A stretch of DNA of 64,000 nt. Source: Sphingomonadaceae bacterium. GTDB taxonomy: Bacteria; Pseudomonadota; Alphaproteobacteria; Sphingomonadales; Sphingomonadaceae. Positions 1 to 64,000 of this stretch are shown in pieces. A program made the translations under genes and the position numbers. The stretch covers positions 26,282 to 90,281 of the forward strand of contig JAFAZF010000028.1 in the NCBI GenBank assembly GCA_019239915.1, read 5' to 3'. The notes under the pieces were generated by a model, which saw nothing but the letters and a program-made list of their open reading frames with translations, did no database searches and had not been told where the DNA came from. The stretch's first letter is position 1. Each line of letters opens with the position of its first letter.

Positions 1-220
1 GGCTCCCGCGATATCTGCCGCGTCGCGCCGTCGTGCGCCTCGACTCGGTCGGCGCGGCCGCCGGCGTCGCGGCCGGCTTCGCCTGCTCCGTGGAGACGTC
101 GGTGGCAGGTTTATCCGGTGCCGCGGCGTCGCCGGCGGGCACTGCGTCCTGCGCGGCGAGCGGCGCGGCAGCGAGCAACAGCAGCGGGAGCAGCGCGCGC
201 CGCGCCCAGTTGCGCGTCAT
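1..220 (-). CDS. Putative secreted/periplasmic protein, N-terminal part only (truncated by window edge)
   Basis: Minus-strand ATG at 220 gives [31 protein letters not shown]..., a typical signal peptide; ATGA overlap with the dut stop. Confidence 0.6.
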
Positions 221-654
221 CGCCCGGTCGATCCAAAGCCGCCGCTGCCGCGCGCGGTGTCGTCGAGCGAATCGGTCTCCGTGAAGGCGGCGTGCGTCAC
301 CACCGCCGGCACGAGCTGCGCGATACGCTCGCCACGCACCACCTCGAACGGCTCGGCGCCGAGATTGGCGAGGATCACCTTCACCTCGCCACGATAGTCG
401 GCGTCGATCGTGCCGGGGGTGTTGAGGCAGGTGATGCCGTGCTTGAGCGCCAGACCCGAGCGCGGGCGCACCTGCACCTCATGGCCCTGGGGGATGGCGA
501 TCGCGAAGCCGGTGGCGACGGCATGGCGGGCCCCCGGCGCAAGCGTCACGCTTTCGGCGGCGACGACGTCGAGCCCCGCGGCGTGCGCGGTGGCGTAGGC
601 GGGCAGCGGCAGCCCCGCGCCATGGGGAAGGCGCTTCAGCCGGATCTCGATCAT
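217..654 (-). CDS. dut: dUTP diphosphatase
   Basis: 145 aa with dUTPase motifs ([26 protein letters not shown]-terminal [10 protein letters not shown]). Confidence 0.96.
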
Positions 655-2006
655 GCGCGCCCGTCTTCCGATGCGCCGGCGAGCGCGGCGGCGACGCGCG
701 CGGCGAGACGGTCGGCGACCGCATCCTTGCCGAGCCGGTCCCAGCTTTCGACGCCGGCGGCGGTGACGATGTGGACGCTGTTCTCCGCGCCGCCCATCAC
801 GTCGCCGGAGACATCGTTGGCGACGATCCAGTCGGCGCGCTTCGCGGCGAGCTTGGCCTGCGCGTTGGCGATGAGGTCGTTGGTTTCGGCGGCGAAGCCG
901 ATCAGCAGCCGCGGCCGCCGGTCGGAGCGGCCGAGGCCAGCGAGGATGTCGGGGTTCTCGACCAGCGCGAGCGGCGCCGGCGGCGCGCCGGCGCGCTTCT
1001 TGAGCTTGGCGGTGGCGGGTTCAGCGCGCCAATCGGCGACGGCGGCGACGAGGATCGCGGCGTCGGCGGGCAGCGCGGCGTCGACCGCGGCGGCCATCTC
1101 GCGCGCCGTCTCGACGTCGATGCGCTCGACCTGCGGCGGCGTCGCCAGCGCCACCGGACCGGCGACGAGCGTGACCCGCGCGCCGAGCCTTGCGAGCGCC
1201 GCGGCGATGGCGAACCCCTGCTTGCCCGACGACCGGTTGGCGAGATAGCGGACCGGATCGATCGGCTCATGCGTCGGGCCGGCGGTGACGAGGACGTGCC
1301 GGCCGACTAGCGCTCCCGCACCTGGCTCGGCTCCGTTCGTCCCGAGGCCTTCGAGGGCCTGCCAAGGCAGGCGCTCAGGATGAACTTCATCCTTCCGAGA
1401 TGGCGTCGAGGGGCGTGAGGCAGACGGAGCGTTCGCGCCACCTGCCTCTACTTCGCTCGGCACGAACGGACGTTTGAAGCGCGCGATCGCGTCGACGATC
1501 GCCTGCGGTTCCAGCAGGCGACCGGGGCCATATTCGCCGCAGGCCATCGGCCCTTCGTCGGGATCGAGCACGGTGACGCCGTCGGCGCGCAGCTGCGCGA
1601 CGTTGCGGCGGGTGGCGGCGTGGCCCCACATGCGGACGTTCATCGCGGGGACGGCGAGCACCGGCTTGTCGGTCGCGAGCAGCAGCGTGGTGGCGAGGTC
1701 GTCAGCGATGCCGGCCGCCATCCTGGCGAGCAGGTCGGCGGTGGCGGGGGCGACGACGACGAGATCGGCTTCGCGGCTCAACTGGATATGGCCCATCTCG
1801 GCCTCGTCCTTGAGATCCCAGAGGCTGGTGTGGACCGGCTGCTCTGACAGCGCCGCGAGCGTCATCGGCGTGACGAACTGGGCGCCGCCCGCGGTGAGCA
1901 CGCAGCGCACCGAGCCGCCCTGCTTGCGCAGCAGCCGGATCAGCTCGCACGCTTTGTAGGCCGCGATGCCGCCGCCGACGATCAGCAGGATGCGCTTGGC
2001 CACCAT
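651..2006 (-). CDS. coaBC: Bifunctional phosphopantothenoylcysteine decarboxylase / phosphopantothenate-cysteine ligase
   Basis: 451 aa: N-terminal CoaC flavoprotein ([25 protein letters not shown]), C-terminal CoaB ([25 protein letters not shown]); repeat-derived linker between the domains. Confidence 0.95.
1333..1469. repeat. Family-A palindromic repeat inside coaBC ORF
   Basis: ccgttcgtcccgag...cttcgctcggcacgaacgg; same ends as intergenic copies; contains internal gcctgccaaggcaggc hairpin. Confidence 0.85.
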
Positions 2007-2089
2007 CGGCGGATCACATGGCGCGCGGCGGCCCCCAAGTCGAGTCCGCCGCTAGAGCGATTTCGGGTCGGATCTGCTCGCCCTCTCTT

Positions 2090-2172
2090 CCGTTCGTGCT
2101 GAGCCTGTCGAAGCACCGTTCTTTCCTGCCTGCCGAAGAAGGACAGCCCTTCGACAGGCTCAGGGCGAACGG
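2090..2172. repeat. Family-A palindromic repeat
   Basis: ccgttcgtgctgagcctgtcgaagcacc...gcccttcgacaggctcagggcgaacgg. Confidence 0.9.
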
Positions 2173-2232
2173 TGATTCAAGTCGGGCCCGCTTCGCTCTA
2201 AGGTCACAGTCCACCTGTCTCAAAGGTCACGC

Positions 2233-2260
2233 CGAAGGTCACAGGGTTTCGTGACCTTCG
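2233..2260 (-). terminator. Hairpin just downstream of lexA, candidate terminator
   Basis: cgaaggtcac-agggtttc-gtgaccttcg, 10-bp perfect stem about 10 nt after the lexA stop. Confidence 0.5.
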
Positions 2261-2269
2261 CAGCCTCGT

Positions 2270-2962
2270 TCAGTAACGGCGCAGCAGCCCCGCGAGCTTG
2301 CCCTGGACGCGGACCTGATCGGGGCGATAGCGCTGCGGATCGTAGCGGCGGTTGGCCGGATCGAGCCGGACCATGCCGCCCTCCTTGCGGAAATATTTGA
2401 GCGTCGCCTCGCTCTCGTCGATCAGCGCGACGACGATCTCGCCGTCGCGTGCGTTCTCGGCACGACGGATCAGCGCATAGTCGCCATCGAGGATGCCGGC
2501 CTCCACCATCGAATCGCCCGCCACCTCGAGCGCGAAGTGCTCGCCCGGGCCGAGCAGCGCGGCGGGCACCGACAGGCTGCTTTGCCCCTCGAGCGCCTCG
2601 ATCGGGAGGCCCGCGGCGATGCGGCCGTGCAGTGGCAGCTCGATCACGTCGTTGCTGTTCGCGGCGAGCGGCGGCGCGACCTTGCGCCCGGCCGTGCCGA
2701 CAGGCGCCGCCACGGCGGGCTTCGCTTCGGCGGCCTTGGGCGAGACAAGCTCGGGCACGCGCAGCACTTCGAGCGCGCGCGCGCGATTGGGCAGGCGACG
2801 GATGAAGTTGCGCTCCTCGAGCGCGCTGATCAGCCGGTGCACGCCCGACTTCGATTTGAGCGCCAGCGCCTCCTTCATCTCCTCGAACGACGGCGACACG
2901 CCGCTCTCGGCGAGCCGATCGTGAATGAAGCAGAGCAGCTCATGTTGCTTGCGGGTCAGCAT
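2270..2962 (-). CDS. lexA: SOS repressor LexA
   Basis: [33 protein letters not shown]... with S24 peptidase Ser (GDSMVEAGI) and Lys regions; ORF could start at 2974. Confidence 0.96.
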
Positions 2963-2981
2963 GCCGCCGGGCACTCCACGT

Positions 2982-2996
2982 GAACGAACGCGGAAC
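2982..2996 (-). promoter_or_regulatory. Alphaproteobacterial SOS/LexA box
   Basis: gaac-gaacgcg-gaac (GAACN7GAAC = GTTCN7GTTC on the minus strand) about 20 nt upstream of the lexA start. Confidence 0.82.
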
Positions 2997-3020
2997 TTAT
3001 GGGCAACAACGGCGGTGCTG

Positions 3021-4217
3021 TCAAGCGCCGGGATGCGGCACCGAAAGGATCTCGACGATATCGCCCGCGGCGGCTGCCGGCGCCGCCGCCGGCCGGCGAA
3101 TCAGCAGCTCGACCTGCGCCAGCGCGGCCAGCCCGGAACTGTCCTGCCCGTCGAGCGCGGCGACGCCGTCTTCGTGCCAGCGCCCGCGCAGATAGGCGTC
3201 GCGATTGCCGACCGGCGAGACCGGTGCGGCGAGGCGGGCGCGCCGCACGGCCGGCAGCGGATCGGCGGCGCCGGCCAGCGCGGCGGCGAGCGGCAGCAGG
3301 AACAGCATCGCGGTAACGAACGCCGAGACCGGATTGCCGGGCAGCCCGACGACCAGCGCGTCGCCGAGGCGGCCGGCCATGATCGGCTTGCCCGGCCGCA
3401 TCGCCACCTTCCAGAAATCGAGCGTCGCGCCGGCATCGGCAAGCGCGGGGCGGACGAGATCATGATCGCCGACCGAGGCGCCGCCGGTGGTGACGAGGAT
3501 GTCCGCCCCCGCCGCGGCCGCTGCGAACGTCTGCGCCAGCGCGGGCCGATCGTCGCGGACGATGCCGTGGTCGATCGTGTCGGCGCGGCCCGCGAGCAGC
3601 GCCGCGAGCATCGGCGCGTTCGACGAGGGCAGCGTGGCGCCCGGCGTCGCGGCGCCCGGCGGGACGAGTTCGTCGCCGGTCGAGACGATCGCGACGCGCG
3701 GGCGGCGGCGGACCGGCAGCGTGGCGTGGCCGCCCGCCGCCGCGAGCGCAATGCGCGCCGGCGTGAGCGCCACGCCGGGTGCGATGAGTACATCGCCCGC
3801 GGCGAAATCGTACCCCCGCCGCCGCACCGAATGGCCGACGCAGCGCGGCCCTTCGCCGGCGAGTGCCAGCCGATCGCCGTCGCGCCTTGCCTCTTCCTGG
3901 ATCAGGATGGTGTCGGCGCCGGGCGGCAGCGGCGCGCCGGTGAAGATGCGCACCGCCTCATGCGCGCCGATCGCCGCGCCCGGCAGCCCGCCGGCAGCGA
4001 TCTCGCGCACCACCCGCCACGGGCCAGGCAGGTTCGCGAAGGCGAGCGCATAGCCGTCCATTGCCGAGAGATCGAAGGCGGGCTGCGTGCGCGTCGCGAT
4101 CACCGGCTCGGCCGTCCAGCGCCCGAGTGCGTCCAGCAGCGGCACGCGCTCGATCGGTAGCGGCCGCCCGAGCGCGAGGAGCCGCGCCTGCGCCTCGGCG
4201 ACGGGGAGCATGGTCAT
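3021..4217 (-). CDS. moeA: Molybdopterin molybdenumtransferase
   Basis: 398 aa; [38 protein letters not shown] motifs. Confidence 0.95.
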
Positions 4218-4711
4218 GCCGGTGGCGGTCCGCCCGACGCATCGTCCGCGCGCCAGTCGCCCGAGCGGCCGCCGGACTTGGCGACGAGGCGCACGCCTGC
4301 GATCGTCATGCCCCGATCGAGGCTCTTGGCCATGTCGTAGACGGTGAGCAGCGCCACCGAGACGGCGGTGAGCGCCTCCATCTCGACTCCGGTGGAGTGG
4401 GTGGTGCGTACCGTCGCGGTGGCGGCGACCCCGTCTGCCTCGACCGCGAGATCGAGCGTGACGCCGGCGATCGGCAGCGGGTGGCAGAGCGGGATCAGCT
4501 CGGCCGTACGCTTGGCGGCCATGATGCCGGCGACGCGCGCCACCGCGAGCACGTCGCCCTTGGCGATCGCGCCGTCGCGGATGGCGGCGGCGGCGGCGGC
4601 ACTCATCGCGATGCGGCCGGCGGCGGTCGCTTCGCGCGCCGTGGCGGGCTTGGCGGAGACGTCGACCATGCGCGCGGCGCCGGCCTCGTCGAGATGGGTG
4701 AGGCCGATCAT
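4214..4711 (-). CDS. moaC: Cyclic pyranopterin monophosphate synthase
   Basis: [27 protein letters not shown]..., [33 protein letters not shown]. Confidence 0.95.
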
Positions 4712-5502
4712 GCGCCTTCGAGCAGCGCGCGCGTCGCGGCAGCGACGTCGGGCTGGCGCATCAGCGATTCGCCGACCAGGAAGCACGTTACGTCGTGCGC
4801 GGCGAGGCGATGCAGATCGGCCTTCTTGGCGAGGCCGCTCTCGGCGACGAGCGTGCAGCCTTCCGGCGCCGACTTGGCGAGCGCCTCGCTGCGGGCGATG
4901 TCGACCGAGAAGTCGCGCAAGTCGCGATTGTTGATGCCGATGAGGCGCGAACGCAGGCGGTGGGCGCGTTCCATCTCGGCCTCGTCATGGACCTCGACGA
5001 GCACATCCATGCCGAGATCGATCGCGGCAGCCTCGATCTCGTGCATCGCGCCGTCGTCGAGCGCGGCGACGATGATCAGGATCGCGTCGGCGCCGAGCGC
5101 GCGGCTCTCGATCGCCTGCCACGGATCGACCATGAAGTCCTTGCGCAGCGCCGGCAGATCGCAGGCCGCGCGCGCCGCGACGAGATAATCGTCGTGGCCC
5201 TGGAAATAGGGCACGTCGGTCAGCACCGAGAGGCAGGCGGCGCCGCCCTCCTCATAGGCGCGGGCGTGCGCGGGCGGATCGAAGTCGGCGCGGATCAGCC
5301 CCTTGGACGGGCTCGCCTTCTTGATCTCGGCGATGAGGCCGTAGCCGCCGGCGGCACGCTTCGCCTCCAGCGCGGCGCGGAAGCCGCGGGGCGGCGGCGC
5401 GGCCTTCGCGCGCGCCTCCATCTCCGCCAGCGGCACCTCGATCTTCAACCCGGCGACATGGCCGCGCTTATAGGCGAGGATCTCTTCGAGGCGGTTGGAC
5501 AT
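4708..5502 (-). CDS. trpC: Indole-3-glycerol phosphate synthase
   Basis: 264 aa; [48 protein letters not shown]. Confidence 0.96.
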
Positions 5503-5669
5503 GGGGGGCGTTTAGCGGGAGCGATGCCGTGGGCAAAGCGCTCGATCGCTTTCGCTCCCAAAGGCAGCTTACACCTAGAGCCGGTCGTTCGCGCGATACT
5601 GCTGCTTGCCCGAGACCGGCGGATCATTCACCGCTGCATAATCGCCATCACAGTTTGCGGGAGAGAGAG

Positions 5670-6209
5670 ATGAAGCTCGCCATCCTTTCGTGCGCGCTGG
5701 CTTTGACGCTGGTCACTTCGAGCGCTGAGGCAGCTCAATCTGCGCTTTCGAGAAAGGTCCAACGCATCGAACATGCCTGTAATCTCCCGGCAGGAACGAT
5801 TACTGCGGTTGCCGATGAGGTCCATTTTGCACCCTCGCCAAACGAGAAATACGAGAATGTTGATTGCGCTCTAGCAAAGCTTAAGAAGGGCCACGTTGAG
5901 AAGTTGGGTTTCGTAGGCAACGAGGCCGATCCCAATGCGGTTCTCGATGAGCCCTACCAGTATATCGTTGAGGGTTCTGCACCTCAGATAGCTGCTTTGA
6001 CCGCTGCGGTACGATCGGATGGTTCGATCATTGTGAAGGCGGCAAAGGCGGACGACGGGACCTCCTTCCTCGTGTTCAAGACACACCAAGGCGAGACGTG
6101 GGGCGGCGCGGATCACCTGATGCAACGTATTTGGAAGAAGGAGTTTGGTGACATCCTGCTGGGCCGCGCGCCAGAGCCGCTCGTGAACGCCGGCGCGGCT
6201 GAAAACTAG
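5670..6209 (+). CDS. Hypothetical secreted protein
   Basis: 179 aa with signal peptide MKLAILSCALALTLVTSSAEAAQ; SD-like gagagagag; lower GC than neighbours; opposite strand to flanking trp genes. Confidence 0.75.
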   Translation: MKLAILSCALALTLVTSSAEAAQSALSRKVQRIEHACNLPAGTITAVADEVHFAPSPNEKYENVDCALAKLKKGHVEKLGFVGNEADPNAVLDEPYQYIVEGSAPQIAALTAAVRSDGSIIVKAAKADDGTSFLVFKTHQGETWGGADHLMQRIWKKEFGDILLGRAPEPLVNAGAAEN

Positions 6210-6257
6210 ACGAGGCCCATCGTAAGCAGACCGTCGCGTAACCACCATTCTTGCAGC

Positions 6258-7259
6258 TTAGCGGCTAAAAGCGATCCAGCGATCGAGAAGGCGCAGCGCG
6301 ACGCCGCTGTCGATCGCCTCGGCCGCGATGCTAGCGCCCTCGCGCCAGTCGCCCGCCCGCTCGGCGACGATCAGCGCGGCGGCGGCGTTGAGGAGGACGG
6401 CGTCGCGATAGGCGCCGGGCTCGCCGGCGAGCAGGCGGCGGAGCGCGCCAGCGTTGTGCGCGGCATCGTCGCCGCGGAGCGCGGTGAGCGGGTGGCGGGG
6501 GAGGGTAGCGTCCTCGGGCGTGACGTGCTCGCTGCGTTCGCCGCACGCGCCGATCCGCACCGCGCGGCTGCCGCCGGCGATCGAGAGCTCGTCGAGACCC
6601 TCGTCGCCGGAGACGACCATCGCGCTCTGCGTGCCGAGCTGGCTAAGCGCTTCGGCATAGACGTCGACATAGTCGGTGCGCGCGACGCCGATCAGCTGGC
6701 GGGTAACGCCGGCCGGATTGGCGATCGGGCCGATCAGGTTGAGGATGGTGCGCCGCCCGATCGCCTTGCGGATCGGCGCGAGCCGGGCGAGCGCGGGGTG
6801 GTGGGTCTGCGCGAACAGGAATGCGAGGCCGAGTTCGGCGAGGCTCTCCTCCGCGCGCACCGACGCTCTGTCGAGATCGAGCCCGAGCGCTTCCAGTGTG
6901 TCGGCGGCGCCGGCCTTGGACGAGGCGGCGCGGTTGCCGTGCTTGGCGACGGGGACGCCGCAGGCGGCGACGACGATCGCCACCGCGGTCGAGATATTCA
7001 GGCTGTGCGCGTCGTCACCGCCGGTGCCGCAGACGTCGATCGCGTCGGCGGGCGCGCGGATCGGGATCATGCGCTTGCGATAGGCGCGCGCAGCCGCCGC
7101 GATCTCGACGCTGGTCTCGTCGCGCAGCGCCATCGTCGTGAGGAAGGCGGCGACATGCTCGTGCGCCACCTTGCCGTCGAGGATGTCGTCGAACGCCGCC
7201 TCGGCGCTTTCCGACGACAGGGGTGTCGCCGGATCGGGCAGCAGCGCGAGCGTCGTCAT
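6258..7259 (-). CDS. trpD: Anthranilate phosphoribosyltransferase
   Basis: 333 aa; DVCGTGGDDAHSLNISTAVA, KHGNRAASSKAGAADTLEALG, NLIGPIANPA. Confidence 0.97.
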   Translation of the reverse strand: MTTLALLPDPATPLSSESAEAAFDDILDGKVAHEHVAAFLTTMALRDETSVEIAAAARAYRKRMIPIRAPADAIDVCGTGGDDAHSLNISTAVAIVVAACGVPVAKHGNRAASSKAGAADTLEALGLDLDRASVRAEESLAELGLAFLFAQTHHPALARLAPIRKAIGRRTILNLIGPIANPAGVTRQLIGVARTDYVDVYAEALSQLGTQSAMVVSGDEGLDELSIAGGSRAVRIGACGERSEHVTPEDATLPRHPLTALRGDDAAHNAGALRRLLAGEPGAYRDAVLLNAAAALIVAERAGDWREGASIAAEAIDSGVALRLLDRWIAFSR

Positions 7260-7861
7260 GCGCGCGCGGGCATCTTGGCCGTCACCTTCATCCCGGCGAG
7301 CGCCATGAAGTTGGCGAGCAGCGCGTGGCCATGTTCGGTGGCGATGCTTTCGGGATGGAATTGCAGCCCGTGGATCGGCAGGCTTTCGTGGCGGAAGCCC
7401 ATGATCGTGCCATCCTCCGCGTGCGCGTTGACGATCAGCGCCGGCGGCAGGTCCGCCTCGGCGACGATCAGCGAATGGTAACGCGTCGCGGTGAAGGGCG
7501 AGGGGATGCCGGCGAAGAGCCCGCTGCCGTCATGCGTGATCGCGCTGGTCTTGCCGTGCATCAGCGTCTTGGCGCGCGCGACCGTGCCGCCGAAGCTCTG
7601 GCCGATCGCCTGGTGGCCGAGGCAGACGCCGAGCAGCGGCTTGCCCGCTGCCGCGCACGCTGCGACGAGATCGAGGCTGACGCCGGCCTCGTTGGGGGTG
7701 CAGGGCCCCGGCGAGATCAGGAACGCCTCGGCACCGGAGGAGAGCGCCTGGCCGGCGCCTACGCAATCGTTGCGCACGACCTCGACCGCGGCGCCCAGCT
7801 CCTGGAGATAATGAACGAGGTTCCAGGTGAAGCTGTCGTAATTGTCGATGACGAGGATCAT
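7256..7861 (-). CDS. trpG: Anthranilate synthase component II (glutamine amidotransferase)
   Basis: MILVIDNYDSFTWNLVHYLQELG..., GVCLGHQAIGQSFGG, LQFHPESIATEHG. Confidence 0.96.
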   Translation of the reverse strand: MILVIDNYDSFTWNLVHYLQELGAAVEVVRNDCVGAGQALSSGAEAFLISPGPCTPNEAGVSLDLVAACAAAGKPLLGVCLGHQAIGQSFGGTVARAKTLMHGKTSAITHDGSGLFAGIPSPFTATRYHSLIVAEADLPPALIVNAHAEDGTIMGFRHESLPIHGLQFHPESIATEHGHALLANFMALAGMKVTAKMPARA

Positions 7862-7890
7862 GTGCGCGGTGCGTCCGAAGCCAACCCATT

Positions 7891-7980
7891 CCGTTCGTGC
7901 TGAGCCTGTCGAAGCACCGTTGTTTTCCTGCTCGGCGTGGAGAAGGAAGAACAATCCTTCGACAAGCTCAGGACGAACGG
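7891..7980. repeat. Family-A palindromic repeat just upstream of trpG
   Basis: ccgttcgtgctgagcctgtcgaagcacc...ccttcgacaagctcaggacgaacgg. Confidence 0.9.
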
Positions 7981-8018
7981 GGCTTACCTAGGCAAGCGGC
8001 CTACCCCTGACAAGCGAA

Positions 8019-8044
8019 GGGCCGCCGGATCGCTCCGGCGGCCC
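8019..8044 (-). terminator. Terminator-like hairpin after the Gly/Tyr-rich ORF
   Basis: gggccgccgga-tcgc-tccggcggccc, 11-bp perfect stem. Confidence 0.55.
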
Positions 8045-8067
8045 CTGCGATGGTCGTGCGCCCCGGC

Positions 8068-8406
8068 TCAGTAGCCGTAATAATAGCCGCGCGGGTAGCC
8101 GTAGCCATAGCCGTAATAGCCCGGCGGAGGCGGCGGCGGGGCGTAATAATAGCCGTCATAATAGGGACGGTCCGCCAGCGCCGCGCCGACCGCGAGGCCG
8201 GCGATGCCGAGGCCGACCGCCGCACCCGGGCCCCAGCCGCCGCGATAATAGCCGCGACCGCCCCAACCGCCATGATAGCCGCCGTGCCAACCGCCATGAT
8301 AACCGCCGCCCCAGCCGCGCGCCTCGGCGGGCGCCGCGGCGACGGCGCCGAGAAGCGCGGAACCGGCGACGAGCCCGGTCACGACCTTCTTCACGATGCT
8401 GTTCAT
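8068..8406 (-). CDS. Gly/Tyr/His-rich secreted protein
   Basis: MNSIVKKVVTGLVAGSALLGAVAAAPAEARGWGGGYHGGWHGGYHGG...YYAPPPPPPGYYGYGYGYPRGYYYGY; signal peptide plus glycine-zipper-like segment. Confidence 0.8.
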   Translation of the reverse strand: MNSIVKKVVTGLVAGSALLGAVAAAPAEARGWGGGYHGGWHGGYHGGWGGRGYYRGGWGPGAAVGLGIAGLAVGAALADRPYYDGYYYAPPPPPPGYYGYGYGYPRGYYYGY

Positions 8407-8607
8407 CTCTAGTCTCCTGTCGGAGCCTCCGCGGGCCATCCCGCCGCTCCTACGCTGATCCGTCTACGTCCGCCTGCCTGAACCGGCAGGGAACGGGCCG
8501 TTCATCGATCATTATGCTGAACGGCACGCTGACCGATATGGGGCGTCAACAAGGCGCGCGCCAACCTGTTCCCGGGAATTTCATACCGAGCGTTCGGGAC
8601 GGCTCAA

Positions 8608-8708
8608 GCCCCTCCCTAGAAGGGAGGGGTTGGGGTGGGTGGATATGCGGCAGTGCCGTTCCGATCGACAGCGACCCACCCCTCATCCCCTCCCTTCCAG
8701 GGAGGGGA
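8608..8708. repeat. Family-C palindromic repeat
   Basis: cccctccctagaagggaggggttggggtgggt ... acccacccctcatcccctcccttccagggagggg. Confidence 0.85.
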
Positions 8709-8714
8709 GAAAAG

Positions 8715-10343
8715 CTACTGCCCGAAGCCGGCCTCACCCGCCCTCATCATCGCTTCGCGGGCGGCGGCGATGAGGGCGCCCGCCTTTGCCTCGCATTCGC
8801 GCTGCTCGGAGGCGGGGTCCGAGTCGGCGACGATGCCGGCGCCCGCCTGGACGTGCATCGTGCCGTCCTTCACCACCGCGGTGCGCAGCACGATGCAGCT
8901 GTCCATCGATCCGTCGGGCGAGAAATAGCCGACGCCGCCGCCATAGGGCCCGCGCGTCTCGGGCTCGAGCTCGGCGATGATCTCGCAGGCGCGGACCTTG
9001 GGCGCGCCCGACACCGTTCCCGCCGGGAAGCCGCCGAGCAGCGCGTCGATCGCATCCTTGGCGGGATCGAGCGCGCCGACGACGTTCGAGACGATGTGCA
9101 TCACGTGGCTGTAGAACTCGACCATGTAGCTGTCGGTGACGCGGACGCTGCCCGGCGCGGCGACGCGGCCGACGTCGTTGCGGCCGAGATCGAGCAGCAT
9201 GAGGTGCTCGGCGCGCTCCTTGGGATCGGCGAGCAGGCTGGCGCGGTTCTCCTCGTCCTCGTGCGCCGTCAGCCCACGCGGCCGCGTGCCCGCAATCGGG
9301 CGGATCGTGACCTCGCCGTCGCGCGCGCGGACGAGGATCTCGGGCGACGAGCCGATCAGCGCGAAGCCCGGCAGATCGAGGAAATAGAGGAAGGGCGAGG
9401 GATTGATCCGCCGGAGCGCGCGATAGAGATCGAACGGCGGCAGCGGGAAGGGCAGCGTGAAGCGCTGCGCGAGCACCACCTGGAAGATGTCGCCAGCGGC
9501 GATATAGTCCTTCGCGGCGAGCACCATCTCGCGATAGCGGGCGGGTGGGAGCTGCGGCTCAGGACTGCCGTCCGCCTGCGGGCAGATCGGGCGTGACGAC
9601 GGCAACGACCGGCGTGATGTGGAAGCCGGAAGCAGGAGAGCACCATCCTCACCATCGGGCGCTCCCGCTTTCGCAGGAGCATAGGGGACGGTGGCGGAGG
9701 CGAGCCGCGCTTGCGCCGCTTCGATGCGCTCGACTGCGGCAGCGATCGAGCCGCCGTCCGGCCACACCGGCGCGACCCAATAGAGCGCATCGCTCAGCCG
9801 ATCGAAGACGAGCAGCAATGTCGGCCGCACGAACAGCATGTCGGGCAGATCGAGCGGGTTGGGCGCCGGGCGCGGCAGCCGCTCGACGAGGCCGACCGTC
9901 TCGTAGGCGAAATAGCCGACCAGCGTTGCTAGCGCGCGCGGCAGCTCGGGTGGCACTTCCATCCGGCAGGCTGCGACGAGGCCGCGCAACGCATCGAGCG
10001 CGCCGCCCTCGACCGGCGCGAACGCGGTTCGATCGGTGAGCCAGCGCGGGTTGATCTCGGCATCGTTGCCACGCGCGCGGAAGACGAGATCGGGCGCGAG
10101 GCCGAGCAAGGTGTGCCGCCCGCGCACCGCTCCGCCCTCGACCGATTCGAGCAGATAGTCGCCGCGGCCGGGCTCGATCAGCTTGAGCGCGGCGGCGACC
10201 GGCGTCTCGGTGTCGGCGATCGTGCGCCGCCAGACGAGCGCGGGGTGGCCGGCGGCGAGCGCCGTTGCGGCGGCGGCGTCATGCTCCGCGCCGTCCCGGG
10301 GCGTCGCGTCCTCCGCGGTAACGGCTTCGTCGGATGGGTTCAC
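8715..10343 (-). CDS. trpE: Anthranilate synthase component I
   Basis: GTG start at 10343 overlapping the ppiD stop; YLLESVEGG, PSPFLYFLDLPGFALIGSSPEILVR, RPIAGTRPRG, HVMHIVSNVVG, GTVSGAPKVRA, VQAGAGIVADSDP. Confidence 0.94.
   Translation of the reverse strand: MNPSDEAVTAEDATPRDGAEHDAAAATALAAGHPALVWRRTIADTETPVAAALKLIEPGRGDYLLESVEGGAVRGRHTLLGLAPDLVFRARGNDAEINPRWLTDRTAFAPVEGGALDALRGLVAACRMEVPPELPRALATLVGYFAYETVGLVERLPRPAPNPLDLPDMLFVRPTLLLVFDRLSDALYWVAPVWPDGGSIAAAVERIEAAQARLASATVPYAPAKAGAPDGEDGALLLPASTSRRSLPSSRPICPQADGSPEPQLPPARYREMVLAAKDYIAAGDIFQVVLAQRFTLPFPLPPFDLYRALRRINPSPFLYFLDLPGFALIGSSPEILVRARDGEVTIRPIAGTRPRGLTAHEDEENRASLLADPKERAEHLMLLDLGRNDVGRVAAPGSVRVTDSYMVEFYSHVMHIVSNVVGALDPAKDAIDALLGGFPAGTVSGAPKVRACEIIAELEPETRGPYGGGVGYFSPDGSMDSCIVLRTAVVKDGTMHVQAGAGIVADSDPASEQRECEAKAGALIAAAREAMMRAGEAGFGQ
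9621..9680. repeat. Family-D palindromic repeat inside the trpE ORF
   Basis: gctcccgctttcgcaggagc at 9661-9680 plus degenerate partner ggaagccggaagcaggag; intergenic copy at 57654-57718. Confidence 0.65.
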
Positions 10344-12292
10344 TGGGCGGGCGCGATGCCGAGCAGCTTCGCGCGCAACTTGCCGATCGCGTTCTCGTCG
10401 CGCTTGACGCCGACCTCGGCCTGCGCGGCATTGGCGAACTGCTCGGCATATTCCTCGCCGATGAGCTGCGCGAACTGGCCACGCGCCGACTGGACGAGGC
10501 CGGGCGCGGTCTTGGCGTCGCCGGGGGTGATGGTGTCGAGCTTGACGATGAACCAGCCGACGCCGTTCGGCGCGGCGATCGCGCGTGCACCGGGCTTCGT
10601 CATGTCGAACAGCGCGGCGAGGCCCGCCGGGATCTGCCCCTGCGACTGCGCGAGCTGAATGCGCTTGACCTCGATCTTCTTGGGGTCCGGCAGCGCCACG
10701 CCGGCGCCCTTGACCGCCTCGGAAAGCGTGCTGCCGGCGTTGACCTTCGCCGCGATCGCCTCGGCGATCGCCTGCGCGCGCTTGGCGGCACGATCCGCAG
10801 AGAAATCCCTGGCGACCTTGTCGTGCGCCTTGTCGAGCGGCTGCGGCGTCGGCGGCAGTACCTGCGTCACGGCGAGCAGCGCGTAGCGCTCGCCATTGCC
10901 GATCGTCTGGACAGTCGGCTTCTCGTCGGGGCTGGTCTGGAAGGCGGGCTTGGCGAGCACCGCGAACTCGGCCGGCGCCTTGTAATCGGGCTGATCGGGG
11001 GCGCTGCCGTTGGGCAGCACGGCCGGCGTGGTCGTCACCGCGAGGCCGCGCTTCTTGACGATGTCGTCGAAGCTCGTGCCGTCGCCGAGCTGGTCCTCGA
11101 TGCCGTTGACGAGATCGGCGAGCGCCTCGTCCTGCTTCTGCTTGGCGAGGCTGGCGGCGATCTCCGGACGCGCGTCCTCGAGCGTCTTGGCGGGCGTGCG
11201 CGTGATCTTGTCGACATGGACGACGTTCCAGCCGAAGTCCGATTTGGCGGGCGCGGTGGTGCTGTCCTCCTTCGCGGCGAAGGCGGCGGCGGCGACGGCG
11301 GGGGAGGCGAGGCCGGCGAACTGCGCCTGCGTCTTCTCGCCGACGGCGATGTCGTTGGCGCCGAAACCCGCGGCCTTGGCGGCGCCGGCGAAGCTGGTGC
11401 CGGACTTGACCTTGTCGGCGAAGGCCTGCGCCTTGGCCTGGCTGTCGAGGATCACCTGGCGGAGCGTGCGCGTTTCCTTGGCGGCGTAGCTCGCGGCGTT
11501 GGCCTTGTAGAAATTGGCGATGTCCGCCTCGGTCGGGATCGCGCCGCCCGCGACCTGATCGCGGCCGATCAGCGCATATTTGAGCACGCGGCGCTCGGGC
11601 AGCGTGTAGGCGGGCAGGTGGCTCTTGTACCAGGCGGCAAGCTCCGCGTCGGTCGGGTCCTTGCCGCCGGCCATCGCCTGCGTCGGGACGACCGCGACGG
11701 CGCCGGCGCGGCTCTCGAGCAGCAGCGAGGCGAACGGCGTCGCGACGCCGAGCGGCACGCGCGCCGCACCGGCGATCGGCAGCAGCAGTTGCTGCCGGAT
11801 CGCGTCGCCGGCGAGCTCGCTGCGCAGCTGCTGCTCGGAGATATGCTGCTGCGCGAGCACCGCGCGGAACGTGCTCTCGTCGAACTTGCCTGTCGGACCC
11901 TTGAACGCCTGGATGCCGGCGATCGCACCATCGACCAGCTTCTTGCTCGCGACGAGTCCATGATCGCGGCCGAACACCTCCATCGCGGCCGCCGCGAGCA
12001 GTTGGCGCACCGCCTGATCGAAACCCCCGCCGGCGACGAACACCGGCATGGTCAGCCCCGGCTGCTGCTGGCTGTCGGCGGCGAGCTCGCGACGGGCGCG
12101 ATCCTCCGCTTCTGACGCGTAGACCTTGTGGTCGCCGACCTTGGCGATGCTGTCGCCGCTGCCGCGCGCGCCCCCCCCGGCGTCGCTCATCGAGCGCGAC
12201 GTCACCCCGGTGATGATGAAGGCGAGCATCACGACCGCGAGCAGGCCGAGCGCCAGCTGGGAGCCGAGCGTGCGGCGGAAGAAGGAAAGCAT
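10340..12292 (-). CDS. ppiD: PpiD/SurA-like peptidyl-prolyl isomerase, membrane-anchored
   Basis: MLSFFRRTLGSQLALGLLAVVMLAFIITGV anchor, SurA-N-like region and parvulin-type domains. Confidence 0.85.
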   Translation of the reverse strand: MLSFFRRTLGSQLALGLLAVVMLAFIITGVTSRSMSDAGGGARGSGDSIAKVGDHKVYASEAEDRARRELAADSQQQPGLTMPVFVAGGGFDQAVRQLLAAAAMEVFGRDHGLVASKKLVDGAIAGIQAFKGPTGKFDESTFRAVLAQQHISEQQLRSELAGDAIRQQLLLPIAGAARVPLGVATPFASLLLESRAGAVAVVPTQAMAGGKDPTDAELAAWYKSHLPAYTLPERRVLKYALIGRDQVAGGAIPTEADIANFYKANAASYAAKETRTLRQVILDSQAKAQAFADKVKSGTSFAGAAKAAGFGANDIAVGEKTQAQFAGLASPAVAAAAFAAKEDSTTAPAKSDFGWNVVHVDKITRTPAKTLEDARPEIAASLAKQKQDEALADLVNGIEDQLGDGTSFDDIVKKRGLAVTTTPAVLPNGSAPDQPDYKAPAEFAVLAKPAFQTSPDEKPTVQTIGNGERYALLAVTQVLPPTPQPLDKAHDKVARDFSADRAAKRAQAIAEAIAAKVNAGSTLSEAVKGAGVALPDPKKIEVKRIQLAQSQGQIPAGLAALFDMTKPGARAIAAPNGVGWFIVKLDTITPGDAKTAPGLVQSARGQFAQLIGEEYAEQFANAAQAEVGVKRDENAIGKLRAKLLGIAPAQ

Positions 12293-12403
12293 CGCGCGTC
12301 CTGATAACGTGGCCGGAACCCTGGGGCCGCCCGCCATAGAGACGGGCGAGGGCGCCATCAAGCTGGGCTCTCGGCAACCCGCCTGCGCTCACGCGACCAA
12401 CCA

Positions 12404-12475
12404 CCGTTCGGCCTGAGCGCAGTCGAAGGCCACGCGCTGACGATGGCTGCACTTCGACAAGCTCAGTGCAAACGG
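12404..12475. repeat. Family-A palindromic repeat
   Basis: ccgttcggcctgagcgcagtcgaagg...cttcgacaagctcagtgcaaacgg. Confidence 0.8.
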
Positions 12476-12568
12476 GGTCGGGGGATGGGACAGTCGTAAG
12501 GCTTCTGCCCTAGGCGCACCCTTGGCCGCTTGCTATCGCGCGATCGGGTCCAAGGGGAGACGGGTGGC

Positions 12569-13312
12569 ATGCGGCGCAAGCTGGTGGCGGGCAACTGGAA
12601 GATGAACGGCTCGCTCGCGGCGCTTGCCGAACTCGATGCGATCGCTGCCGCGGCGGCGGAGCACGGCGAGGTCGACGTCGTGGTCTGCCCGCCGTTCACG
12701 CTGATCGCGCCGGCGGCGGCGCGGACGCCGGCGCTGCCGATCGGCGGCCAGGATTGCCACGGCGCGGCGAAGGGCGCGCACACGGGCTGCATCTCAGCGG
12801 CGATGCTGGTCGAGGCGGGCGCCGGGCTCGTCATCGTCGGCCATAGCGAGCGCCGTGCCGACCAGCACGAGACCGACGCGCAGGTCCGCGCGAAGGCCGA
12901 GGCGGCGATCGGCGCCGGCTTGCGCGCGATAGTCTGCGTCGGCGAGACCGAGGCCGAGCGCGATGCCGGCAAGGCGGTCGCGATCGTCGACGGACAGCTC
13001 GACGGTTCGGTGCCGCGGGCCGGCACCGGCGAGACGCTCGTCGTCGCCTATGAGCCGGTGTGGGCGATCGGCACCGGCCGCACGCCTTCGGTGGCCGATG
13101 TCGCCGCGATGCATGGCGCGATCCGCCGGAAGCTCGTCGCGCTGCTCGGTGGCGAGGGCGACAAGGTCCGCATCCTCTACGGCGGCTCGGTCAAGCCCGA
13201 CAACGCCACGGAGCTGCTCGGCGTGGAGGATGTCGACGGCGCGCTAGTCGGCGGCGCCAGCCTCACCGCCGCGCAGTTCGTGCCGATCGTCGCGGCGGCG
13301 GCAACGCTCTGA
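12569..13312 (+). CDS. tpiA: Triose-phosphate isomerase
   Basis: [52 protein letters not shown]. Confidence 0.97.
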
Positions 13313-13500
13313 TTTGACGGGCTTCCCAGGCGGTCCTGGCCCTTTGTGACAGTCTCGCAACGAGCCGTGCTTCGCGGCTAGGTCGCACTATGAAGGCGTG
13401 CCTCAGCCAGCGTTAACTTCGCCTTCGCCATCCTCATGCCACGATTGCGGCTCACCGCGCTGCGGTGTAACGTGCAAATGCGGCGCCGAGCTGTTTTGCG

Positions 13501-14397
13501 GTGCTGCTGTTGCGTGGCGGGGGAAGGTGCGTGTTTCAGGACAAGACGCTGGGGCGGGGCGATTCGGCGCGGCTCGATCTCGTCGGCGATTATCGCCGTG
13601 ACGGCTATGCGATCATCCGCGGCCTGTTCTCGCGCCACGAGATCGCCGCGATCGCGCAGGCGAGCGAACAGATCTTCGCCGAGGGCGTCGCGCACGGCCG
13701 CAGCTTTCGCCATGGCAACCTCTTCTACAACGTCGGCGAGGAGACCGCCGGCGCGCCGTTCGTGCGCATGGCGCAATGGTTCGCCTATCATCAGCCGGTG
13801 CTGAACGGCGTCCGCCTCAATCGCCGCATCGCGCGGCTGCTGGCGCCGCTGATCGGCCGCGACCTCAAGCAGATCATCAACCAGATCCATTGGAAGGGGC
13901 AGGGCGGCTCCAGCGATTTCGCCTGGCATCAGGATTCGCGCTTCCGCCGTCCGGCGCCGGCCTATCGCAACCTCGGCACCTCCTATGTGCAGACCGGGCT
14001 CGCGATCGATTTGCACAACCCGGAATCGGGCGGCATGCGCTTCGTGCGCGGCAGTCATCGGCGCGGCGCGCTGCCGCTCGACGAGGTGACGCCGGTGCTC
14101 GGCAACGCGATGTCGGATGCCGCGCTCGAGCGCGTCGGCCTCGATCCCGCCGACATCGTCGATCTCGTGCTCGCGCCGGGCGATTTCGCGATCTGGAGCC
14201 CGTATCTCGTCCACGGCTCGGGCGCGAACCGTTCGGGGCATCGCCGCCGCTTCTACATCAACGGCTATGTCCGCGCGCTCGATTGCGATCGCGGCGAATG
14301 GGCGTTCCGCGACGGCACGCCGGTGCCGTTCGGCGAGCGGCCGGCGCTCGTCCACTATGAGGAACTCCGCGAGCGCGGCGAACCGCATTACGTATAA
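13501..14397 (+). CDS. Phytanoyl-CoA dioxygenase (PhyH) family protein
   Basis: DGYAIIRGLFSRHEI, WHQDSRFRR, GGMRFVRGSH, LVHGSGANRSGHRRRFYINGYV; start uncertain (GTG near 13529 also possible). Confidence 0.85.
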   Translation: MLLLRGGGRCVFQDKTLGRGDSARLDLVGDYRRDGYAIIRGLFSRHEIAAIAQASEQIFAEGVAHGRSFRHGNLFYNVGEETAGAPFVRMAQWFAYHQPVLNGVRLNRRIARLLAPLIGRDLKQIINQIHWKGQGGSSDFAWHQDSRFRRPAPAYRNLGTSYVQTGLAIDLHNPESGGMRFVRGSHRRGALPLDEVTPVLGNAMSDAALERVGLDPADIVDLVLAPGDFAIWSPYLVHGSGANRSGHRRRFYINGYVRALDCDRGEWAFRDGTPVPFGERPALVHYEELRERGEPHYV

Positions 14398-14436
14398 GCG
14401 GCGCGTGTGACCATGCGCTCCCCGCTTTCAGGACTT

Positions 14437-14653
14437 CCGTTCGTGCTGAGCGAAGTCGAAGCACGTGCCACAGATGCATTGCTCCGTTCGGCCTGAGCGC
14501 AGTCGAAGGCCGCGCGATGGCTGCGCTTCGACTACGCTCAGCGCGAACGGCTGTCGCGTTGAGATGACACGTCCGCCGACTTCGATCCCAAGGATCGAAG
14601 CTTACCATGAGCGCCTGCCTTGGCAGGCAGTCGAGGGGCTCAATACGAACGGG
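14437..14653. repeat. Composite family-A repeat array (3 units)
   Basis: Units starting at 14437 and 14484, ending at 14550, plus third unit with nested hairpin gcctgccttggcaggc at about 14612-14627. Confidence 0.85.
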
Positions 14654-14771
14654 GAGGGACCGGCGGACAGGTGAGGAAAGCAAGCAGGCTGACCCCGAGG
14701 TTGCCCGTGGCGCGCCGATACCCTAGATCGCCCCGTCCCGCGCGCAAGCGTCCCGTTCGTTAGAGTCGCCG

Positions 14772-15560
14772 ATGTTCACCTTCCTCCTCGTCGTCCATGC
14801 GCTGATCGCGGCTTCGCTCGTCGCCGTGATCCTGATGCAGCGTTCGGAAGGTGGCGGCCTCGGCACCGGCAGCGGCAATGCCGGCCTGATGACCGCGCGC
14901 GGCGCGGCGGATTTCCTCACGCGCACCACCGCGATCCTCGCCGTGCTGTTCGTCGGCATGAGCATCGTGCTCGCCGCCGTCGCCGGGGTCGGACGCGCGC
15001 CGAGTGCGATCGATACCAGCTTCGCCAGGCAGGCGCAGCCGCTCGCGCCGGTGACCGGCGGTGTCGCGGGCGGCGCGGCGGGTGCGCTGCCCGGCGTCCT
15101 CCCGTCGGGCGTTCCCGGCGTTCCGGCGCCGGGTGCGCCAGGCGTTCCCGCGCCGTCGCTGGCGCCGCTGCCAACCGCGCCTGGAAGCGCCGGTGCGGGC
15201 GATCAGAAGAGCGACCACAAGAAGGGCGACAAGGATCAGGCCGGCACGTCGTCCAACGCCACGTCGGACAGCGGCAAGAAATCGGAGAAATCGTCGGACA
15301 AGAAGGACGAGGGCTCGAAGAAGAGCGAGACGACGAAGCCCTCGAGCTCGCTGCCGGAGCCGGTGCAGCTGCGCGCGACGCCGAAGATCGGCGTGTCCGG
15401 GTCGGGCGGCTCGATCTCGTCAACCTCCGCCAGCGCGCCATCGTCCGGCGGCAGCGCCGCGCCCAAGCCGAGCGCGGCACCCGCGCCGGTGACGATCCCG
15501 GCGCCGTCCGCGCCCGCGTCCTCGGCACCGGCCTCGAGCGGATCGGGTAACGGCCAGTAA
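14772..15560 (+). CDS. secG: Preprotein translocase subunit SecG with long C-terminal extension
   Basis: MFTFLLVVHALIAASLVAVILMQRSEGGGLGTGSGNAGLMTARGAADFLTRTTAILAVLF; upstream of pyrG; about 150-residue low-complexity tail. Confidence 0.92.
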   Translation: MFTFLLVVHALIAASLVAVILMQRSEGGGLGTGSGNAGLMTARGAADFLTRTTAILAVLFVGMSIVLAAVAGVGRAPSAIDTSFARQAQPLAPVTGGVAGGAAGALPGVLPSGVPGVPAPGAPGVPAPSLAPLPTAPGSAGAGDQKSDHKKGDKDQAGTSSNATSDSGKKSEKSSDKKDEGSKKSETTKPSSSLPEPVQLRATPKIGVSGSGGSISSTSASAPSSGGSAAPKPSAAPAPVTIPAPSAPASSAPASSGSGNGQ

Positions 15561-15683
15561 GCCTGCTTCGCCCCTCCCTTCGAGGGAGGAGAGAGTTTGC
15601 CCCCGCTCTTCCACAACTTTCTCGCCCAACGCGGATTCGCCGCCTTGCGGTCTCCGCCCTGCACGGCTTAAGCCCATAATCCC

Positions 15684-17318
15684 ATGGCGCGGTTCATCTT
15701 CATAACCGGCGGCGTGGTCTCCTCGCTCGGCAAGGGTCTCATGGCGGCGAGCCTCGCGGCGCTGCTGCAAGCGCGCGGGTATCGGGTCCGCATCCGCAAG
15801 TTCGATCCCTATCTGAACGTCGATCCGGGGACGATGAGCCCCTATCAGCACGGCGAGGTCTACGTCACCGACGACGGCGCCGAGACCGATCTCGATCTCG
15901 GACATTATGAGCGCTTCACCGGCGTGCCCTCGCGCCAGAGCGACAACGTCACCTCTGGGCGAATCTACCAGCAGATCATCGCGCGCGAGCGGAAGGGCGA
16001 CTATCTCGGTGCCACCGTCCAGGTGATCCCGCACGTCACCGACGCGATCAAGGCGTTCGCGCGCACCGATACCGAAGATCTCGATTTCGTGCTGTGCGAG
16101 ATCGGCGGCACCGTCGGCGACATCGAGTCGCTGCCGTTCATCGAGGCGATCCGCCAGCTCAGGAACGATCTCGGGCGCGGCCAGAGCTGCTTCGTCCACG
16201 TCACGCTGGTGCCGTACATCGCGGCGGCCGGCGAGCTGAAGACGAAGCCGACGCAGCATTCGGTGCGCGACCTGACCGCGCTGGGCATCCAGCCCGACGT
16301 GCTCGTCTGCCGCTGCGAGCGCGAGCTGCCGCAGTCGGAGCGCGCCAAGATCGCCTTGTTCTGCAACGTGCGGCCGGAGGCGGTCATCCCGGCGCTCGAC
16401 GCCAGGTCGATCTACGGCGTGCCGCTGCAATATCATGCCGAGGGGCTGGACGAGGAGGTGCTGCTCGCCTTCGGGATCGAGCCCGGCGCCAAGCCCGATC
16501 TCGCGCGCTGGAGCCGCATCATCGAGCGGCTCGGAAACCCCGAGGGCGACGTCACCATCGGCGTCGTCGGCAAATATGTCGGCTTGCCGGACGCCTACAA
16601 GTCGCTGCACGAGGCGCTCGTCCATGGCGGCATCGCCAACCAGGTCAAGGTCAATATCCGCTGGCTCGACGCCGAGCTGTTCGAGGGCAGCGAGGGCGAC
16701 GTCGTCTCGAACCTCGAGCCGCTGCACGGCATCCTCGTTCCCGGCGGCTTCGGCGAGCGCGGCTCAGAGGGCAAGATCGCCAGCGTCAAGTTCGCGCGCG
16801 AGCGCGGCGTGCCCTATTTCGGCATCTGCCTCGGCATGCAGATGGCGTGCATCGAAGGCGCGCGGAACACGGCGGGCATCGCGGCGGCGTCCACCACCGA
16901 GTTCGGCCCGACCGACGAACCCGTCGTCGGCCTGATCACCGAGTGGATGACGGCGGAGGGGCTGCAGCAGCGCGAGGCCGGCGGCGATCTCGGCGGCACG
17001 ATGCGCTTGGGTGCCTATCCCGCGACGCTGGCCGGCAACAGCCGCGCCGCCTCGATCTACGGCGCGACGCACATCTTCGAGCGCCACCGTCACCGCTACG
17101 AGGTCAACACCCATTATCGCGACGCCCTCGAGAGGGGCGGCCTCTATTTCTCCGGCACCTCGCCCGACGGCACGCTGCCCGAGATCGTCGAGCGGCCCGA
17201 TCATCCCTGGTTCGTCGGCGTCCAGTTCCACCCGGAGCTGAAGTCGAAACCCTTCGATCCCCACCCGCTGTTCGCGAGCTTCATCGAGGCGGCGGTAAGG
17301 CAGAGCAGGTTGGTTTAG
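15684..17318 (+). CDS. pyrG: CTP synthase
   Basis: [66 protein letters not shown]. Confidence 0.98.
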
Positions 17319-17407
17319 GTTCGCCTCGCAATCCTGGGATCGCATCTTTGGCGTCTTCCCGCGCTCCCGATCGTTGCTGGGGCGGCAGCGGTGCGAGGAG
17401 AGGGCCC

Positions 17408-18028
17408 GTGATCGGCACAAAGCGAACCATCAAACCCAAGATATTGTATTTCGGTACGCCGGTGGCGCTCGTCACATCGCTGAACGAGGACGGTACGACC
17501 AATCTCGCGCCGATCTCGTCATTCTGGGCGTTGGGTTGGACGATGACGCTCGGGCTGCTCGACGAGACGCAGACCGCCGACAATCTTCAGCGGCATGCCG
17601 AATGCGTGATCAATCTGCCGTCCCCCGGGATGTGGCGCCAGGTCGAGAAGCTGGCGCCGCTCACGGCCAAGGATCCGGTGCCCGATCTCAAGGCGGACCA
17701 ATTCCATACCGAGCGCGACAAGTTTGGCGTCTCCGGTCTGTCCCGGGAGCCGAGCGAACTGGTGAAGCCGGACAGCGTTCGCGAATGTCCGATTCAGATG
17801 GAGGCGAGGGTGTTGGGCTGCGATCGCCTCGGCGGCGAGAAGCTCGACAAGCTCGGCGGCGGCCTTTCCGCGCGCATCGAGATATTGCGCGTCCGTGCTG
17901 CGGAGGAATTCGTCTCCGGCGAACGGCACATCGACCCCGCCAGCTGGTCGCCGTTGATCTACAATTTCCGTCACTATTTCCGCTTGGGTGAGCGGGAACT
18001 CGGCAAGACGTTCCGCGCCGAGACCTGA
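17408..18028 (+). CDS. Flavin reductase family (FMN-binding split barrel) protein
   Basis: GTG start; PVALVTSLNEDGTTNLAPISSFWALGWTMTLGL..., ECVINLPSPGMW. Confidence 0.75.
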   Translation: MIGTKRTIKPKILYFGTPVALVTSLNEDGTTNLAPISSFWALGWTMTLGLLDETQTADNLQRHAECVINLPSPGMWRQVEKLAPLTAKDPVPDLKADQFHTERDKFGVSGLSREPSELVKPDSVRECPIQMEARVLGCDRLGGEKLDKLGGGLSARIEILRVRAAEEFVSGERHIDPASWSPLIYNFRHYFRLGERELGKTFRAET

Positions 18029-18150
18029 ACGAGCCGCCGCGGATTGCGCGATAGCGGGCGCGCGCAATCCGATCCCCGCGCCGCCTCGTCTGGTCGCGCG
18101 TGCGATTCGCGCTTATGCATGCCGCCGGGGATTTCGGGGGAGACGGCATC

Positions 18151-18837
18151 ATGAACGCTGATCAGGTCGCGGCGATTTTGCCCGAGACGTCGATGCTGGC
18201 GGCGTGCAGCCGGGAGGAGCTCGCCGAGCTCATCGGCAAGGCGAGCATCCAGCCGGTCCGCGTCGGCGACGTGCTGCTCGAGCAGGGCGAGGAGGGCGAT
18301 TCGATCGTGCTGCTGCTCGACGGCGTCGCGCGCGTCAGCATGGTCGCCGCCAACGGCCGCGAGATCATCCTGGACTATGCCGAGAGCGGCGCCGTGCTCG
18401 GCGAGATCGGCATGCTCGACGGCGAGCCGCGCACCGCGTCGGTGACGACGATCGCGCCGGGGCGGATCATGCGGCTCAGCCGGGCGGCGTTCGAAGGGTT
18501 CATCGAGGCGCATCCGCGCGTCGCGATGCGGATGATGCGGGAGATGGCGCGGCGGCTGCGCCAGGCCAACGACACGATCGAGGCGGATCGCGCCTGCTCG
18601 GCCGGCCAGCGGCTCGCACGCGCGCTCCGCCGGCTGATGCGGCCACCAGTCGAGAATACGCGGCTGCGCCACGATCTCAGCCAGAGCGAGCTCGGCAGCT
18701 TCGTCGGCATCAGCCGCGAGAACGTCAACCGCCAGCTCTCGGCCTGGGCCGACGTCGGCGCGATCGAGATGCGCCAGGGCCGCATCCGCATCCTCGACCG
18801 CACCTATATCGAGGAAGTGGCGGATACAGGGATCTAG
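18151..18837 (+). CDS. Crp/Fnr family transcriptional regulator
   Basis: cNMP-binding fold (VGDVLLEQGEEGDSIVLLLDGVARV, GAVLGEIGMLDGEPRTASV) plus HTH (LSQSELGSFVGISRENVNRQLSAW). Confidence 0.92.
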   Translation: MNADQVAAILPETSMLAACSREELAELIGKASIQPVRVGDVLLEQGEEGDSIVLLLDGVARVSMVAANGREIILDYAESGAVLGEIGMLDGEPRTASVTTIAPGRIMRLSRAAFEGFIEAHPRVAMRMMREMARRLRQANDTIEADRACSAGQRLARALRRLMRPPVENTRLRHDLSQSELGSFVGISRENVNRQLSAWADVGAIEMRQGRIRILDRTYIEEVADTGI

Positions 18838-18919
18838 CGGTCGCGCTGCCTCCCCCTCCGTTCGCTTGGGCTCTGCCTGGCCGGTTCTCGACAGGCTCGA
18901 ACCGCACGGGAGTGCCGGG

Positions 18920-19051
18920 CTATTGCGGCACGGGCGGATCGTTGGGGCTGGCGGGCGGAAGATCGCTCGGCGTCGGCACCGGCGGATCGCGCGGCTCGGG
19001 GACGGGCACGTCGATCGGCGTCGGGATCGGGTTGGCGGGCTGGGTGGCCAT
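18920..19051 (-). CDS. Proline-rich 43-aa microprotein
   Basis: MATQPANPIPTPIDVPVPEPRDPPVPTPSDLPPASPNDPPVPQ*; not in ORF track because of size. Confidence 0.45.
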   Translation of the reverse strand: MATQPANPIPTPIDVPVPEPRDPPVPTPSDLPPASPNDPPVPQ

Positions 19052-19226
19052 GCACGGCTCCTGCGGTTCGCAGCATCAACGCATCGATCGCCTGCCTGTT
19101 CAGGCTGGCCCTCGATTTAAGCGCATCGCGGTTTTTGGCGGCATGGGCAGCAACCAACCTTCCCGCAAAGGCGGGAACCCACCGGGTTGACCTAGCCCGC
19201 TATTCGATCGGCCTGAATTGCCTCAG

Positions 19227-19398
19227 CCGTTCGGGCTGAGCCCTTCGACAGTCTGCCAAGGCGGGCGCTCAGGCTGAATTTCGATCCTGCGGATCGAAGT
19301 CGAAGCCCATGCGCCGTCGCTGCCCTTCGACTGGCCCAAAGGGCCAGCCTGTCCTGAGCGCCCGCCCTGCGGGCAGTCGAAGGGCTCAAGGCGAACGG
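19227..19398. repeat. Expanded family-A repeat with nested hairpins
   Basis: ccgttcgggctgagcccttcgacag...ctggcccaaagggccag...gcccgccctgcgggca gtcgaagggctcaaggcgaacgg. Confidence 0.85.
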
Positions 19399-19564
19399 GG
19401 AATGGTGGATCAGTCAGGTCGAAGAGGGCTCTAGCGGTCCGTCGCGGCAGCCGGTTATGATCCCCGGCCTTCGCGGGAATGACGACCACCGTTGCGGCAG
19501 CCACGGTAAAAGGCAATCGCGCGGTCGTCTCGGATCGCCGAGGCAGATGCGCCACAAACACGAA

Positions 19565-19592
19565 CGCCCGGGTCGTTTTTTCGACCCGGGCG
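19565..19592 (-). terminator. Perfect 11-bp hairpin, candidate terminator of a minus-strand RNA
   Basis: cgcccgggtcg-tttttt-cgacccgggcg; minus-strand tail is ttcgtgtttgt. Confidence 0.5.
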
Positions 19593-19745
19593 CCGCGTGA
19601 CGATCGCTCGTCAGCCCCCTTGCTGAGCGGCCCTCGCGCATCGCACCCCTTATTCGCGACGCGGGGCCAAGCCCTCCCCGAACCAAGGCCAGGCCGAAGT
19701 CCGTGTGACTCTCGGTAGCGGGTCGACTTGCGATTGTCATGAATC
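19565..19745 (-). ncRNA. Candidate structured non-coding RNA upstream of and antisense to the proS leader
   Basis: Minus strand contains nested inverted repeats (gccgc-tcagc..gctga-..-gcggc; tcgcg..cgcga) ending in the 19565-19592 hairpin; no Rfam family assigned. Confidence 0.3.
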
Positions 19746-19879
19746 TGCTTCGTTCAGCGCAACGAAAGGTCGGCGGCTGTGGCGCGCGCGCAACAGGCAC
19801 GCTTGCTCCGGCTACGGCCGCGCAATAGAGCGCATCGGACCCGGCGCGCGTCCGCGCTGAGCCAAGGTCCGGAATCCCG

Positions 19880-21205
19880 ATGCGTCTCTCCCGTTATTTC
19901 ATGCCCGTCGCCAAGGAAACGCCGGCCGACGCGCAGATCGTGAGCCATAAGCTGATGCTGCGCGCCGGGCTGATCCGCCAGACCGCCGCCGGCATCTACG
20001 CCTGGCTGCCGCTCGGCCAACGAGTGCTGCGCAACATCGAGCAGATCGTCCGCGAGGAGCAGGACCGGGCCGGCGCGATCGAGCTCTTGATGCCGACCTT
20101 GCAGTCTGCCGATCTCTGGCGCCAGTCGGGCCGCTACGACGCCTATGGCCCCGAAATGCTGCGCATCAAGGATCGCCACGAGCGCGAGCTGCTCTACGGG
20201 CCGACCAACGAGGAGATGATCACCGCGATCTTCCGGGATTCGGCGCGCAGCTATCGCGACCTGCCGCGCACGCTCTACCATATCCAGTGGAAGTTCCGCG
20301 ACGAGATCCGGCCGCGCTTCGGGGTGATGCGCGGCCGCGAGTTCCTGATGAAGGACGCCTATTCGTTCGACATGGACGAGGCCGGCGCGCGGCACAGCTA
20401 TTTCGAGCAGCTCCAGGCCTATATCCGCACCTTTCGGCGCCTCGGCGTGCAGGCGGTGCCGATGAAGGCGGCGAGCGGCCCGATCGGCGGCGACCTCAGC
20501 CACGAGTTCATCGTGCTCGCGCCGACCGGCGAGAGCGAGGTGTTCTACGATGCCGCGTTCGAGGCGGAAGATTGGAGCAGCCACCGGTTCGAGCGCGGCG
20601 ATACCGCCGGGCTCAACGCCTTCTTCAAGCGGCTGACGAGCGTCTACGCCGCCACCGACGAGACTCACGACGAAGCGCGCTGGGCGGAGGTGCCCGCCGA
20701 TCGCCAGCGGCAGGGCAGGGGCATCGAGGTCGGCCACATCTTCTATTTCGGCACCAAATATTCGGCGTCGATGGGGATGAAGGTGCAGGGGCGGGACGGA
20801 GCGGAAGTGGTGCCGCAGATGGGCAGCTACGGCATCGGCGTCTCGCGCCTGATGGGCGCGATCATCGAGGCGAGCCATGACGATGCCGGCATCATCTGGC
20901 CGGAGGCGGTCGCGCCCTACCAGGTCGGCCTGATCAACATGCGCGCCGATCATGCCGGCTGCGTCGCGGCGGCGGACGATATCTACGCCAAGCTCGGCGG
21001 CCTCGCGGGCGGCCGCGTGCTCTACGACGATCGCGACGAGCGCGGTGGCGCCAAGTTCGCGACGATGGACCTGATCGGGCTGCCCTGGCAGGTCGTGATC
21101 GGCCCAAAGGGGCTGGAGCGCGGCGTCGTCGAACTGAAGCAGCGCCGCACCGGCGAGAAGCAGGAGCTGAGCGTCGAAAGCGCGCTGGCAAGGTTGGCAG
21201 GGTGA
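19880..21205 (+). CDS. proS: Prolyl-tRNA synthetase (short alphaproteobacterial type)
   Basis: [81 protein letters not shown]. Confidence 0.97.
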
Positions 21206-21222
21206 ACCGCGGATCCGGGCCT

Positions 21223-21295
21223 CCGTTCGCCCTGAGCGAAGTCGAAGGGCAAGCGCTGATGGCGGCTGTGCTTCGACTGCGCTCAGCACGAACGG
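21223..21295. repeat. Family-A palindromic repeat
   Basis: ccgttcgccctgagcgaagtcgaaggg...cttcgactgcgctcagcacgaacgg. Confidence 0.9.
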
Positions 21296-21320
21296 ATGTT
21301 GTTGAGCCGGGGCGCCTACC

Positions 21321-22571
21321 GTGATCCTCAATTCCTACGAGCGGATGATCGCCAGGCGCTATCTGCTGCCGGGCAAGGGCGAGGGGTTCATCTTCCTCGT
21401 CGCCACGATCAGCCTCGGCGCGGTGACGCTCGGCGTCGCGGCGCTGATCATCGTGATGAGCGTGATGAACGGCTTCCGCGCCGAGCTGTTCGACAAGATC
21501 ATCGGGCTGAACGGCCACGCCGTCGTGCAGGGCTATGACGGCCGGCTGCCGGGGTGGCGCGCGGTCGAGCAGGATGCGCTCGCGACGCCGGGCGTCACCT
21601 CGGCGACGCCGCTGATCGAGAATCCGTTGATGGCGAGCTTCGGCGGCCGCGTCGAAGGCGTGCTGGTGCGCGGCATGCGTGTCGAGGACATTCGCGGCAA
21701 CACCGCGATCGCGAGCCACATCAAGGCGGGCAAGCTCGCCCAGCTAACGCCGGGATCCGGCAACGTCGCGATCGGCTCGGCGCTCGCGCAGGCGCTCGGC
21801 GCCGACGTCGGGGACCAGATCAGCCTGATCAGCCCGGCCGGCCAGACGACGCCGTTCGGCACGGTGCCGCGCATCGTCAGCTATCGCGTCGCGGCGATCT
21901 TCGAGGTCGGCGTCTATGACTACGACAAGGCGTTCGTGGTGATGCCGCTGTCGGACGCGCAGACGCTGCTGATGCTCGGCGACGCGGTCGGCATGGTCGA
22001 GGTGCAGACCGTCGATGCCGACAAGGTCGGCAAGATCCTCGCGCCGCTCGCGGCCAAGACAGCGGGCATCGGCGTGGTGCAGGACTGGCGGCAGATGAAC
22101 GCCTCGCTGTTCGAGGCGCTGGAGGTCGAGCGGGTGGCGATGTTCGTCGTGCTCTCGCTGATCATACTCGTCGCGGTGTTCAACATCCTTTCCTCGCTGA
22201 TCATGCTGGTCCGCGCCAAGACGCGCGACATCGCGATCCTGCGGACGATGGGCGCGACGCGCCGCGCGCTGATGAAGGTGTTCGTGACGGTCGGCCTCAC
22301 GATCGGCACGCTGGGGACGGGGCTGGGGCTGATCGTCGGGGCGATCTTCCTGTTCTTCCGCCAGGATGTCGTCGATGCGGTGCAGGCGATCACCGGCCAG
22401 AACCTCTGGGATCCCTCGATCCGCTTCCTCACCGAGCTGCCGTCGCGCACCGATCCGTTCGAGGTGATCGCGATCACCGCGATGGCGATCGGCCTTTCCT
22501 TCCTTGCGACGCTCTATCCGGCGTGGAAAGCGGCGAGCACCGATCCGGTGCAGGTGCTGCGGTATGAGTGA
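21321..22571 (+). CDS. lolC: Lipoprotein-releasing ABC transporter permease (LolC/LolE family)
   Basis: 416 aa; YLLPGKGEGFIFLVATISLGAVTLGVAALIIVMSVMNGFRAEL; FtsX-like C-terminus. Confidence 0.93.
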   Translation: MILNSYERMIARRYLLPGKGEGFIFLVATISLGAVTLGVAALIIVMSVMNGFRAELFDKIIGLNGHAVVQGYDGRLPGWRAVEQDALATPGVTSATPLIENPLMASFGGRVEGVLVRGMRVEDIRGNTAIASHIKAGKLAQLTPGSGNVAIGSALAQALGADVGDQISLISPAGQTTPFGTVPRIVSYRVAAIFEVGVYDYDKAFVVMPLSDAQTLLMLGDAVGMVEVQTVDADKVGKILAPLAAKTAGIGVVQDWRQMNASLFEALEVERVAMFVVLSLIILVAVFNILSSLIMLVRAKTRDIAILRTMGATRRALMKVFVTVGLTIGTLGTGLGLIVGAIFLFFRQDVVDAVQAITGQNLWDPSIRFLTELPSRTDPFEVIAITAMAIGLSFLATLYPAWKAASTDPVQVLRYE

Positions 22572-22583
22572 GGCACGGATTCT

Positions 22584-22679
22584 CCCTCTCCCCTTTGGGG
22601 AGAGGGTCGGGGTGAGGGGGGGCGACCTCTCGATAGCGCATCCCCCCCTCACCCAACCCTCTCCCCCGAGGGGAGAGGG
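22584..22679. repeat. Palindromic repeat (ctctcccctttggggagaggg family) between lolC and lolD
   Basis: ccctctcccctttggggagagggtcggggtgagggg...cccccctcacccaaccctctcccccgaggggagaggg. Confidence 0.85.
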
Positions 22680-22682
22680 CTA

Positions 22683-23360
22683 ATGGCGATGGACCCCCTC
22701 CTCCACGTCACCGACCTGCGCCGCACCTTCCGTCAGGGCGAGGCGGTGATCGAGGTGCTGCGTGGTGTCGCGCTTGCGATCGCGCCGGGCGAGATCGTCG
22801 CGCTGCTCGGGCCGTCGGGCTCGGGCAAGTCGACCTTGCTGCAGGCGGTCGGCCTGCTCGAGGGCGGGTTCGAGGGCTCGATCCGGCTGGCGGGTCGCGA
22901 GGCGGCGAAGCTCGACGATGCCGGGCGCACCGAGCTTCGGCGCGATCATCTCGGCTTCGTCTACCAGTTCCACCATCTGCTGCCGGATTTCTCGGCGGTC
23001 GAGAACGTCGTGCTGCCGCAGCTCGTGCGCGGCGCGTCCCCCGCGGACGCGAAGGCGCACGCCGAATCGCTGCTCACCAGCCTCGGCCTCGCCGACCGGC
23101 TGACGCACCGGCCAAGCGCGCTTTCGGGCGGCGAGCAGCAGCGCGTCGCGGTCGCCCGCGCGCTCGCCAACAAGCCCGCGCTGGTGCTCGCCGACGAACC
23201 TACGGGCAATCTCGACGAGGCGACCGCGGACATCGTGCTGGCCGAGTTCCTCAGCCTCGTGCGCGGCCAGGGCTCGGCGGCGCTGGTCGCGACCCACAAT
23301 GAGCGGCTCGCGGCGCGGATGGACCGCGTCGTGCGGCTGCATGATGGCATCCTCAGCTAA
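22683..23360 (+). CDS. lolD: Lipoprotein-releasing ABC transporter ATP-binding protein
   Basis: Walker [11 protein letters not shown], signature [15 protein letters not shown], Walker [14 protein letters not shown]. Confidence 0.95.
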
Positions 23361-23377
23361 CCACGTTCAAAAGACAG

Positions 23378-23462
23378 CCGTTCGCGCTGAGCGAAGTCGA
23401 AGTGCGTGCCGAGAGAACGAACGCCTGTGGCACGTCCTTCGAATTCGCTCAGGACGACCGGG
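23378..23462. repeat. Family-A palindromic repeat
   Basis: ccgttcgcgctgagcgaagtcgaag...ccttcgaattcgctcaggacgaccgggg. Confidence 0.8.
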
Positions 23463-23489
23463 GAAAGCTTGGCGAACGTAGCTCGCCGC

Positions 23490-23723
23490 TCAGATCGCGC
23501 TCGGCTCACGCGCCGCCGCCGCGGCAACCCGCCCGCGCATCGGCGCGCTCTTCACCGCGAGCTTGAGGATGTTGGCGCGGCTGCGGCAGGCTTCCTGCGT
23601 GCGGCCCATGGCGTGCGCGATGTCGCGCAGAAATTCGCCGTCGACGATGCGGCGGCGGAGCTCCGCATCGTCTTCCTCTTCCCAGCGCCGGCGATGCCCC
23701 GGCGGATGTCCAACGATCACCAT
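23490..23723 (-). CDS. Small SANT/Myb-like helix-turn-helix protein
   Basis: 77 aa: RRWEEEDDAELRRRIVDGEFLRDIAHAMGRTQEACRSRANIL. Confidence 0.6.
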   Translation of the reverse strand: MVIVGHPPGHRRRWEEEDDAELRRRIVDGEFLRDIAHAMGRTQEACRSRANILKLAVKSAPMRGRVAAAAAREPSAI

Positions 23724-23865
23724 GACCCGATCCTCCTCGTTGCAGCGGAGGTAGCGCGGTCGCTCTGAACGATTTTCGAATGCGCTTGTAAGCTGGCGGC
23801 AAGGTTGATCCTCGCCTTGACGGCTTCGGGGCCTCGACCCTATGAGGCGCGGCCTCGCAGGCGTG

Positions 23866-23942
23866 GCGATCGTAGCTCAATTGGTTAGAGCGCCGGTTTG
23901 TGGTACCGGAGGTTGCGGGTTCAATCCCCGTCGATCGCCCCA
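23866..23942 (+). tRNA. tRNA-His (GTG)
   Basis: gcgatcg-ta-gctc-aattggtta-gagc-gccggtttgtggtaccgg...-gcgggttcaatccccgt-cgatcgc-c-cca; G-1 encoded at 23865, C73, CCA encoded. Confidence 0.95.
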
Positions 23943-23954
23943 TCCGCCATCATT

Positions 23955-24049
23955 CGTCATTCCCGCGAAGGCGGGAATCCATAGTGGCTGGACGCGCGTT
24001 CTTGCCCCGCCGGCAGAGAATATGGGTCCCCGCCTTCGCGGGGATGACG
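23955..24049. repeat. Family-B palindromic repeat
   Basis: cgtcattcccgcgaaggcgggaatccatag...tatgggtccccgccttcgcggggatgacg. Confidence 0.9.
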
Positions 24050-24073
24050 AGCGGCTGATAAAGAAGGCAATCC

Positions 24074-25120
24074 ATGGCGCCCTGGCAGTTCCCCGATTTC
24101 GACGATCATGAGGCGGTCCATTTCTTTGCGGACGCGACCTCGGGCCTGCGCGCGATCATCGCGGTCCATTCGACGCATCTCGGCCCGGCGGCGGGCGGCT
24201 GCCGCTTCTGGCACTATGCGCAAGACGACGCCGCGATCACCGACGCGCTGCGCCTCTCGCGCGGGATGAGCTACAAGAACGCGATGGCGGGGTTGCCGCT
24301 CGGCGGCGGCAAGGGCGTGATCCTCGCGCCGGCCGATCGCGTCAAGACGCCGGCGCTGCTCGCCGCCTTCGGCCGCGCGATCGAGTCGCTCGGCGGCCGC
24401 TACGTCACGGCGGAAGATGTCGGCATGGGCGAGGCCGATCTCGTCGCGATCGGCCGCGAGACGCGCTACGTCTCTGGGCTACCGGTGGCGGGAGCGGATG
24501 CGGCGGGCGGCGATCCCGGCCCGTTCACCGCCGACGGCGTGTTCCTGGGCGTCAAGGCCGCGATCCGGCGCGGGCTGGGCAAGGACGATGCCGCCGGCGT
24601 GCACGTCGCGATCCAGGGCGTCGGCTCGGTCGGCGGCGGGCTCGCGCGGCGGCTGGCGGCGCAGGGCGCGCGGCTGACACTCGCCGATGTCGATGCCGGT
24701 CGCGCGGAACGGCTCGCCGCCGAACTGGGCGCTGCCACGGTCGCGGCCGACGCGATCCTGTCGATCGAGGCGGACGTGCTCAGCCCCTGCGCGCTCGGCG
24801 CGATCCTCACCGCCGAGACCATCGGCGCGCTGCGTGTGCCGGTCGTCGCGGGCGGCGCCAACAACCAGCTCGCGACGCCGGAAGACGGCGCCCGGCTGCG
24901 CGATCGCGGCGTCCTCTACGCGCCCGATTACGTTATCAACGCCGGCGGCATCATCAACGTCGGCCTCGAATATCTCGGCGCGGGCAGCGACGAGGTCGCG
25001 CGCCGCGTCGCCGCGATTCCCGAGCGATTGAACGCGATCTGGGACGAGGCGGAGGCTACCGCCACGCCGCCGAGCGCCGTTGCCGACCGCATGGCGCAGC
25101 GCCTGATCGGGCGAGGGTGA
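24074..25120 (+). CDS. Glu/Leu/Phe/Val dehydrogenase family (leucine dehydrogenase-like)
   Basis: GPAAGGCRFWHY, GMSYKNAMAGLPLGGGKGVI, TAEDVGMGEADL, VAIQGVGSVGGGLARRLA. Confidence 0.93.
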   Translation: MAPWQFPDFDDHEAVHFFADATSGLRAIIAVHSTHLGPAAGGCRFWHYAQDDAAITDALRLSRGMSYKNAMAGLPLGGGKGVILAPADRVKTPALLAAFGRAIESLGGRYVTAEDVGMGEADLVAIGRETRYVSGLPVAGADAAGGDPGPFTADGVFLGVKAAIRRGLGKDDAAGVHVAIQGVGSVGGGLARRLAAQGARLTLADVDAGRAERLAAELGAATVAADAILSIEADVLSPCALGAILTAETIGALRVPVVAGGANNQLATPEDGARLRDRGVLYAPDYVINAGGIINVGLEYLGAGSDEVARRVAAIPERLNAIWDEAEATATPPSAVADRMAQRLIGRG

Positions 25121-25139
25121 GGCGACCCTTCTCCTCGAA

Positions 25140-25229
25140 CCGTTCGTGCTGAGCCTGTCGAAGCACTGTCCTTCTCTATTTTGTCCATGGAAAAGAAGAA
25201 CAGCCCTTCGACAAGCTCAGGGCGAACGG
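25140..25229. repeat. Family-A palindromic repeat
   Basis: ccgttcgtgctgagcctgtcgaagcac...cccttcgacaagctcagggcgaacgg. Confidence 0.9.
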
Positions 25230-25333
25230 AAGTGGTAGGTGCGGCTGACCGCCGGCATCCTGCGCACGGAACGCTGCACTCCAATCTCAATTGATCGCGG
25301 GGTCGGCAGGCATACGCTCATACCAATCAGAAC

Positions 25334-25493
25334 CCGCTCGTGCTGAGCGAAGTCGAAGTACGTGCGGCACGCGCTCAAATTTGTTCTGCTTGAGCGAAGT
25401 CGAAGGTCACACCATCGCTGCAGTGGGATGGCGTGCAATGTGGATAGCCGTTCTACCTGTCACGTCCTTCGACTTCGCTCAGGACGACCGGGG
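25334..25493. repeat. Composite/degenerate family-A repeat
   Basis: ccgctcgtgctgagcgaagtcgaagtacgtg...tgcttgagcgaagtcgaagg...cgtccttcgacttcgctcaggacgaccgggg. Confidence 0.75.
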
Positions 25494-25607
25494 ATGGAGA
25501 GCTGGTGGTGTGGCAGAGAGGTGTTGCAGCGGCACAGCAACGTGCGGCCCGTGTTCAGGAGCGCTCTTTCCGCCACCTTCAAGCTGCTTTAGAGAGCGGC
25601 TCCAGCC

Positions 25608-26330
25608 ATGCATATTTTCGCCAATCCCGGCCGTTTTCTCAGCATCGCGAAGCCGCTCACGCCGTGGCTCGGCTGGAGCGGCGCGGGCCTGATCGCTGTG
25701 GCGCTGACGGGCGGGCTGTTGGTGACGCCGCCTGACTATCTCCAGGGCGAGACGGTGCGGATCATGTACATCCATGTGCCGTCCGCATGGCTCGGCATGG
25801 CCGGCTGGATGGGCATCGCGGTGGCGAGCCTGATGCAGCTGGTCTGGCGGCATCCGCTCGCCGGCGTCGCGGCGCGTGCCTGCGCCGCGCCCGGCGCGGT
25901 GTTCGCCGCGGTCTGTCTTGCGACCGGATCGATCTGGGGGCGGCCGACCTGGGGCACCTGGTGGGAGTGGGACGGGCGGCTGACCTCGATGCTCGTGCTG
26001 TTCTTCCTCTATCTCGGCTATATCGCGCTGGCCGCGGCGGCGGACGAGCGCGGCGGTGAAGGGGCAGATCGTGCCGCCGCGATCTTTGGGCTCGTCGGCG
26101 CGATCAACCTGCCGATCATCCATTATTCGGTGCTGTGGTGGCGCACGCTGCATCAGGGCGAGAGCATCTCGCTCGGCGGCACGACGATCGCGCCCGCGCT
26201 GCTCTGGCCGCTGCCGCTCTCGGCGCTGGGCTTCACGCTGCTGTTCGGCGCGATCGTGCTGATGCGGATGCGCGCCGCGCTCGCCCATATCCGCGTCGAG
26301 GCGCGGCTGCGGAGGCTCGCCGAGGCATGA
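25608..26330 (+). CDS. ccmC: Heme exporter protein CcmC
   Basis: ETVRIMYIHVPSAWLGMAGW, WGRPTWGTWWEWDGRLTSML tryptophan-rich WWD-type motif. Confidence 0.96.
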   Translation: MHIFANPGRFLSIAKPLTPWLGWSGAGLIAVALTGGLLVTPPDYLQGETVRIMYIHVPSAWLGMAGWMGIAVASLMQLVWRHPLAGVAARACAAPGAVFAAVCLATGSIWGRPTWGTWWEWDGRLTSMLVLFFLYLGYIALAAAADERGGEGADRAAAIFGLVGAINLPIIHYSVLWWRTLHQGESISLGGTTIAPALLWPLPLSALGFTLLFGAIVLMRMRAALAHIRVEARLRRLAEA

Positions 26331-26455
26331 ACCAGTGGGCGTTCGTGATCGCCGCCTATGGGGTCGCCGGCGTGGCGACGTTCGGCCTGACTATCGTCAG
26401 CTACGTCCGGATGCGCCGCGCCGAGGCCGCCGCCGACGCGCTGCGAAGGCGCTGA
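26327..26455 (+). CDS. ccmD: Heme exporter protein CcmD
   Basis: 42 aa MNQWAFVIAAYGVAGVATFGLTIVSYVRMRRAEAAADALRRR, ATGA overlap with ccmC, conserved position. Confidence 0.85.
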   Translation: MNQWAFVIAAYGVAGVATFGLTIVSYVRMRRAEAAADALRRR

Positions 26456-26460
26456 CGCAA

Positions 26461-26928
26461 ATGGCGGGGGTCAAGGCAAAGCATCAGCGTCTGACGCTCA
26501 CGCTGCTCGCGATCGTCGCGGTGGTCGGCGCGACGTTGCTTGCGATGTCCGCGCTCAAGGATCAGGCGGCCTATTTCTACACGCCCGGCGACGTCGTGAA
26601 GGATGGCGTGCCGATGGGCAAGGCGATCCGGCTCGGCGGCATGGTCGTCGATCATTCGATCGTCCACGCGCCCGATGGCGTGACGATCGATTTCAAGGTG
26701 ACCGACGGCAGCGACACGGTGCCGGTTCAGTTCAAGGGCATCGTCCCCGATCTCTTCCGCGAGAAGTCGGGCGTGGTGGCGGAAGGCCGCTTCGTCTCGT
26801 CGACGCTCTTCCTCGCCGACACCATCCTCGCCAAGCACGATGAGAACTATATGCCGCCGCAGATGGCCGGCAAGATGCACGAGAGCGCCAGCCTCGATAC
26901 CAGCGCCAAAACGAAGGCGCTGCAGTGA
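26461..26928 (+). CDS. ccmE: Cytochrome c maturation protein CcmE
   Basis: MAGVKAKHQRLTLTLLAIVAVVGATLLAMSALKDQAAYFYTPGDV, LGGMVVDHSI, LAKHDENYMPPQM. Confidence 0.95.
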   Translation: MAGVKAKHQRLTLTLLAIVAVVGATLLAMSALKDQAAYFYTPGDVVKDGVPMGKAIRLGGMVVDHSIVHAPDGVTIDFKVTDGSDTVPVQFKGIVPDLFREKSGVVAEGRFVSSTLFLADTILAKHDENYMPPQMAGKMHESASLDTSAKTKALQ

Positions 26929-26951
26929 GCGGCAGTCCCACAGCCAAGAGC

Positions 26952-27035
26952 CCGTTCGTGCTGAGCGAAGTCGAAGCACGTGCCGCTGCCGCCACCGTGT
27001 GTTGCACGTCCTTCGACTGCGCTCAGGACGAACGG
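26952..27035. repeat. Family-A palindromic repeat between ccmE and ccmF
   Basis: ccgttcgtgctgagcgaagtcgaagcacgtg...cacgtccttcgactgcgctcaggacgaacgg. Confidence 0.9.
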
Positions 27036-27073
27036 TGGTTTGCCGATAAGGCGGTCACCAGGCTGGCCATCGC

Positions 27074-29008
27074 ATGATCGCCGAATTCGGGCTTGCCGCG
27101 CTGTGGCTTGCCGCGGCGCTGTCGGCGCTGCAGCTGGCGCTCGGCTGGATGGCGCTCAGGCCGGGCGGCGAGGCGCTAATGCCTTCGGTGCGGCCGATCG
27201 CGCTCGCGCAGGCGCTGCTCACCGCGCTGGCGTTCGGGGCGCTGATCCTCTGCTTCGCGCGCACCGATCTCTCGGTCGCGCTGGTCGTCGAGAACTCGGC
27301 CTCGGCCAAGCCGATGATGTACAAGATCGCCGGCACCTGGGGGAACCACGAAGGCTCGATGCTGCTCTGGGTGACGATCCTCGGGCTGGCGGGCGGCGCG
27401 GTCGCGATCCTCGAGCGGCGGCTGCCGGAGCGGACGCTGATCGCCACGCTTGCCGCGCAGGCGGCGATCGCGCTCGGCTTCTTCGCCTTCCTGCTGTTCG
27501 CGTCCAACCCGTTCGCGCGCCTTGCGCTGCCGCCGCTCGACGGCAACGGCTTGAACCCGCTGCTGCAGGACCCAGGTTTGGCGTTCCATCCGCCGACGCT
27601 CTACATCGGCTATGTCGGGCTGTCGGTGGCCTTCTCGTTCGCGGTCGGGGCGCTGGTGACGCGCGACGTCGGCCCCGCCTTCGCACGCGCGATGCGGCCC
27701 TGGGTGCTCGGCGCCTGGATCTTCCTGACGCTCGGCATCACCGCCGGCAGCTACTGGGCCTATTACGAGCTCGGCTGGGGCGGCTGGTGGTTCTGGGACC
27801 CGGTCGAGAACGCCAGCCTGATGCCGTGGTTGGCCGCGACCGCACTGCTCCACTCGGTGACGGTGCTGGCGACGCGCGACGGCCTGCGCGCCTGGACGGT
27901 GATGCTGGCGGTGGTCGCCTTCTCGATGTCGATGATCGGCACCTTCCTGGTCCGCTCCGGCATCCTCACCTCGGTGCACGCCTTCGCGATCGATCCGAAG
28001 CGCGGCACCTTCATCCTCGGGCTGCTCGTCGTCTATATCGGCGGCGCGCTCGCCCTGTTCGCGCTACGCGTGTCGACCGTGAAGGAAGGTTCGCAGTTCG
28101 ATCCGGTCAGCCGCGAAGGCGCGCTCGTCGCCAACAACCTGCTGCTTTCCGCCGTGCTCGGCATCGTCTTCACCGGCACGCTGTATCCGCTGTTCGTCGA
28201 GGCGACCACCGGCGAGAAGCTCTCTGTCGGCCATCCCTATTTCGACAAGACCGCCGGGCCGCTCGCGCTCCTTCTCGTGGCGATCATGGTGGCAGGGCCG
28301 CTGATGCGTTGGCGGCGCGACGAGATCGCCGCGGTCGTGCAGCGGATCGCGCTGCCGGTGCTGGTCACGGCGATCGCGCTGCTCGCGCTGATCCTGTTCG
28401 TTCCGGGCATCCGCGTGCTGCCGCTCCTCGGGCTGATGCTCGCGATCGGGGTTGGGGCGGGGAGCGTCGCGCCGCTGTGGAAGCGCAATCTGCGGCGCAC
28501 GCCGCTCTTCACCTATGGGATGGTGATCAGCCATCTCGGCATCGCCGTCGCGCTCGCCGGCATGGCCTGCGAGAGCGCCTTCACCAAGGAGACGCTGGTC
28601 GCCGCCGCGCCGGGCGCGGTCGAGATCGTCGGGCCATATCAGGTGAAGTTTGCCGCGATCGATCCGATTGCCGGGCCGAATTGGACCGCGATCGAGGCGA
28701 CGCTTGTCGCAACACGGCCCGGCCGCGCCGCGATCACGCTGCACCCGCAGGCGCGGATGTTCGCGCAGCCGCCGACCGAAACCAGCGAGACCGCGATCGC
28801 GACGCTGTGGGACGGCCAGCTCTACACCGTGCTCGGCAAGGACGACGAGAGCGGGCGCTGGCAGCTCCGGCTGTGGTGGAAGCCGTTCGTGACGCTGATC
28901 TGGGCGGGCGGCGCGCTCGTCGCGATCGGCGGCGCGCTGGCGCTGCTCGGGCGGCTGCGGCGCGAGCTCTTCCCGCGCGGCCGGCCGACGGGCTTCCTCG
29001 CGACGTGA
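27074..29008 (+). CDS. ccmF: Heme lyase CcmF
   Basis: 644 aa; NHEGSMLLWVTIL, GWGGWWFWDPVENASLMPWL, FHPPTLYIGYVG. Confidence 0.97.
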   Translation: MIAEFGLAALWLAAALSALQLALGWMALRPGGEALMPSVRPIALAQALLTALAFGALILCFARTDLSVALVVENSASAKPMMYKIAGTWGNHEGSMLLWVTILGLAGGAVAILERRLPERTLIATLAAQAAIALGFFAFLLFASNPFARLALPPLDGNGLNPLLQDPGLAFHPPTLYIGYVGLSVAFSFAVGALVTRDVGPAFARAMRPWVLGAWIFLTLGITAGSYWAYYELGWGGWWFWDPVENASLMPWLAATALLHSVTVLATRDGLRAWTVMLAVVAFSMSMIGTFLVRSGILTSVHAFAIDPKRGTFILGLLVVYIGGALALFALRVSTVKEGSQFDPVSREGALVANNLLLSAVLGIVFTGTLYPLFVEATTGEKLSVGHPYFDKTAGPLALLLVAIMVAGPLMRWRRDEIAAVVQRIALPVLVTAIALLALILFVPGIRVLPLLGLMLAIGVGAGSVAPLWKRNLRRTPLFTYGMVISHLGIAVALAGMACESAFTKETLVAAAPGAVEIVGPYQVKFAAIDPIAGPNWTAIEATLVATRPGRAAITLHPQARMFAQPPTETSETAIATLWDGQLYTVLGKDDESGRWQLRLWWKPFVTLIWAGGALVAIGGALALLGRLRRELFPRGRPTGFLAT

Positions 29009-29538
29009 AGACCGTGCGTATCATTCTATGGCTGCCACTGATCGCGTTCGTGGTCTTCGTCGGCTTCGTCGCCGCCGGACTGATCAAGCCCGACGATATG
29101 ACGCATCCGTCGAAGCTGGTCGGACAGCCACTGCCCGAGTTCAGCCTGCCCGCTTCGCAGCAAGGCAAGCCCGGCCTCGCCACCGCCGACCTGCGCGACG
29201 GCAAACCGCATCTCGTCAATATCTTCGCGAGCTGGTGCGTGCCCTGCGCGGCGGAGGCGCCGCAGCTCGACCAACTGGCGCAGGCGGGCGTCGATGTCGT
29301 CGGCATCGCGGTGCGCGACCGGCCCGACGACACCGCCGACTTCCTCCAGCGCTATGGCGATCCCTATAAGCGCTTGGGCGCCGACGATCGCAGCCAGGTC
29401 CAGCTCGCGCTCGGCTCGTCGGGCGTGCCCGAGAGCTTCATCGTCGACGGCAAGGGGATCATCCGCCAGCAGCATATCGGCGACATCCGGCCCGAAGAGC
29501 TGCCGGCGATCCTCAGCACGGTGCAGGAGGCGAAGTGA
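29005..29538 (+). CDS. ccmG: Thiol:disulfide interchange protein CcmG/DsbE
   Basis: GTG start overlapping the ccmF stop; NIFASWCVPCAAEAPQL thioredoxin-like motif. Confidence 0.93.
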   Translation: MKTVRIILWLPLIAFVVFVGFVAAGLIKPDDMTHPSKLVGQPLPEFSLPASQQGKPGLATADLRDGKPHLVNIFASWCVPCAAEAPQLDQLAQAGVDVVGIAVRDRPDDTADFLQRYGDPYKRLGADDRSQVQLALGSSGVPESFIVDGKGIIRQQHIGDIRPEELPAILSTVQEAK

Positions 29539-30077
29539 GCAGGTGCTCCTCTCAAGCCGTCATCCCGGCGCAGGGCGGGGTCCGGGGACTCGCTCGCGGC
29601 AGGCGCTGGGAGCATTCGAGAGCGCGGGCCTGGATCCCGGCTTTCGCCGGGATAACGATGATCCTGTGCGCGACCCCGCTCCACGCCGATTCGGACATGC
29701 CGGCGGCGCCGCTCAGCTACACGCAGCTGCCCGATCCCAAGCAGGAGGCCGAGGCGAAGGCGCTGATGGGGACGCTGCGCTGCCTCGTGTGCCAGGGCCA
29801 GTCGATCGCCGACTCCGATGCCGAACTCGCCGGCGACATGCGTGCGATGGTGCGCGAGCGCATCCAGCAGGGCGAGAAGCCGGAGGCGATCCGCGCCTGG
29901 CTGATCCGGCGTTACGGCAATTGGGTGAGCTACGAGCCCCCGTTCGAGCCAGCGACATGGCTGCTCTGGGCGATGCCGCTGCTGCTGATCCTCGCCGGCA
30001 TCTTCCTCGCGCGCAACCGCTTCCGCCGGCACGGAGGGACAATGGAGCGCCGGGCAGGGGAGCCGCGGGAAAGCTGA
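29535..30077 (+). CDS. ccmH: Cytochrome c maturation protein CcmH
   Basis: GTG start overlapping the ccmG stop; LMGTLRCLVCQGQSIADSDAELAGDMRAMVRERI; N-terminus encoded by a repeat. Confidence 0.9.
   Translation: MSRCSSQAVIPAQGGVRGLARGRRWEHSRARAWIPAFAGITMILCATPLHADSDMPAAPLSYTQLPDPKQEAEAKALMGTLRCLVCQGQSIADSDAELAGDMRAMVRERIQQGEKPEAIRAWLIRRYGNWVSYEPPFEPATWLLWAMPLLLILAGIFLARNRFRRHGGTMERRAGEPRES
29558..29658. repeat. Family-B palindromic repeat inside the ccmH 5' coding region
   Basis: cgtcatcccggcgcagggcggggtcc...ctggatcccggctttcgccgggataacg. Confidence 0.88.
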
Positions 30078-30733
30078 TGGCGAGCTGGCTGATCCTGTTC
30101 CTTCTGGCCGCGCTCGTGCTGCTCGCCTTGTGGCGGATCGGCCGCGTCCGCGGGCCTGCGCTGCAGTTCAGCGCGGCGGCGCTGTTCCTCGGCATCGCCG
30201 GCTATGCCTGGCAGGGCACGCCCGGCGAGCCCGGCGATCCGTCGCCGCCCAAGACCGACGCGATGCAGCCCGACAGCGATTTCGCCAAGGAGCGCAGCCA
30301 GTTCATGGGCCGCTTCGGCTCGAGCGCGCAGTGGCTCGATTTCGCCGACGCGCTGCACCGCGCCAACCGTGATCGTGCCGCCGTCACCGCGATGCAGACG
30401 GCGCTCGCGCAGAACCCGAAGGATCCCGATCTCTGGGTCGGCCTCGGCAACGCGCTCGTCATCCAGGGCGGCGGGCTGGTCTCGCCGGCGGCGCGGCTGG
30501 CGTTCGAGCGTGCGGCGCGGATCTCGCCCGATCATCCCGGGCCGCGCTTCTTCATGGGGCTCGCCTATGCCCAGTCCGGCCAGCCCGACAAGGCGCAGGC
30601 GCTGTGGCAGGAGCTCCTCGCCAAGTCGCCGCCCGACGCGCCCTGGCGCAAGGATCTCGAGCAGCGGCTCGCCGAGCTTCAGGGCCAGATGGGTGGCAGC
30701 GCCGCGACGACCCCGGGGCTGCCGCAGCCGTAG
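30077..30733 (+). CDS. ccmI: CcmI/CycH-like TPR protein
   Basis: MASWLILFLLAALVLLALWRIGR..., TPR-like repeats; ATGA-type overlap with ccmH. Confidence 0.8.
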   Translation: MASWLILFLLAALVLLALWRIGRVRGPALQFSAAALFLGIAGYAWQGTPGEPGDPSPPKTDAMQPDSDFAKERSQFMGRFGSSAQWLDFADALHRANRDRAAVTAMQTALAQNPKDPDLWVGLGNALVIQGGGLVSPAARLAFERAARISPDHPGPRFFMGLAYAQSGQPDKAQALWQELLAKSPPDAPWRKDLEQRLAELQGQMGGSAATTPGLPQP

Positions 30734-30749
30734 TGCGAAGCCTGTCCCC

Positions 30750-30840
30750 CTCCCTGGAAGAAAGGGGCTAGGGTGGGTTGCTATCGAGAGCGCGCCTCGC
30801 TCCGTCCCTCCTCGGTTCCACCTTGCAGGACGGAGGAGAA
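30750..30840. repeat. Degenerate family-C repeat
   Basis: ccccctccctggaagaaaggggctagggtgggt ... ttccaccttgcaggacggaggaga. Confidence 0.5.
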
Positions 30841-30929
30841 ACCGCCGGCCGTCCGGCTGTCATCTACCTTGACCGCTTGTTAACCATGCTCGGTTTATCC
30901 TCGCCTCATAAGAAAATGAGGGGGCGAGG

Positions 30930-31034
30930 ATGCTCTTCGTGAATTCGGTCCTGATGGTGTTCATGATCCTGCTCGCCATCGACGAGACCAAGGATGCCTT
31001 CCGCGAGCATGCGGAGCGCATGCGGGGTTATTGA
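30930..31034 (+). CDS. 34-aa putative small membrane peptide
   Basis: MLFVNSVLMVFMILLAIDETKDAFREHAERMRGY*; strong SD gagggggcgagg; upstream TTAACCAT motif. Confidence 0.5.
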   Translation: MLFVNSVLMVFMILLAIDETKDAFREHAERMRGY

Positions 31035-31056
31035 GCCGGCGATCGGTATGCTACGT

Positions 31057-31131
31057 CGTCGTTGCGAGCGGCGTAGCCGCAATCCAATTACCGTACGTTG
31101 GACTGGATTGCTTCGCTTTGCTCGCAATGAC
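31057..31131. repeat. Family-E palindromic repeat (gttgcgagc..gcaatcca)
   Basis: cgtcgttgcgagcggcgtagccgcaatcca...tggattgcttcgctttgctcgcaatgacg. Confidence 0.85.
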
Positions 31132-31154
31132 GAAGCATCGGCACGCGCGGCACC

Positions 31155-32249
31155 CTAATTCAACGGCACCCCAAGCGCTTCGGCGACCGCGGCATGACGG
31201 ACTTTCCCGGCCGAGACGTTGAGTCCGTTGGCGAGATGGGGGTCTGCCTTCATCGCTGCTTCCGCGCCCAGGTTAGCGAGCTTGAGTGCGAAGGGCAGCG
31301 TCGCGTTGTTGAGCGCGAAGGCCGAGGTGCGCGCGACCGCGCCCGGCATGTTGGCGACGCAATAGTGGATCACGCCATCGACCTCGAACACCGGATCGGC
31401 ATGTGTCGTCGCATGGCTGGTCTCGAAGCAGCCGCCCTGATCGATCGCGATGTCGACGAGCACCGAGCCGCGCTTCATCGTCCGCACCATCTCGCGCGTC
31501 ACCAGCTTCGGCGCCGCCGCGCCCGGCACCAGCACCGCGCCGATCACCAGGCTGGCGCTGCGCACCGCCGCGGCGATCGCCGCCTTGGAGGCATAGGCGG
31601 TCTTGATCTGGCTCGAGAAGAACATGTCAAGCTCGGCGAGGCGATCGTTGTTGATGTCGTAGATCGTCACGTCGGCGCGCATGCCGACCGCCATCTGCGC
31701 GGCGTTGACGCCGGCGATGCCGCCGCCGAGGATCGCGACGCGCGCCGGCGCCACGCCCGGCACGCCGCCGAGCAGCACGCCGCGCCCGCCTTGCTCCTTC
31801 TCGAGATAGTGCGCGCCGACCTGGATCGACATGCGCCCGGCGACTTCGCTCATCGGCTTGAGCAGGGGGAGGCCGCCCCTCGCGGCGGTGACCGTCTCGT
31901 AGGCGATGCACGTCGCGCCGGATTTCATCAGCCCCTCCGCCTGCGGCTTGTCGGCGGCGAGGGGGAGGTAGGTGAAGAGCAGGTGGCGAGCTTCGAGCAG
32001 CGCGATCTCCTGCGGCTGCGGCTCCTTGACCTTCACGATCATGTCGCTCTGCGCGAAGACCTCGGCAGCGCCGGCGACGATCCGCGCGCCGGCATCGAGA
32101 TAATCCTGGTCCGAGAAGTCGATGCCATTGCCGGCGCGGGTCTCGACCACCACATCATGGCCGGCGGCGACCAGTTCCGCCACCGAGGGCGGCGTCAGTC
32201 CGACGCGATATTCATGGTTCTTGATCTCCTTTGGAACACCGATGCGCAC
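31155..32249 (-). CDS. ald: Alanine dehydrogenase
   Basis: [52 protein letters not shown]. Confidence 0.96.
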
Positions 32250-32484
32250 CGCGGGTCTCCTGCTGGTCGAGCGTCCATCATAGAGGCGAGTTCGGCAAAG
32301 CTGAACAGGATGCTACATCTGCATCATTCGAAGCGTCATGCCATCGGAACGCGTCCCGCTGCGCGACGTTGCAGCACGTTGCGGTGCGGAAACGCCCATG
32401 CTAGGCGCCACGCCGCATTCGCCCGGGGGCTTCGTGGGCGATGAGGATAGGTACGGCAATGCAGGCCGCTGACGGGTTGCCCAG

Positions 32485-34431
32485 GTGATTGCTGCCGCCG
32501 ATGCGGTTCCCGAGGGATTGCCGCCCGCTCCCGGAGTCGAGACGCTCGCGCCGCAGCATGTGCTCCACGGCCATGGCGGCCAATCCACCGGCACGCTCGC
32601 GGTCGGTGCGATCGGCGTCGTGTTCGGCGATATCGGTACCAGCCCGATCTACTCGCTCAAGGAAGTGTTCGTCGGCCATCATCCGCTGACGGTGGACAAG
32701 CTCCATTTGTTCGGCGTGCTCAGCCTCGTCTTCTGGACGCTGACGCTGATCGTCACGATCAAATATGTCACGCTGATCATGCGGGCCGACAACAAGGGCG
32801 AGGGCGGCAGCCTCGCGCTGCTGGCGCTCGTCACGCGCATGCGCGGCAACAAGCGCTGGACCTCGTCCCTGGTCATGCTCGGGGTGCTTGCGACGGCGCT
32901 GTTCTTCGGCGATTGCATCATCACGCCGGCGATCTCGGTGCTGTCGGCGGTCGAGGGTCTCAGCTCGGTCGAGATCGGGCTGACGCCGTTGGTGCTGCCG
33001 ATCGCGATCGTCATCCTCGTCGGCCTGTTCCTGATCCAGGCGCGCGGCACCGCGACGGTCGGCAAGCTGTTCGGGCCGATCATGCTGGTCTATTTCGCGG
33101 CGCTGGCCGCGCTCGGCGCCTATCACATCTTCGACGATCCGGTGATCCTGTGGGCGCTGAACCCGCTCTGGGCGGTGCGCTTCTTCGCCGCCGACGTGCC
33201 GCTCGCCTTCCTGGCGCTCGGCTCGGTCGTGCTCGCGGTGACGGGCGCCGAGGCGCTCTATGCGGACATGGGCCATTTCGGGCGCCGGCCGATCACGATC
33301 GCGTGGCTGTGGATCGTGTTCCCCGCGCTGATGCTCAACTATCTCGGCCAATCCGCCTTCCTGCTCGCGAATCCGCACGCCGCGCAGAGCCCGTTCTTCC
33401 TGATGGCGCCGACGCCGGTGCGGCTGCCGCTCGTCATCCTCTCGATGCTGGCGACGGTGATCGCGAGCCAGGCGGTGATCACCGGCGCCTATTCGGTCGT
33501 CCAGCAGGCGGTGCAGCTCGGGCTCATGCCGCGATTGCGGATCGACCACACGAGCGCGTCCGCCGCGGGACAGATCTACGTGCCGTCGATGAACTGGGCG
33601 CTGATGGTGCTCGTCATCATGCTGGTGCTCGGCTTCAAGAACTCGACCAACCTGGCCGCCGCCTACGGCATCGCGGTGACGGGCACGATGTTCATCACCA
33701 CCTGCATGCTCGCGGTGCTGACGCGCGCGGTGTGGAAGTGGCCGGTCTGGGCGTCGGCGGCGATCACGCTGCTGTTCGTGGTCGTCGATGGCGCCTATTT
33801 CGCATCGAACCTCACCAAGATACCGGACGGTGGCTGGTTCCCGCTGCTGATCGGCTCGCTCGCCTTCATCCTGTTGACGACCTGGGCGCGAGGACGCCAG
33901 CTCATGATCGCGCGGCTGAGCGAGGCGGCGATTCCCGTGAAGGTGTTCGTCAAGTCCGCCATCGGCTCCGCGACCCGGGTGCCGGGCACCGCCGTGTTCA
34001 TGACCACCTCGCGGGACGGCGTGCCGCACGCGCTGCTCCACAACCTCAAGCACAACAAGGTGCTGCACGAGCGCGTGATCCTGCTCACCGTGTCGATCGA
34101 GGACGTGCCCTTCGTCGTCGCGAACAAGCGGATCGAGTTCGAGGAGATGGGGCAGGGCTTCTTCCGCGTCGTCGTCCACTATGGCTTCATGCAGGAGCCC
34201 GATGTGCCGGCGGCGCTCGCCGCGGTGACGCAGTGCGGGCCCCAGTTCAAGATGATGGATACGAGCTTCTTCCTCGCCCGCCAGACGCTGCTCGCGTCGT
34301 CACGGCCGGGGATGGCGATCTGGCGCGAGAAGCTCTTCTCGTGGATGCTGCGCAACGCGGAAAGCGCGATGGAATTCTTCAAGCTGCCGACCAACCGGGT
34401 CGTCGAGCTCGGCAGCCAGGTCGAGATCTAG
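32485..34431 (+). CDS. kup: Kup-type potassium uptake protein
   Basis: 648 aa; [43 protein letters not shown]. Confidence 0.96.
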
Positions 34432-34510
34432 CCAAGCCGATCCTCTCCCCCTCAAGGCGGGGAGAAATCGACGATCTGCCACGTTACTCCTCCGCAACAG
34501 GGGAGGACGC

Positions 34511-35089
34511 ATGGAATCGATAGCGGCGTGGGTCGCGCCCGCGGCGACGATCGTCGCGGCGATGATGGTGGCGGCCAACCTCGGCACGCGCGTCACCGGC
34601 TGGGGCTTCGTCGTCTACACGGTCGGCGCGATCGCATGGTGCGCGCAGGGCGTCGCCACCCATCAGTATAACCTGCTCTGGGCGAACGGCTTCCTGCTCG
34701 TCGTCGACGTGATCGGCGTCTACCGCTGGCTGTTCCAGCGCGCCGCGCTCGACGAGGGCGCCGAGGCGGCGGTCGTGCAAAGCGAACGCGAGGAGACCGA
34801 TCCACTGTTCCCGCTGAGCCATCTCGTCGAGGCGCCGCTGTGCGGGCCGGACGGCAGCAAGGTTGCGCATATCCTCGATGCGATGGCGGAATGCGGCAGC
34901 GGCCGTATCAGCTACCTCATGCTGCGCGAGGGCGGTGCCGGCGGCATCGGCGAGCGCTTCCACGCACTGCCCTGGGCCGACGTGACGCCTTGCGACAAGC
35001 GCTTCACCACCGCGCTCGACGGCGCTGCGATCCGGGCGCTGCCGCAGGTCGATCCGCGCGACTGGCCGGCGGCCGCGCCGGCGCCATGA
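34511..35089 (+). CDS. Membrane protein with PRC-barrel-like C-terminus
   Basis: Two or three TM segments followed by SHLVEAPLCGPDGSKVAHILDAMAECGSGRISYLMLREGG. Confidence 0.65.
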   Translation: MESIAAWVAPAATIVAAMMVAANLGTRVTGWGFVVYTVGAIAWCAQGVATHQYNLLWANGFLLVVDVIGVYRWLFQRAALDEGAEAAVVQSEREETDPLFPLSHLVEAPLCGPDGSKVAHILDAMAECGSGRISYLMLREGGAGGIGERFHALPWADVTPCDKRFTTALDGAAIRALPQVDPRDWPAAAPAP

Positions 35090-35637
35090 CGCCGACGCCG
35101 GTCGCGCCCGCGCCGATCATCGTCGCGGCGACGTTCGGCGCCGAGGACTTCGCGATGCTCGATGCGCTGCGCCGCGCCCATTTTCCGCCGGAGCGCAACC
35201 GCCTGCCCGCGCACCTCACGCTCTTCCACCATCTGCCGCCGAGCGTCGCGCCCGAGCTCGACCGGCGCCTGGCGCAGCTCGCAACCGAGCCGCCGCCGCC
35301 GGCGCGGCTCGAGCGGGTGATGTTGCTGGGTGGAGGCGTCGCGCTCGCGATCGGCTCGCCGGCGCTGGAGGCGATGCGCGCCGAACTGGCAGAAGCGTTC
35401 AAAGGCCTGCTGGTGCCGCAGGACGCCGCGCGGTGGCGACCCCATGTCACCGTCCAGAACAAGGTCGGGCTCAAGGCAGCGGAGGCGCTCCACGACGAAC
35501 TCGTGGCCACGTTCGCGCCGCGCCCGGTGGCGATCGCGGGGCTCGCCAGCCACTTGTACCGCGGCGGCGACTGGGAGCCGATCGCCGCGCACGCCTTTCG
35601 CGGCGTCAGTCGATCTGGCCGACACCCTCGCAGCTGA
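35086..35637 (+). CDS. 2'-5' RNA ligase / LigT-like phosphoesterase family protein
   Basis: HLTLFHHLP and HVTVQNKV, the paired HxTx motifs. Confidence 0.8.
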   Translation: MTPTPVAPAPIIVAATFGAEDFAMLDALRRAHFPPERNRLPAHLTLFHHLPPSVAPELDRRLAQLATEPPPPARLERVMLLGGGVALAIGSPALEAMRAELAEAFKGLLVPQDAARWRPHVTVQNKVGLKAAEALHDELVATFAPRPVAIAGLASHLYRGGDWEPIAAHAFRGVSRSGRHPRS

Positions 35638-36013
35638 GATCGAAGGCGGCGAGCCCGGAATCGAGGTAGCCGGCGAGCATCGGCATATCCATCAGCTGCT
35701 CGACCGGGTCGTCGCCGCCACCGTCAGACGCTTCCGTGATCGCGTCGTCCCACTCGGAGGGATCGTAGGTGCCGCGGCCGACCCAGGCGAGCGCCAGCAC
35801 CTCGGCGATCTGATCCTCGGCGAGATCGTCGAGCAGCGTGCGCACTTCTTCCTCGACCGACTCGTTGGTCTCGTCCTCGAGCACGTCGTACATGTCGTCC
35901 GAATCGTCGGGCGGATCATCGTTGTCGGGATCGATCGCGGGCACCTGCGCCTCGAGCTCGCGCGCGCGCACGATCAATCGGCAGATCGTTTCGAGCGGCG
36001 TATTCAGATCCAT
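35606..36013 (-). CDS. DUF3775-like acidic protein
   Basis: MDLNTPLETICRLIVRARELEAQVPAIDPDNDDPP...VLALAWVGRGTYDPSEWDDAI. Confidence 0.7.
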   Translation of the reverse strand: MDLNTPLETICRLIVRARELEAQVPAIDPDNDDPPDDSDDMYDVLEDETNESVEEEVRTLLDDLAEDQIAEVLALAWVGRGTYDPSEWDDAITEASDGGGDDPVEQLMDMPMLAGYLDSGLAAFDLSCEGVGQID

Positions 36014-36162
36014 GGGGGTCCTCGTGATCCTTCGCGATATGGCCTCGAAACGACAGGACGCGCGCACGGTTCCGGACGAGGGGCGCAGAGGCGGGGGAGG
36101 GCGTTGACCGCGCCTGCGGCTTGCGTCATAGCGCCGCCCTTGCCGCGCGGCGGCCCCGATGG

Positions 36163-36239
36163 GGCGGAGTAGCTCAGCTGGTTAGAGCAGCGGAATCATA
36201 ATCCGCGTGTCGGGGGTTCAAGTCCCTCCTCCGCTACCA
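36163..36239 (+). tRNA. tRNA-Met (CAT), elongator-like
   Basis: ggcggag-ta-gctc-agctggtta-gagc-agcggaatcataatccgc-gtgtc-gggggttcaagtccctc-ctccgct-a-cca; could be Ile2 (k2C) but matches elongator Met pattern. Confidence 0.92.
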
Positions 36240-36291
36240 TCCCGTACGATCCCTGATGGCGCTCGCGGCGAAACCCGAGCCCGAAGCGACA

Positions 36292-36696
36292 TTAGCTCGC
36301 TGCTGCGGCGGCCTGCTTGAAGGGCGTGGGATCGAAGTAATCGGACCAGCGCAGGATCCTGCCGTCGTCGCCAACCTCGAAGATCCCCATCACCGCGACC
36401 TGACCCGTCGTGTTGCCGCCGGCATCGAGCATGTGATCGACCCGTTCGGTGAGAACCTTGGAGCCCTGCGCCGCGATCGCGAGCGTTTCGACGCGCAGGC
36501 TGTGCAATCCCGATGCGCCGAAGCCCTGCCAGGCCGCGATCGCCTCGTCGGCGCCGATGGTGGTCAGCAAGCCGACATTGTCCCAAACCGTTTCGGGCGT
36601 GAACCAGCGCCGAACCGCATTGGCGAAGGCGTTTTCGTGACTGCCGCTGATCGCTGTCAGAAATTCGGTCACGACGGCAAGCGGATCGCGCATCAT
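36292..36696 (-). CDS. Limonene-1,2-epoxide hydrolase / SnoaL-like NTF2-fold protein
   Basis: MMRDPLAVVTEFLTAISGSHENAFANAVRRWFTPETVWDNVGL...ILRWSDYFDP. Confidence 0.7.
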   Translation of the reverse strand: MMRDPLAVVTEFLTAISGSHENAFANAVRRWFTPETVWDNVGLLTTIGADEAIAAWQGFGASGLHSLRVETLAIAAQGSKVLTERVDHMLDAGGNTTGQVAVMGIFEVGDDGRILRWSDYFDPTPFKQAAAAAS

Positions 36697-36727
36697 GTTC
36701 TCCTGTTCATTGCCGTTGATCTGCGTG

Positions 36728-37903
36728 TCAGGCTTGTCCGCCGCCTTCCAGCTCGACGTCGAAATGGCGGATGTAGCGGGCGAAACGTTCGTGGACCTCG
36801 GTCTGGCTGAAGCCGAAATCGGCAAGCTTGTAAACGTGCTTGCCATGCTTGCCCTTGCGGTTCCGCCGCGCGAAATCCTCCATCCGCAAGATCGCGCCTT
36901 CCGAGACGGCGAGACCGAAACGGTCGTGGATCCCGCGCACCACGGCGATCGGATCGCGCTCGAGATCGAGATAGCGGATGTCGTGAAAATGGCTGTTCAC
37001 CGCCGGATCCTGCCGCAGTTCGATCATCCGCTCCATCGAGGCGGCAAAATTATCGAGAAACGCCGACATGAAGCTGCGGTCCATCTCCAGGGGCGTGTCG
37101 CTGTACTGCATGTGGTGCGCCGCGAGCAGGCTGAGCACCGAAGCCACGACCTTGGACGGATCGCGGTGGTGGATGACGAAATTGGCGTCGGGATACACCT
37201 CCAGGAAGTCGCGCAGATAGATGATGTGCTCGGGCGACTTCAGCGTCCAGCGGCGGATGTCTGAGCCGAGCTGGAGCGCCTGGAGCAGGCGCCGGTGCAT
37301 GCGATAATTGGGCAGGTAGCGCTGCCCGGCGAGATATTTCGAATAGGAGGGCACGCTCCAGAAGGCGGGGAAGTTGATCGAGAGGAATTGATATTCGCCG
37401 AGCCAGCCATCCTCCTCGGCATTGAGCGCGCCATATTCGTGGCGGAGCTGGATCTCAGGCGCGAGGAAGCCTTCCTCCTCGAGCTGGCGATGCGCGGCGG
37501 CCATTTGCGGCTCGTGATCGATGGCGGGGTCGTTGGGCGGCGGCGAGGGCCGGAGCATCTGCCAGCCGCGCGGCGAGAGATTGCCGGGATCCTGAGCCAT
37601 CAGCGAATTGAGGAAGGAGGTGCCGGCACGCGGCAGCCCGGTCATTACCAGCGGCGCGCGAATCGCCTGCGCGGCGATCTCCGGCCGGCGCGCGCGATCG
37701 TGATACACGCGCAGGCGCTGGCGCAGGAGATTGTCGAGCCGCAGCCGCGCGCGGGCCGCACCGCGGTCGCTGAGGCTGGTCTCGCGATCGAGCGAGCGAA
37801 CAAGAATGGTGAGCGGCTCGCGAAAATCCTCGTCGCCCCAATCCGAAAGGCCGGTATCGCGCTCGGCCGCAGTCATCATGTCCCGCAGGTCGAATCCCGC
37901 CAT
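36728..37903 (-). CDS. Sulfotransferase family protein
   Basis: PAPS-binding LVMTGLPRAGTSFLNSLMAQDP, LKSPEHIIYLRDFLEVYPDANFVIHHRDP. Confidence 0.85.
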   Translation of the reverse strand: MAGFDLRDMMTAAERDTGLSDWGDEDFREPLTILVRSLDRETSLSDRGAARARLRLDNLLRQRLRVYHDRARRPEIAAQAIRAPLVMTGLPRAGTSFLNSLMAQDPGNLSPRGWQMLRPSPPPNDPAIDHEPQMAAAHRQLEEEGFLAPEIQLRHEYGALNAEEDGWLGEYQFLSINFPAFWSVPSYSKYLAGQRYLPNYRMHRRLLQALQLGSDIRRWTLKSPEHIIYLRDFLEVYPDANFVIHHRDPSKVVASVLSLLAAHHMQYSDTPLEMDRSFMSAFLDNFAASMERMIELRQDPAVNSHFHDIRYLDLERDPIAVVRGIHDRFGLAVSEGAILRMEDFARRNRKGKHGKHVYKLADFGFSQTEVHERFARYIRHFDVELEGGGQA

Positions 37904-38054
37904 CCGCCCCTGATCCTCTCGCCGATCGCGTCCCCGCGCGAATCATCTCTCGGCAGCACCCGTCATCGCGCGCGGCGGCGGACGGCGGCAATGCGACGCA
38001 CGCTCACAAGGGGTGCGCCAAGGCCGAAGCCGCCGGCTCGTCTAGGCGTCGCGG

Positions 38055-39200
38055 TCAGCCCAGTAGCCGGCCGAGGCGGTCGACCGCGTCGTCCAGTACG
38101 GGATCGGGCTTGGCGAAGCAGAGGCGTATGATGCCGCTCGCCGCCGCATCGGCGTAGAAGCTCGAGACCGGAATGGCGGCGACGCCTGCTTCACGCACGG
38201 CGCGTAGGCAGAAGGCGCGATACGGTATGGCGACGCCGGAGCGGGCGAGATCGACGCAAAGGAAATAGGTGCCCTCGCTTTCGAGCGGATGATAGCCGGC
38301 CGACCGCAGACGGTCGGCGAGGTGGTCGCGCGAGCGCGCGTAGCCAGCGCGCATCTCCCGGAAATAGGCATCGGGCTTGGCGAGGCCGTAGGCGACCGCC
38401 GCCTGCAGTGCGGGCAGGGTCGTGAAAGTGAGGAACTGATGCGCCCGCGCGATCGGACCCAGCAGCGCCGGTGCGGCGAAGACGAAGCCGACCTTCCAGC
38501 CGGTCATCGAGAAGATCTTGCCCGCCGAACCGATCTTCACCGCGCGATCGGCCATGCCCGGCTCGGCGATGAGCGGGCGGTGGGTGCGATCGTCGAACAG
38601 GACATGCTCCCAGACCTCGTCGCAGATCGCGATCGTGCCGTGCGAACGGCAGGCGTCGGCGAGCAGCGCAACCTCCTCGGCATCGAACACGCGTGCGGCC
38701 GGATTGAGCGGATTGTTGAAGATGACGAGCTTCGGACGGCCGGCGAAGGCGCGCGCGACCGCGTCGGCCTCCAGCCGCCAGCCGGGTGGCCGCAGCGTGA
38801 GATAGCGCGGCACGCCGCCGGCGCGCAGCACCAGCGGCAGATAGGCATCGTACATCGGCTGGATCAGCAGCACCTCGTCGCCGGGAGACACGAGCGCGAA
38901 AATCGCGGCGGCCAGCGCCTCGGTGGCGCCCGAGGTGACGAGCACGTCCTCCGCGGTGAAGTCGAGCGCCTGGTGACGGCGATAATGATCGGCGACGGCG
39001 CCGCGCAGCGCGGGCACGCCCATCATCGGCGGATATTGGTTCGGCCCTGCGAGGAGCGCCTCCGCGGCGGCACGGCGAATGTCCTCCGGCCCCTCCGTTT
39101 CGGGAAAGCCCTGGCCGAGGTTGATCGCGCCGTGCGCGCGAGCGAGCGCCGACATCTCCTCGAAGATGGTGGTGCCGAGGCCAGCGAAGATCGGGTTCAT
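38055..39200 (-). CDS. PLP-dependent class I/II aminotransferase (methionine aminotransferase-like)
   Basis: GAINLGQGFPETEGPEDI, VTSGATEALAAAIFALVSPGDEVLLIQPMYDAY, GSAGKIFSMTGWKVGF. Confidence 0.9.
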   Translation of the reverse strand: MNPIFAGLGTTIFEEMSALARAHGAINLGQGFPETEGPEDIRRAAAEALLAGPNQYPPMMGVPALRGAVADHYRRHQALDFTAEDVLVTSGATEALAAAIFALVSPGDEVLLIQPMYDAYLPLVLRAGGVPRYLTLRPPGWRLEADAVARAFAGRPKLVIFNNPLNPAARVFDAEEVALLADACRSHGTIAICDEVWEHVLFDDRTHRPLIAEPGMADRAVKIGSAGKIFSMTGWKVGFVFAAPALLGPIARAHQFLTFTTLPALQAAVAYGLAKPDAYFREMRAGYARSRDHLADRLRSAGYHPLESEGTYFLCVDLARSGVAIPYRAFCLRAVREAGVAAIPVSSFYADAAASGIIRLCFAKPDPVLDDAVDRLGRLLG

Positions 39201-39295
39201 GGCGCGCGGTAATCCTGCTTCGCGGTTCTAAAGCAAATCTGGCGTGTCATAGCCGAGTGGCGGACTAGGGTAGCCGGTCAGCAAGGAGATCGCTC

Positions 39296-39928
39296 ATGGC
39301 GCTCAATCTCGGCGATACCGCTCCCGATTTCACGCAGGATTCCACCGAAGGTCCGCTCAGCTTCCACGCCTGGGCCGGCGATAGCTGGGTCGTGCTCTTC
39401 TCGCACCCGAAGGATTTCACGCCGGTCTGCACCACCGAGCTCGGCGCGGTGGCGAAGCTCAAGCCGGAGTTCGACAAGCGCAACGTCAAGGTGATCGGCC
39501 TCTCGGTCGATCCGGCGACCAGCCACGCCGAATGGGCGAAGGACATCGCCGACACGCAGGGCCATGCGCTCAACTTCCCGCTGATCGCCGATCACGACCG
39601 CAAGGTCGCCGATCTCTACGGCATGATCCACCCCAACGCATCGGACACCCTGACCGTGCGCTCGGTTTTCGTGATCGATCCGGCCAAGAAGCTGCGGCTG
39701 TCGCTCACCTATCCGGCCTCGACCGGGCGCAACTTCGACGAGCTGCTGCGGGTGATCGACAGCCTCCAGCTGACCGATCGCCACAAGGTCGCGACCCCGG
39801 CCGATTGGAAGCAGGGCGAGGACGTCATCATCGTTCCGTCGGTCTCGGACGAGGATGCGCGCAAACTGTTTCCGCAAGGCTGGAAGGCGGAGCGGCCCTA
39901 CCTGCGCAAAATCGCGCAGCCGAGCTGA
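39296..39928 (+). CDS. 1-Cys-type peroxiredoxin
   Basis: LFSHPKDFTPVCTTELG, Prx6-like length (210 aa). Confidence 0.92.
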   Translation: MALNLGDTAPDFTQDSTEGPLSFHAWAGDSWVVLFSHPKDFTPVCTTELGAVAKLKPEFDKRNVKVIGLSVDPATSHAEWAKDIADTQGHALNFPLIADHDRKVADLYGMIHPNASDTLTVRSVFVIDPAKKLRLSLTYPASTGRNFDELLRVIDSLQLTDRHKVATPADWKQGEDVIIVPSVSDEDARKLFPQGWKAERPYLRKIAQPS

Positions 39929-40070
39929 GGCTCCGGTCGTCTTGCCGGGCGCCGGCAAGCTGCGGAGACCATAGTGGGGCGAGGGATCGGCGGCGGCGCT
40001 TCGAGGGGGAGGCTTTGCAGGCGGGCGGGGCGCGCCTATCTCGATCCGACAATCACGTCAGGGACCGCGA

Positions 40071-41042
40071 ATGACCGCCACGCACAGCACGCGCATGCTT
40101 ATCCTCGGCTCAGGTCCGGCCGGGCTGTCGGCGGCGATCTATGCGGCGCGTGCCGGCATGGCGCCGATCGTCGTGCAGGGGATCCAGCCCGGCGGCCAGC
40201 TCACCACCACCACCGACGTCGAGAATTATCCCGGCTTTCGCCACGTCATCCAGGGGCCGTGGCTGATGGAGGAGATGCAGGCGCAGGCCGAGCATGTCGG
40301 CGCGCAGATGATGTGGGACACGATTGTCGAGGTCGACCTCTCCGACCGCCCATTCCGGCTGATCGGCGATGGCGGCACCAAATATATCGCCGATACGCTC
40401 GTCATCGCCACCGGCGCGCAGGCGAAGTGGCTGGGGCTGGAGAGCGAGACGCGGCTGCGCGGCCAGGGCGTCTCGGCCTGCGCCACCTGTGACGGCTTCT
40501 TCTTCCGCGGCAAGAAGGTGGCCGTGATCGGCGGCGGCAACACCGCGGTCGAGGAGGCGCTGTACCTCACCAACCACAGCCACGACGTGACGCTGATCCA
40601 TCGCCGCGATTCGCTTCGCGCGGAGAAGATCCTGCAGGAGCGGCTGTTCAAGCATCGCGGCATCAAGGTGCTGTGGAACAAGGCGGTCGACGAGTTCGTC
40701 GGCGGCGAGGGCAATCAGGGGCTGGTCGGCCTCAAGCTCAAGGACACGCGCACCGGCGAGACCAGCACGCTCGACGTCGAAGGCGGGTTCGTCGCGATCG
40801 GGCATCATCCGGCGACCGAGCTGTTCGCCGGCCATCTCGAGCTCGACGAGGATCATTATATCAAGGTCACCCCAGGCACGACGCACACCAGCGTGCCCGG
40901 CGTGTTCGCCTGCGGCGACGTCATGGACAAGGTCTATCGCCAGGCGATCACTGCCGCGGGCACCGGCTGCATGGCCGCGCTCGATGCTGAGCGGTTCCTC
41001 GCGGAGGAGGATTTCGAGGTCGAGGCGCAAGCGGCGGAGTGA
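40071..41042 (+). CDS. trxB: Thioredoxin reductase
   Basis: GSGPAGLSAAIYAARA, GVSACATCDGFFFRGK, GVFACGDVMD. Confidence 0.97.
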   Translation: MTATHSTRMLILGSGPAGLSAAIYAARAGMAPIVVQGIQPGGQLTTTTDVENYPGFRHVIQGPWLMEEMQAQAEHVGAQMMWDTIVEVDLSDRPFRLIGDGGTKYIADTLVIATGAQAKWLGLESETRLRGQGVSACATCDGFFFRGKKVAVIGGGNTAVEEALYLTNHSHDVTLIHRRDSLRAEKILQERLFKHRGIKVLWNKAVDEFVGGEGNQGLVGLKLKDTRTGETSTLDVEGGFVAIGHHPATELFAGHLELDEDHYIKVTPGTTHTSVPGVFACGDVMDKVYRQAITAAGTGCMAALDAERFLAEEDFEVEAQAAE

Positions 41043-41066
41043 TCCGCACCTGCGATCAACCTACTT

Positions 41067-41169
41067 CCGTTCGCCCTGAGGAGCCATTGAGCTTGTCGAA
41101 ATGGCGTCTCGAAGGGCGCCTTTCGAGACGGGGCTTCGACTGCGCTCACCCCCTCCTCAGGACGAACGG
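41067..41169. repeat. Family-A palindromic repeat, overlaps the 3' end of exosortase hydrolase 1
   Basis: ccgttcgccctgagg...cttcgactgcgctcaccccctcctcaggacgaacgg. Confidence 0.8.
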
Positions 41170-41927
41170 GTCCTTTGTTGGCCGAGAGCATGCAAGACCG
41201 CCTCCACCAGCGCCGCGAAAGCGTCCTCGCCCGCGAAACTGTGCGAGGCGCTCTCGATCCGGGTGATCGGCAGCCGATCCTCGAGGAAGGGAAGCGCAGC
41301 GATCGCGGTCGCGTCGCCAGTCGCGATGATCGCCGTCGCCGGCTTCCCGGCGAGCGCCTGCGCGACGCGCTGCCCCAGGGCGCCGGCCTCCCGCCGGCCG
41401 ATCCGCACGAGACCGCGTGCGGCCTTCGCATAGTCGATCCGGCCGGTCAGCGCGCGCCGCCATGCCGAGGCGCTGGTCAGGCGAGCGCGGTAACGGTGGC
41501 GGATCGCGGCGGCGGGAGGCAGGTCGTCGCTCGGTTCCGTCAGCCAGGGGTTAGCGAGGATGAGGCCATCGAGCTGCGGCGCGAAGAGCGCGAGCGCGGT
41601 GGCGCCATCGCAGAGGCCGAAGCCGGTCACGCGGTCGACCCGCGGGCAGAGCCGCCGGAATTCGGCGAGCGCGGCGGCGATGTCCGGCCCGCTCGCTGTA
41701 TAGCCCGCATCCTCGCCGTCGCTGTCGCCGACGCCGCGGCGATCGAAACGGAAGACCGGATAGCCGCGCGCCGCGAGCGCCTGTGCGAGCCGTGCGAACA
41801 GGCGGTGCGAGCCCCAGCGCACGTCGCTGCCGCCGCCGACGATCAGCAGGCCGTGCGCGCCGTCAGCCTCGTCGAGCGCGCCGACCAGCGCCTCACCCGC
41901 ACAATCGAAGGTGATCGGGCGCCTCAT
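41157..41927 (-). CDS. Exosortase A system-associated hydrolase 1 (alpha/beta hydrolase)
   Basis: GLLIVGGGSDVRWGSHRLFARLAQALAARGYPVFRFDRRGVGDSDGE, GFGLCDGATAL nucleophile-elbow-like region. Confidence 0.85.
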   Translation of the reverse strand: MRRPITFDCAGEALVGALDEADGAHGLLIVGGGSDVRWGSHRLFARLAQALAARGYPVFRFDRRGVGDSDGEDAGYTASGPDIAAALAEFRRLCPRVDRVTGFGLCDGATALALFAPQLDGLILANPWLTEPSDDLPPAAAIRHRYRARLTSASAWRRALTGRIDYAKAARGLVRIGRREAGALGQRVAQALAGKPATAIIATGDATAIAALPFLEDRLPITRIESASHSFAGEDAFAALVEAVLHALGQQRTRSS

Positions 41928-42559
41928 CGGCCGAGCCAGCCGGCGATATCATCGACCAGCGCGGCGGCGAGCGCGGCATCGCGCACCGGCTCGCTGCGTC
42001 GCCACGGCGGCGAGGCGCCGATCAGCCGGTCGGCCTCACCGGCGTTCAGCCGGATCGTGCGCGCCGCGCCGAGCGGCACGGCACCCGAGAGTGCGGCGAT
42101 AAGCGCAGCATCAGCGGCATAGCCGGCGAGCGGCACGCGCGTTTCGCCGGTCTCACGCTCGAGATCGCGGACCACCGCCGCGCCCGCAACCGGGGATAGC
42201 CGCCAGCGCGGCGCCGCGATCGCATCGTCGAGCAAGCAGCCGCCGCGCAGGGCGACGACGCCGTCGATCGCGCCGACCGCCACAGCCGCATCCTGCGCCG
42301 CGCGGCGCCAGTCGATGAAGCGCACCGTCTCCAGTGCGCGCTCGCTTTCGCCGGTGCCGGGCAGATCGACGAGGAAGCTGGCGATGCCGGCGTCGGCGAG
42401 GCCGCGCTGAAGATCGGCAAGGAGCGCGCGCGTGCGGTTCATCTCCTCGAACAGCGGCTGCAGGATCAGGAGGCGGGCCACGTTCTCGGCGGGACCTCGG
42501 GCCAGCATCCATTCGCGCGCGCCGCCTGTTTCGTAGGCGACGAAGCGCGGTGCGCTCAC
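41924..42559 (-). CDS. Exosortase A system-associated hydrolase 2
   Basis: LLILQPLFEEMNRTRALLADLQRGLADAGIASFLVDLPGTGES; adjacent to hydrolase 1. Confidence 0.8.
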   Translation of the reverse strand: MSAPRFVAYETGGAREWMLARGPAENVARLLILQPLFEEMNRTRALLADLQRGLADAGIASFLVDLPGTGESERALETVRFIDWRRAAQDAAVAVGAIDGVVALRGGCLLDDAIAAPRWRLSPVAGAAVVRDLERETGETRVPLAGYAADAALIAALSGAVPLGAARTIRLNAGEADRLIGASPPWRRSEPVRDAALAAALVDDIAGWLGR

Positions 42560-42846
42560 GCCTGCGCCTTGCTTCGCACGAATCCGAGCAGATGGCCGAA
42601 CGTGTCGAGCATCGAGCCGTCGACCTCGTCGTCCTCGATGCGGATGCCGAGCCGTTCCTCGAGCTCGCCGAGCAGGTTGACGACGCTCATCGAATCGAGC
42701 TCGGGCATCGCGCCGAACAGCGGCGTCATCTCGTCGAGCGTCGCGGCACGCTCCTCGGAGAGGCCGAGCACGTCGCGCAACACCGCGCGCAGCGTCGCGT
42801 CGATGGCGACCTGATCGTCGTCGGCGGGAAGGGGAGGCTTGGTCAT
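42556..42846 (-). CDS. Acyl carrier protein (XrtA-locus associated)
   Basis: FGAMPELDSMSVVNLLGELEERLGIRIEDDEVDGSMLDTFGHLL; DSM phosphopantetheine site. Confidence 0.88.
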   Translation of the reverse strand: MTKPPLPADDDQVAIDATLRAVLRDVLGLSEERAATLDEMTPLFGAMPELDSMSVVNLLGELEERLGIRIEDDEVDGSMLDTFGHLLGFVRSKAQA

Positions 42847-42886
42847 AGTGTCCTCGCTAGAGCCGATCTCATCAAAAAGAAAAGCC

Positions 42887-42953
42887 CCGTTCGTGCCGAG
42901 CGCAGTCGAGGCACGCTTGCGGCACGTCCCTCGACTGCGCTCGGGACGAACGG
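42887..42953. repeat. Family-A palindromic repeat immediately upstream of the ACP gene
   Basis: ccgttcgtgccgagcgcagtcgaggcacgcttgcggcacgtccctcgactgcgctcgggacgaacgg. Confidence 0.9.
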
Positions 42954-42968
42954 ACCGGCTCCGGCCGA

Positions 42969-44000
42969 TCATGCATTGGAGCGAAAACGGCGGGCAAGCG
43001 CCTTGACTCCGGCGCGGGCGGCGCCGGCGAGCCCGCGCGGGGACTTGGGATCGAAGAGTTCGAGCCGGTAGAGCGGCCGGCGCCGGTCCATCCAGTCGGC
43101 CTTGTAGGCGTCGTCGCCGGTGCCATAGTCGATCAGCGTCGGGCGATCGCGATCAAGGACATGCGCGAACATCGCGGCGGAGAGTTGCGTGCCCGGCGAA
43201 ATGTCGCGGGCATGCGTGTCGTAGGCGAGCTTGTGGATCGTGGCGTGGCCGTTCTCGACCAGCCAGAGCTGCGCCGCCACCGGCCGCCCTTCGTAGCGGC
43301 CGATGCCGAGCCGGAGCGTGCCCGCCGCACCTTCCTGTTCGGCGAGCGCGCGCAGGAAGGCGGGGGCGCCTTCGTCGGGCTTCCAGCTCGCGGCGTAGAC
43401 GGCCTCGTAAGCGTCCCAAGCCTCCGGCTCGAAGCGATCGCAGATGGCGAGATCGAGCGGCGCACGAGCGCGGCGGCGCGCGAGGGTGCTGCGCAGCTTG
43501 CCCGGTCGGGATTGCCAATAGCGGGTGAAGTCGAGCCCGTCGGTATCGGCGATCCAGTTGCCGCTCGTCTCGCTGCGCGTTGCGATCCAGCCGGCGGCGC
43601 GGAAGGCGGTCTGCGTCGTGTCGGCATCCGCGGCCAGCATCGGTTTCAGCTCGAGCCGTGCGAACCGGCCGCGCAGCGCCCGCGCGAGCGCGATCCGGGC
43701 ATCGTCGCCGGCCGCACCGGTGACGACCGGCCGGAAGGCGAGCGTGTACCAGCGCGCGAACGCTTCCGCGCTGTTGCCGCGATCGTCGAGGAACAGCCAG
43801 GCGGCGCCGTCCGCTGTGCGAGCACGGGCTATGACGGGCTTCGCGTCGGGCAGCACGTGGCGCGCGGTAAGGCGCAGCCAGTCGGCGCGGTCGTAGAGCC
43901 GCGGCTGGGCCGAACGCTCCAGCGCGTCGCCGGCATCGACGATCGCGGCATCGATGCCGTCGAACAGCGCCACATCGAACGGTTTCGCCGCGCCCGGCAT
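42969..44000 (-). CDS. FemAB/GNAT-like N-acyltransferase, XrtA-locus associated
   Basis: RARAPLDLAICDRFEPEAWDAYEAVYAASWKPDEGAPAFLRALAEQ..., HKLAYDTHARDISPGTQLSAAMFAHVLD, acetyltransferase_6-like. Confidence 0.75.
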   Translation of the reverse strand: MPGAAKPFDVALFDGIDAAIVDAGDALERSAQPRLYDRADWLRLTARHVLPDAKPVIARARTADGAAWLFLDDRGNSAEAFARWYTLAFRPVVTGAAGDDARIALARALRGRFARLELKPMLAADADTTQTAFRAAGWIATRSETSGNWIADTDGLDFTRYWQSRPGKLRSTLARRRARAPLDLAICDRFEPEAWDAYEAVYAASWKPDEGAPAFLRALAEQEGAAGTLRLGIGRYEGRPVAAQLWLVENGHATIHKLAYDTHARDISPGTQLSAAMFAHVLDRDRPTLIDYGTGDDAYKADWMDRRRPLYRLELFDPKSPRGLAGAARAGVKALARRFRSNA

Positions 44001-44090
44001 CGCGCTATCTCCGCCCGCATGAGCCTGCTGCCCGCTGTGGCGCGAACAGGAGCCCGCGTGCAACCCCAGCGCTTAGACGATGCTCGTGCC

Positions 44091-45614
44091 ATGCCCGATC
44101 CCACGCCACCCAATCCCGTCGCGGAGCGCCTCGATCGGCTGGCGTTGCGCGGCGCGCGCGCTGCGCCGGCGCTGATCGACGGCGCCGGCACGCTCGATCA
44201 TGCCGGGCTCGATGCCGCGATCGGCGCGGCGGCGGCGTGGCTCGCCGCCTGCGCCGGGCCGGGTGATCGCATCGCGAGCTGGCTGCCCAAGACGCGCGCG
44301 GCCTGCATCCTGCCGCTCGCCTGCGCGCGTGCCGGGCTCGTCCACGTGCCGATCAATCCGCTGCTGCGCCGTGCGCAGGTCGCGCACATCCTCGCCGATT
44401 GCGAGCCGCGGCTGCTGATCTCACAGGCTGCCCGGCTCGCGATGCTGACGGCGGACGACCTCCCCGCAGGCTGCGCGGCGTCGGACGAGAGCGCGCTGCC
44501 GCTGGCAGGGAAGGGATTGCCGGCCTCGCAGGGTGATGCGGGTGCGCTCGCCGCGATCCTCTACACCTCGGGATCGACCGGTCGGCCGAAGGGCGTGATG
44601 CTGAGCCACGCCAATCTCTGGCTCGGCGCGATCTCGGTCTCGCATTATCTTGCCTTCGGTCCGACGACGCGGACGCTTTGCGCGCTGCCGTTGAGCTTCG
44701 ATGCCGGGCTCAACCAGATGCTGGCGACATGGAGCGCCGGCGGCGCCGCGGTGCCGCTCGATTATCTAATGCCGAAGGACGTCGTGCGCGCGGTCGCGCG
44801 GCACCGAATCACCGCGCTTTGCGGCGTTCCGCCGCTGTGGATCCAGCTCGTCGAGGCCGATTGGCCCGAGGAGGCGCGATCGTCGCTGCGCTGCCTGGCG
44901 ACCACGGGCGGGCGGCTGCCGGTGCCGATCGTGCGGCGGCTGCGCGCGCTGTTCCCGGATGCGGCGCTGCATCTGATGTATGGCCTCACAGAGGCGTTCC
45001 GCTCGGCTTCGCTCGATCCCGCGCTGGTCGACGCGCATCCGGAGTCGGTCGGCCGCGCGATCCCCTTCGCCGAGGTGCTGGTGCTGCGCCCCGACGGGAC
45101 GCTCGCGGCTGCCGACGAGCCGGGCGAACTGGTCCATGCCGGGCCGCTGGTCGCGCAGGGCTATTGGCGCGATCCCGAGCGAACGGCGGCGCGCTTCCGG
45201 CCGGCGCCGGCGGCGTCGGGCGAAGGCGGCGTCGCGGTGTGGTCCGGCGATACGGTGGCGCGCGACGCATCTGGGCTGCTGCGCTTCGTCGGGCGCGACG
45301 ACGAGATGATCAAGGTTTCGGGCAACCGCCTGTCGCCGACCGAGATCGAGGAGATGGCGGTGGCCTCCGGCGCGGCGGCGGAAGCGGTCGCGCTCGGCGT
45401 CGCCGACGAACGCCTGGGGCAGGCGGTGCTGCTCGTCGCGCGGCCGGTAGCTGGTCTGGCGGTGGCGGACGCGGAAGCGCGGCTTACCGACTGGTTCCGC
45501 CGCGAGGCGCCGGCGTGGATGCATCCGCGCCGGATCGTGTGGCGCGAGGCGCTGCCGCGTACGCCCAACGGCAAGCTCGATCGCGTCGCGTTGCGTGCGG
45601 AGCTCGTGTCGTGA
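44091..45614 (+). CDS. Acyl-CoA/ACP ligase (AMP-dependent), exosortase A system-associated
   Basis: AAILYTSGSTGRPKGVMLSHANL, LMYGLTEAFRS, DEMIKVSGNRLSPTEIE, LPRTPNGKLDR. Confidence 0.92.
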   Translation: MPDPTPPNPVAERLDRLALRGARAAPALIDGAGTLDHAGLDAAIGAAAAWLAACAGPGDRIASWLPKTRAACILPLACARAGLVHVPINPLLRRAQVAHILADCEPRLLISQAARLAMLTADDLPAGCAASDESALPLAGKGLPASQGDAGALAAILYTSGSTGRPKGVMLSHANLWLGAISVSHYLAFGPTTRTLCALPLSFDAGLNQMLATWSAGGAAVPLDYLMPKDVVRAVARHRITALCGVPPLWIQLVEADWPEEARSSLRCLATTGGRLPVPIVRRLRALFPDAALHLMYGLTEAFRSASLDPALVDAHPESVGRAIPFAEVLVLRPDGTLAAADEPGELVHAGPLVAQGYWRDPERTAARFRPAPAASGEGGVAVWSGDTVARDASGLLRFVGRDDEMIKVSGNRLSPTEIEEMAVASGAAAEAVALGVADERLGQAVLLVARPVAGLAVADAEARLTDWFRREAPAWMHPRRIVWREALPRTPNGKLDRVALRAELVS

Positions 45615-46861
45615 AGGCGACGGGGCCGATCCCGGCCGGCTTCCGCGCGATCGATGGCGAGCTCGCGATCGGCGGCGTGCGCGCCTCGGAGCTGGTCGCT
45701 CGGGTGGGCGACACGCCGCTGTTCGTCTATGATCTCGGCCGCGTGCGCGCGCAGGTCGCGCGGCTGCGTTCGGCCCTGCCGGCGGGGGTCGCGGTCCACT
45801 ACGCCATCAAGGCGAACCCCTTCGCGCCGCTGGTCGCAGCGATGGCCGCGCTGGTCGACGGCTTCGACGTCGCGTCGGCGGGCGAGCTCGCGATCGTGCA
45901 GGGCGCGGGTGTCGCGGCGGATCGGATCAGCTTCGCGGGGCCGGGCAAGCGCGACGACGAGCTCGCCGCAGCGATCGCCGCCGGGATCACGCTCAACCTC
46001 GAATCGGAGGGCGAAGCCGATCGCGCGCTGCGCATCGCCGAGCGCACGGGCGCGACACCGCGCCTCGCGGTGCGCGTCAACCCCGCGTTCGAGCTGCGCG
46101 GATCGGGCATGCGCATGGGTGGCCGCGCGACGCCGTTCGGGCTCGACGAGGACCGCGTCCCCGCGCTCGTCCGGCGGCTGATCGCGACGGGCGCCGAGTG
46201 GCGCGGCTTCCACATCTTCGCGGGTAGCCAGGCGCTCGACGCCGCCGCGATCGTCGCGACGCAGGCGGAGTCGCTGGCGTTGGCGGCGCGGCTGGCGGAA
46301 ACCGCCGGCGCATCGCCGCCGCTGGTCAATCTCGGCGGCGGTTTCGGCATTCCCTATTTCGCGGGCGATGCGCCGCTCGACGTCGAGGCGATCGGCGCCG
46401 GTTTGGCCGACGCGCTCGCTCGCCGCGCCGCAGCGCTCGCCGATGCCGAGTTCGCGATCGAGCTCGGCCGCTGGCTGGTCGGCGAGGCCGGCGTCTATCT
46501 CACGCGCATCATCGACAGGAAGGAGAGCCAGGGCCGCATCTTCCTCATCGTCGACGGCGGCATGCACCACCAGCTGGCGGCGTCCGGCAATCTCGGCGCT
46601 GCGGTTCGCCGCAACTATCCGGTCGCGATCGCCAGTCGTTTCGACGCGTTCCAAGAAGATGTGGTTAACATCGTTGGTTGCCTTTGTACGCCACTCGACC
46701 GTCTTGCGGACGATGTGATGTTGCCGCGGGCAGAAATCGGCGATCTCGTTGCAGTGTTACTGGCCGGAGCCTATGGACTTACTGCAAGCCCCAGTGCCTT
46801 TTTAGGACATCGTTTACCACGAGAATTGCTCGTGAATGGGCTGGCGGAGTCAATTTCCTAA
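45611..46861 (+). CDS. PLP-dependent decarboxylase, exosortase A system-associated (Orn/DAP/Arg fold III)
   Basis: GTG start; VHYAIKANPFAPLVAAMA, GFDVASAGEL, GFHIFAGSQAL, NLGGGFGIPYF. Confidence 0.92.
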   Translation: MKATGPIPAGFRAIDGELAIGGVRASELVARVGDTPLFVYDLGRVRAQVARLRSALPAGVAVHYAIKANPFAPLVAAMAALVDGFDVASAGELAIVQGAGVAADRISFAGPGKRDDELAAAIAAGITLNLESEGEADRALRIAERTGATPRLAVRVNPAFELRGSGMRMGGRATPFGLDEDRVPALVRRLIATGAEWRGFHIFAGSQALDAAAIVATQAESLALAARLAETAGASPPLVNLGGGFGIPYFAGDAPLDVEAIGAGLADALARRAAALADAEFAIELGRWLVGEAGVYLTRIIDRKESQGRIFLIVDGGMHHQLAASGNLGAAVRRNYPVAIASRFDAFQEDVVNIVGCLCTPLDRLADDVMLPRAEIGDLVAVLLAGAYGLTASPSAFLGHRLPRELLVNGLAESIS

Positions 46862-46955
46862 CAAAATCTTTACCTCTTGCGCGCATGAGCAGGCTCATCC
46901 TGCGTGATCTCCGCTGTCGTTCGGCGGTCACGCGGTCGGGCATGAGAGGTGGCGT

Positions 46956-47603
46956 ATGCGCGTTGCGTTCGGAGCGAAGCTGGTTCTGGGGTGCGCGGTC
47001 GCACCGTTGCTGCTCACCGCCTGCGCCGGCGATGGCGGCCATGTCGCGCAGCTGCCGCCCGCGACTTTCGTCGCCAGCGAGCAGAAGCCGTCGGAAGATT
47101 ATGTCATCGGGCCGCTCGACGCGCTCACCATCTTCGTGTGGCGCAATCCGGAACTCGGCGGGAAGGTCCAGGTCCGTCCCGACGGCCGCATCTCGACGCC
47201 GCTGATCCAGGATATGCAGGCTGTCGGCAAGACGCCGACGGAACTCGCCGCCGACATCAAGCAGGCGCTGACCAAATATGTCACCGATCCGCTGGTCTCG
47301 GTGATGGTCGACAATTTCGCGGGCACCTATTCGCAGCAGGTCCGCGTCGTCGGCGCGACCGAGAAGCCGGCGTCGCTGCCCTATCGCGCCAACATGACGC
47401 TGCTCGACGCCATGATCGCGGTCGGCGGGCTCAACCAATATGCCGCCGGCAACAAGGCGCGCCTCGTCCGCTTCGACAAGGAGACGGGCAAGCAGAGCGA
47501 GTTCAACGTCCGCATCGCCGATCTGCTCAAGCATGGCGACACGCATGCCAACGTCCAGCTCCAGCCGGGCGACGTGATCATCATCCCCGAAGCCATGTTC
47601 TGA
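46956..47603 (+). CDS. Polysaccharide export outer-membrane lipoprotein, Wza-like (XrtA type)
   Basis: Lipobox LLTAC, YVIGPLDALTIFVWRNPELGGKVQVRPDGRISTPLIQDMQAVGKTPTELA. Confidence 0.92.
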   Translation: MRVAFGAKLVLGCAVAPLLLTACAGDGGHVAQLPPATFVASEQKPSEDYVIGPLDALTIFVWRNPELGGKVQVRPDGRISTPLIQDMQAVGKTPTELAADIKQALTKYVTDPLVSVMVDNFAGTYSQQVRVVGATEKPASLPYRANMTLLDAMIAVGGLNQYAAGNKARLVRFDKETGKQSEFNVRIADLLKHGDTHANVQLQPGDVIIIPEAMF

Positions 47604-47619
47604 GAAGGGCGCCGGGGGA

Positions 47620-49140
47620 ATGAACGCCGTTTGGGAAGAAGCGCGGATCGCGCTGCACGTCATCTGGCAGCGGCGCTGGATCGCGCTCGCCGCCGCCTGG
47701 GCCATCGCGCTGATCGGCTGGCTCGCGATCAGCCTCGTGCCGAACCGCTACGAGAGCAGCGCCAAGATCTTCGTGCAATCGGGCTCGGTGCTGTCCGACA
47801 AGGTCGGCATCACGCCGAACGACCAGCGCGCCGATATCGATCGCGTGCAGGGCACGCTCTTGTCCGCCGACAACCTCGCGCAGGTCGTACGCGGCACCGA
47901 TCTCGCGCGCCAGGCGACCAACCCGGCCGACATGAACGCGCAGATCGTCCGCCTGCAGAAGGCCGTCACGGTCAAGCAACTCGGCGACAACCTCTTCACG
48001 ATCACCGCAGACATGTCGGCGGGCGGCTTCTCGGACGGGCAGAACGCCAAGCTCGCGCGCGCCGTCGTGCAGAAGCTGATCGACCAGTTCGTCAGCGAAA
48101 ACGTCGCCGGCAGCCGCAACGACAACGAGAATTCGCTGCACTTCCTCGATGCGCAGCTCGCCCAGCGCCAGCAGCAGCTCGCTACCGCCGAGCAGAAGCA
48201 GATCGATTTCGAACAGCGCTTCATGGGCCTGCTCCCCGGCACCGGCTCGATCGAGGAGCGGATGTCGACGGCGCGCTCGCAGCTCGACGATATCGAGAGC
48301 AACCTCGCCGCGGCGCAGAGCTCGCTCGCCGCGGTCTCCAGCGAGATGGGCTCGACGCCGGCGACGATTGCGGCGCCCTCCCTGGGCGGCGGTGGCGGCG
48401 GCCTGTCCGATCTCCAGGGCCAGCTCGCCGGCCTCAAGGCGCGCGGCCTCACCGACATGCATCCCGATGTCGTCGCGCTGAAGACGCAGATCGCGGCGAT
48501 GCAGGCGGCCGGCGCGGGCGGTGCCAGCGCCGGCGGCACGCAGCCCAACCCGCTCTACGTCTCGCTGCGCGGCATGGCGGCCGAGAAGCAGGCGACCGTC
48601 TCCGCGCTGTCGGCACGGCGCGCGCAGATCTCCTCCGAGATCGCGCAGTTCCAGGCCAAGCAGGCCGCGCAGCCCGAAGTCGCCTCGCAGGCCGCGCAGC
48701 TCGCGCGCGATCACGACGTTCTCAAGGCCGCCTACGACAAGCTGCTGCAGGATCGCGAGGACGTGAAGCTGCGCGCCGATGCCGAGGCGCAGGGCTCCGG
48801 CGTGCAGTTCCGCGTGATCGATCCGCCGTCGGCGCCGCGCGTGCCGGTGGCGCCCAACCGGCCGCTGCTACTCACCGGCGTGCTGCTGCTCGCGGTCGCG
48901 GGCGGCGCGGGCGCGGCCTATGCCCACGCCAAGCTCCAGAGCAGCTACTCGACGGTCGACCAGCTCGCGCTGGCGAGCGGGCTGCAGGTGGTCGGCGCGG
49001 TTACCGCGGTGCTCGCCCCACGACAGAAGGCAGAGCGCGGGGAGAAGCTCAAATGGTTCGCCGGCGGCGGCGCGGCGCTGGGCGGGGCCTATGCGCTCCT
49101 GCTCGTCGTCGAGCTCGTTCGCCGCGCGATGACGGCATGA
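47620..49140 (+). CDS. XrtA system polysaccharide chain-length determinant (Wzz/GNVR)
   Basis: Two TM segments flanking a coiled-coil-rich region; YESSAKIFVQ; FRVIDPPSAPRVPVAPNRPLLLTGVLLLA. Confidence 0.9.
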   Translation: MNAVWEEARIALHVIWQRRWIALAAAWAIALIGWLAISLVPNRYESSAKIFVQSGSVLSDKVGITPNDQRADIDRVQGTLLSADNLAQVVRGTDLARQATNPADMNAQIVRLQKAVTVKQLGDNLFTITADMSAGGFSDGQNAKLARAVVQKLIDQFVSENVAGSRNDNENSLHFLDAQLAQRQQQLATAEQKQIDFEQRFMGLLPGTGSIEERMSTARSQLDDIESNLAAAQSSLAAVSSEMGSTPATIAAPSLGGGGGGLSDLQGQLAGLKARGLTDMHPDVVALKTQIAAMQAAGAGGASAGGTQPNPLYVSLRGMAAEKQATVSALSARRAQISSEIAQFQAKQAAQPEVASQAAQLARDHDVLKAAYDKLLQDREDVKLRADAEAQGSGVQFRVIDPPSAPRVPVAPNRPLLLTGVLLLAVAGGAGAAYAHAKLQSSYSTVDQLALASGLQVVGAVTAVLAPRQKAERGEKLKWFAGGGAALGGAYALLLVVELVRRAMTA

Positions 49141-49147
49141 GGCGCCT

Positions 49148-50044
49148 ATGACCCAGCACAGCAGCATCCGTCCCCGCGTGTCGCTCATCGAGCGGGCCGC
49201 CAAGGCTTACGACTTCAGGGCGGCGCTCGAAGCCTCGGACGCCGCGCCCGAGCCGGTTCGGTCCGCAGCCGCCGCCGATGAGGCCGCGCCGGCAGTCGAT
49301 CCGGCATGGAAGGCGGCGCCGTTCGAGGGGCGGCTCGGCCGCATCGCGCGCGACCAGCTCGCCGAGCGCGGCTTCATCATTCCCGACGCGGCGCCCTCGG
49401 TGCTCGCCGAGGAATATCGGATCATCAAGCGCGAGCTGCTGCTCGATGCCGATACGATCGCACGCGGCCGCGTCATCCTCGTCGCTTCGGGGGCATCGGG
49501 CGAAGGCAAGACGTTCAGCGCGGTCAACCTCGCGCTCTCCTGCGCGCAGGAGCGCGACATCGAGGTGGTGCTCGTCGATGCCGACGTCGCCAAGCCCGAG
49601 GTGCTCGCGACGCTCGGCTTGGACAACGGACCCGGCCTGCTCGATGCGCTCGCCGATCCGACCGTGCGCATCGAGGATTGCCTGATCCGCACCGACGTGC
49701 CCAATCTCGTCGTGCTGCCCGCCGGCACCGCGCGCAACGAGGCGACCGAGCTGCTCGCGTCGGGCCGCACCAAGGCGCTGCTCGAAGGGCTGATCGCGGC
49801 CAATCCCCGCCGCCTCGTGATCCTCGATTCGCCGCCAGCGCTGGCCGCCTCGCCAGCCTCGGTGCTCGCGCTCGTCGCAGGACAGGCGCTCGTCGTCGTC
49901 CGCGCCGACAAGACGCCGGAGCGGGCGCTGCGCGAGACCGTCGCGCTGCTGAACCACTGCCCGCAGATCCGGCTGCTGCTCAACAGCGTCGAATATGCCG
50001 GCTCCAGCCGCCGCTTCGGCTCTTATTACGGACAGGTGCAATGA
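49148..50044 (+). CDS. XrtA-associated tyrosine autokinase (CpsD/CapB type)
   Basis: EEYRIIKREL, Walker A-like ASGASGEGKTFSAVNLAL, VVLVDADVAKPEV. Confidence 0.9.
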   Translation: MTQHSSIRPRVSLIERAAKAYDFRAALEASDAAPEPVRSAAAADEAAPAVDPAWKAAPFEGRLGRIARDQLAERGFIIPDAAPSVLAEEYRIIKRELLLDADTIARGRVILVASGASGEGKTFSAVNLALSCAQERDIEVVLVDADVAKPEVLATLGLDNGPGLLDALADPTVRIEDCLIRTDVPNLVVLPAGTARNEATELLASGRTKALLEGLIAANPRRLVILDSPPALAASPASVLALVAGQALVVVRADKTPERALRETVALLNHCPQIRLLLNSVEYAGSSRRFGSYYGQVQ

Positions 50045-51777
50045 TACTTCGTACGTCCACGCGGCTTTCGCTCGCCGCGCTCGCGATCGGCCTTGCCGCG
50101 CCCGCCTTCGCGCAAGCCGCGCCCGACGGAGATGTCGGTGCGCCCTATTCGGTGCCATCGGACACCGGTTCGCCGATGATGCCGCCGCCGCCGAGCGCGG
50201 GTGGCAGCGGGGCGCCGGCAGGACGTAGCGGCATCCAGATCCATCCCTATCTCGAAGTCGATCAGGTGCTCGATGCGCCGATCTCGGGCGGCGGCGACGT
50301 GCTCACCTATACCGACCTCTCGGCCGGCATCGACGTCGCGGTCTCGGAGCGCAACATCCAGGCGCAGCTCGATTATCGCTACGATCATAATTTCGCGTGG
50401 GGCCATCATTTCGGCGACGAGGACACGCATAACGGCCTCGCCAGCGTCGACTGGGCGGCGATCCCCGGGCTCGTCAGCGTCGACGGCGCCGCGATCGTCA
50501 CCCGCGCGCGCGACAGCCTCGATTTCGCCAGCCCGGACTTTCTGACCCGCGATCACGCTAATACGCAGCTGCTCTACGGCGCCTATGTCGGGCCGACGAT
50601 CAGCCATCAATTCGGCGATCTCAACGCCACCGCCGCCTATCATTTCGGCTACACCCATGCCGACAATGGCGAGGGCACGCTGGTGCTCGGCCCCGGCCAG
50701 CCGGTGTTCGACGATTTCTCCAACGAATACAACCACACGATCAACGCCAGCGTCGGCGAGCGGCCGGGCGCGCTGCCGTTCGGCTGGACGCTCAGCGGCT
50801 ACTGGGAGCGGGATCAGCAGGACTTTCTGCACGCTCGCTTCGAGGACAAATATGTTCGCGGCGACATCACGCTGCCGGTCTCCTACACCGTCGCGCTCGT
50901 CGGCGGCGTCGGCTACGAGAAGCTCGAGCAGAACGAGCGTCAGCTTCTGGTCGACGGCAGCGGCAACGCGATCCTCACCGGCAGCGGGCGGCTCCAGAGC
51001 GATCCCAACGCGCCGCGCCTGCTCGTCTACGAACAGGATGGGCTGATCTGGGACGCCGGCCTCTCCTGGCGGCCCAACGCCCGCACCCGCTTCGAGATTC
51101 GCGGCGGCCGCCGCTACGGCGAGTGGGTCGCCTATGGCTCGCTCGACTATCAGATGTCGCGTACCGCGCACCTCCAAGGCGGCCTGTTCGACGACGTCCA
51201 GACCTTCGGCCACGGCGTCAGCACCGCAATCGCCGGGCTGCCGACCAGCTTCAACGCGGCCTACAGCCCGCTTGTCGGCAATCTCAACGGCTGCGTGCTC
51301 GGCGTCGGCGGCGGGCAGGGCGCTTGCGTCGGCACCGCGCTCACCTCGATCAACGGCAACCTGTTCCGCGTCCAGGGCGGCTACCTCCTGCTTTCGGGCG
51401 AAGAGGGCCGCTGGAGCTACGGCCTCGGCGGCGACTATGTCCGCCGCCACTATCTGACCCCGACCGATGCGGTCGGCGCGACCTTCCTGTTCGCCGGCGT
51501 CACCGAGCAGGAGGCGACGGTCCAGGCCAATGTCGGCCGCCAGCTCTCGCCGATCTCGGGCGTCGACGGTGCGATCTACGGCACCTGGTACAAGAGCGAT
51601 CTCGCGGTGGTCGACGAACCATCGACCTACACGGCGGGCGCGACCGCGACCTATCACCGCAACTTCACGCCGCACCTGCTCGGCCAGGTCTCCGGCGCGA
51701 TCTACGGCTATGATTCGAGCCGCATCGACACGACGGTCGCGGCGTCGGCGCTGGTCGGCGCGCGATACACTTTCTGA
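50041..51777 (+). CDS. PEP-CTERM/XrtA system-associated outer-membrane beta-barrel protein (TIGR03016-like)
   Basis: Signal peptide MILRTSTRLSLAALAIGLAAPAFAQ, alternating beta pattern, C-terminal aromatic GARYTF. Confidence 0.82.
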   Translation: MILRTSTRLSLAALAIGLAAPAFAQAAPDGDVGAPYSVPSDTGSPMMPPPPSAGGSGAPAGRSGIQIHPYLEVDQVLDAPISGGGDVLTYTDLSAGIDVAVSERNIQAQLDYRYDHNFAWGHHFGDEDTHNGLASVDWAAIPGLVSVDGAAIVTRARDSLDFASPDFLTRDHANTQLLYGAYVGPTISHQFGDLNATAAYHFGYTHADNGEGTLVLGPGQPVFDDFSNEYNHTINASVGERPGALPFGWTLSGYWERDQQDFLHARFEDKYVRGDITLPVSYTVALVGGVGYEKLEQNERQLLVDGSGNAILTGSGRLQSDPNAPRLLVYEQDGLIWDAGLSWRPNARTRFEIRGGRRYGEWVAYGSLDYQMSRTAHLQGGLFDDVQTFGHGVSTAIAGLPTSFNAAYSPLVGNLNGCVLGVGGGQGACVGTALTSINGNLFRVQGGYLLLSGEEGRWSYGLGGDYVRRHYLTPTDAVGATFLFAGVTEQEATVQANVGRQLSPISGVDGAIYGTWYKSDLAVVDEPSTYTAGATATYHRNFTPHLLGQVSGAIYGYDSSRIDTTVAASALVGARYTF

Positions 51778-51834
51778 AGATATTTGGCGGATGGCGCCGC
51801 GAGCGCCCGGACTGACGAGAAGCGGAGTTAGGCG

Positions 51835-52938
51835 ATGTACACCGACTATTACGGGCTCTCCGGCCGGCCGTTCGCGCTGACGCCCGATCCGCGCTTCTAC
51901 TTCGACAGCTCCAGCCACAAGACCGCGATGGCCTATCTCGGCTACGGCCTCGCCCAAGGTGAAGGCTTCATCGCGATCACCGGCGAACCCGGCACCGGCA
52001 AGACCACGCTCGTCGGCCACCTCATGGCGACGATCGACAAGGCCCGCCTCAACGTCATCAAGCTCGTCTCGACCCAGGTCGACGGCGACGATATGCTCCG
52101 CCTCGCCGCGCAGGCGCTGGGGCTTGCGACCGAGGGGCTCGCCAAGGCGCAGCTGCTCGATCGCATCGAGCGGACGCTGCGCAGCCTCGCCGCCGAAGGA
52201 CGCCGCACGCTCTTGATCGTCGACGAAGCGCAGAACCTGCCGGTCTCCTCGCTCGAGGAGCTGCGCATGCTCTCCAACTTCCAGGCGGGCGAGCGCGCGC
52301 TGATGCAGATCTTCCTGCTCGGCCAGCCCGAATTCCGCGAACGGCTGCAGCATTCGGACCGGCTCGAGCAGCTGCGCCAGCGCGTCATCGCCACGCATCA
52401 CCTCGCGCCGATGGGGCTCGACGAGATCGAGGCCTATGTTACGCACCGGCTCGCGCTGGTCGGCTGGGACGGCCGTCCGGCGTTCACCGCCGATGCCTTC
52501 GCGGCGCTGCATCGCCATTCGGACGGCATTCCGCGCCGGCTCAACACGCTGGCCAACCGCGTGCTGCTGAGCGGCGCGCTCGAGGAGCTCGACACGATCA
52601 GCGGCGAGACCGTCGATGCGGTCGCCGCGGATCTCGCCGCCGACGCACCGGACAGCGCCGAGGAAGCGACCGCCGACGTCCGCCAGATGCGCCGCGCGAC
52701 CGACGCCGAGCCGTGGCGCGAGACCGTCGCCGCGCCGGTCCATGCCGCCACCGTCGATCCGCACGCTCAGCGCCGCATCGCCGCGCTCGAGGAGCGGCTC
52801 GAGGAGCAGGACGCGGCGTTGCGTCGCGTGCTGACGATGCTGATCGACTGGGTCGAGCGCGACGGCAAGGATGCGCCGGCCGAAGAGGTCGAGGCCCAGC
52901 CGGCCAAGCGCGGGCGCGGTCGCTCGCAAGCCGCTTAG
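51835..52938 (+). CDS. XrtA-associated AAA ATPase (ExeA-like)
   Basis: MYTDYYGLSGRPFALTPDPRFYF, GEPGTGKTTLVGHL, LLIVDEAQNLPVSSLEELRML. Confidence 0.93.
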   Translation: MYTDYYGLSGRPFALTPDPRFYFDSSSHKTAMAYLGYGLAQGEGFIAITGEPGTGKTTLVGHLMATIDKARLNVIKLVSTQVDGDDMLRLAAQALGLATEGLAKAQLLDRIERTLRSLAAEGRRTLLIVDEAQNLPVSSLEELRMLSNFQAGERALMQIFLLGQPEFRERLQHSDRLEQLRQRVIATHHLAPMGLDEIEAYVTHRLALVGWDGRPAFTADAFAALHRHSDGIPRRLNTLANRVLLSGALEELDTISGETVDAVAADLAADAPDSAEEATADVRQMRRATDAEPWRETVAAPVHAATVDPHAQRRIAALEERLEEQDAALRRVLTMLIDWVERDGKDAPAEEVEAQPAKRGRGRSQAA

Positions 52939-52953
52939 CCGCGGAGGGGCGCG

Positions 52954-53838
52954 ATGCGGAACGCGCTCTCCGTCGACGTCGAGGAGTGGTTCCAGGTCGG
53001 CGCGCTCGAACGCGTGATCCGGCCGGACGATTGGGATGCGCTCGAATCGCGCGTCGCGCGCAACACCGGCATCGTGCTCGACCTCTTCGCCGAGACCGGC
53101 GTCAAGGCGACCTTCTTCACGCTCGGCTGGGTGGCGGCGCGGCAGCCTGCGCTTGTCCGCCGCATCGTCGCCGCGGGGCATGAGATCGCCAGCCACGGCT
53201 GGGATCACGCCCGCATCTTCACGCTGACGCCAGAGAGCTTCCGCGCCGACATCATCCGTGCCAAAAGCGCGATCGAGGATGCGGCGGGTGTCGCGGTGAC
53301 CGGTTACCGCGCGCCGAGCTTCTCGCTCGACGCGCGCTCCGCTTGGGCGCATCGCGTGCTCGCCGAGGAGGGCTATGGCTATTCCTCCAGCGTCGCGCCG
53401 ATCGCGCACGATCATTATGGCTGGCCGGAGGCGCCGCGCTTCGCGCACCGGCCGCTTGCCGACAGCGCGCTCGTCGAGCTGCCGGTGACGACGGCGCATC
53501 TCGGCAGCAAGCGCTTCGCGGCGGGCGGCGGCGGGTTCTTCCGGCTCTACCCCTATCGGTTGAGCCGCTGGGCGATCCGCCAGGTCAACCGCGACGATGC
53601 GCGCCCGGCGGTGTTCTACTTCCATCCGTGGGAGGTCGATCCCGGCCAGCCCTATGTTCGCGAGGCTTCGCTCAAATCGCGGCTGCGTCACTATAGCCGA
53701 CTCGGCGCGATGGCGGGAAAGCTGCGACGCCTGATCGGCGATTTCGGCTGGACGCGGGTCGACGCGGTCGTCGCGGCGGAGGCGGTGCGGCTGCCCGCGA
53801 TCGACGCCCCTGCGCGCGAAGCCGTGTCGGCGGAATGA
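52954..53838 (+). CDS. XrtA system polysaccharide deacetylase (DUF3473)
   Basis: MRNALSVDVEEWFQVGALERVI, ATFFTLGWVA, GHEIASHGWDH, YFHPWEVDPGQP. Confidence 0.93.
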   Translation: MRNALSVDVEEWFQVGALERVIRPDDWDALESRVARNTGIVLDLFAETGVKATFFTLGWVAARQPALVRRIVAAGHEIASHGWDHARIFTLTPESFRADIIRAKSAIEDAAGVAVTGYRAPSFSLDARSAWAHRVLAEEGYGYSSSVAPIAHDHYGWPEAPRFAHRPLADSALVELPVTTAHLGSKRFAAGGGGFFRLYPYRLSRWAIRQVNRDDARPAVFYFHPWEVDPGQPYVREASLKSRLRHYSRLGAMAGKLRRLIGDFGWTRVDAVVAAEAVRLPAIDAPAREAVSAE

Positions 53839-54899
53839 CGATGCTGCAAGCGATCGCCCCGATCACTGTCCGCGGCTGGCGCACCGGTGACGGCGCGGCA
53901 GTCGCGGCGTTCCTACGCGATCGTCCAGATGCGACGCCGTTCCATACGCCGCAATGGGCGGAGGCGGTCACCGAAGGCTGCGGGCAGGGTACGCATTGGC
54001 TGTTCGCCGAGCGCGACGGCACGATCGCGGGGCTGGTGCCGCTCACCGAGGTTCATTCACCGCTGTTCGGGCGCGCGCTGGTCTCGTCCGGCTTCGCGGT
54101 CGGCGGCGGCATCCTCGCCGAGTGCGAGCGTTCCGGCGATGCGCTGGGCGAGGCGGCGTGGCGGCTCGCCGAACGGCTCTGCTGCCCGACGCTCGAACTG
54201 CGCGGCGGCTGGTTGCCGGGGGGACAGGGCTGGCACGTCAAGACCGGCGTCTATGCCGGCTTCGCGCGCGAACTCGCCGCCGACGACGAAGCCGAGCTTG
54301 CGCAGATTCCGCGCAAGCAGCGCGCCGAGGTGCGCAAGGCGCTGGGCGCGGAAATGACGGTCGAGACGGGGCGGGGCCGGCGCGATCTTGATGCGCATTA
54401 CGCGGTCTACTCGGAAAGCGTCCGCAATCTCGGCACGCCGGTGTTCCCGCGCGCGCTCTTCGCGGCGATGCTCGATACGTTCGGCGCGGATGCCGACATC
54501 CTGACCATCCGACATGACGGCGGGCCGGTCGCGAGCGTGCTGAGCCTCTATCATCGCGGCACCGTCATGCCCTATTGGGGCGGCGGCACCTTCGCGGCGC
54601 GCTCGCTGCGTGCCAACGAGCTGATGTATTTCGCGCTCATGCGCCATGCCCGCACGCGCGGCTGCACGCGCTTCGACTTCGGCCGCTCCAAGCTCGGCAC
54701 GGGCGCCTTCGCCTACAAGAAGAATTGGGGGTTCGAGCCCGCGCCGCTCGCTTATGCGGTGCGCACCGCCGACGGTGCCGAACCGCGCGAGATCAACCCG
54801 CTCAGCCCCAAATACCGCGCGCAGGTTGCGTTGTGGCGCAAGGTGCCACTGCCGATCGCGAACCGTCTCGGACCGCTGATCGCGCGCGGGCTCGGCTGA
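53835..54899 (+). CDS. FemAB family XrtA/PEP-CTERM system-associated protein
   Basis: AVYSESVRNLGTPVFPRALFAAML, NELMYFALMRHARTRGCTRFDFGRSKLGTGAFAYKKNWGFEP. Confidence 0.92.
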   Translation: MTMLQAIAPITVRGWRTGDGAAVAAFLRDRPDATPFHTPQWAEAVTEGCGQGTHWLFAERDGTIAGLVPLTEVHSPLFGRALVSSGFAVGGGILAECERSGDALGEAAWRLAERLCCPTLELRGGWLPGGQGWHVKTGVYAGFARELAADDEAELAQIPRKQRAEVRKALGAEMTVETGRGRRDLDAHYAVYSESVRNLGTPVFPRALFAAMLDTFGADADILTIRHDGGPVASVLSLYHRGTVMPYWGGGTFAARSLRANELMYFALMRHARTRGCTRFDFGRSKLGTGAFAYKKNWGFEPAPLAYAVRTADGAEPREINPLSPKYRAQVALWRKVPLPIANRLGPLIARGLG

Positions 54900-56113
54900 T
54901 GCCGGACATCCTGTTCCTCGCGCATCGTGTTCCCTATCCGCCGAACCGCGGCGACAAGATGCGCTCCTTCCACATGCTCCGGCATCTGGCGGGCGAGGCG
55001 CGCATCCATCTCGGCGCCTTCGCCGATGACGATGCCGATCTCGCTTATGCCGAGGCGCTGCGCCCGTTGGTCGCCACCCTTCATATCCAAAAGCGCGGAC
55101 CGCGGCTGCCGCTGATGCTCGGCGGGCTGGCGAGAGCGCTGCCGCTCTCGGTCGCTGCCTTTGCGAGCGCGGACATGCAGCGCTTCGTCGATCGCACGCT
55201 GGCGAGCCGTCGTATCAACGCGATCCTCGCCTTCTCGAGCCAGATGGCGCAGTTCGTGCCCGAGGCGCCCGGCTGCCGCTTCGTGATGGATTTCGTCGAC
55301 ATGGATTCGGCGAAGTTCGCCGCTTATGCTGCGCAGCATGGCGGGCCGAAACGCTGGCTTCACGCCCGCGAGGCGGCGCTGCTCCAGGCCTTCGAGATCG
55401 AGACCGCACGGCGCGCCGATCTTTCCCTGTTCGTGAGCGAGGCCGAAGCCGCGCTCTTTCGCGGGGCGGCGCCGGGCGCTGACGTCGCCGCGCTCTCGAA
55501 CGGCATCGATCTCGCATTCTACGATCCCGCGACGCCGCGTGCGCTCGCCGCCGGGCCGAAAACTGATAGCGCGCCGCTGATCGTCTTCACCGGCCAGATG
55601 GACTATCCGCCCAACGTCGAGGCGGTGACGCTGTTCGCGCGCGAGACGCTGCCGCGGATCCACCGGGCGGTGCCGGATGCGCGCTTCGTGATCGTCGGCC
55701 GCACCCCGACCGCAGCGGTGCGCGCGCTGGCGCGCGACGGCGTCGTCGTTACCGGCGCGGTCGACGATGTTCGCGGCTGGCTCGCGGCGGCGGACGTGGT
55801 CGTGGCACCGCTCCGGCTCGCGCGCGGCATCCAGAACAAGGTGCTCGAGGCGATGGCGATGGCGAAGCCGGTGGTCGCGTCGCCGGCGGCTTTCGAGGGC
55901 ATCGCGGCGCGCGCCGGCGAAGAGCTGATCGTCGTCGATGGGGTGGAGGCGGAGGCCGCGGCGGTAATCGCGCTGCTCGGCGATCCGGCGCGGGCGCGGG
56001 CGATCGGTGCCGCCGCACGTGCACGGGTCGAGGCGCGCTACGGCTGGGACGCGACGCTGGCGCCGCTCGCCGCGTTGGTGGGGATCGCGCCGCTCCAGGC
56101 GGCCGCGGAATGA
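54899..56113 (+). CDS. TIGR03087 family PEP-CTERM/XrtA system glycosyltransferase
   Basis: MPDILFLAHRVPYPPNRGDKMRSFHMLRHLA, LIVFTGQMDYPPNVEAV, GIQNKVLEAMAMAKPVVAS. Confidence 0.92.
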   Translation: MPDILFLAHRVPYPPNRGDKMRSFHMLRHLAGEARIHLGAFADDDADLAYAEALRPLVATLHIQKRGPRLPLMLGGLARALPLSVAAFASADMQRFVDRTLASRRINAILAFSSQMAQFVPEAPGCRFVMDFVDMDSAKFAAYAAQHGGPKRWLHAREAALLQAFEIETARRADLSLFVSEAEAALFRGAAPGADVAALSNGIDLAFYDPATPRALAAGPKTDSAPLIVFTGQMDYPPNVEAVTLFARETLPRIHRAVPDARFVIVGRTPTAAVRALARDGVVVTGAVDDVRGWLAAADVVVAPLRLARGIQNKVLEAMAMAKPVVASPAAFEGIAARAGEELIVVDGVEAEAAAVIALLGDPARARAIGAAARARVEARYGWDATLAPLAALVGIAPLQAAAE

Positions 56114-57621
56114 CGGTCGCGCTGGTCGAGCGGCCGCGCGGCCGCGCCGTCGCGGGCTGGGGCGAGCATGTCATCCTGCTCGCGCTGGTCGCCGCCGCGC
56201 TGCTGCTCCTGTTCGCGCGCGATGTTGCCGACATGGGCGCACAGTGGCTGTCGAGTTCCAGCTACGAACATTGCCTCGTGGTGCCGCCCATCATCGCCTG
56301 GCTGGTCTGGCGCCGCCGCGACGCGCTCGCCGACACGCCCCCACGCGCCTGGCCGCTCGCGCTGCTGGTCGTCGCGGCCGGCGGCTTCGGCTGGCTGGTC
56401 GGCGAGGCGGCGGCGGTCGCGGTCGTGCGCCAGTTCGCGCTGCTCGCGATGATCGTGGGCACGGTGCTCGCGCTGCTCGGTCCGGCTGTGGCGCGGCTGC
56501 TCGCCTTTCCGCTGCTCTATGCTGTGTTCCTAGTGCCGGCAGGCGACATGCTCATCCCGCCGCTGCAGACGATCACCGCGCGCATCTGCCTCGCGCTGCT
56601 CCAGCTCGTCGGCATCCCCGCGACGCTCACCGGCGTGTTCATCCGGACGCCCGATGGCTGGTTCCGCGTCGCCGCCGCCTGCTCGGGCGTCAAGTTCCTG
56701 ATCGCGATGGTCGCGCTCGGCGTGCTCGCCGCGCATCTCTGCTTCCGGTGCTGGCCGCGCCGCATCGCCTTTCTCGCCGCCTGCATCGTCGTGCCGATCC
56801 TCGCCAACGGCCTGCGGGCGTGGGGCACGCTGGTAATGGCGCATTTCGTCGGCGCCGCGCGCGCCACCGATTACGACCACATCATCTACGGCTGGTTCTT
56901 CTTCGGCAGCGTGATCGCGCTGATGCTCTCGCTCGCGTGGCCGTTCTTCGACCGCACGCCGACCGAGACGGACGCAGCGCCGCGAGCGGGGCCGCCCGGC
57001 ACCCAGCGCGCGCTGGTCCTCGTCGCCGGAGCAGCGATCCTGCTCGCCGCCCTTGCGCCGGCGTGGCAAGCGTCGCTCGCTGCCGCCGGCCGTGCCGCGC
57101 TTCCCGCGGAGATCGCGTTGCCGGCGATCCCAGGCTGGCACCGCGTGGCCGATGCCGGAACGCCGTGGCGGCCGCGCTTCGACGGCGCCGATCGTCTCGT
57201 GACCGGTCGCTACGCCGACGATGCCGGCCACGCCGCCGATCTCGCCATTGCGGTCTATGGCTCACAGGATGCGACACGCCGGCTGGTGGGGTACGGCCAT
57301 GGCGCGGTCGATCCGGACGGCCCCTGGGCCTGGGCGCACGACCTGCCGGCGCCACTCGGCGGCCGCGCCGAGCTCATCGCCGGACCAAGGCAGGTGACAC
57401 GCACCGTGCTGAGCTTCTATCGGGTGGGCGGCATCACCACCGGAAGCGAGGTCGCGGTGAAGATCGAGACGTTGAAGGTCAGGCTATTGGGCGGCTCCGG
57501 CCGTGCCGCGGCGCTGCTCATTTCCGCCGAAGACAGCGAGGGCGGCCGCGCGGCGGCCGACGCGCTGCTCGCGGCGCTGGGCACGCCGGAAAAGGTGATG
57601 GACGCGGGCGCCGTACGCTAG
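56110..57621 (+). CDS. xrtA: Exosortase A fused to an EpsI domain
   Basis: Multi-TM; catalytic-type motifs AACSGVKFL (Cys), NGLRAWGTL (Arg), DHIIYGWFFF (His); C-terminal EpsI-like soluble domain. Confidence 0.92.
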   Translation: MTVALVERPRGRAVAGWGEHVILLALVAAALLLLFARDVADMGAQWLSSSSYEHCLVVPPIIAWLVWRRRDALADTPPRAWPLALLVVAAGGFGWLVGEAAAVAVVRQFALLAMIVGTVLALLGPAVARLLAFPLLYAVFLVPAGDMLIPPLQTITARICLALLQLVGIPATLTGVFIRTPDGWFRVAAACSGVKFLIAMVALGVLAAHLCFRCWPRRIAFLAACIVVPILANGLRAWGTLVMAHFVGAARATDYDHIIYGWFFFGSVIALMLSLAWPFFDRTPTETDAAPRAGPPGTQRALVLVAGAAILLAALAPAWQASLAAAGRAALPAEIALPAIPGWHRVADAGTPWRPRFDGADRLVTGRYADDAGHAADLAIAVYGSQDATRRLVGYGHGAVDPDGPWAWAHDLPAPLGGRAELIAGPRQVTRTVLSFYRVGGITTGSEVAVKIETLKVRLLGGSGRAAALLISAEDSEGGRAAADALLAALGTPEKVMDAGAVR

Positions 57622-57653
57622 TGCCGCGCGTCAGCAGACCCAAGCACTGCCGT

Positions 57654-57718
57654 GCTCCTGCGAAAGCAGGAGCCTCGTACGCCGGTGCAGCCGATGGCGC
57701 TCCTGCTTTCGCAGGAGC
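57654..57718. repeat. Family-D palindromic repeat
   Basis: gctcctgcgaaagcaggagc (57654-57673) and gctcctgctttcgcaggagc (57699-57718). Confidence 0.88.
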
Positions 57719-57748
57719 ACCGCGCGGAAGCGTTGGAGTGAAGCGCTG

Positions 57749-59644
<1,896 letters not shown>

Positions 59645-59659
59645 TTCACGCCAGGAGAA

Positions 59660-59737
59660 ACGTTCGTCCCGAGCGAAGTCGAGGGACGTGCCGCAAGCGC
59701 TCCGCCAACGTGTCTCGACTTCGCTCGACACGAACGG
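59660..59737. repeat. Family-A palindromic repeat
   Basis: acgttcgtcccgagcgaagtcgagggacgtg...cgtgtctcgacttcgctcgacacgaacgg. Confidence 0.85.
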
Positions 59738-59765
59738 GAGCAAGGGGCGAGTGGGATGAGACGGG

Positions 59766-60035
59766 TCAGACCCTCGCCGTCGCCTCTTCGAGCGCGGCCG
59801 CGATCATCCGCTCCCAGACGCCGAGGTCGCCCGCTTGCGCCATCGCCGCATCGGGCTCGCGCAGCGTCCGCAGCACCGCGATCGCATCGTCGCGGTAGTC
59901 GAGCCAGGTCGCGTCGACCTCGGAGCCGGCCGACTCCTCGTCGCCGCGCCCGTTGGCGCTCAGCCGCTGGCCGGCGAGCACGCGCGCGATCCGCTCGACG
60001 ACTTTGCCTTTCGATACGTCCATCATCGCCTCCAT
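59766..60035 (-). CDS. Hypothetical protein, about 89 aa
   Basis: MEAMMDVSKGKVVERIARVLAGQRLSANGRGDEESAGSEVDATWLDYRDDAIAVLRTLREPDAAMAQAGDLGVWERMIAAALEE. Confidence 0.65.
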   Translation of the reverse strand: MEAMMDVSKGKVVERIARVLAGQRLSANGRGDEESAGSEVDATWLDYRDDAIAVLRTLREPDAAMAQAGDLGVWERMIAAALEEATARV

Positions 60036-60075
60036 GATCGTCGCAGACGCTAACCCCTGAAGGCATGGCAGGGTT

Positions 60076-60816
60076 TCAGGGATACACAGCCGCAACGAAA
60101 TAGAGCCCATCGGGCGGCGCGTTGAGCCCGAGCGCGGCACGGTCGCGCGCGGCGAGCGCGGCGGCGAGATCGCCCGCGCTCCACTTGCCGCGCCCGACCA
60201 GCGCGAGGCAGCCGACCATCGAGCGCACCTGATGATGGAGGAAGGAGCGGGCGGCCGCCTCAATATGGATTTCCCGATCGACGCGGAGAACGCCCAGCTG
60301 ATCGAGCGTCTTGACCGGGCTGTCCGCCTGGCATTGCACCGAGCGGAAGGTGGTGAAATCGTGGTGCCCGACGAGCCGTTGCGCGGCAGCATGCATCGCG
60401 TCCGCGTCGAGCGGCGGCGCGACCCGCCAGGCGTGCCCGGCGTCGAGCGTCAAGGGCGCGCGGCGATCGGCGATGCGGTAGCGGTAACGGCGGCCGATGC
60501 AGGAGAAGCGTGCGTGCCAGTCATCGGCGGCGCGCTCGCAGGCGAGCACCGCGATCGGATGCGGCCGCAGCCGTGCGTTCAGCGCCTCCATCAGCCGAAA
60601 CGGCGTGATCGGCTTGGCGATGTCGACATGCGCCGCCATGCCGAGCGCGTGGACGCCGGCGTCGGTACGGCCGGCGGCATGGAAGACGACGGTCTCGCCG
60701 GTGACGGCCTGCGCTGCCTCCTCGAGCGCCTGCTGGATGCTGGGGCCATGATCCTGCCGCTGCCAGCCCATGAACGGGCGGCCGTCCCACTCCAGCGTCA
60801 GCCGGAAGCGCGTCAG
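60076..60816 (-). CDS. truA: tRNA pseudouridine(38-40) synthase
   Basis: [53 protein letters not shown]; putative CTG start overlapping the fmt stop. Confidence 0.93.
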
Positions 60817-61724
60817 AGCCGCGTGCCCTTCGCGATCGCGAAGCCGCGCAGCAGCTCCTCGGGCGTCATCACGCCACGCCCCGAGCGCTGGACGAGCAGG
60901 GGCCGGATCGCGCCGTCGCCGCAGTCGATCGTCAGCCGATCGTCCAGGATGGTGCCGGGGTTCCCGCCATCGGTGGCGGCGGGCAGCACCTCCGCGGCGA
61001 GGATGCGGATGCGCTCGCCGTCCGCCTCGAAGAAGGCGCCCGGCGCCGGGTTGAATGCGCGCACCTGACGTCCGACCTGCGCCGCGCCGACGGCGAAGTC
61101 GAGCCGGGCTTCCGCCTTCTCGATCTTGGCGGCGTAGGTGACCCCGTCCTCGGGCTGCACGACCGCCGGATGGCAGTCGAGATCGTCCAGCACCTGCGCC
61201 ATCAGCGCCGCGCCCTTGGCGGCGAGTTCCGCGGTGAGCGCGCCGGCGGTCTTGTTGTCGATGCGCACCATTACGCTCGCGAGCATCGGCCCGGTGTCGA
61301 GCCCGCGCTCCATCTGCATGATCGTGACGCCGGTGCGCTCGTCGCCGGCGAGGATCGCGCGCTGGATCGGCGCGGCGCCGCGCCATCGCGGCAGCAGCGA
61401 GGCGTGGACGTTGAGGCAGCCGCGGCGCGGCGCGTCGAGGATCGGCTGCGGCAGGATCAGACCGTAGGCGGCGATCACCGCGACGTCGAGATCGAGTGCG
61501 GCGAACGCCGCCTGCGCCTCGATGTCGCGCAAGGTGAGCGGTGTCCGTATCGCGATGCCGAGCGCTTCCGCGCGGGCCTGGACGGGCGAGGGGGTCAGCG
61601 CCTTGCCGCGCCCGGCCGGCCGCGGCGGCTGGCTATAGACCGCGACCACCTCATGCCCCGCCGTCACGAGCGCATCGAGCGTCGGCACCGCGAAGTCGGG
61701 TGTTCCCATGAAGGCGATCCGCAT
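60813..61724 (-). CDS. fmt: Methionyl-tRNA formyltransferase
   Basis: [57 protein letters not shown]. Confidence 0.97.
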
Positions 61725-61800
61725 GCGGCGTTCTCCAACGCTCTGGGCGGCAGACATGCAACCACATTGTTGATGGCGCTACGTCCAGCCGAACGGAATC

Positions 61801-61897
61801 CGTCGTCCCCGCGCAGGCGGGGACCCATATTCTCCGCCGTAGCGACCGTGGCGCGAGGTCAGCGACTATGGATTCCCGCCTTCGCGGGAAGGACGAC
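61801..61897. repeat. Family-B palindromic repeat
   Basis: cgtcgtccccgcgcaggcggggacccatattctccg...ctatggattcccgccttcgcgggaaggacgac. Confidence 0.88.
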
Positions 61898-61935
61898 ATG
61901 CTTGTGCGAAGCGCGCCATGCCTTATTTTCCGGCG

Positions 61936-62532
61936 ATGGCATCTCCCGAGATCGAGGCGTTGACGCAGGCGCTGGCGCGGCTGCCGGGGCTGGGGCCGCG
62001 CTCGGCACGCCGCGCCGTGCTGCACCTTCTGCGCAAGCGCGAGAGCGCGTTGAGCCCGCTGCTGCGCGCGCTCGAGGCGGTCAACGACCGACTCGCCGAA
62101 TGCCATGTCTGCGGCAACGTCGACACCACCGATCCCTGCGCGATCTGCGCCGATCCGCGCCGCGACCAGCGTATGCTCTGCGTCGTCGAGGAGGTGGCGG
62201 ATCTCTGGGCGCTCGATCGCGCGAGGCTGTTCCCCGGCCGCTATCATGTCCTCGGCGGGCGGCTGTCGGCGCTGGATGGGGTGCGGCCCGAGGACCTCTC
62301 GATCGACCGGCTGCTCGCACGCATCGCCGCGGGCGGCATCGACGAGGTCGTGCTCGCTACCAACGCGACGCTCGAGGGACAGACCACCGCACATTACATC
62401 GCCGAACGGCTCGAGGATCGGCCGGTGCGCGTCACCCAGCTCGCGCACGGCCTGCCGGTCGGCGGCGAGCTCGACTATCTCGACGAAGGCACGCTGGCGC
62501 AGGCGCTGCGGGCGCGGCGGCCGCTGGGTTAG
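61936..62532 (+). CDS. recR: Recombination mediator RecR
   Basis: [42 protein letters not shown] zinc finger, Toprim [16 protein letters not shown] could start at 61918. Confidence 0.97.
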
Positions 62533-62547
62533 TCCGCACGCTGGCCT

Positions 62548-62625
62548 CCGTTTGTGTCGAGCGAAGTCGGGACGCGTGTGCTCAGCGCTTGCGACACGTC
62601 CCTCGACTTCGCTCGGGACGAAAGG
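62548..62625. repeat. Family-A palindromic repeat
   Basis: ccgtttgtgtcgagcgaagtcgggacgcgtg...cacgtccctcgacttcgctcgggacgaaagg. Confidence 0.85.
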
Positions 62626-62660
62626 TTAGTTGAGGCGCGATTTGGCGAGGAGAGTCGCGC

Positions 62661-63032
62661 ATGACCGTCACCGGCATCGGCGGCTTCTTCTTCCGCGCGC
62701 GCGATCCGCAGGCGCTCGGCCGTTGGTATGCCGAGCAGCTCGGCATCGGCGGCGGTGACTATGGCCTGTGGCAACAGGAGGCCGGCGACACCGTCTTCGC
62801 GCCGTTCCCGCAAGACACGGATTATTTCGCGGCGGAGAGGGGCTGGATGCTCAACCTGCGCGTCGATGGCCTCGACGCACTGCTCGATCGCCTCCGCGCC
62901 GCCGGTACCACGGTGCTCACCGATCCGAGCTGGGACACGCCGGAGACCGGACGCTTCGCGCGCATTCACGATCCCGAAGGCAATCCGATCGAGCTGTGGG
63001 AGCCGCCGGGCGCAGCCGACGCGCCCGATTGA
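62661..63032 (+). CDS. VOC family (glyoxalase/bleomycin resistance-like) protein
   Basis: GFFFRARDPQALGRWYAEQLGI, RFARIHDPEGNPIELWEPPG. Confidence 0.9.
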   Translation: MTVTGIGGFFFRARDPQALGRWYAEQLGIGGGDYGLWQQEAGDTVFAPFPQDTDYFAAERGWMLNLRVDGLDALLDRLRAAGTTVLTDPSWDTPETGRFARIHDPEGNPIELWEPPGAADAPD

Positions 63033-63101
63033 CCGTCGCTCGATCACAGTGATCAAGCCGCTTCGATTGACGTGACTCGGCCGTCAACCTATTTTCGAAC
63101 C

Positions 63102-63641
63102 ATGGCCATCCGTCCGATCATCGAAGCGCCCGATCCGCGCCTGCGCGTCGTTTCCGAGCCCGTCGCGGCGGTCGACGACGAGCTGCGCGCGCTCATCGCC
63201 GACATGTTCGAGACGATGTACGACGCGCCCGGCATTGGCCTCGCGGCGGTTCAGGTCGGCGTACCGATCCGCTTGTTGGTGATCGATCTGCAAGAGCCCG
63301 AGGAAGAGGGCGGCGAGCCGGTCCGCGATCCCAGGGTCTTCGTCAATCCGGAGATCCTGTGGCACTCCGATAGTGAGGTTCCCTACACCGAAGGATGTCT
63401 GTCGGTGCCGGAGCAATATGCCGAAGTCATGCGACCCGATCGCATCCGCGCGCGCTGGCAAGACGGCAAGGGCAATACCTACGAGGAAGACATTGAGGGC
63501 CTCCTCGCGGTGTGCCTGCAGCATGAGATGGACCACCTCAACGGCGTGCTGTTCATCGACCATCTCTCCCGCTTGAAGCGTGACATGGTGCTGAAGAAGC
63601 TTGCCAAATGGCGCAAGGAGCAGGCGCTCAAGGCCGCCTGA
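63102..63641 (+). CDS. def: Peptide deformylase
   Basis: GIGLAAVQVG, YTEGCLSVPEQYAEV, LQHEMDHLNGVLFIDHLS. Confidence 0.98.
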   Translation: MAIRPIIEAPDPRLRVVSEPVAAVDDELRALIADMFETMYDAPGIGLAAVQVGVPIRLLVIDLQEPEEEGGEPVRDPRVFVNPEILWHSDSEVPYTEGCLSVPEQYAEVMRPDRIRARWQDGKGNTYEEDIEGLLAVCLQHEMDHLNGVLFIDHLSRLKRDMVLKKLAKWRKEQALKAA

Positions 63642-63683
63642 CGGCGCTTCACAGCAGCCTGCTTGCTAGCTAGGGCCAGCGCC

Positions 63684-64000
63684 ATGGCTGCGGACCAGAG
63701 TTCTCCGATCGGTTTGGTCGATTTCGGGCGGGCAATCCTTCACGACGAAGCGCGCGCGCTAGACGCGCTCGCCGACAGCCTCGGCGAAGCATTCGAACAT
63801 GCGGTCCGGTTGATTTACGACTGCAAGGGCAAGCTCATCGTCAGCGGTCTCGGCAAGTCGGGCCATGTCGCCCGCAAGATTGCGGCGACGTTCGCGTCGA
63901 CCGGGACGACAGCCGTGTTCCTGCACCTTGCCGAAGCGATCCACGGGGACCTCGGCATGGCCTCGCAGGGAGACGTCGCGATCCTGATTTCGCAGAGCGG
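63684..64000 (+). CDS. kdsD: KpsF/GutQ family arabinose-5-phosphate isomerase (truncated by window end)
   Basis: SIS domain: [58 protein letters not shown]; no stop before window end. Confidence 0.9.
   Translation, partial: [105 protein letters not shown]

Follow-up and report, generated by a model that had tools for sequence, protein, structure and literature searches.

Repeats of the window

The window, by which we mean the whole 64-kb stretch of DNA under study, contains short palindromic repeats (REPs) in and around genes that include coaBC and proS (Table 1). One kind, family A, is laid out as CCGTTCG, a variable 5-bp stem, GAGC, a tip, GTCGA and a return stem. Simple copies number 26 in the window, with tips GAA (nine), GCA (seven), CT (five), TT (four) and GTA (one). 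The host genome, 3.6 Mb in 85 contigs, was surveyed by pattern searches and by reading the stretches around the matches. There, GAGCn1-4GTCGA yields 1236 matches against 527 for the reversed-pattern control, from which we estimate some 700 true simple family-A REPs. According to the genome match list many of them form inverted pairs, and the family has the general character of REPINs and BIMEs, with many copies that lie mostly as inverted pairs 30-60 bp apart. Its tag is CCGTTCG, and the GTAG of RAYT-type REPs is absent.

Some copies are composite. In these the GNA tip of the outer REP stem-loop is replaced by a module of about 50-57 nt, hereafter M. Its order, in the orientation of the host, is CCTTCGAC-hp1-GCTCAGG, then a linker of 5 nt (ATAAA or ACAGG), then the hairpin arm2, after which the outer REP continues with its return arm. 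As M stands in the place of the tip, a composite together with its outer stem would make a three-way junction. About 30 M copies, including those with other hp1 sequences, accompany the simple REPs in the host genome. They come in three layouts, with an arm2 of the GATCC type, an arm2 of the GGCCC type, or an arm2 that is itself a simple REP core. The sequences of hp1 and arm2 are nearly free except for pairing.

The original prediction saw small hairpins inserted in family-A repeats at one preferred junction, and the strings that it quoted are all in place in the four composites of Table 1. The pattern CTGAGCN{10,38}GTCGAAG has 39 matches in the genome against 6 in the reversed-pattern control, with a palindromic insert in about half of the 39; once the hairpin is specified, 15 matches are left against none. 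That different hairpins occupy one position is borne out: insert positions are not random, and the hp1 types TGCCTGC..GCAGGC and GCCGCC..GGCGTC are distinct palindromes, not point-mutation expansions of one sequence. The idea of an outer element hosting an inner one at a single site likewise held, as unrelated hosts and full and empty paralogs attest (see below), but the inner element is the larger M, not the hairpin of 14-17 nt. The hairpins lie in M composites, not in simple family-A copies, and 17 of the 18 TRTCCTGAGC...GTCGA cores of the genome carry one. Nor was a standalone hp1 found when the hairpins were sought on their own: 23 of the 31 GCCTGCn2-5GCAGGC palindromes of the genome are within M, some with decayed flanks, and of the eight outside M, the five that were read resemble coding sequence. 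An apparently deeper nesting is seen at L292 (G000:C67:133940-134260), with M in a GCCGCTGAGC..GTCGAAGCGGC stem that is itself in a GTGCTGAGA..TCTCGAAGCAC stem.

One composite belongs to a REP stretch (1311-1472) that is in frame within coaBC, where it corresponds to residues 179-232, flanked by the Pfam domains Flavoprotein (4-175) and DFP (234-414). A composite REP thus adds peptide between both domains of an enzyme of the coenzyme A pathway.

Table 1. Repeats and modules of the window (positions counted from its first nucleotide)
Feature	Position	Strand	Remarks
Composite REP in coaBC	1333-1415	+	Lies in coaBC (open frame 651-2006, minus strand), where a linker joins the two Pfam domains
Simple family-A REPs	14443-14544	.	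Tips GAA / GCA / GTA; comparison set
Composite REP	14577-14652	-	hp1 CCTGCCTTGGCAGG; arm2 hairpin CTTCGATCC..GGATCGAAG; outer stem decayed
MITE-like unit	19192-19434	.	Ends CTAGCCCGCTATTCGATC... / ...GGTCGAAGAGGGCTCTAG; M in both tips of the REP dimer that it holds; paralogous units in the alignment: L005, L016, L023
Composite REP	19227-19308	+	Outer family-A arms around M
Outer family-A REP, 5' arm	19227-19241	+	CCGTTCG tail, GGGCT stem, GAGC
M	19242-19298	+	CCTTCGAC; hp1 19250-19266; GCTCAGG; linker 19274-19279; arm2 TTCGATCC-TGC-GGATCGAA 19280-19298
Outer family-A REP, 3' arm	19299-19308	+	GTCGAAGCCC
Second composite REP of the dimer	19323-19398	-	Outer arms 19384-19398 and 19323-19331, M between
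M of the second composite		-	hp1 GCCCGCCCTGCGGGC 19360-19375; arm2 CTGGCCC-AAA-GGGCCAG 19331-19347
CGTC-tagged REP pair	23952-24050	.	Kind that hosts M in other genomes; tips without M here
CGTC-tagged REP pair	61798-61896		Tips of such REPs carry M in other genomes

Hosts and distribution of the module

When GTDB species were scanned, each represented by one genome, at least 117 stretches matched, from many Sphingomonadales and some other phyla. In the family to which the window belongs, the ATAAA form of M is present in 45 of 401 genomes and 21 of 96 genera, with no match to the reversed-pattern control, and its distribution is patchy, also within the host genus. The outer REPs that have M in their tips belong to at least five unrelated types. 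Among 121 distinct copies that were parsed, 48 are hosted by family A, 43 by CGTC-tagged REPs (34 + 9), seven by a REP of the CATCCTGAGGAGC type, four by GGTGGCAGCGC and two by GGTTCACGC, the remainder being left unassigned by the classifying script; these copies are not all independent, because composites also spread as units. Several hosts, GTCATTCCCGC..GCGGGAATCC among them, have a CGTC tag, a stem of 8-9 bp and a short loop, a form that neither family A nor M shares, and the outer CGTC stems have no sequence relationship to either. In the same M-bearing genomes matching CGTC stems are found with the empty tips GAAG, GCAG and GGAG.

Of 20 genomes of cyanobacteria, Chloroflexi, Nitrospira, Bacteroidetes and others, most contain many simple CCTTCGACn1-6GCTCAGG cores and hardly a match to the control; these genomes were picked because they had already matched, and several are metagenome bins. 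The full three-way layout is seen in one copy from an Eremiobacterota bin (L119). In an array of Phormidium pseudopriestleyi (L108), ten CCTTCGAC units are followed by ten GCTCAGG units; other arrays are unequal. Strict self-recursion was considered for such arrays and dropped as support, since the left and right counts are uncorrelated (rho 0.05 over 46 arrays).

Structure of the composites

As judged from the sequences, complementary changes keep the structure of the outer stem, of hp1 and of arm2. Outer flanks score 3.8 on average for pairing with their own partner, against 0.87 when partners are re-dealt (maximum of 200 rounds, 1.23). For hp1 the mean is 4.7 against 0.98 for shuffled hp1, and for arm2 stems it is 6.3 against 0.96 with shuffled downstream sequence. 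DNA folding predicts the expected three-way junction for three CGTC-hosted copies (z -3.7 to -4.7) and is less clear for a fourth (z -2.0). For the family-A copies of the window the lowest-energy predicted fold is an alternative pairing of M with the host arms, to which its own arms are complementary; the nested structure proposed for these copies rests on covariation. Composites have no Rfam match at the gathering score. A sub-threshold match to BjrC68, a small RNA of Bradyrhizobiaceae (L291:24-90, E 0.017), lies over the end of a CTAGAGC-type unit.

Full and empty forms

The composite dimer of the window belongs to one of five CTAGAGC-ended units that were aligned in the host genome. Neither tip is filled in L005, only the left one in L016, and both in the window copy and L023; in the CTAGAGC-type unit L290 the left tip is filled and the right half lost. 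Flanks are near-identical among paralogous units with zero, one or two filled tips, and the left-tip insert, bounded by GAG and CGNAGTCGAAG, is 54 nt long. The stretch upstream of proS that includes the unit is some 400-500 bp longer in the window than in four congeners that align on both flanks, the remaining congeners aligning on one side only. In Sphingopyxis, a 180-bp stretch at one locus of genome G149 includes a TIR unit that holds M; of 29 orthologs, 25 have just 18-42 bp between the flanks and four have other sequence there. Being absent at orthologous sites, the carrying TIR units move. The terminal inverted repeats and orthologous absence that mark a MITE are found in these units and not in M, which is without TIRs and for which no target duplication was noticed. 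A difference confined to the tip was sought at orthologous sites of two loci, where only the absence of a larger stretch was found. From the paralogous units and the range of hosts we infer that M entered tips.

Candidate enzyme

The host genome has two PF01797 (Y1 transposase) genes, which read as IS200-like TnpA; the surrounding 1.5 kb or so of each contains no family-A REP. No RAYT gene was found in this genome. In the family at large, a PF01797 match occurs in 14 of 45 M-bearing genomes and in 46 of 356 others (Fisher p 0.003, a statistic that ignores shared ancestry), and is absent from 31 of the 45. This association with M is weak, and it could reflect shared ancestry or mobile-element load. 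A RAYT as the driver is not supported, given that none was found in the host genome and that most M-bearing genomes are without a PF01797 match.

Origin of the nested repeats

The reading that we favour, with a probability of about 0.45, takes M for a mobile miniature hairpin. Not being autonomous, M would depend on an enzyme supplied in trans, the likeliest class being HUH/Y1-type single-strand transposases, to get into the GNA tip of a REP that has been extruded as a single-stranded hairpin. From then on it would spread with the REP, being copied along with its host and sometimes with a larger REP-carrying TIR unit. The tip could be a safe harbour for M because a REP can be recognised by its tag and lower stem; loop positions do matter, however, for two TnpAREP other than that of E. 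coli (PMC8266576). We propose more tentatively that M stands for a new class of miniature mobile DNA whose target, the GNA tip of an extruded hairpin, is defined by structure and not by sequence. With such a target, M would be able to colonise unrelated palindromic repeats and to nest in its own kind.

Template switching would need no transposase: a strand stalled at a GNA tip in the course of replication would jump by microhomology to another REP tip in trans, copy a hairpin core and return. The first letters of arm2 are complementary to the remnant of the host tip (CT..AG), as fold-back copying predicts. Furthermore, the first arm of M amounts to a REP core that is inverted and has its tip filled, and the simple form of this core, CCTTCGAC...GCTCAGG, is abundant in many phyla; GC is found on either side of the insertion point in many CGTC hosts, and a tight correlation with an enzyme is absent among the 401 genomes of the family. 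We regard this route as a serious rival, though a less likely one: were switching random, ragged ends and varied donors would be expected, whereas M is a fixed module with a conserved ATAAA or ACAGG linker and two hairpins, found in unrelated hosts and in 21 genera. It is less likely still that the shape is under selection as RNA, the composites being transcribed 3' elements whose junction plays a part in protein binding, termination or the stability of mRNA. Each of the three helices shows compensatory variation, which would be in keeping with such a role, as would two M-bearing REPs on large plasmids of Sphingomonas parapaucimobilis and Sphingobium sp. RAC03 (L367, L368), about 40 bp downstream of a gene and between converging genes. 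However, letters of hp1 and arm2 that are almost free beyond pairing, the lack of an Rfam match at the gathering score, a composite in frame within coaBC and a patchy distribution, even inside a genus, all argue against it.

To be sure, one may also imagine that nothing was ever inserted: the composites would be distinct REP families of long standing, their common core a matter of shared descent, and the simple copies would have lost M. The simple core is indeed far wider spread than the composites and common to many phyla, and the hp1 type tends to match the host type, which points to composites spreading as units. Yet this is the least probable account of all: the sequences of the outer CGTC stems show no relationship to M or to family A, and repeated precise loss of M is less economical, because simple forms are common while composites are patchy.

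Relation to known systems and significance

No description of M was found in the open literature searched. REPs are known as targets of insertion sequences, ISPpu9, ISPpu10, ISPa11, ISPsy8 and ISRm19 being cases in point (PMC1525189). Like these, M would be mobile DNA using a REP as a precise target; they are, however, full insertion sequences, while M is non-coding, about 50-57 nt long, and found in several unrelated REPs. With the REP, BIME and REPIN systems that depend on a RAYT (TnpAREP) the present repeats share a high copy number, head-to-head dimers, imperfect palindromes and short tips; they differ by a family A without GTAG tag, a genome in which no RAYT was found, and an inner module common to several REP types. 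For CGTC-tagged REPs, the relevant sections of Di Nocera et al. (2013; PMC3733652) report no dedicated transposase and describe REP dimers inserted within other palindromes. Several hosts of M, families of this window included, are CGTC-tagged short-tip hairpins such as those sections describe. By contrast, M is a separate module at the tip that does not figure in them, and family A ends with CCGTTCG, not with GTAG or CGTC. As to MITEs, there are M-bearing REP dimers inside TIR units (CTAGAGC or TTAGAGC ends) absent at orthologous sites, whereas M itself is a passenger, without TIRs or visible target duplication. Miniature elements derived from IS200/IS605 are short non-coding DNAs that have a hairpin at each end and probably pass through a single-strand intermediate; M differs from them by its insertion at hairpin tips.

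The nesting of M is real, site-specific and widespread, and its presence at the tips of otherwise unrelated repeats suggests a tiny mobile DNA living inside other tiny mobile DNAs. M bears on the question of how REPs spread without a RAYT: found in the tips of many unrelated REP types, it lends itself to tracing tip cleavage or strand switching and provides a testable substrate. If the proposed entry is true, related cores in other phyla would make the tip-entering habit an old one, and if this entry is directed by structure, it would amount to a new target rule for mobile DNA.
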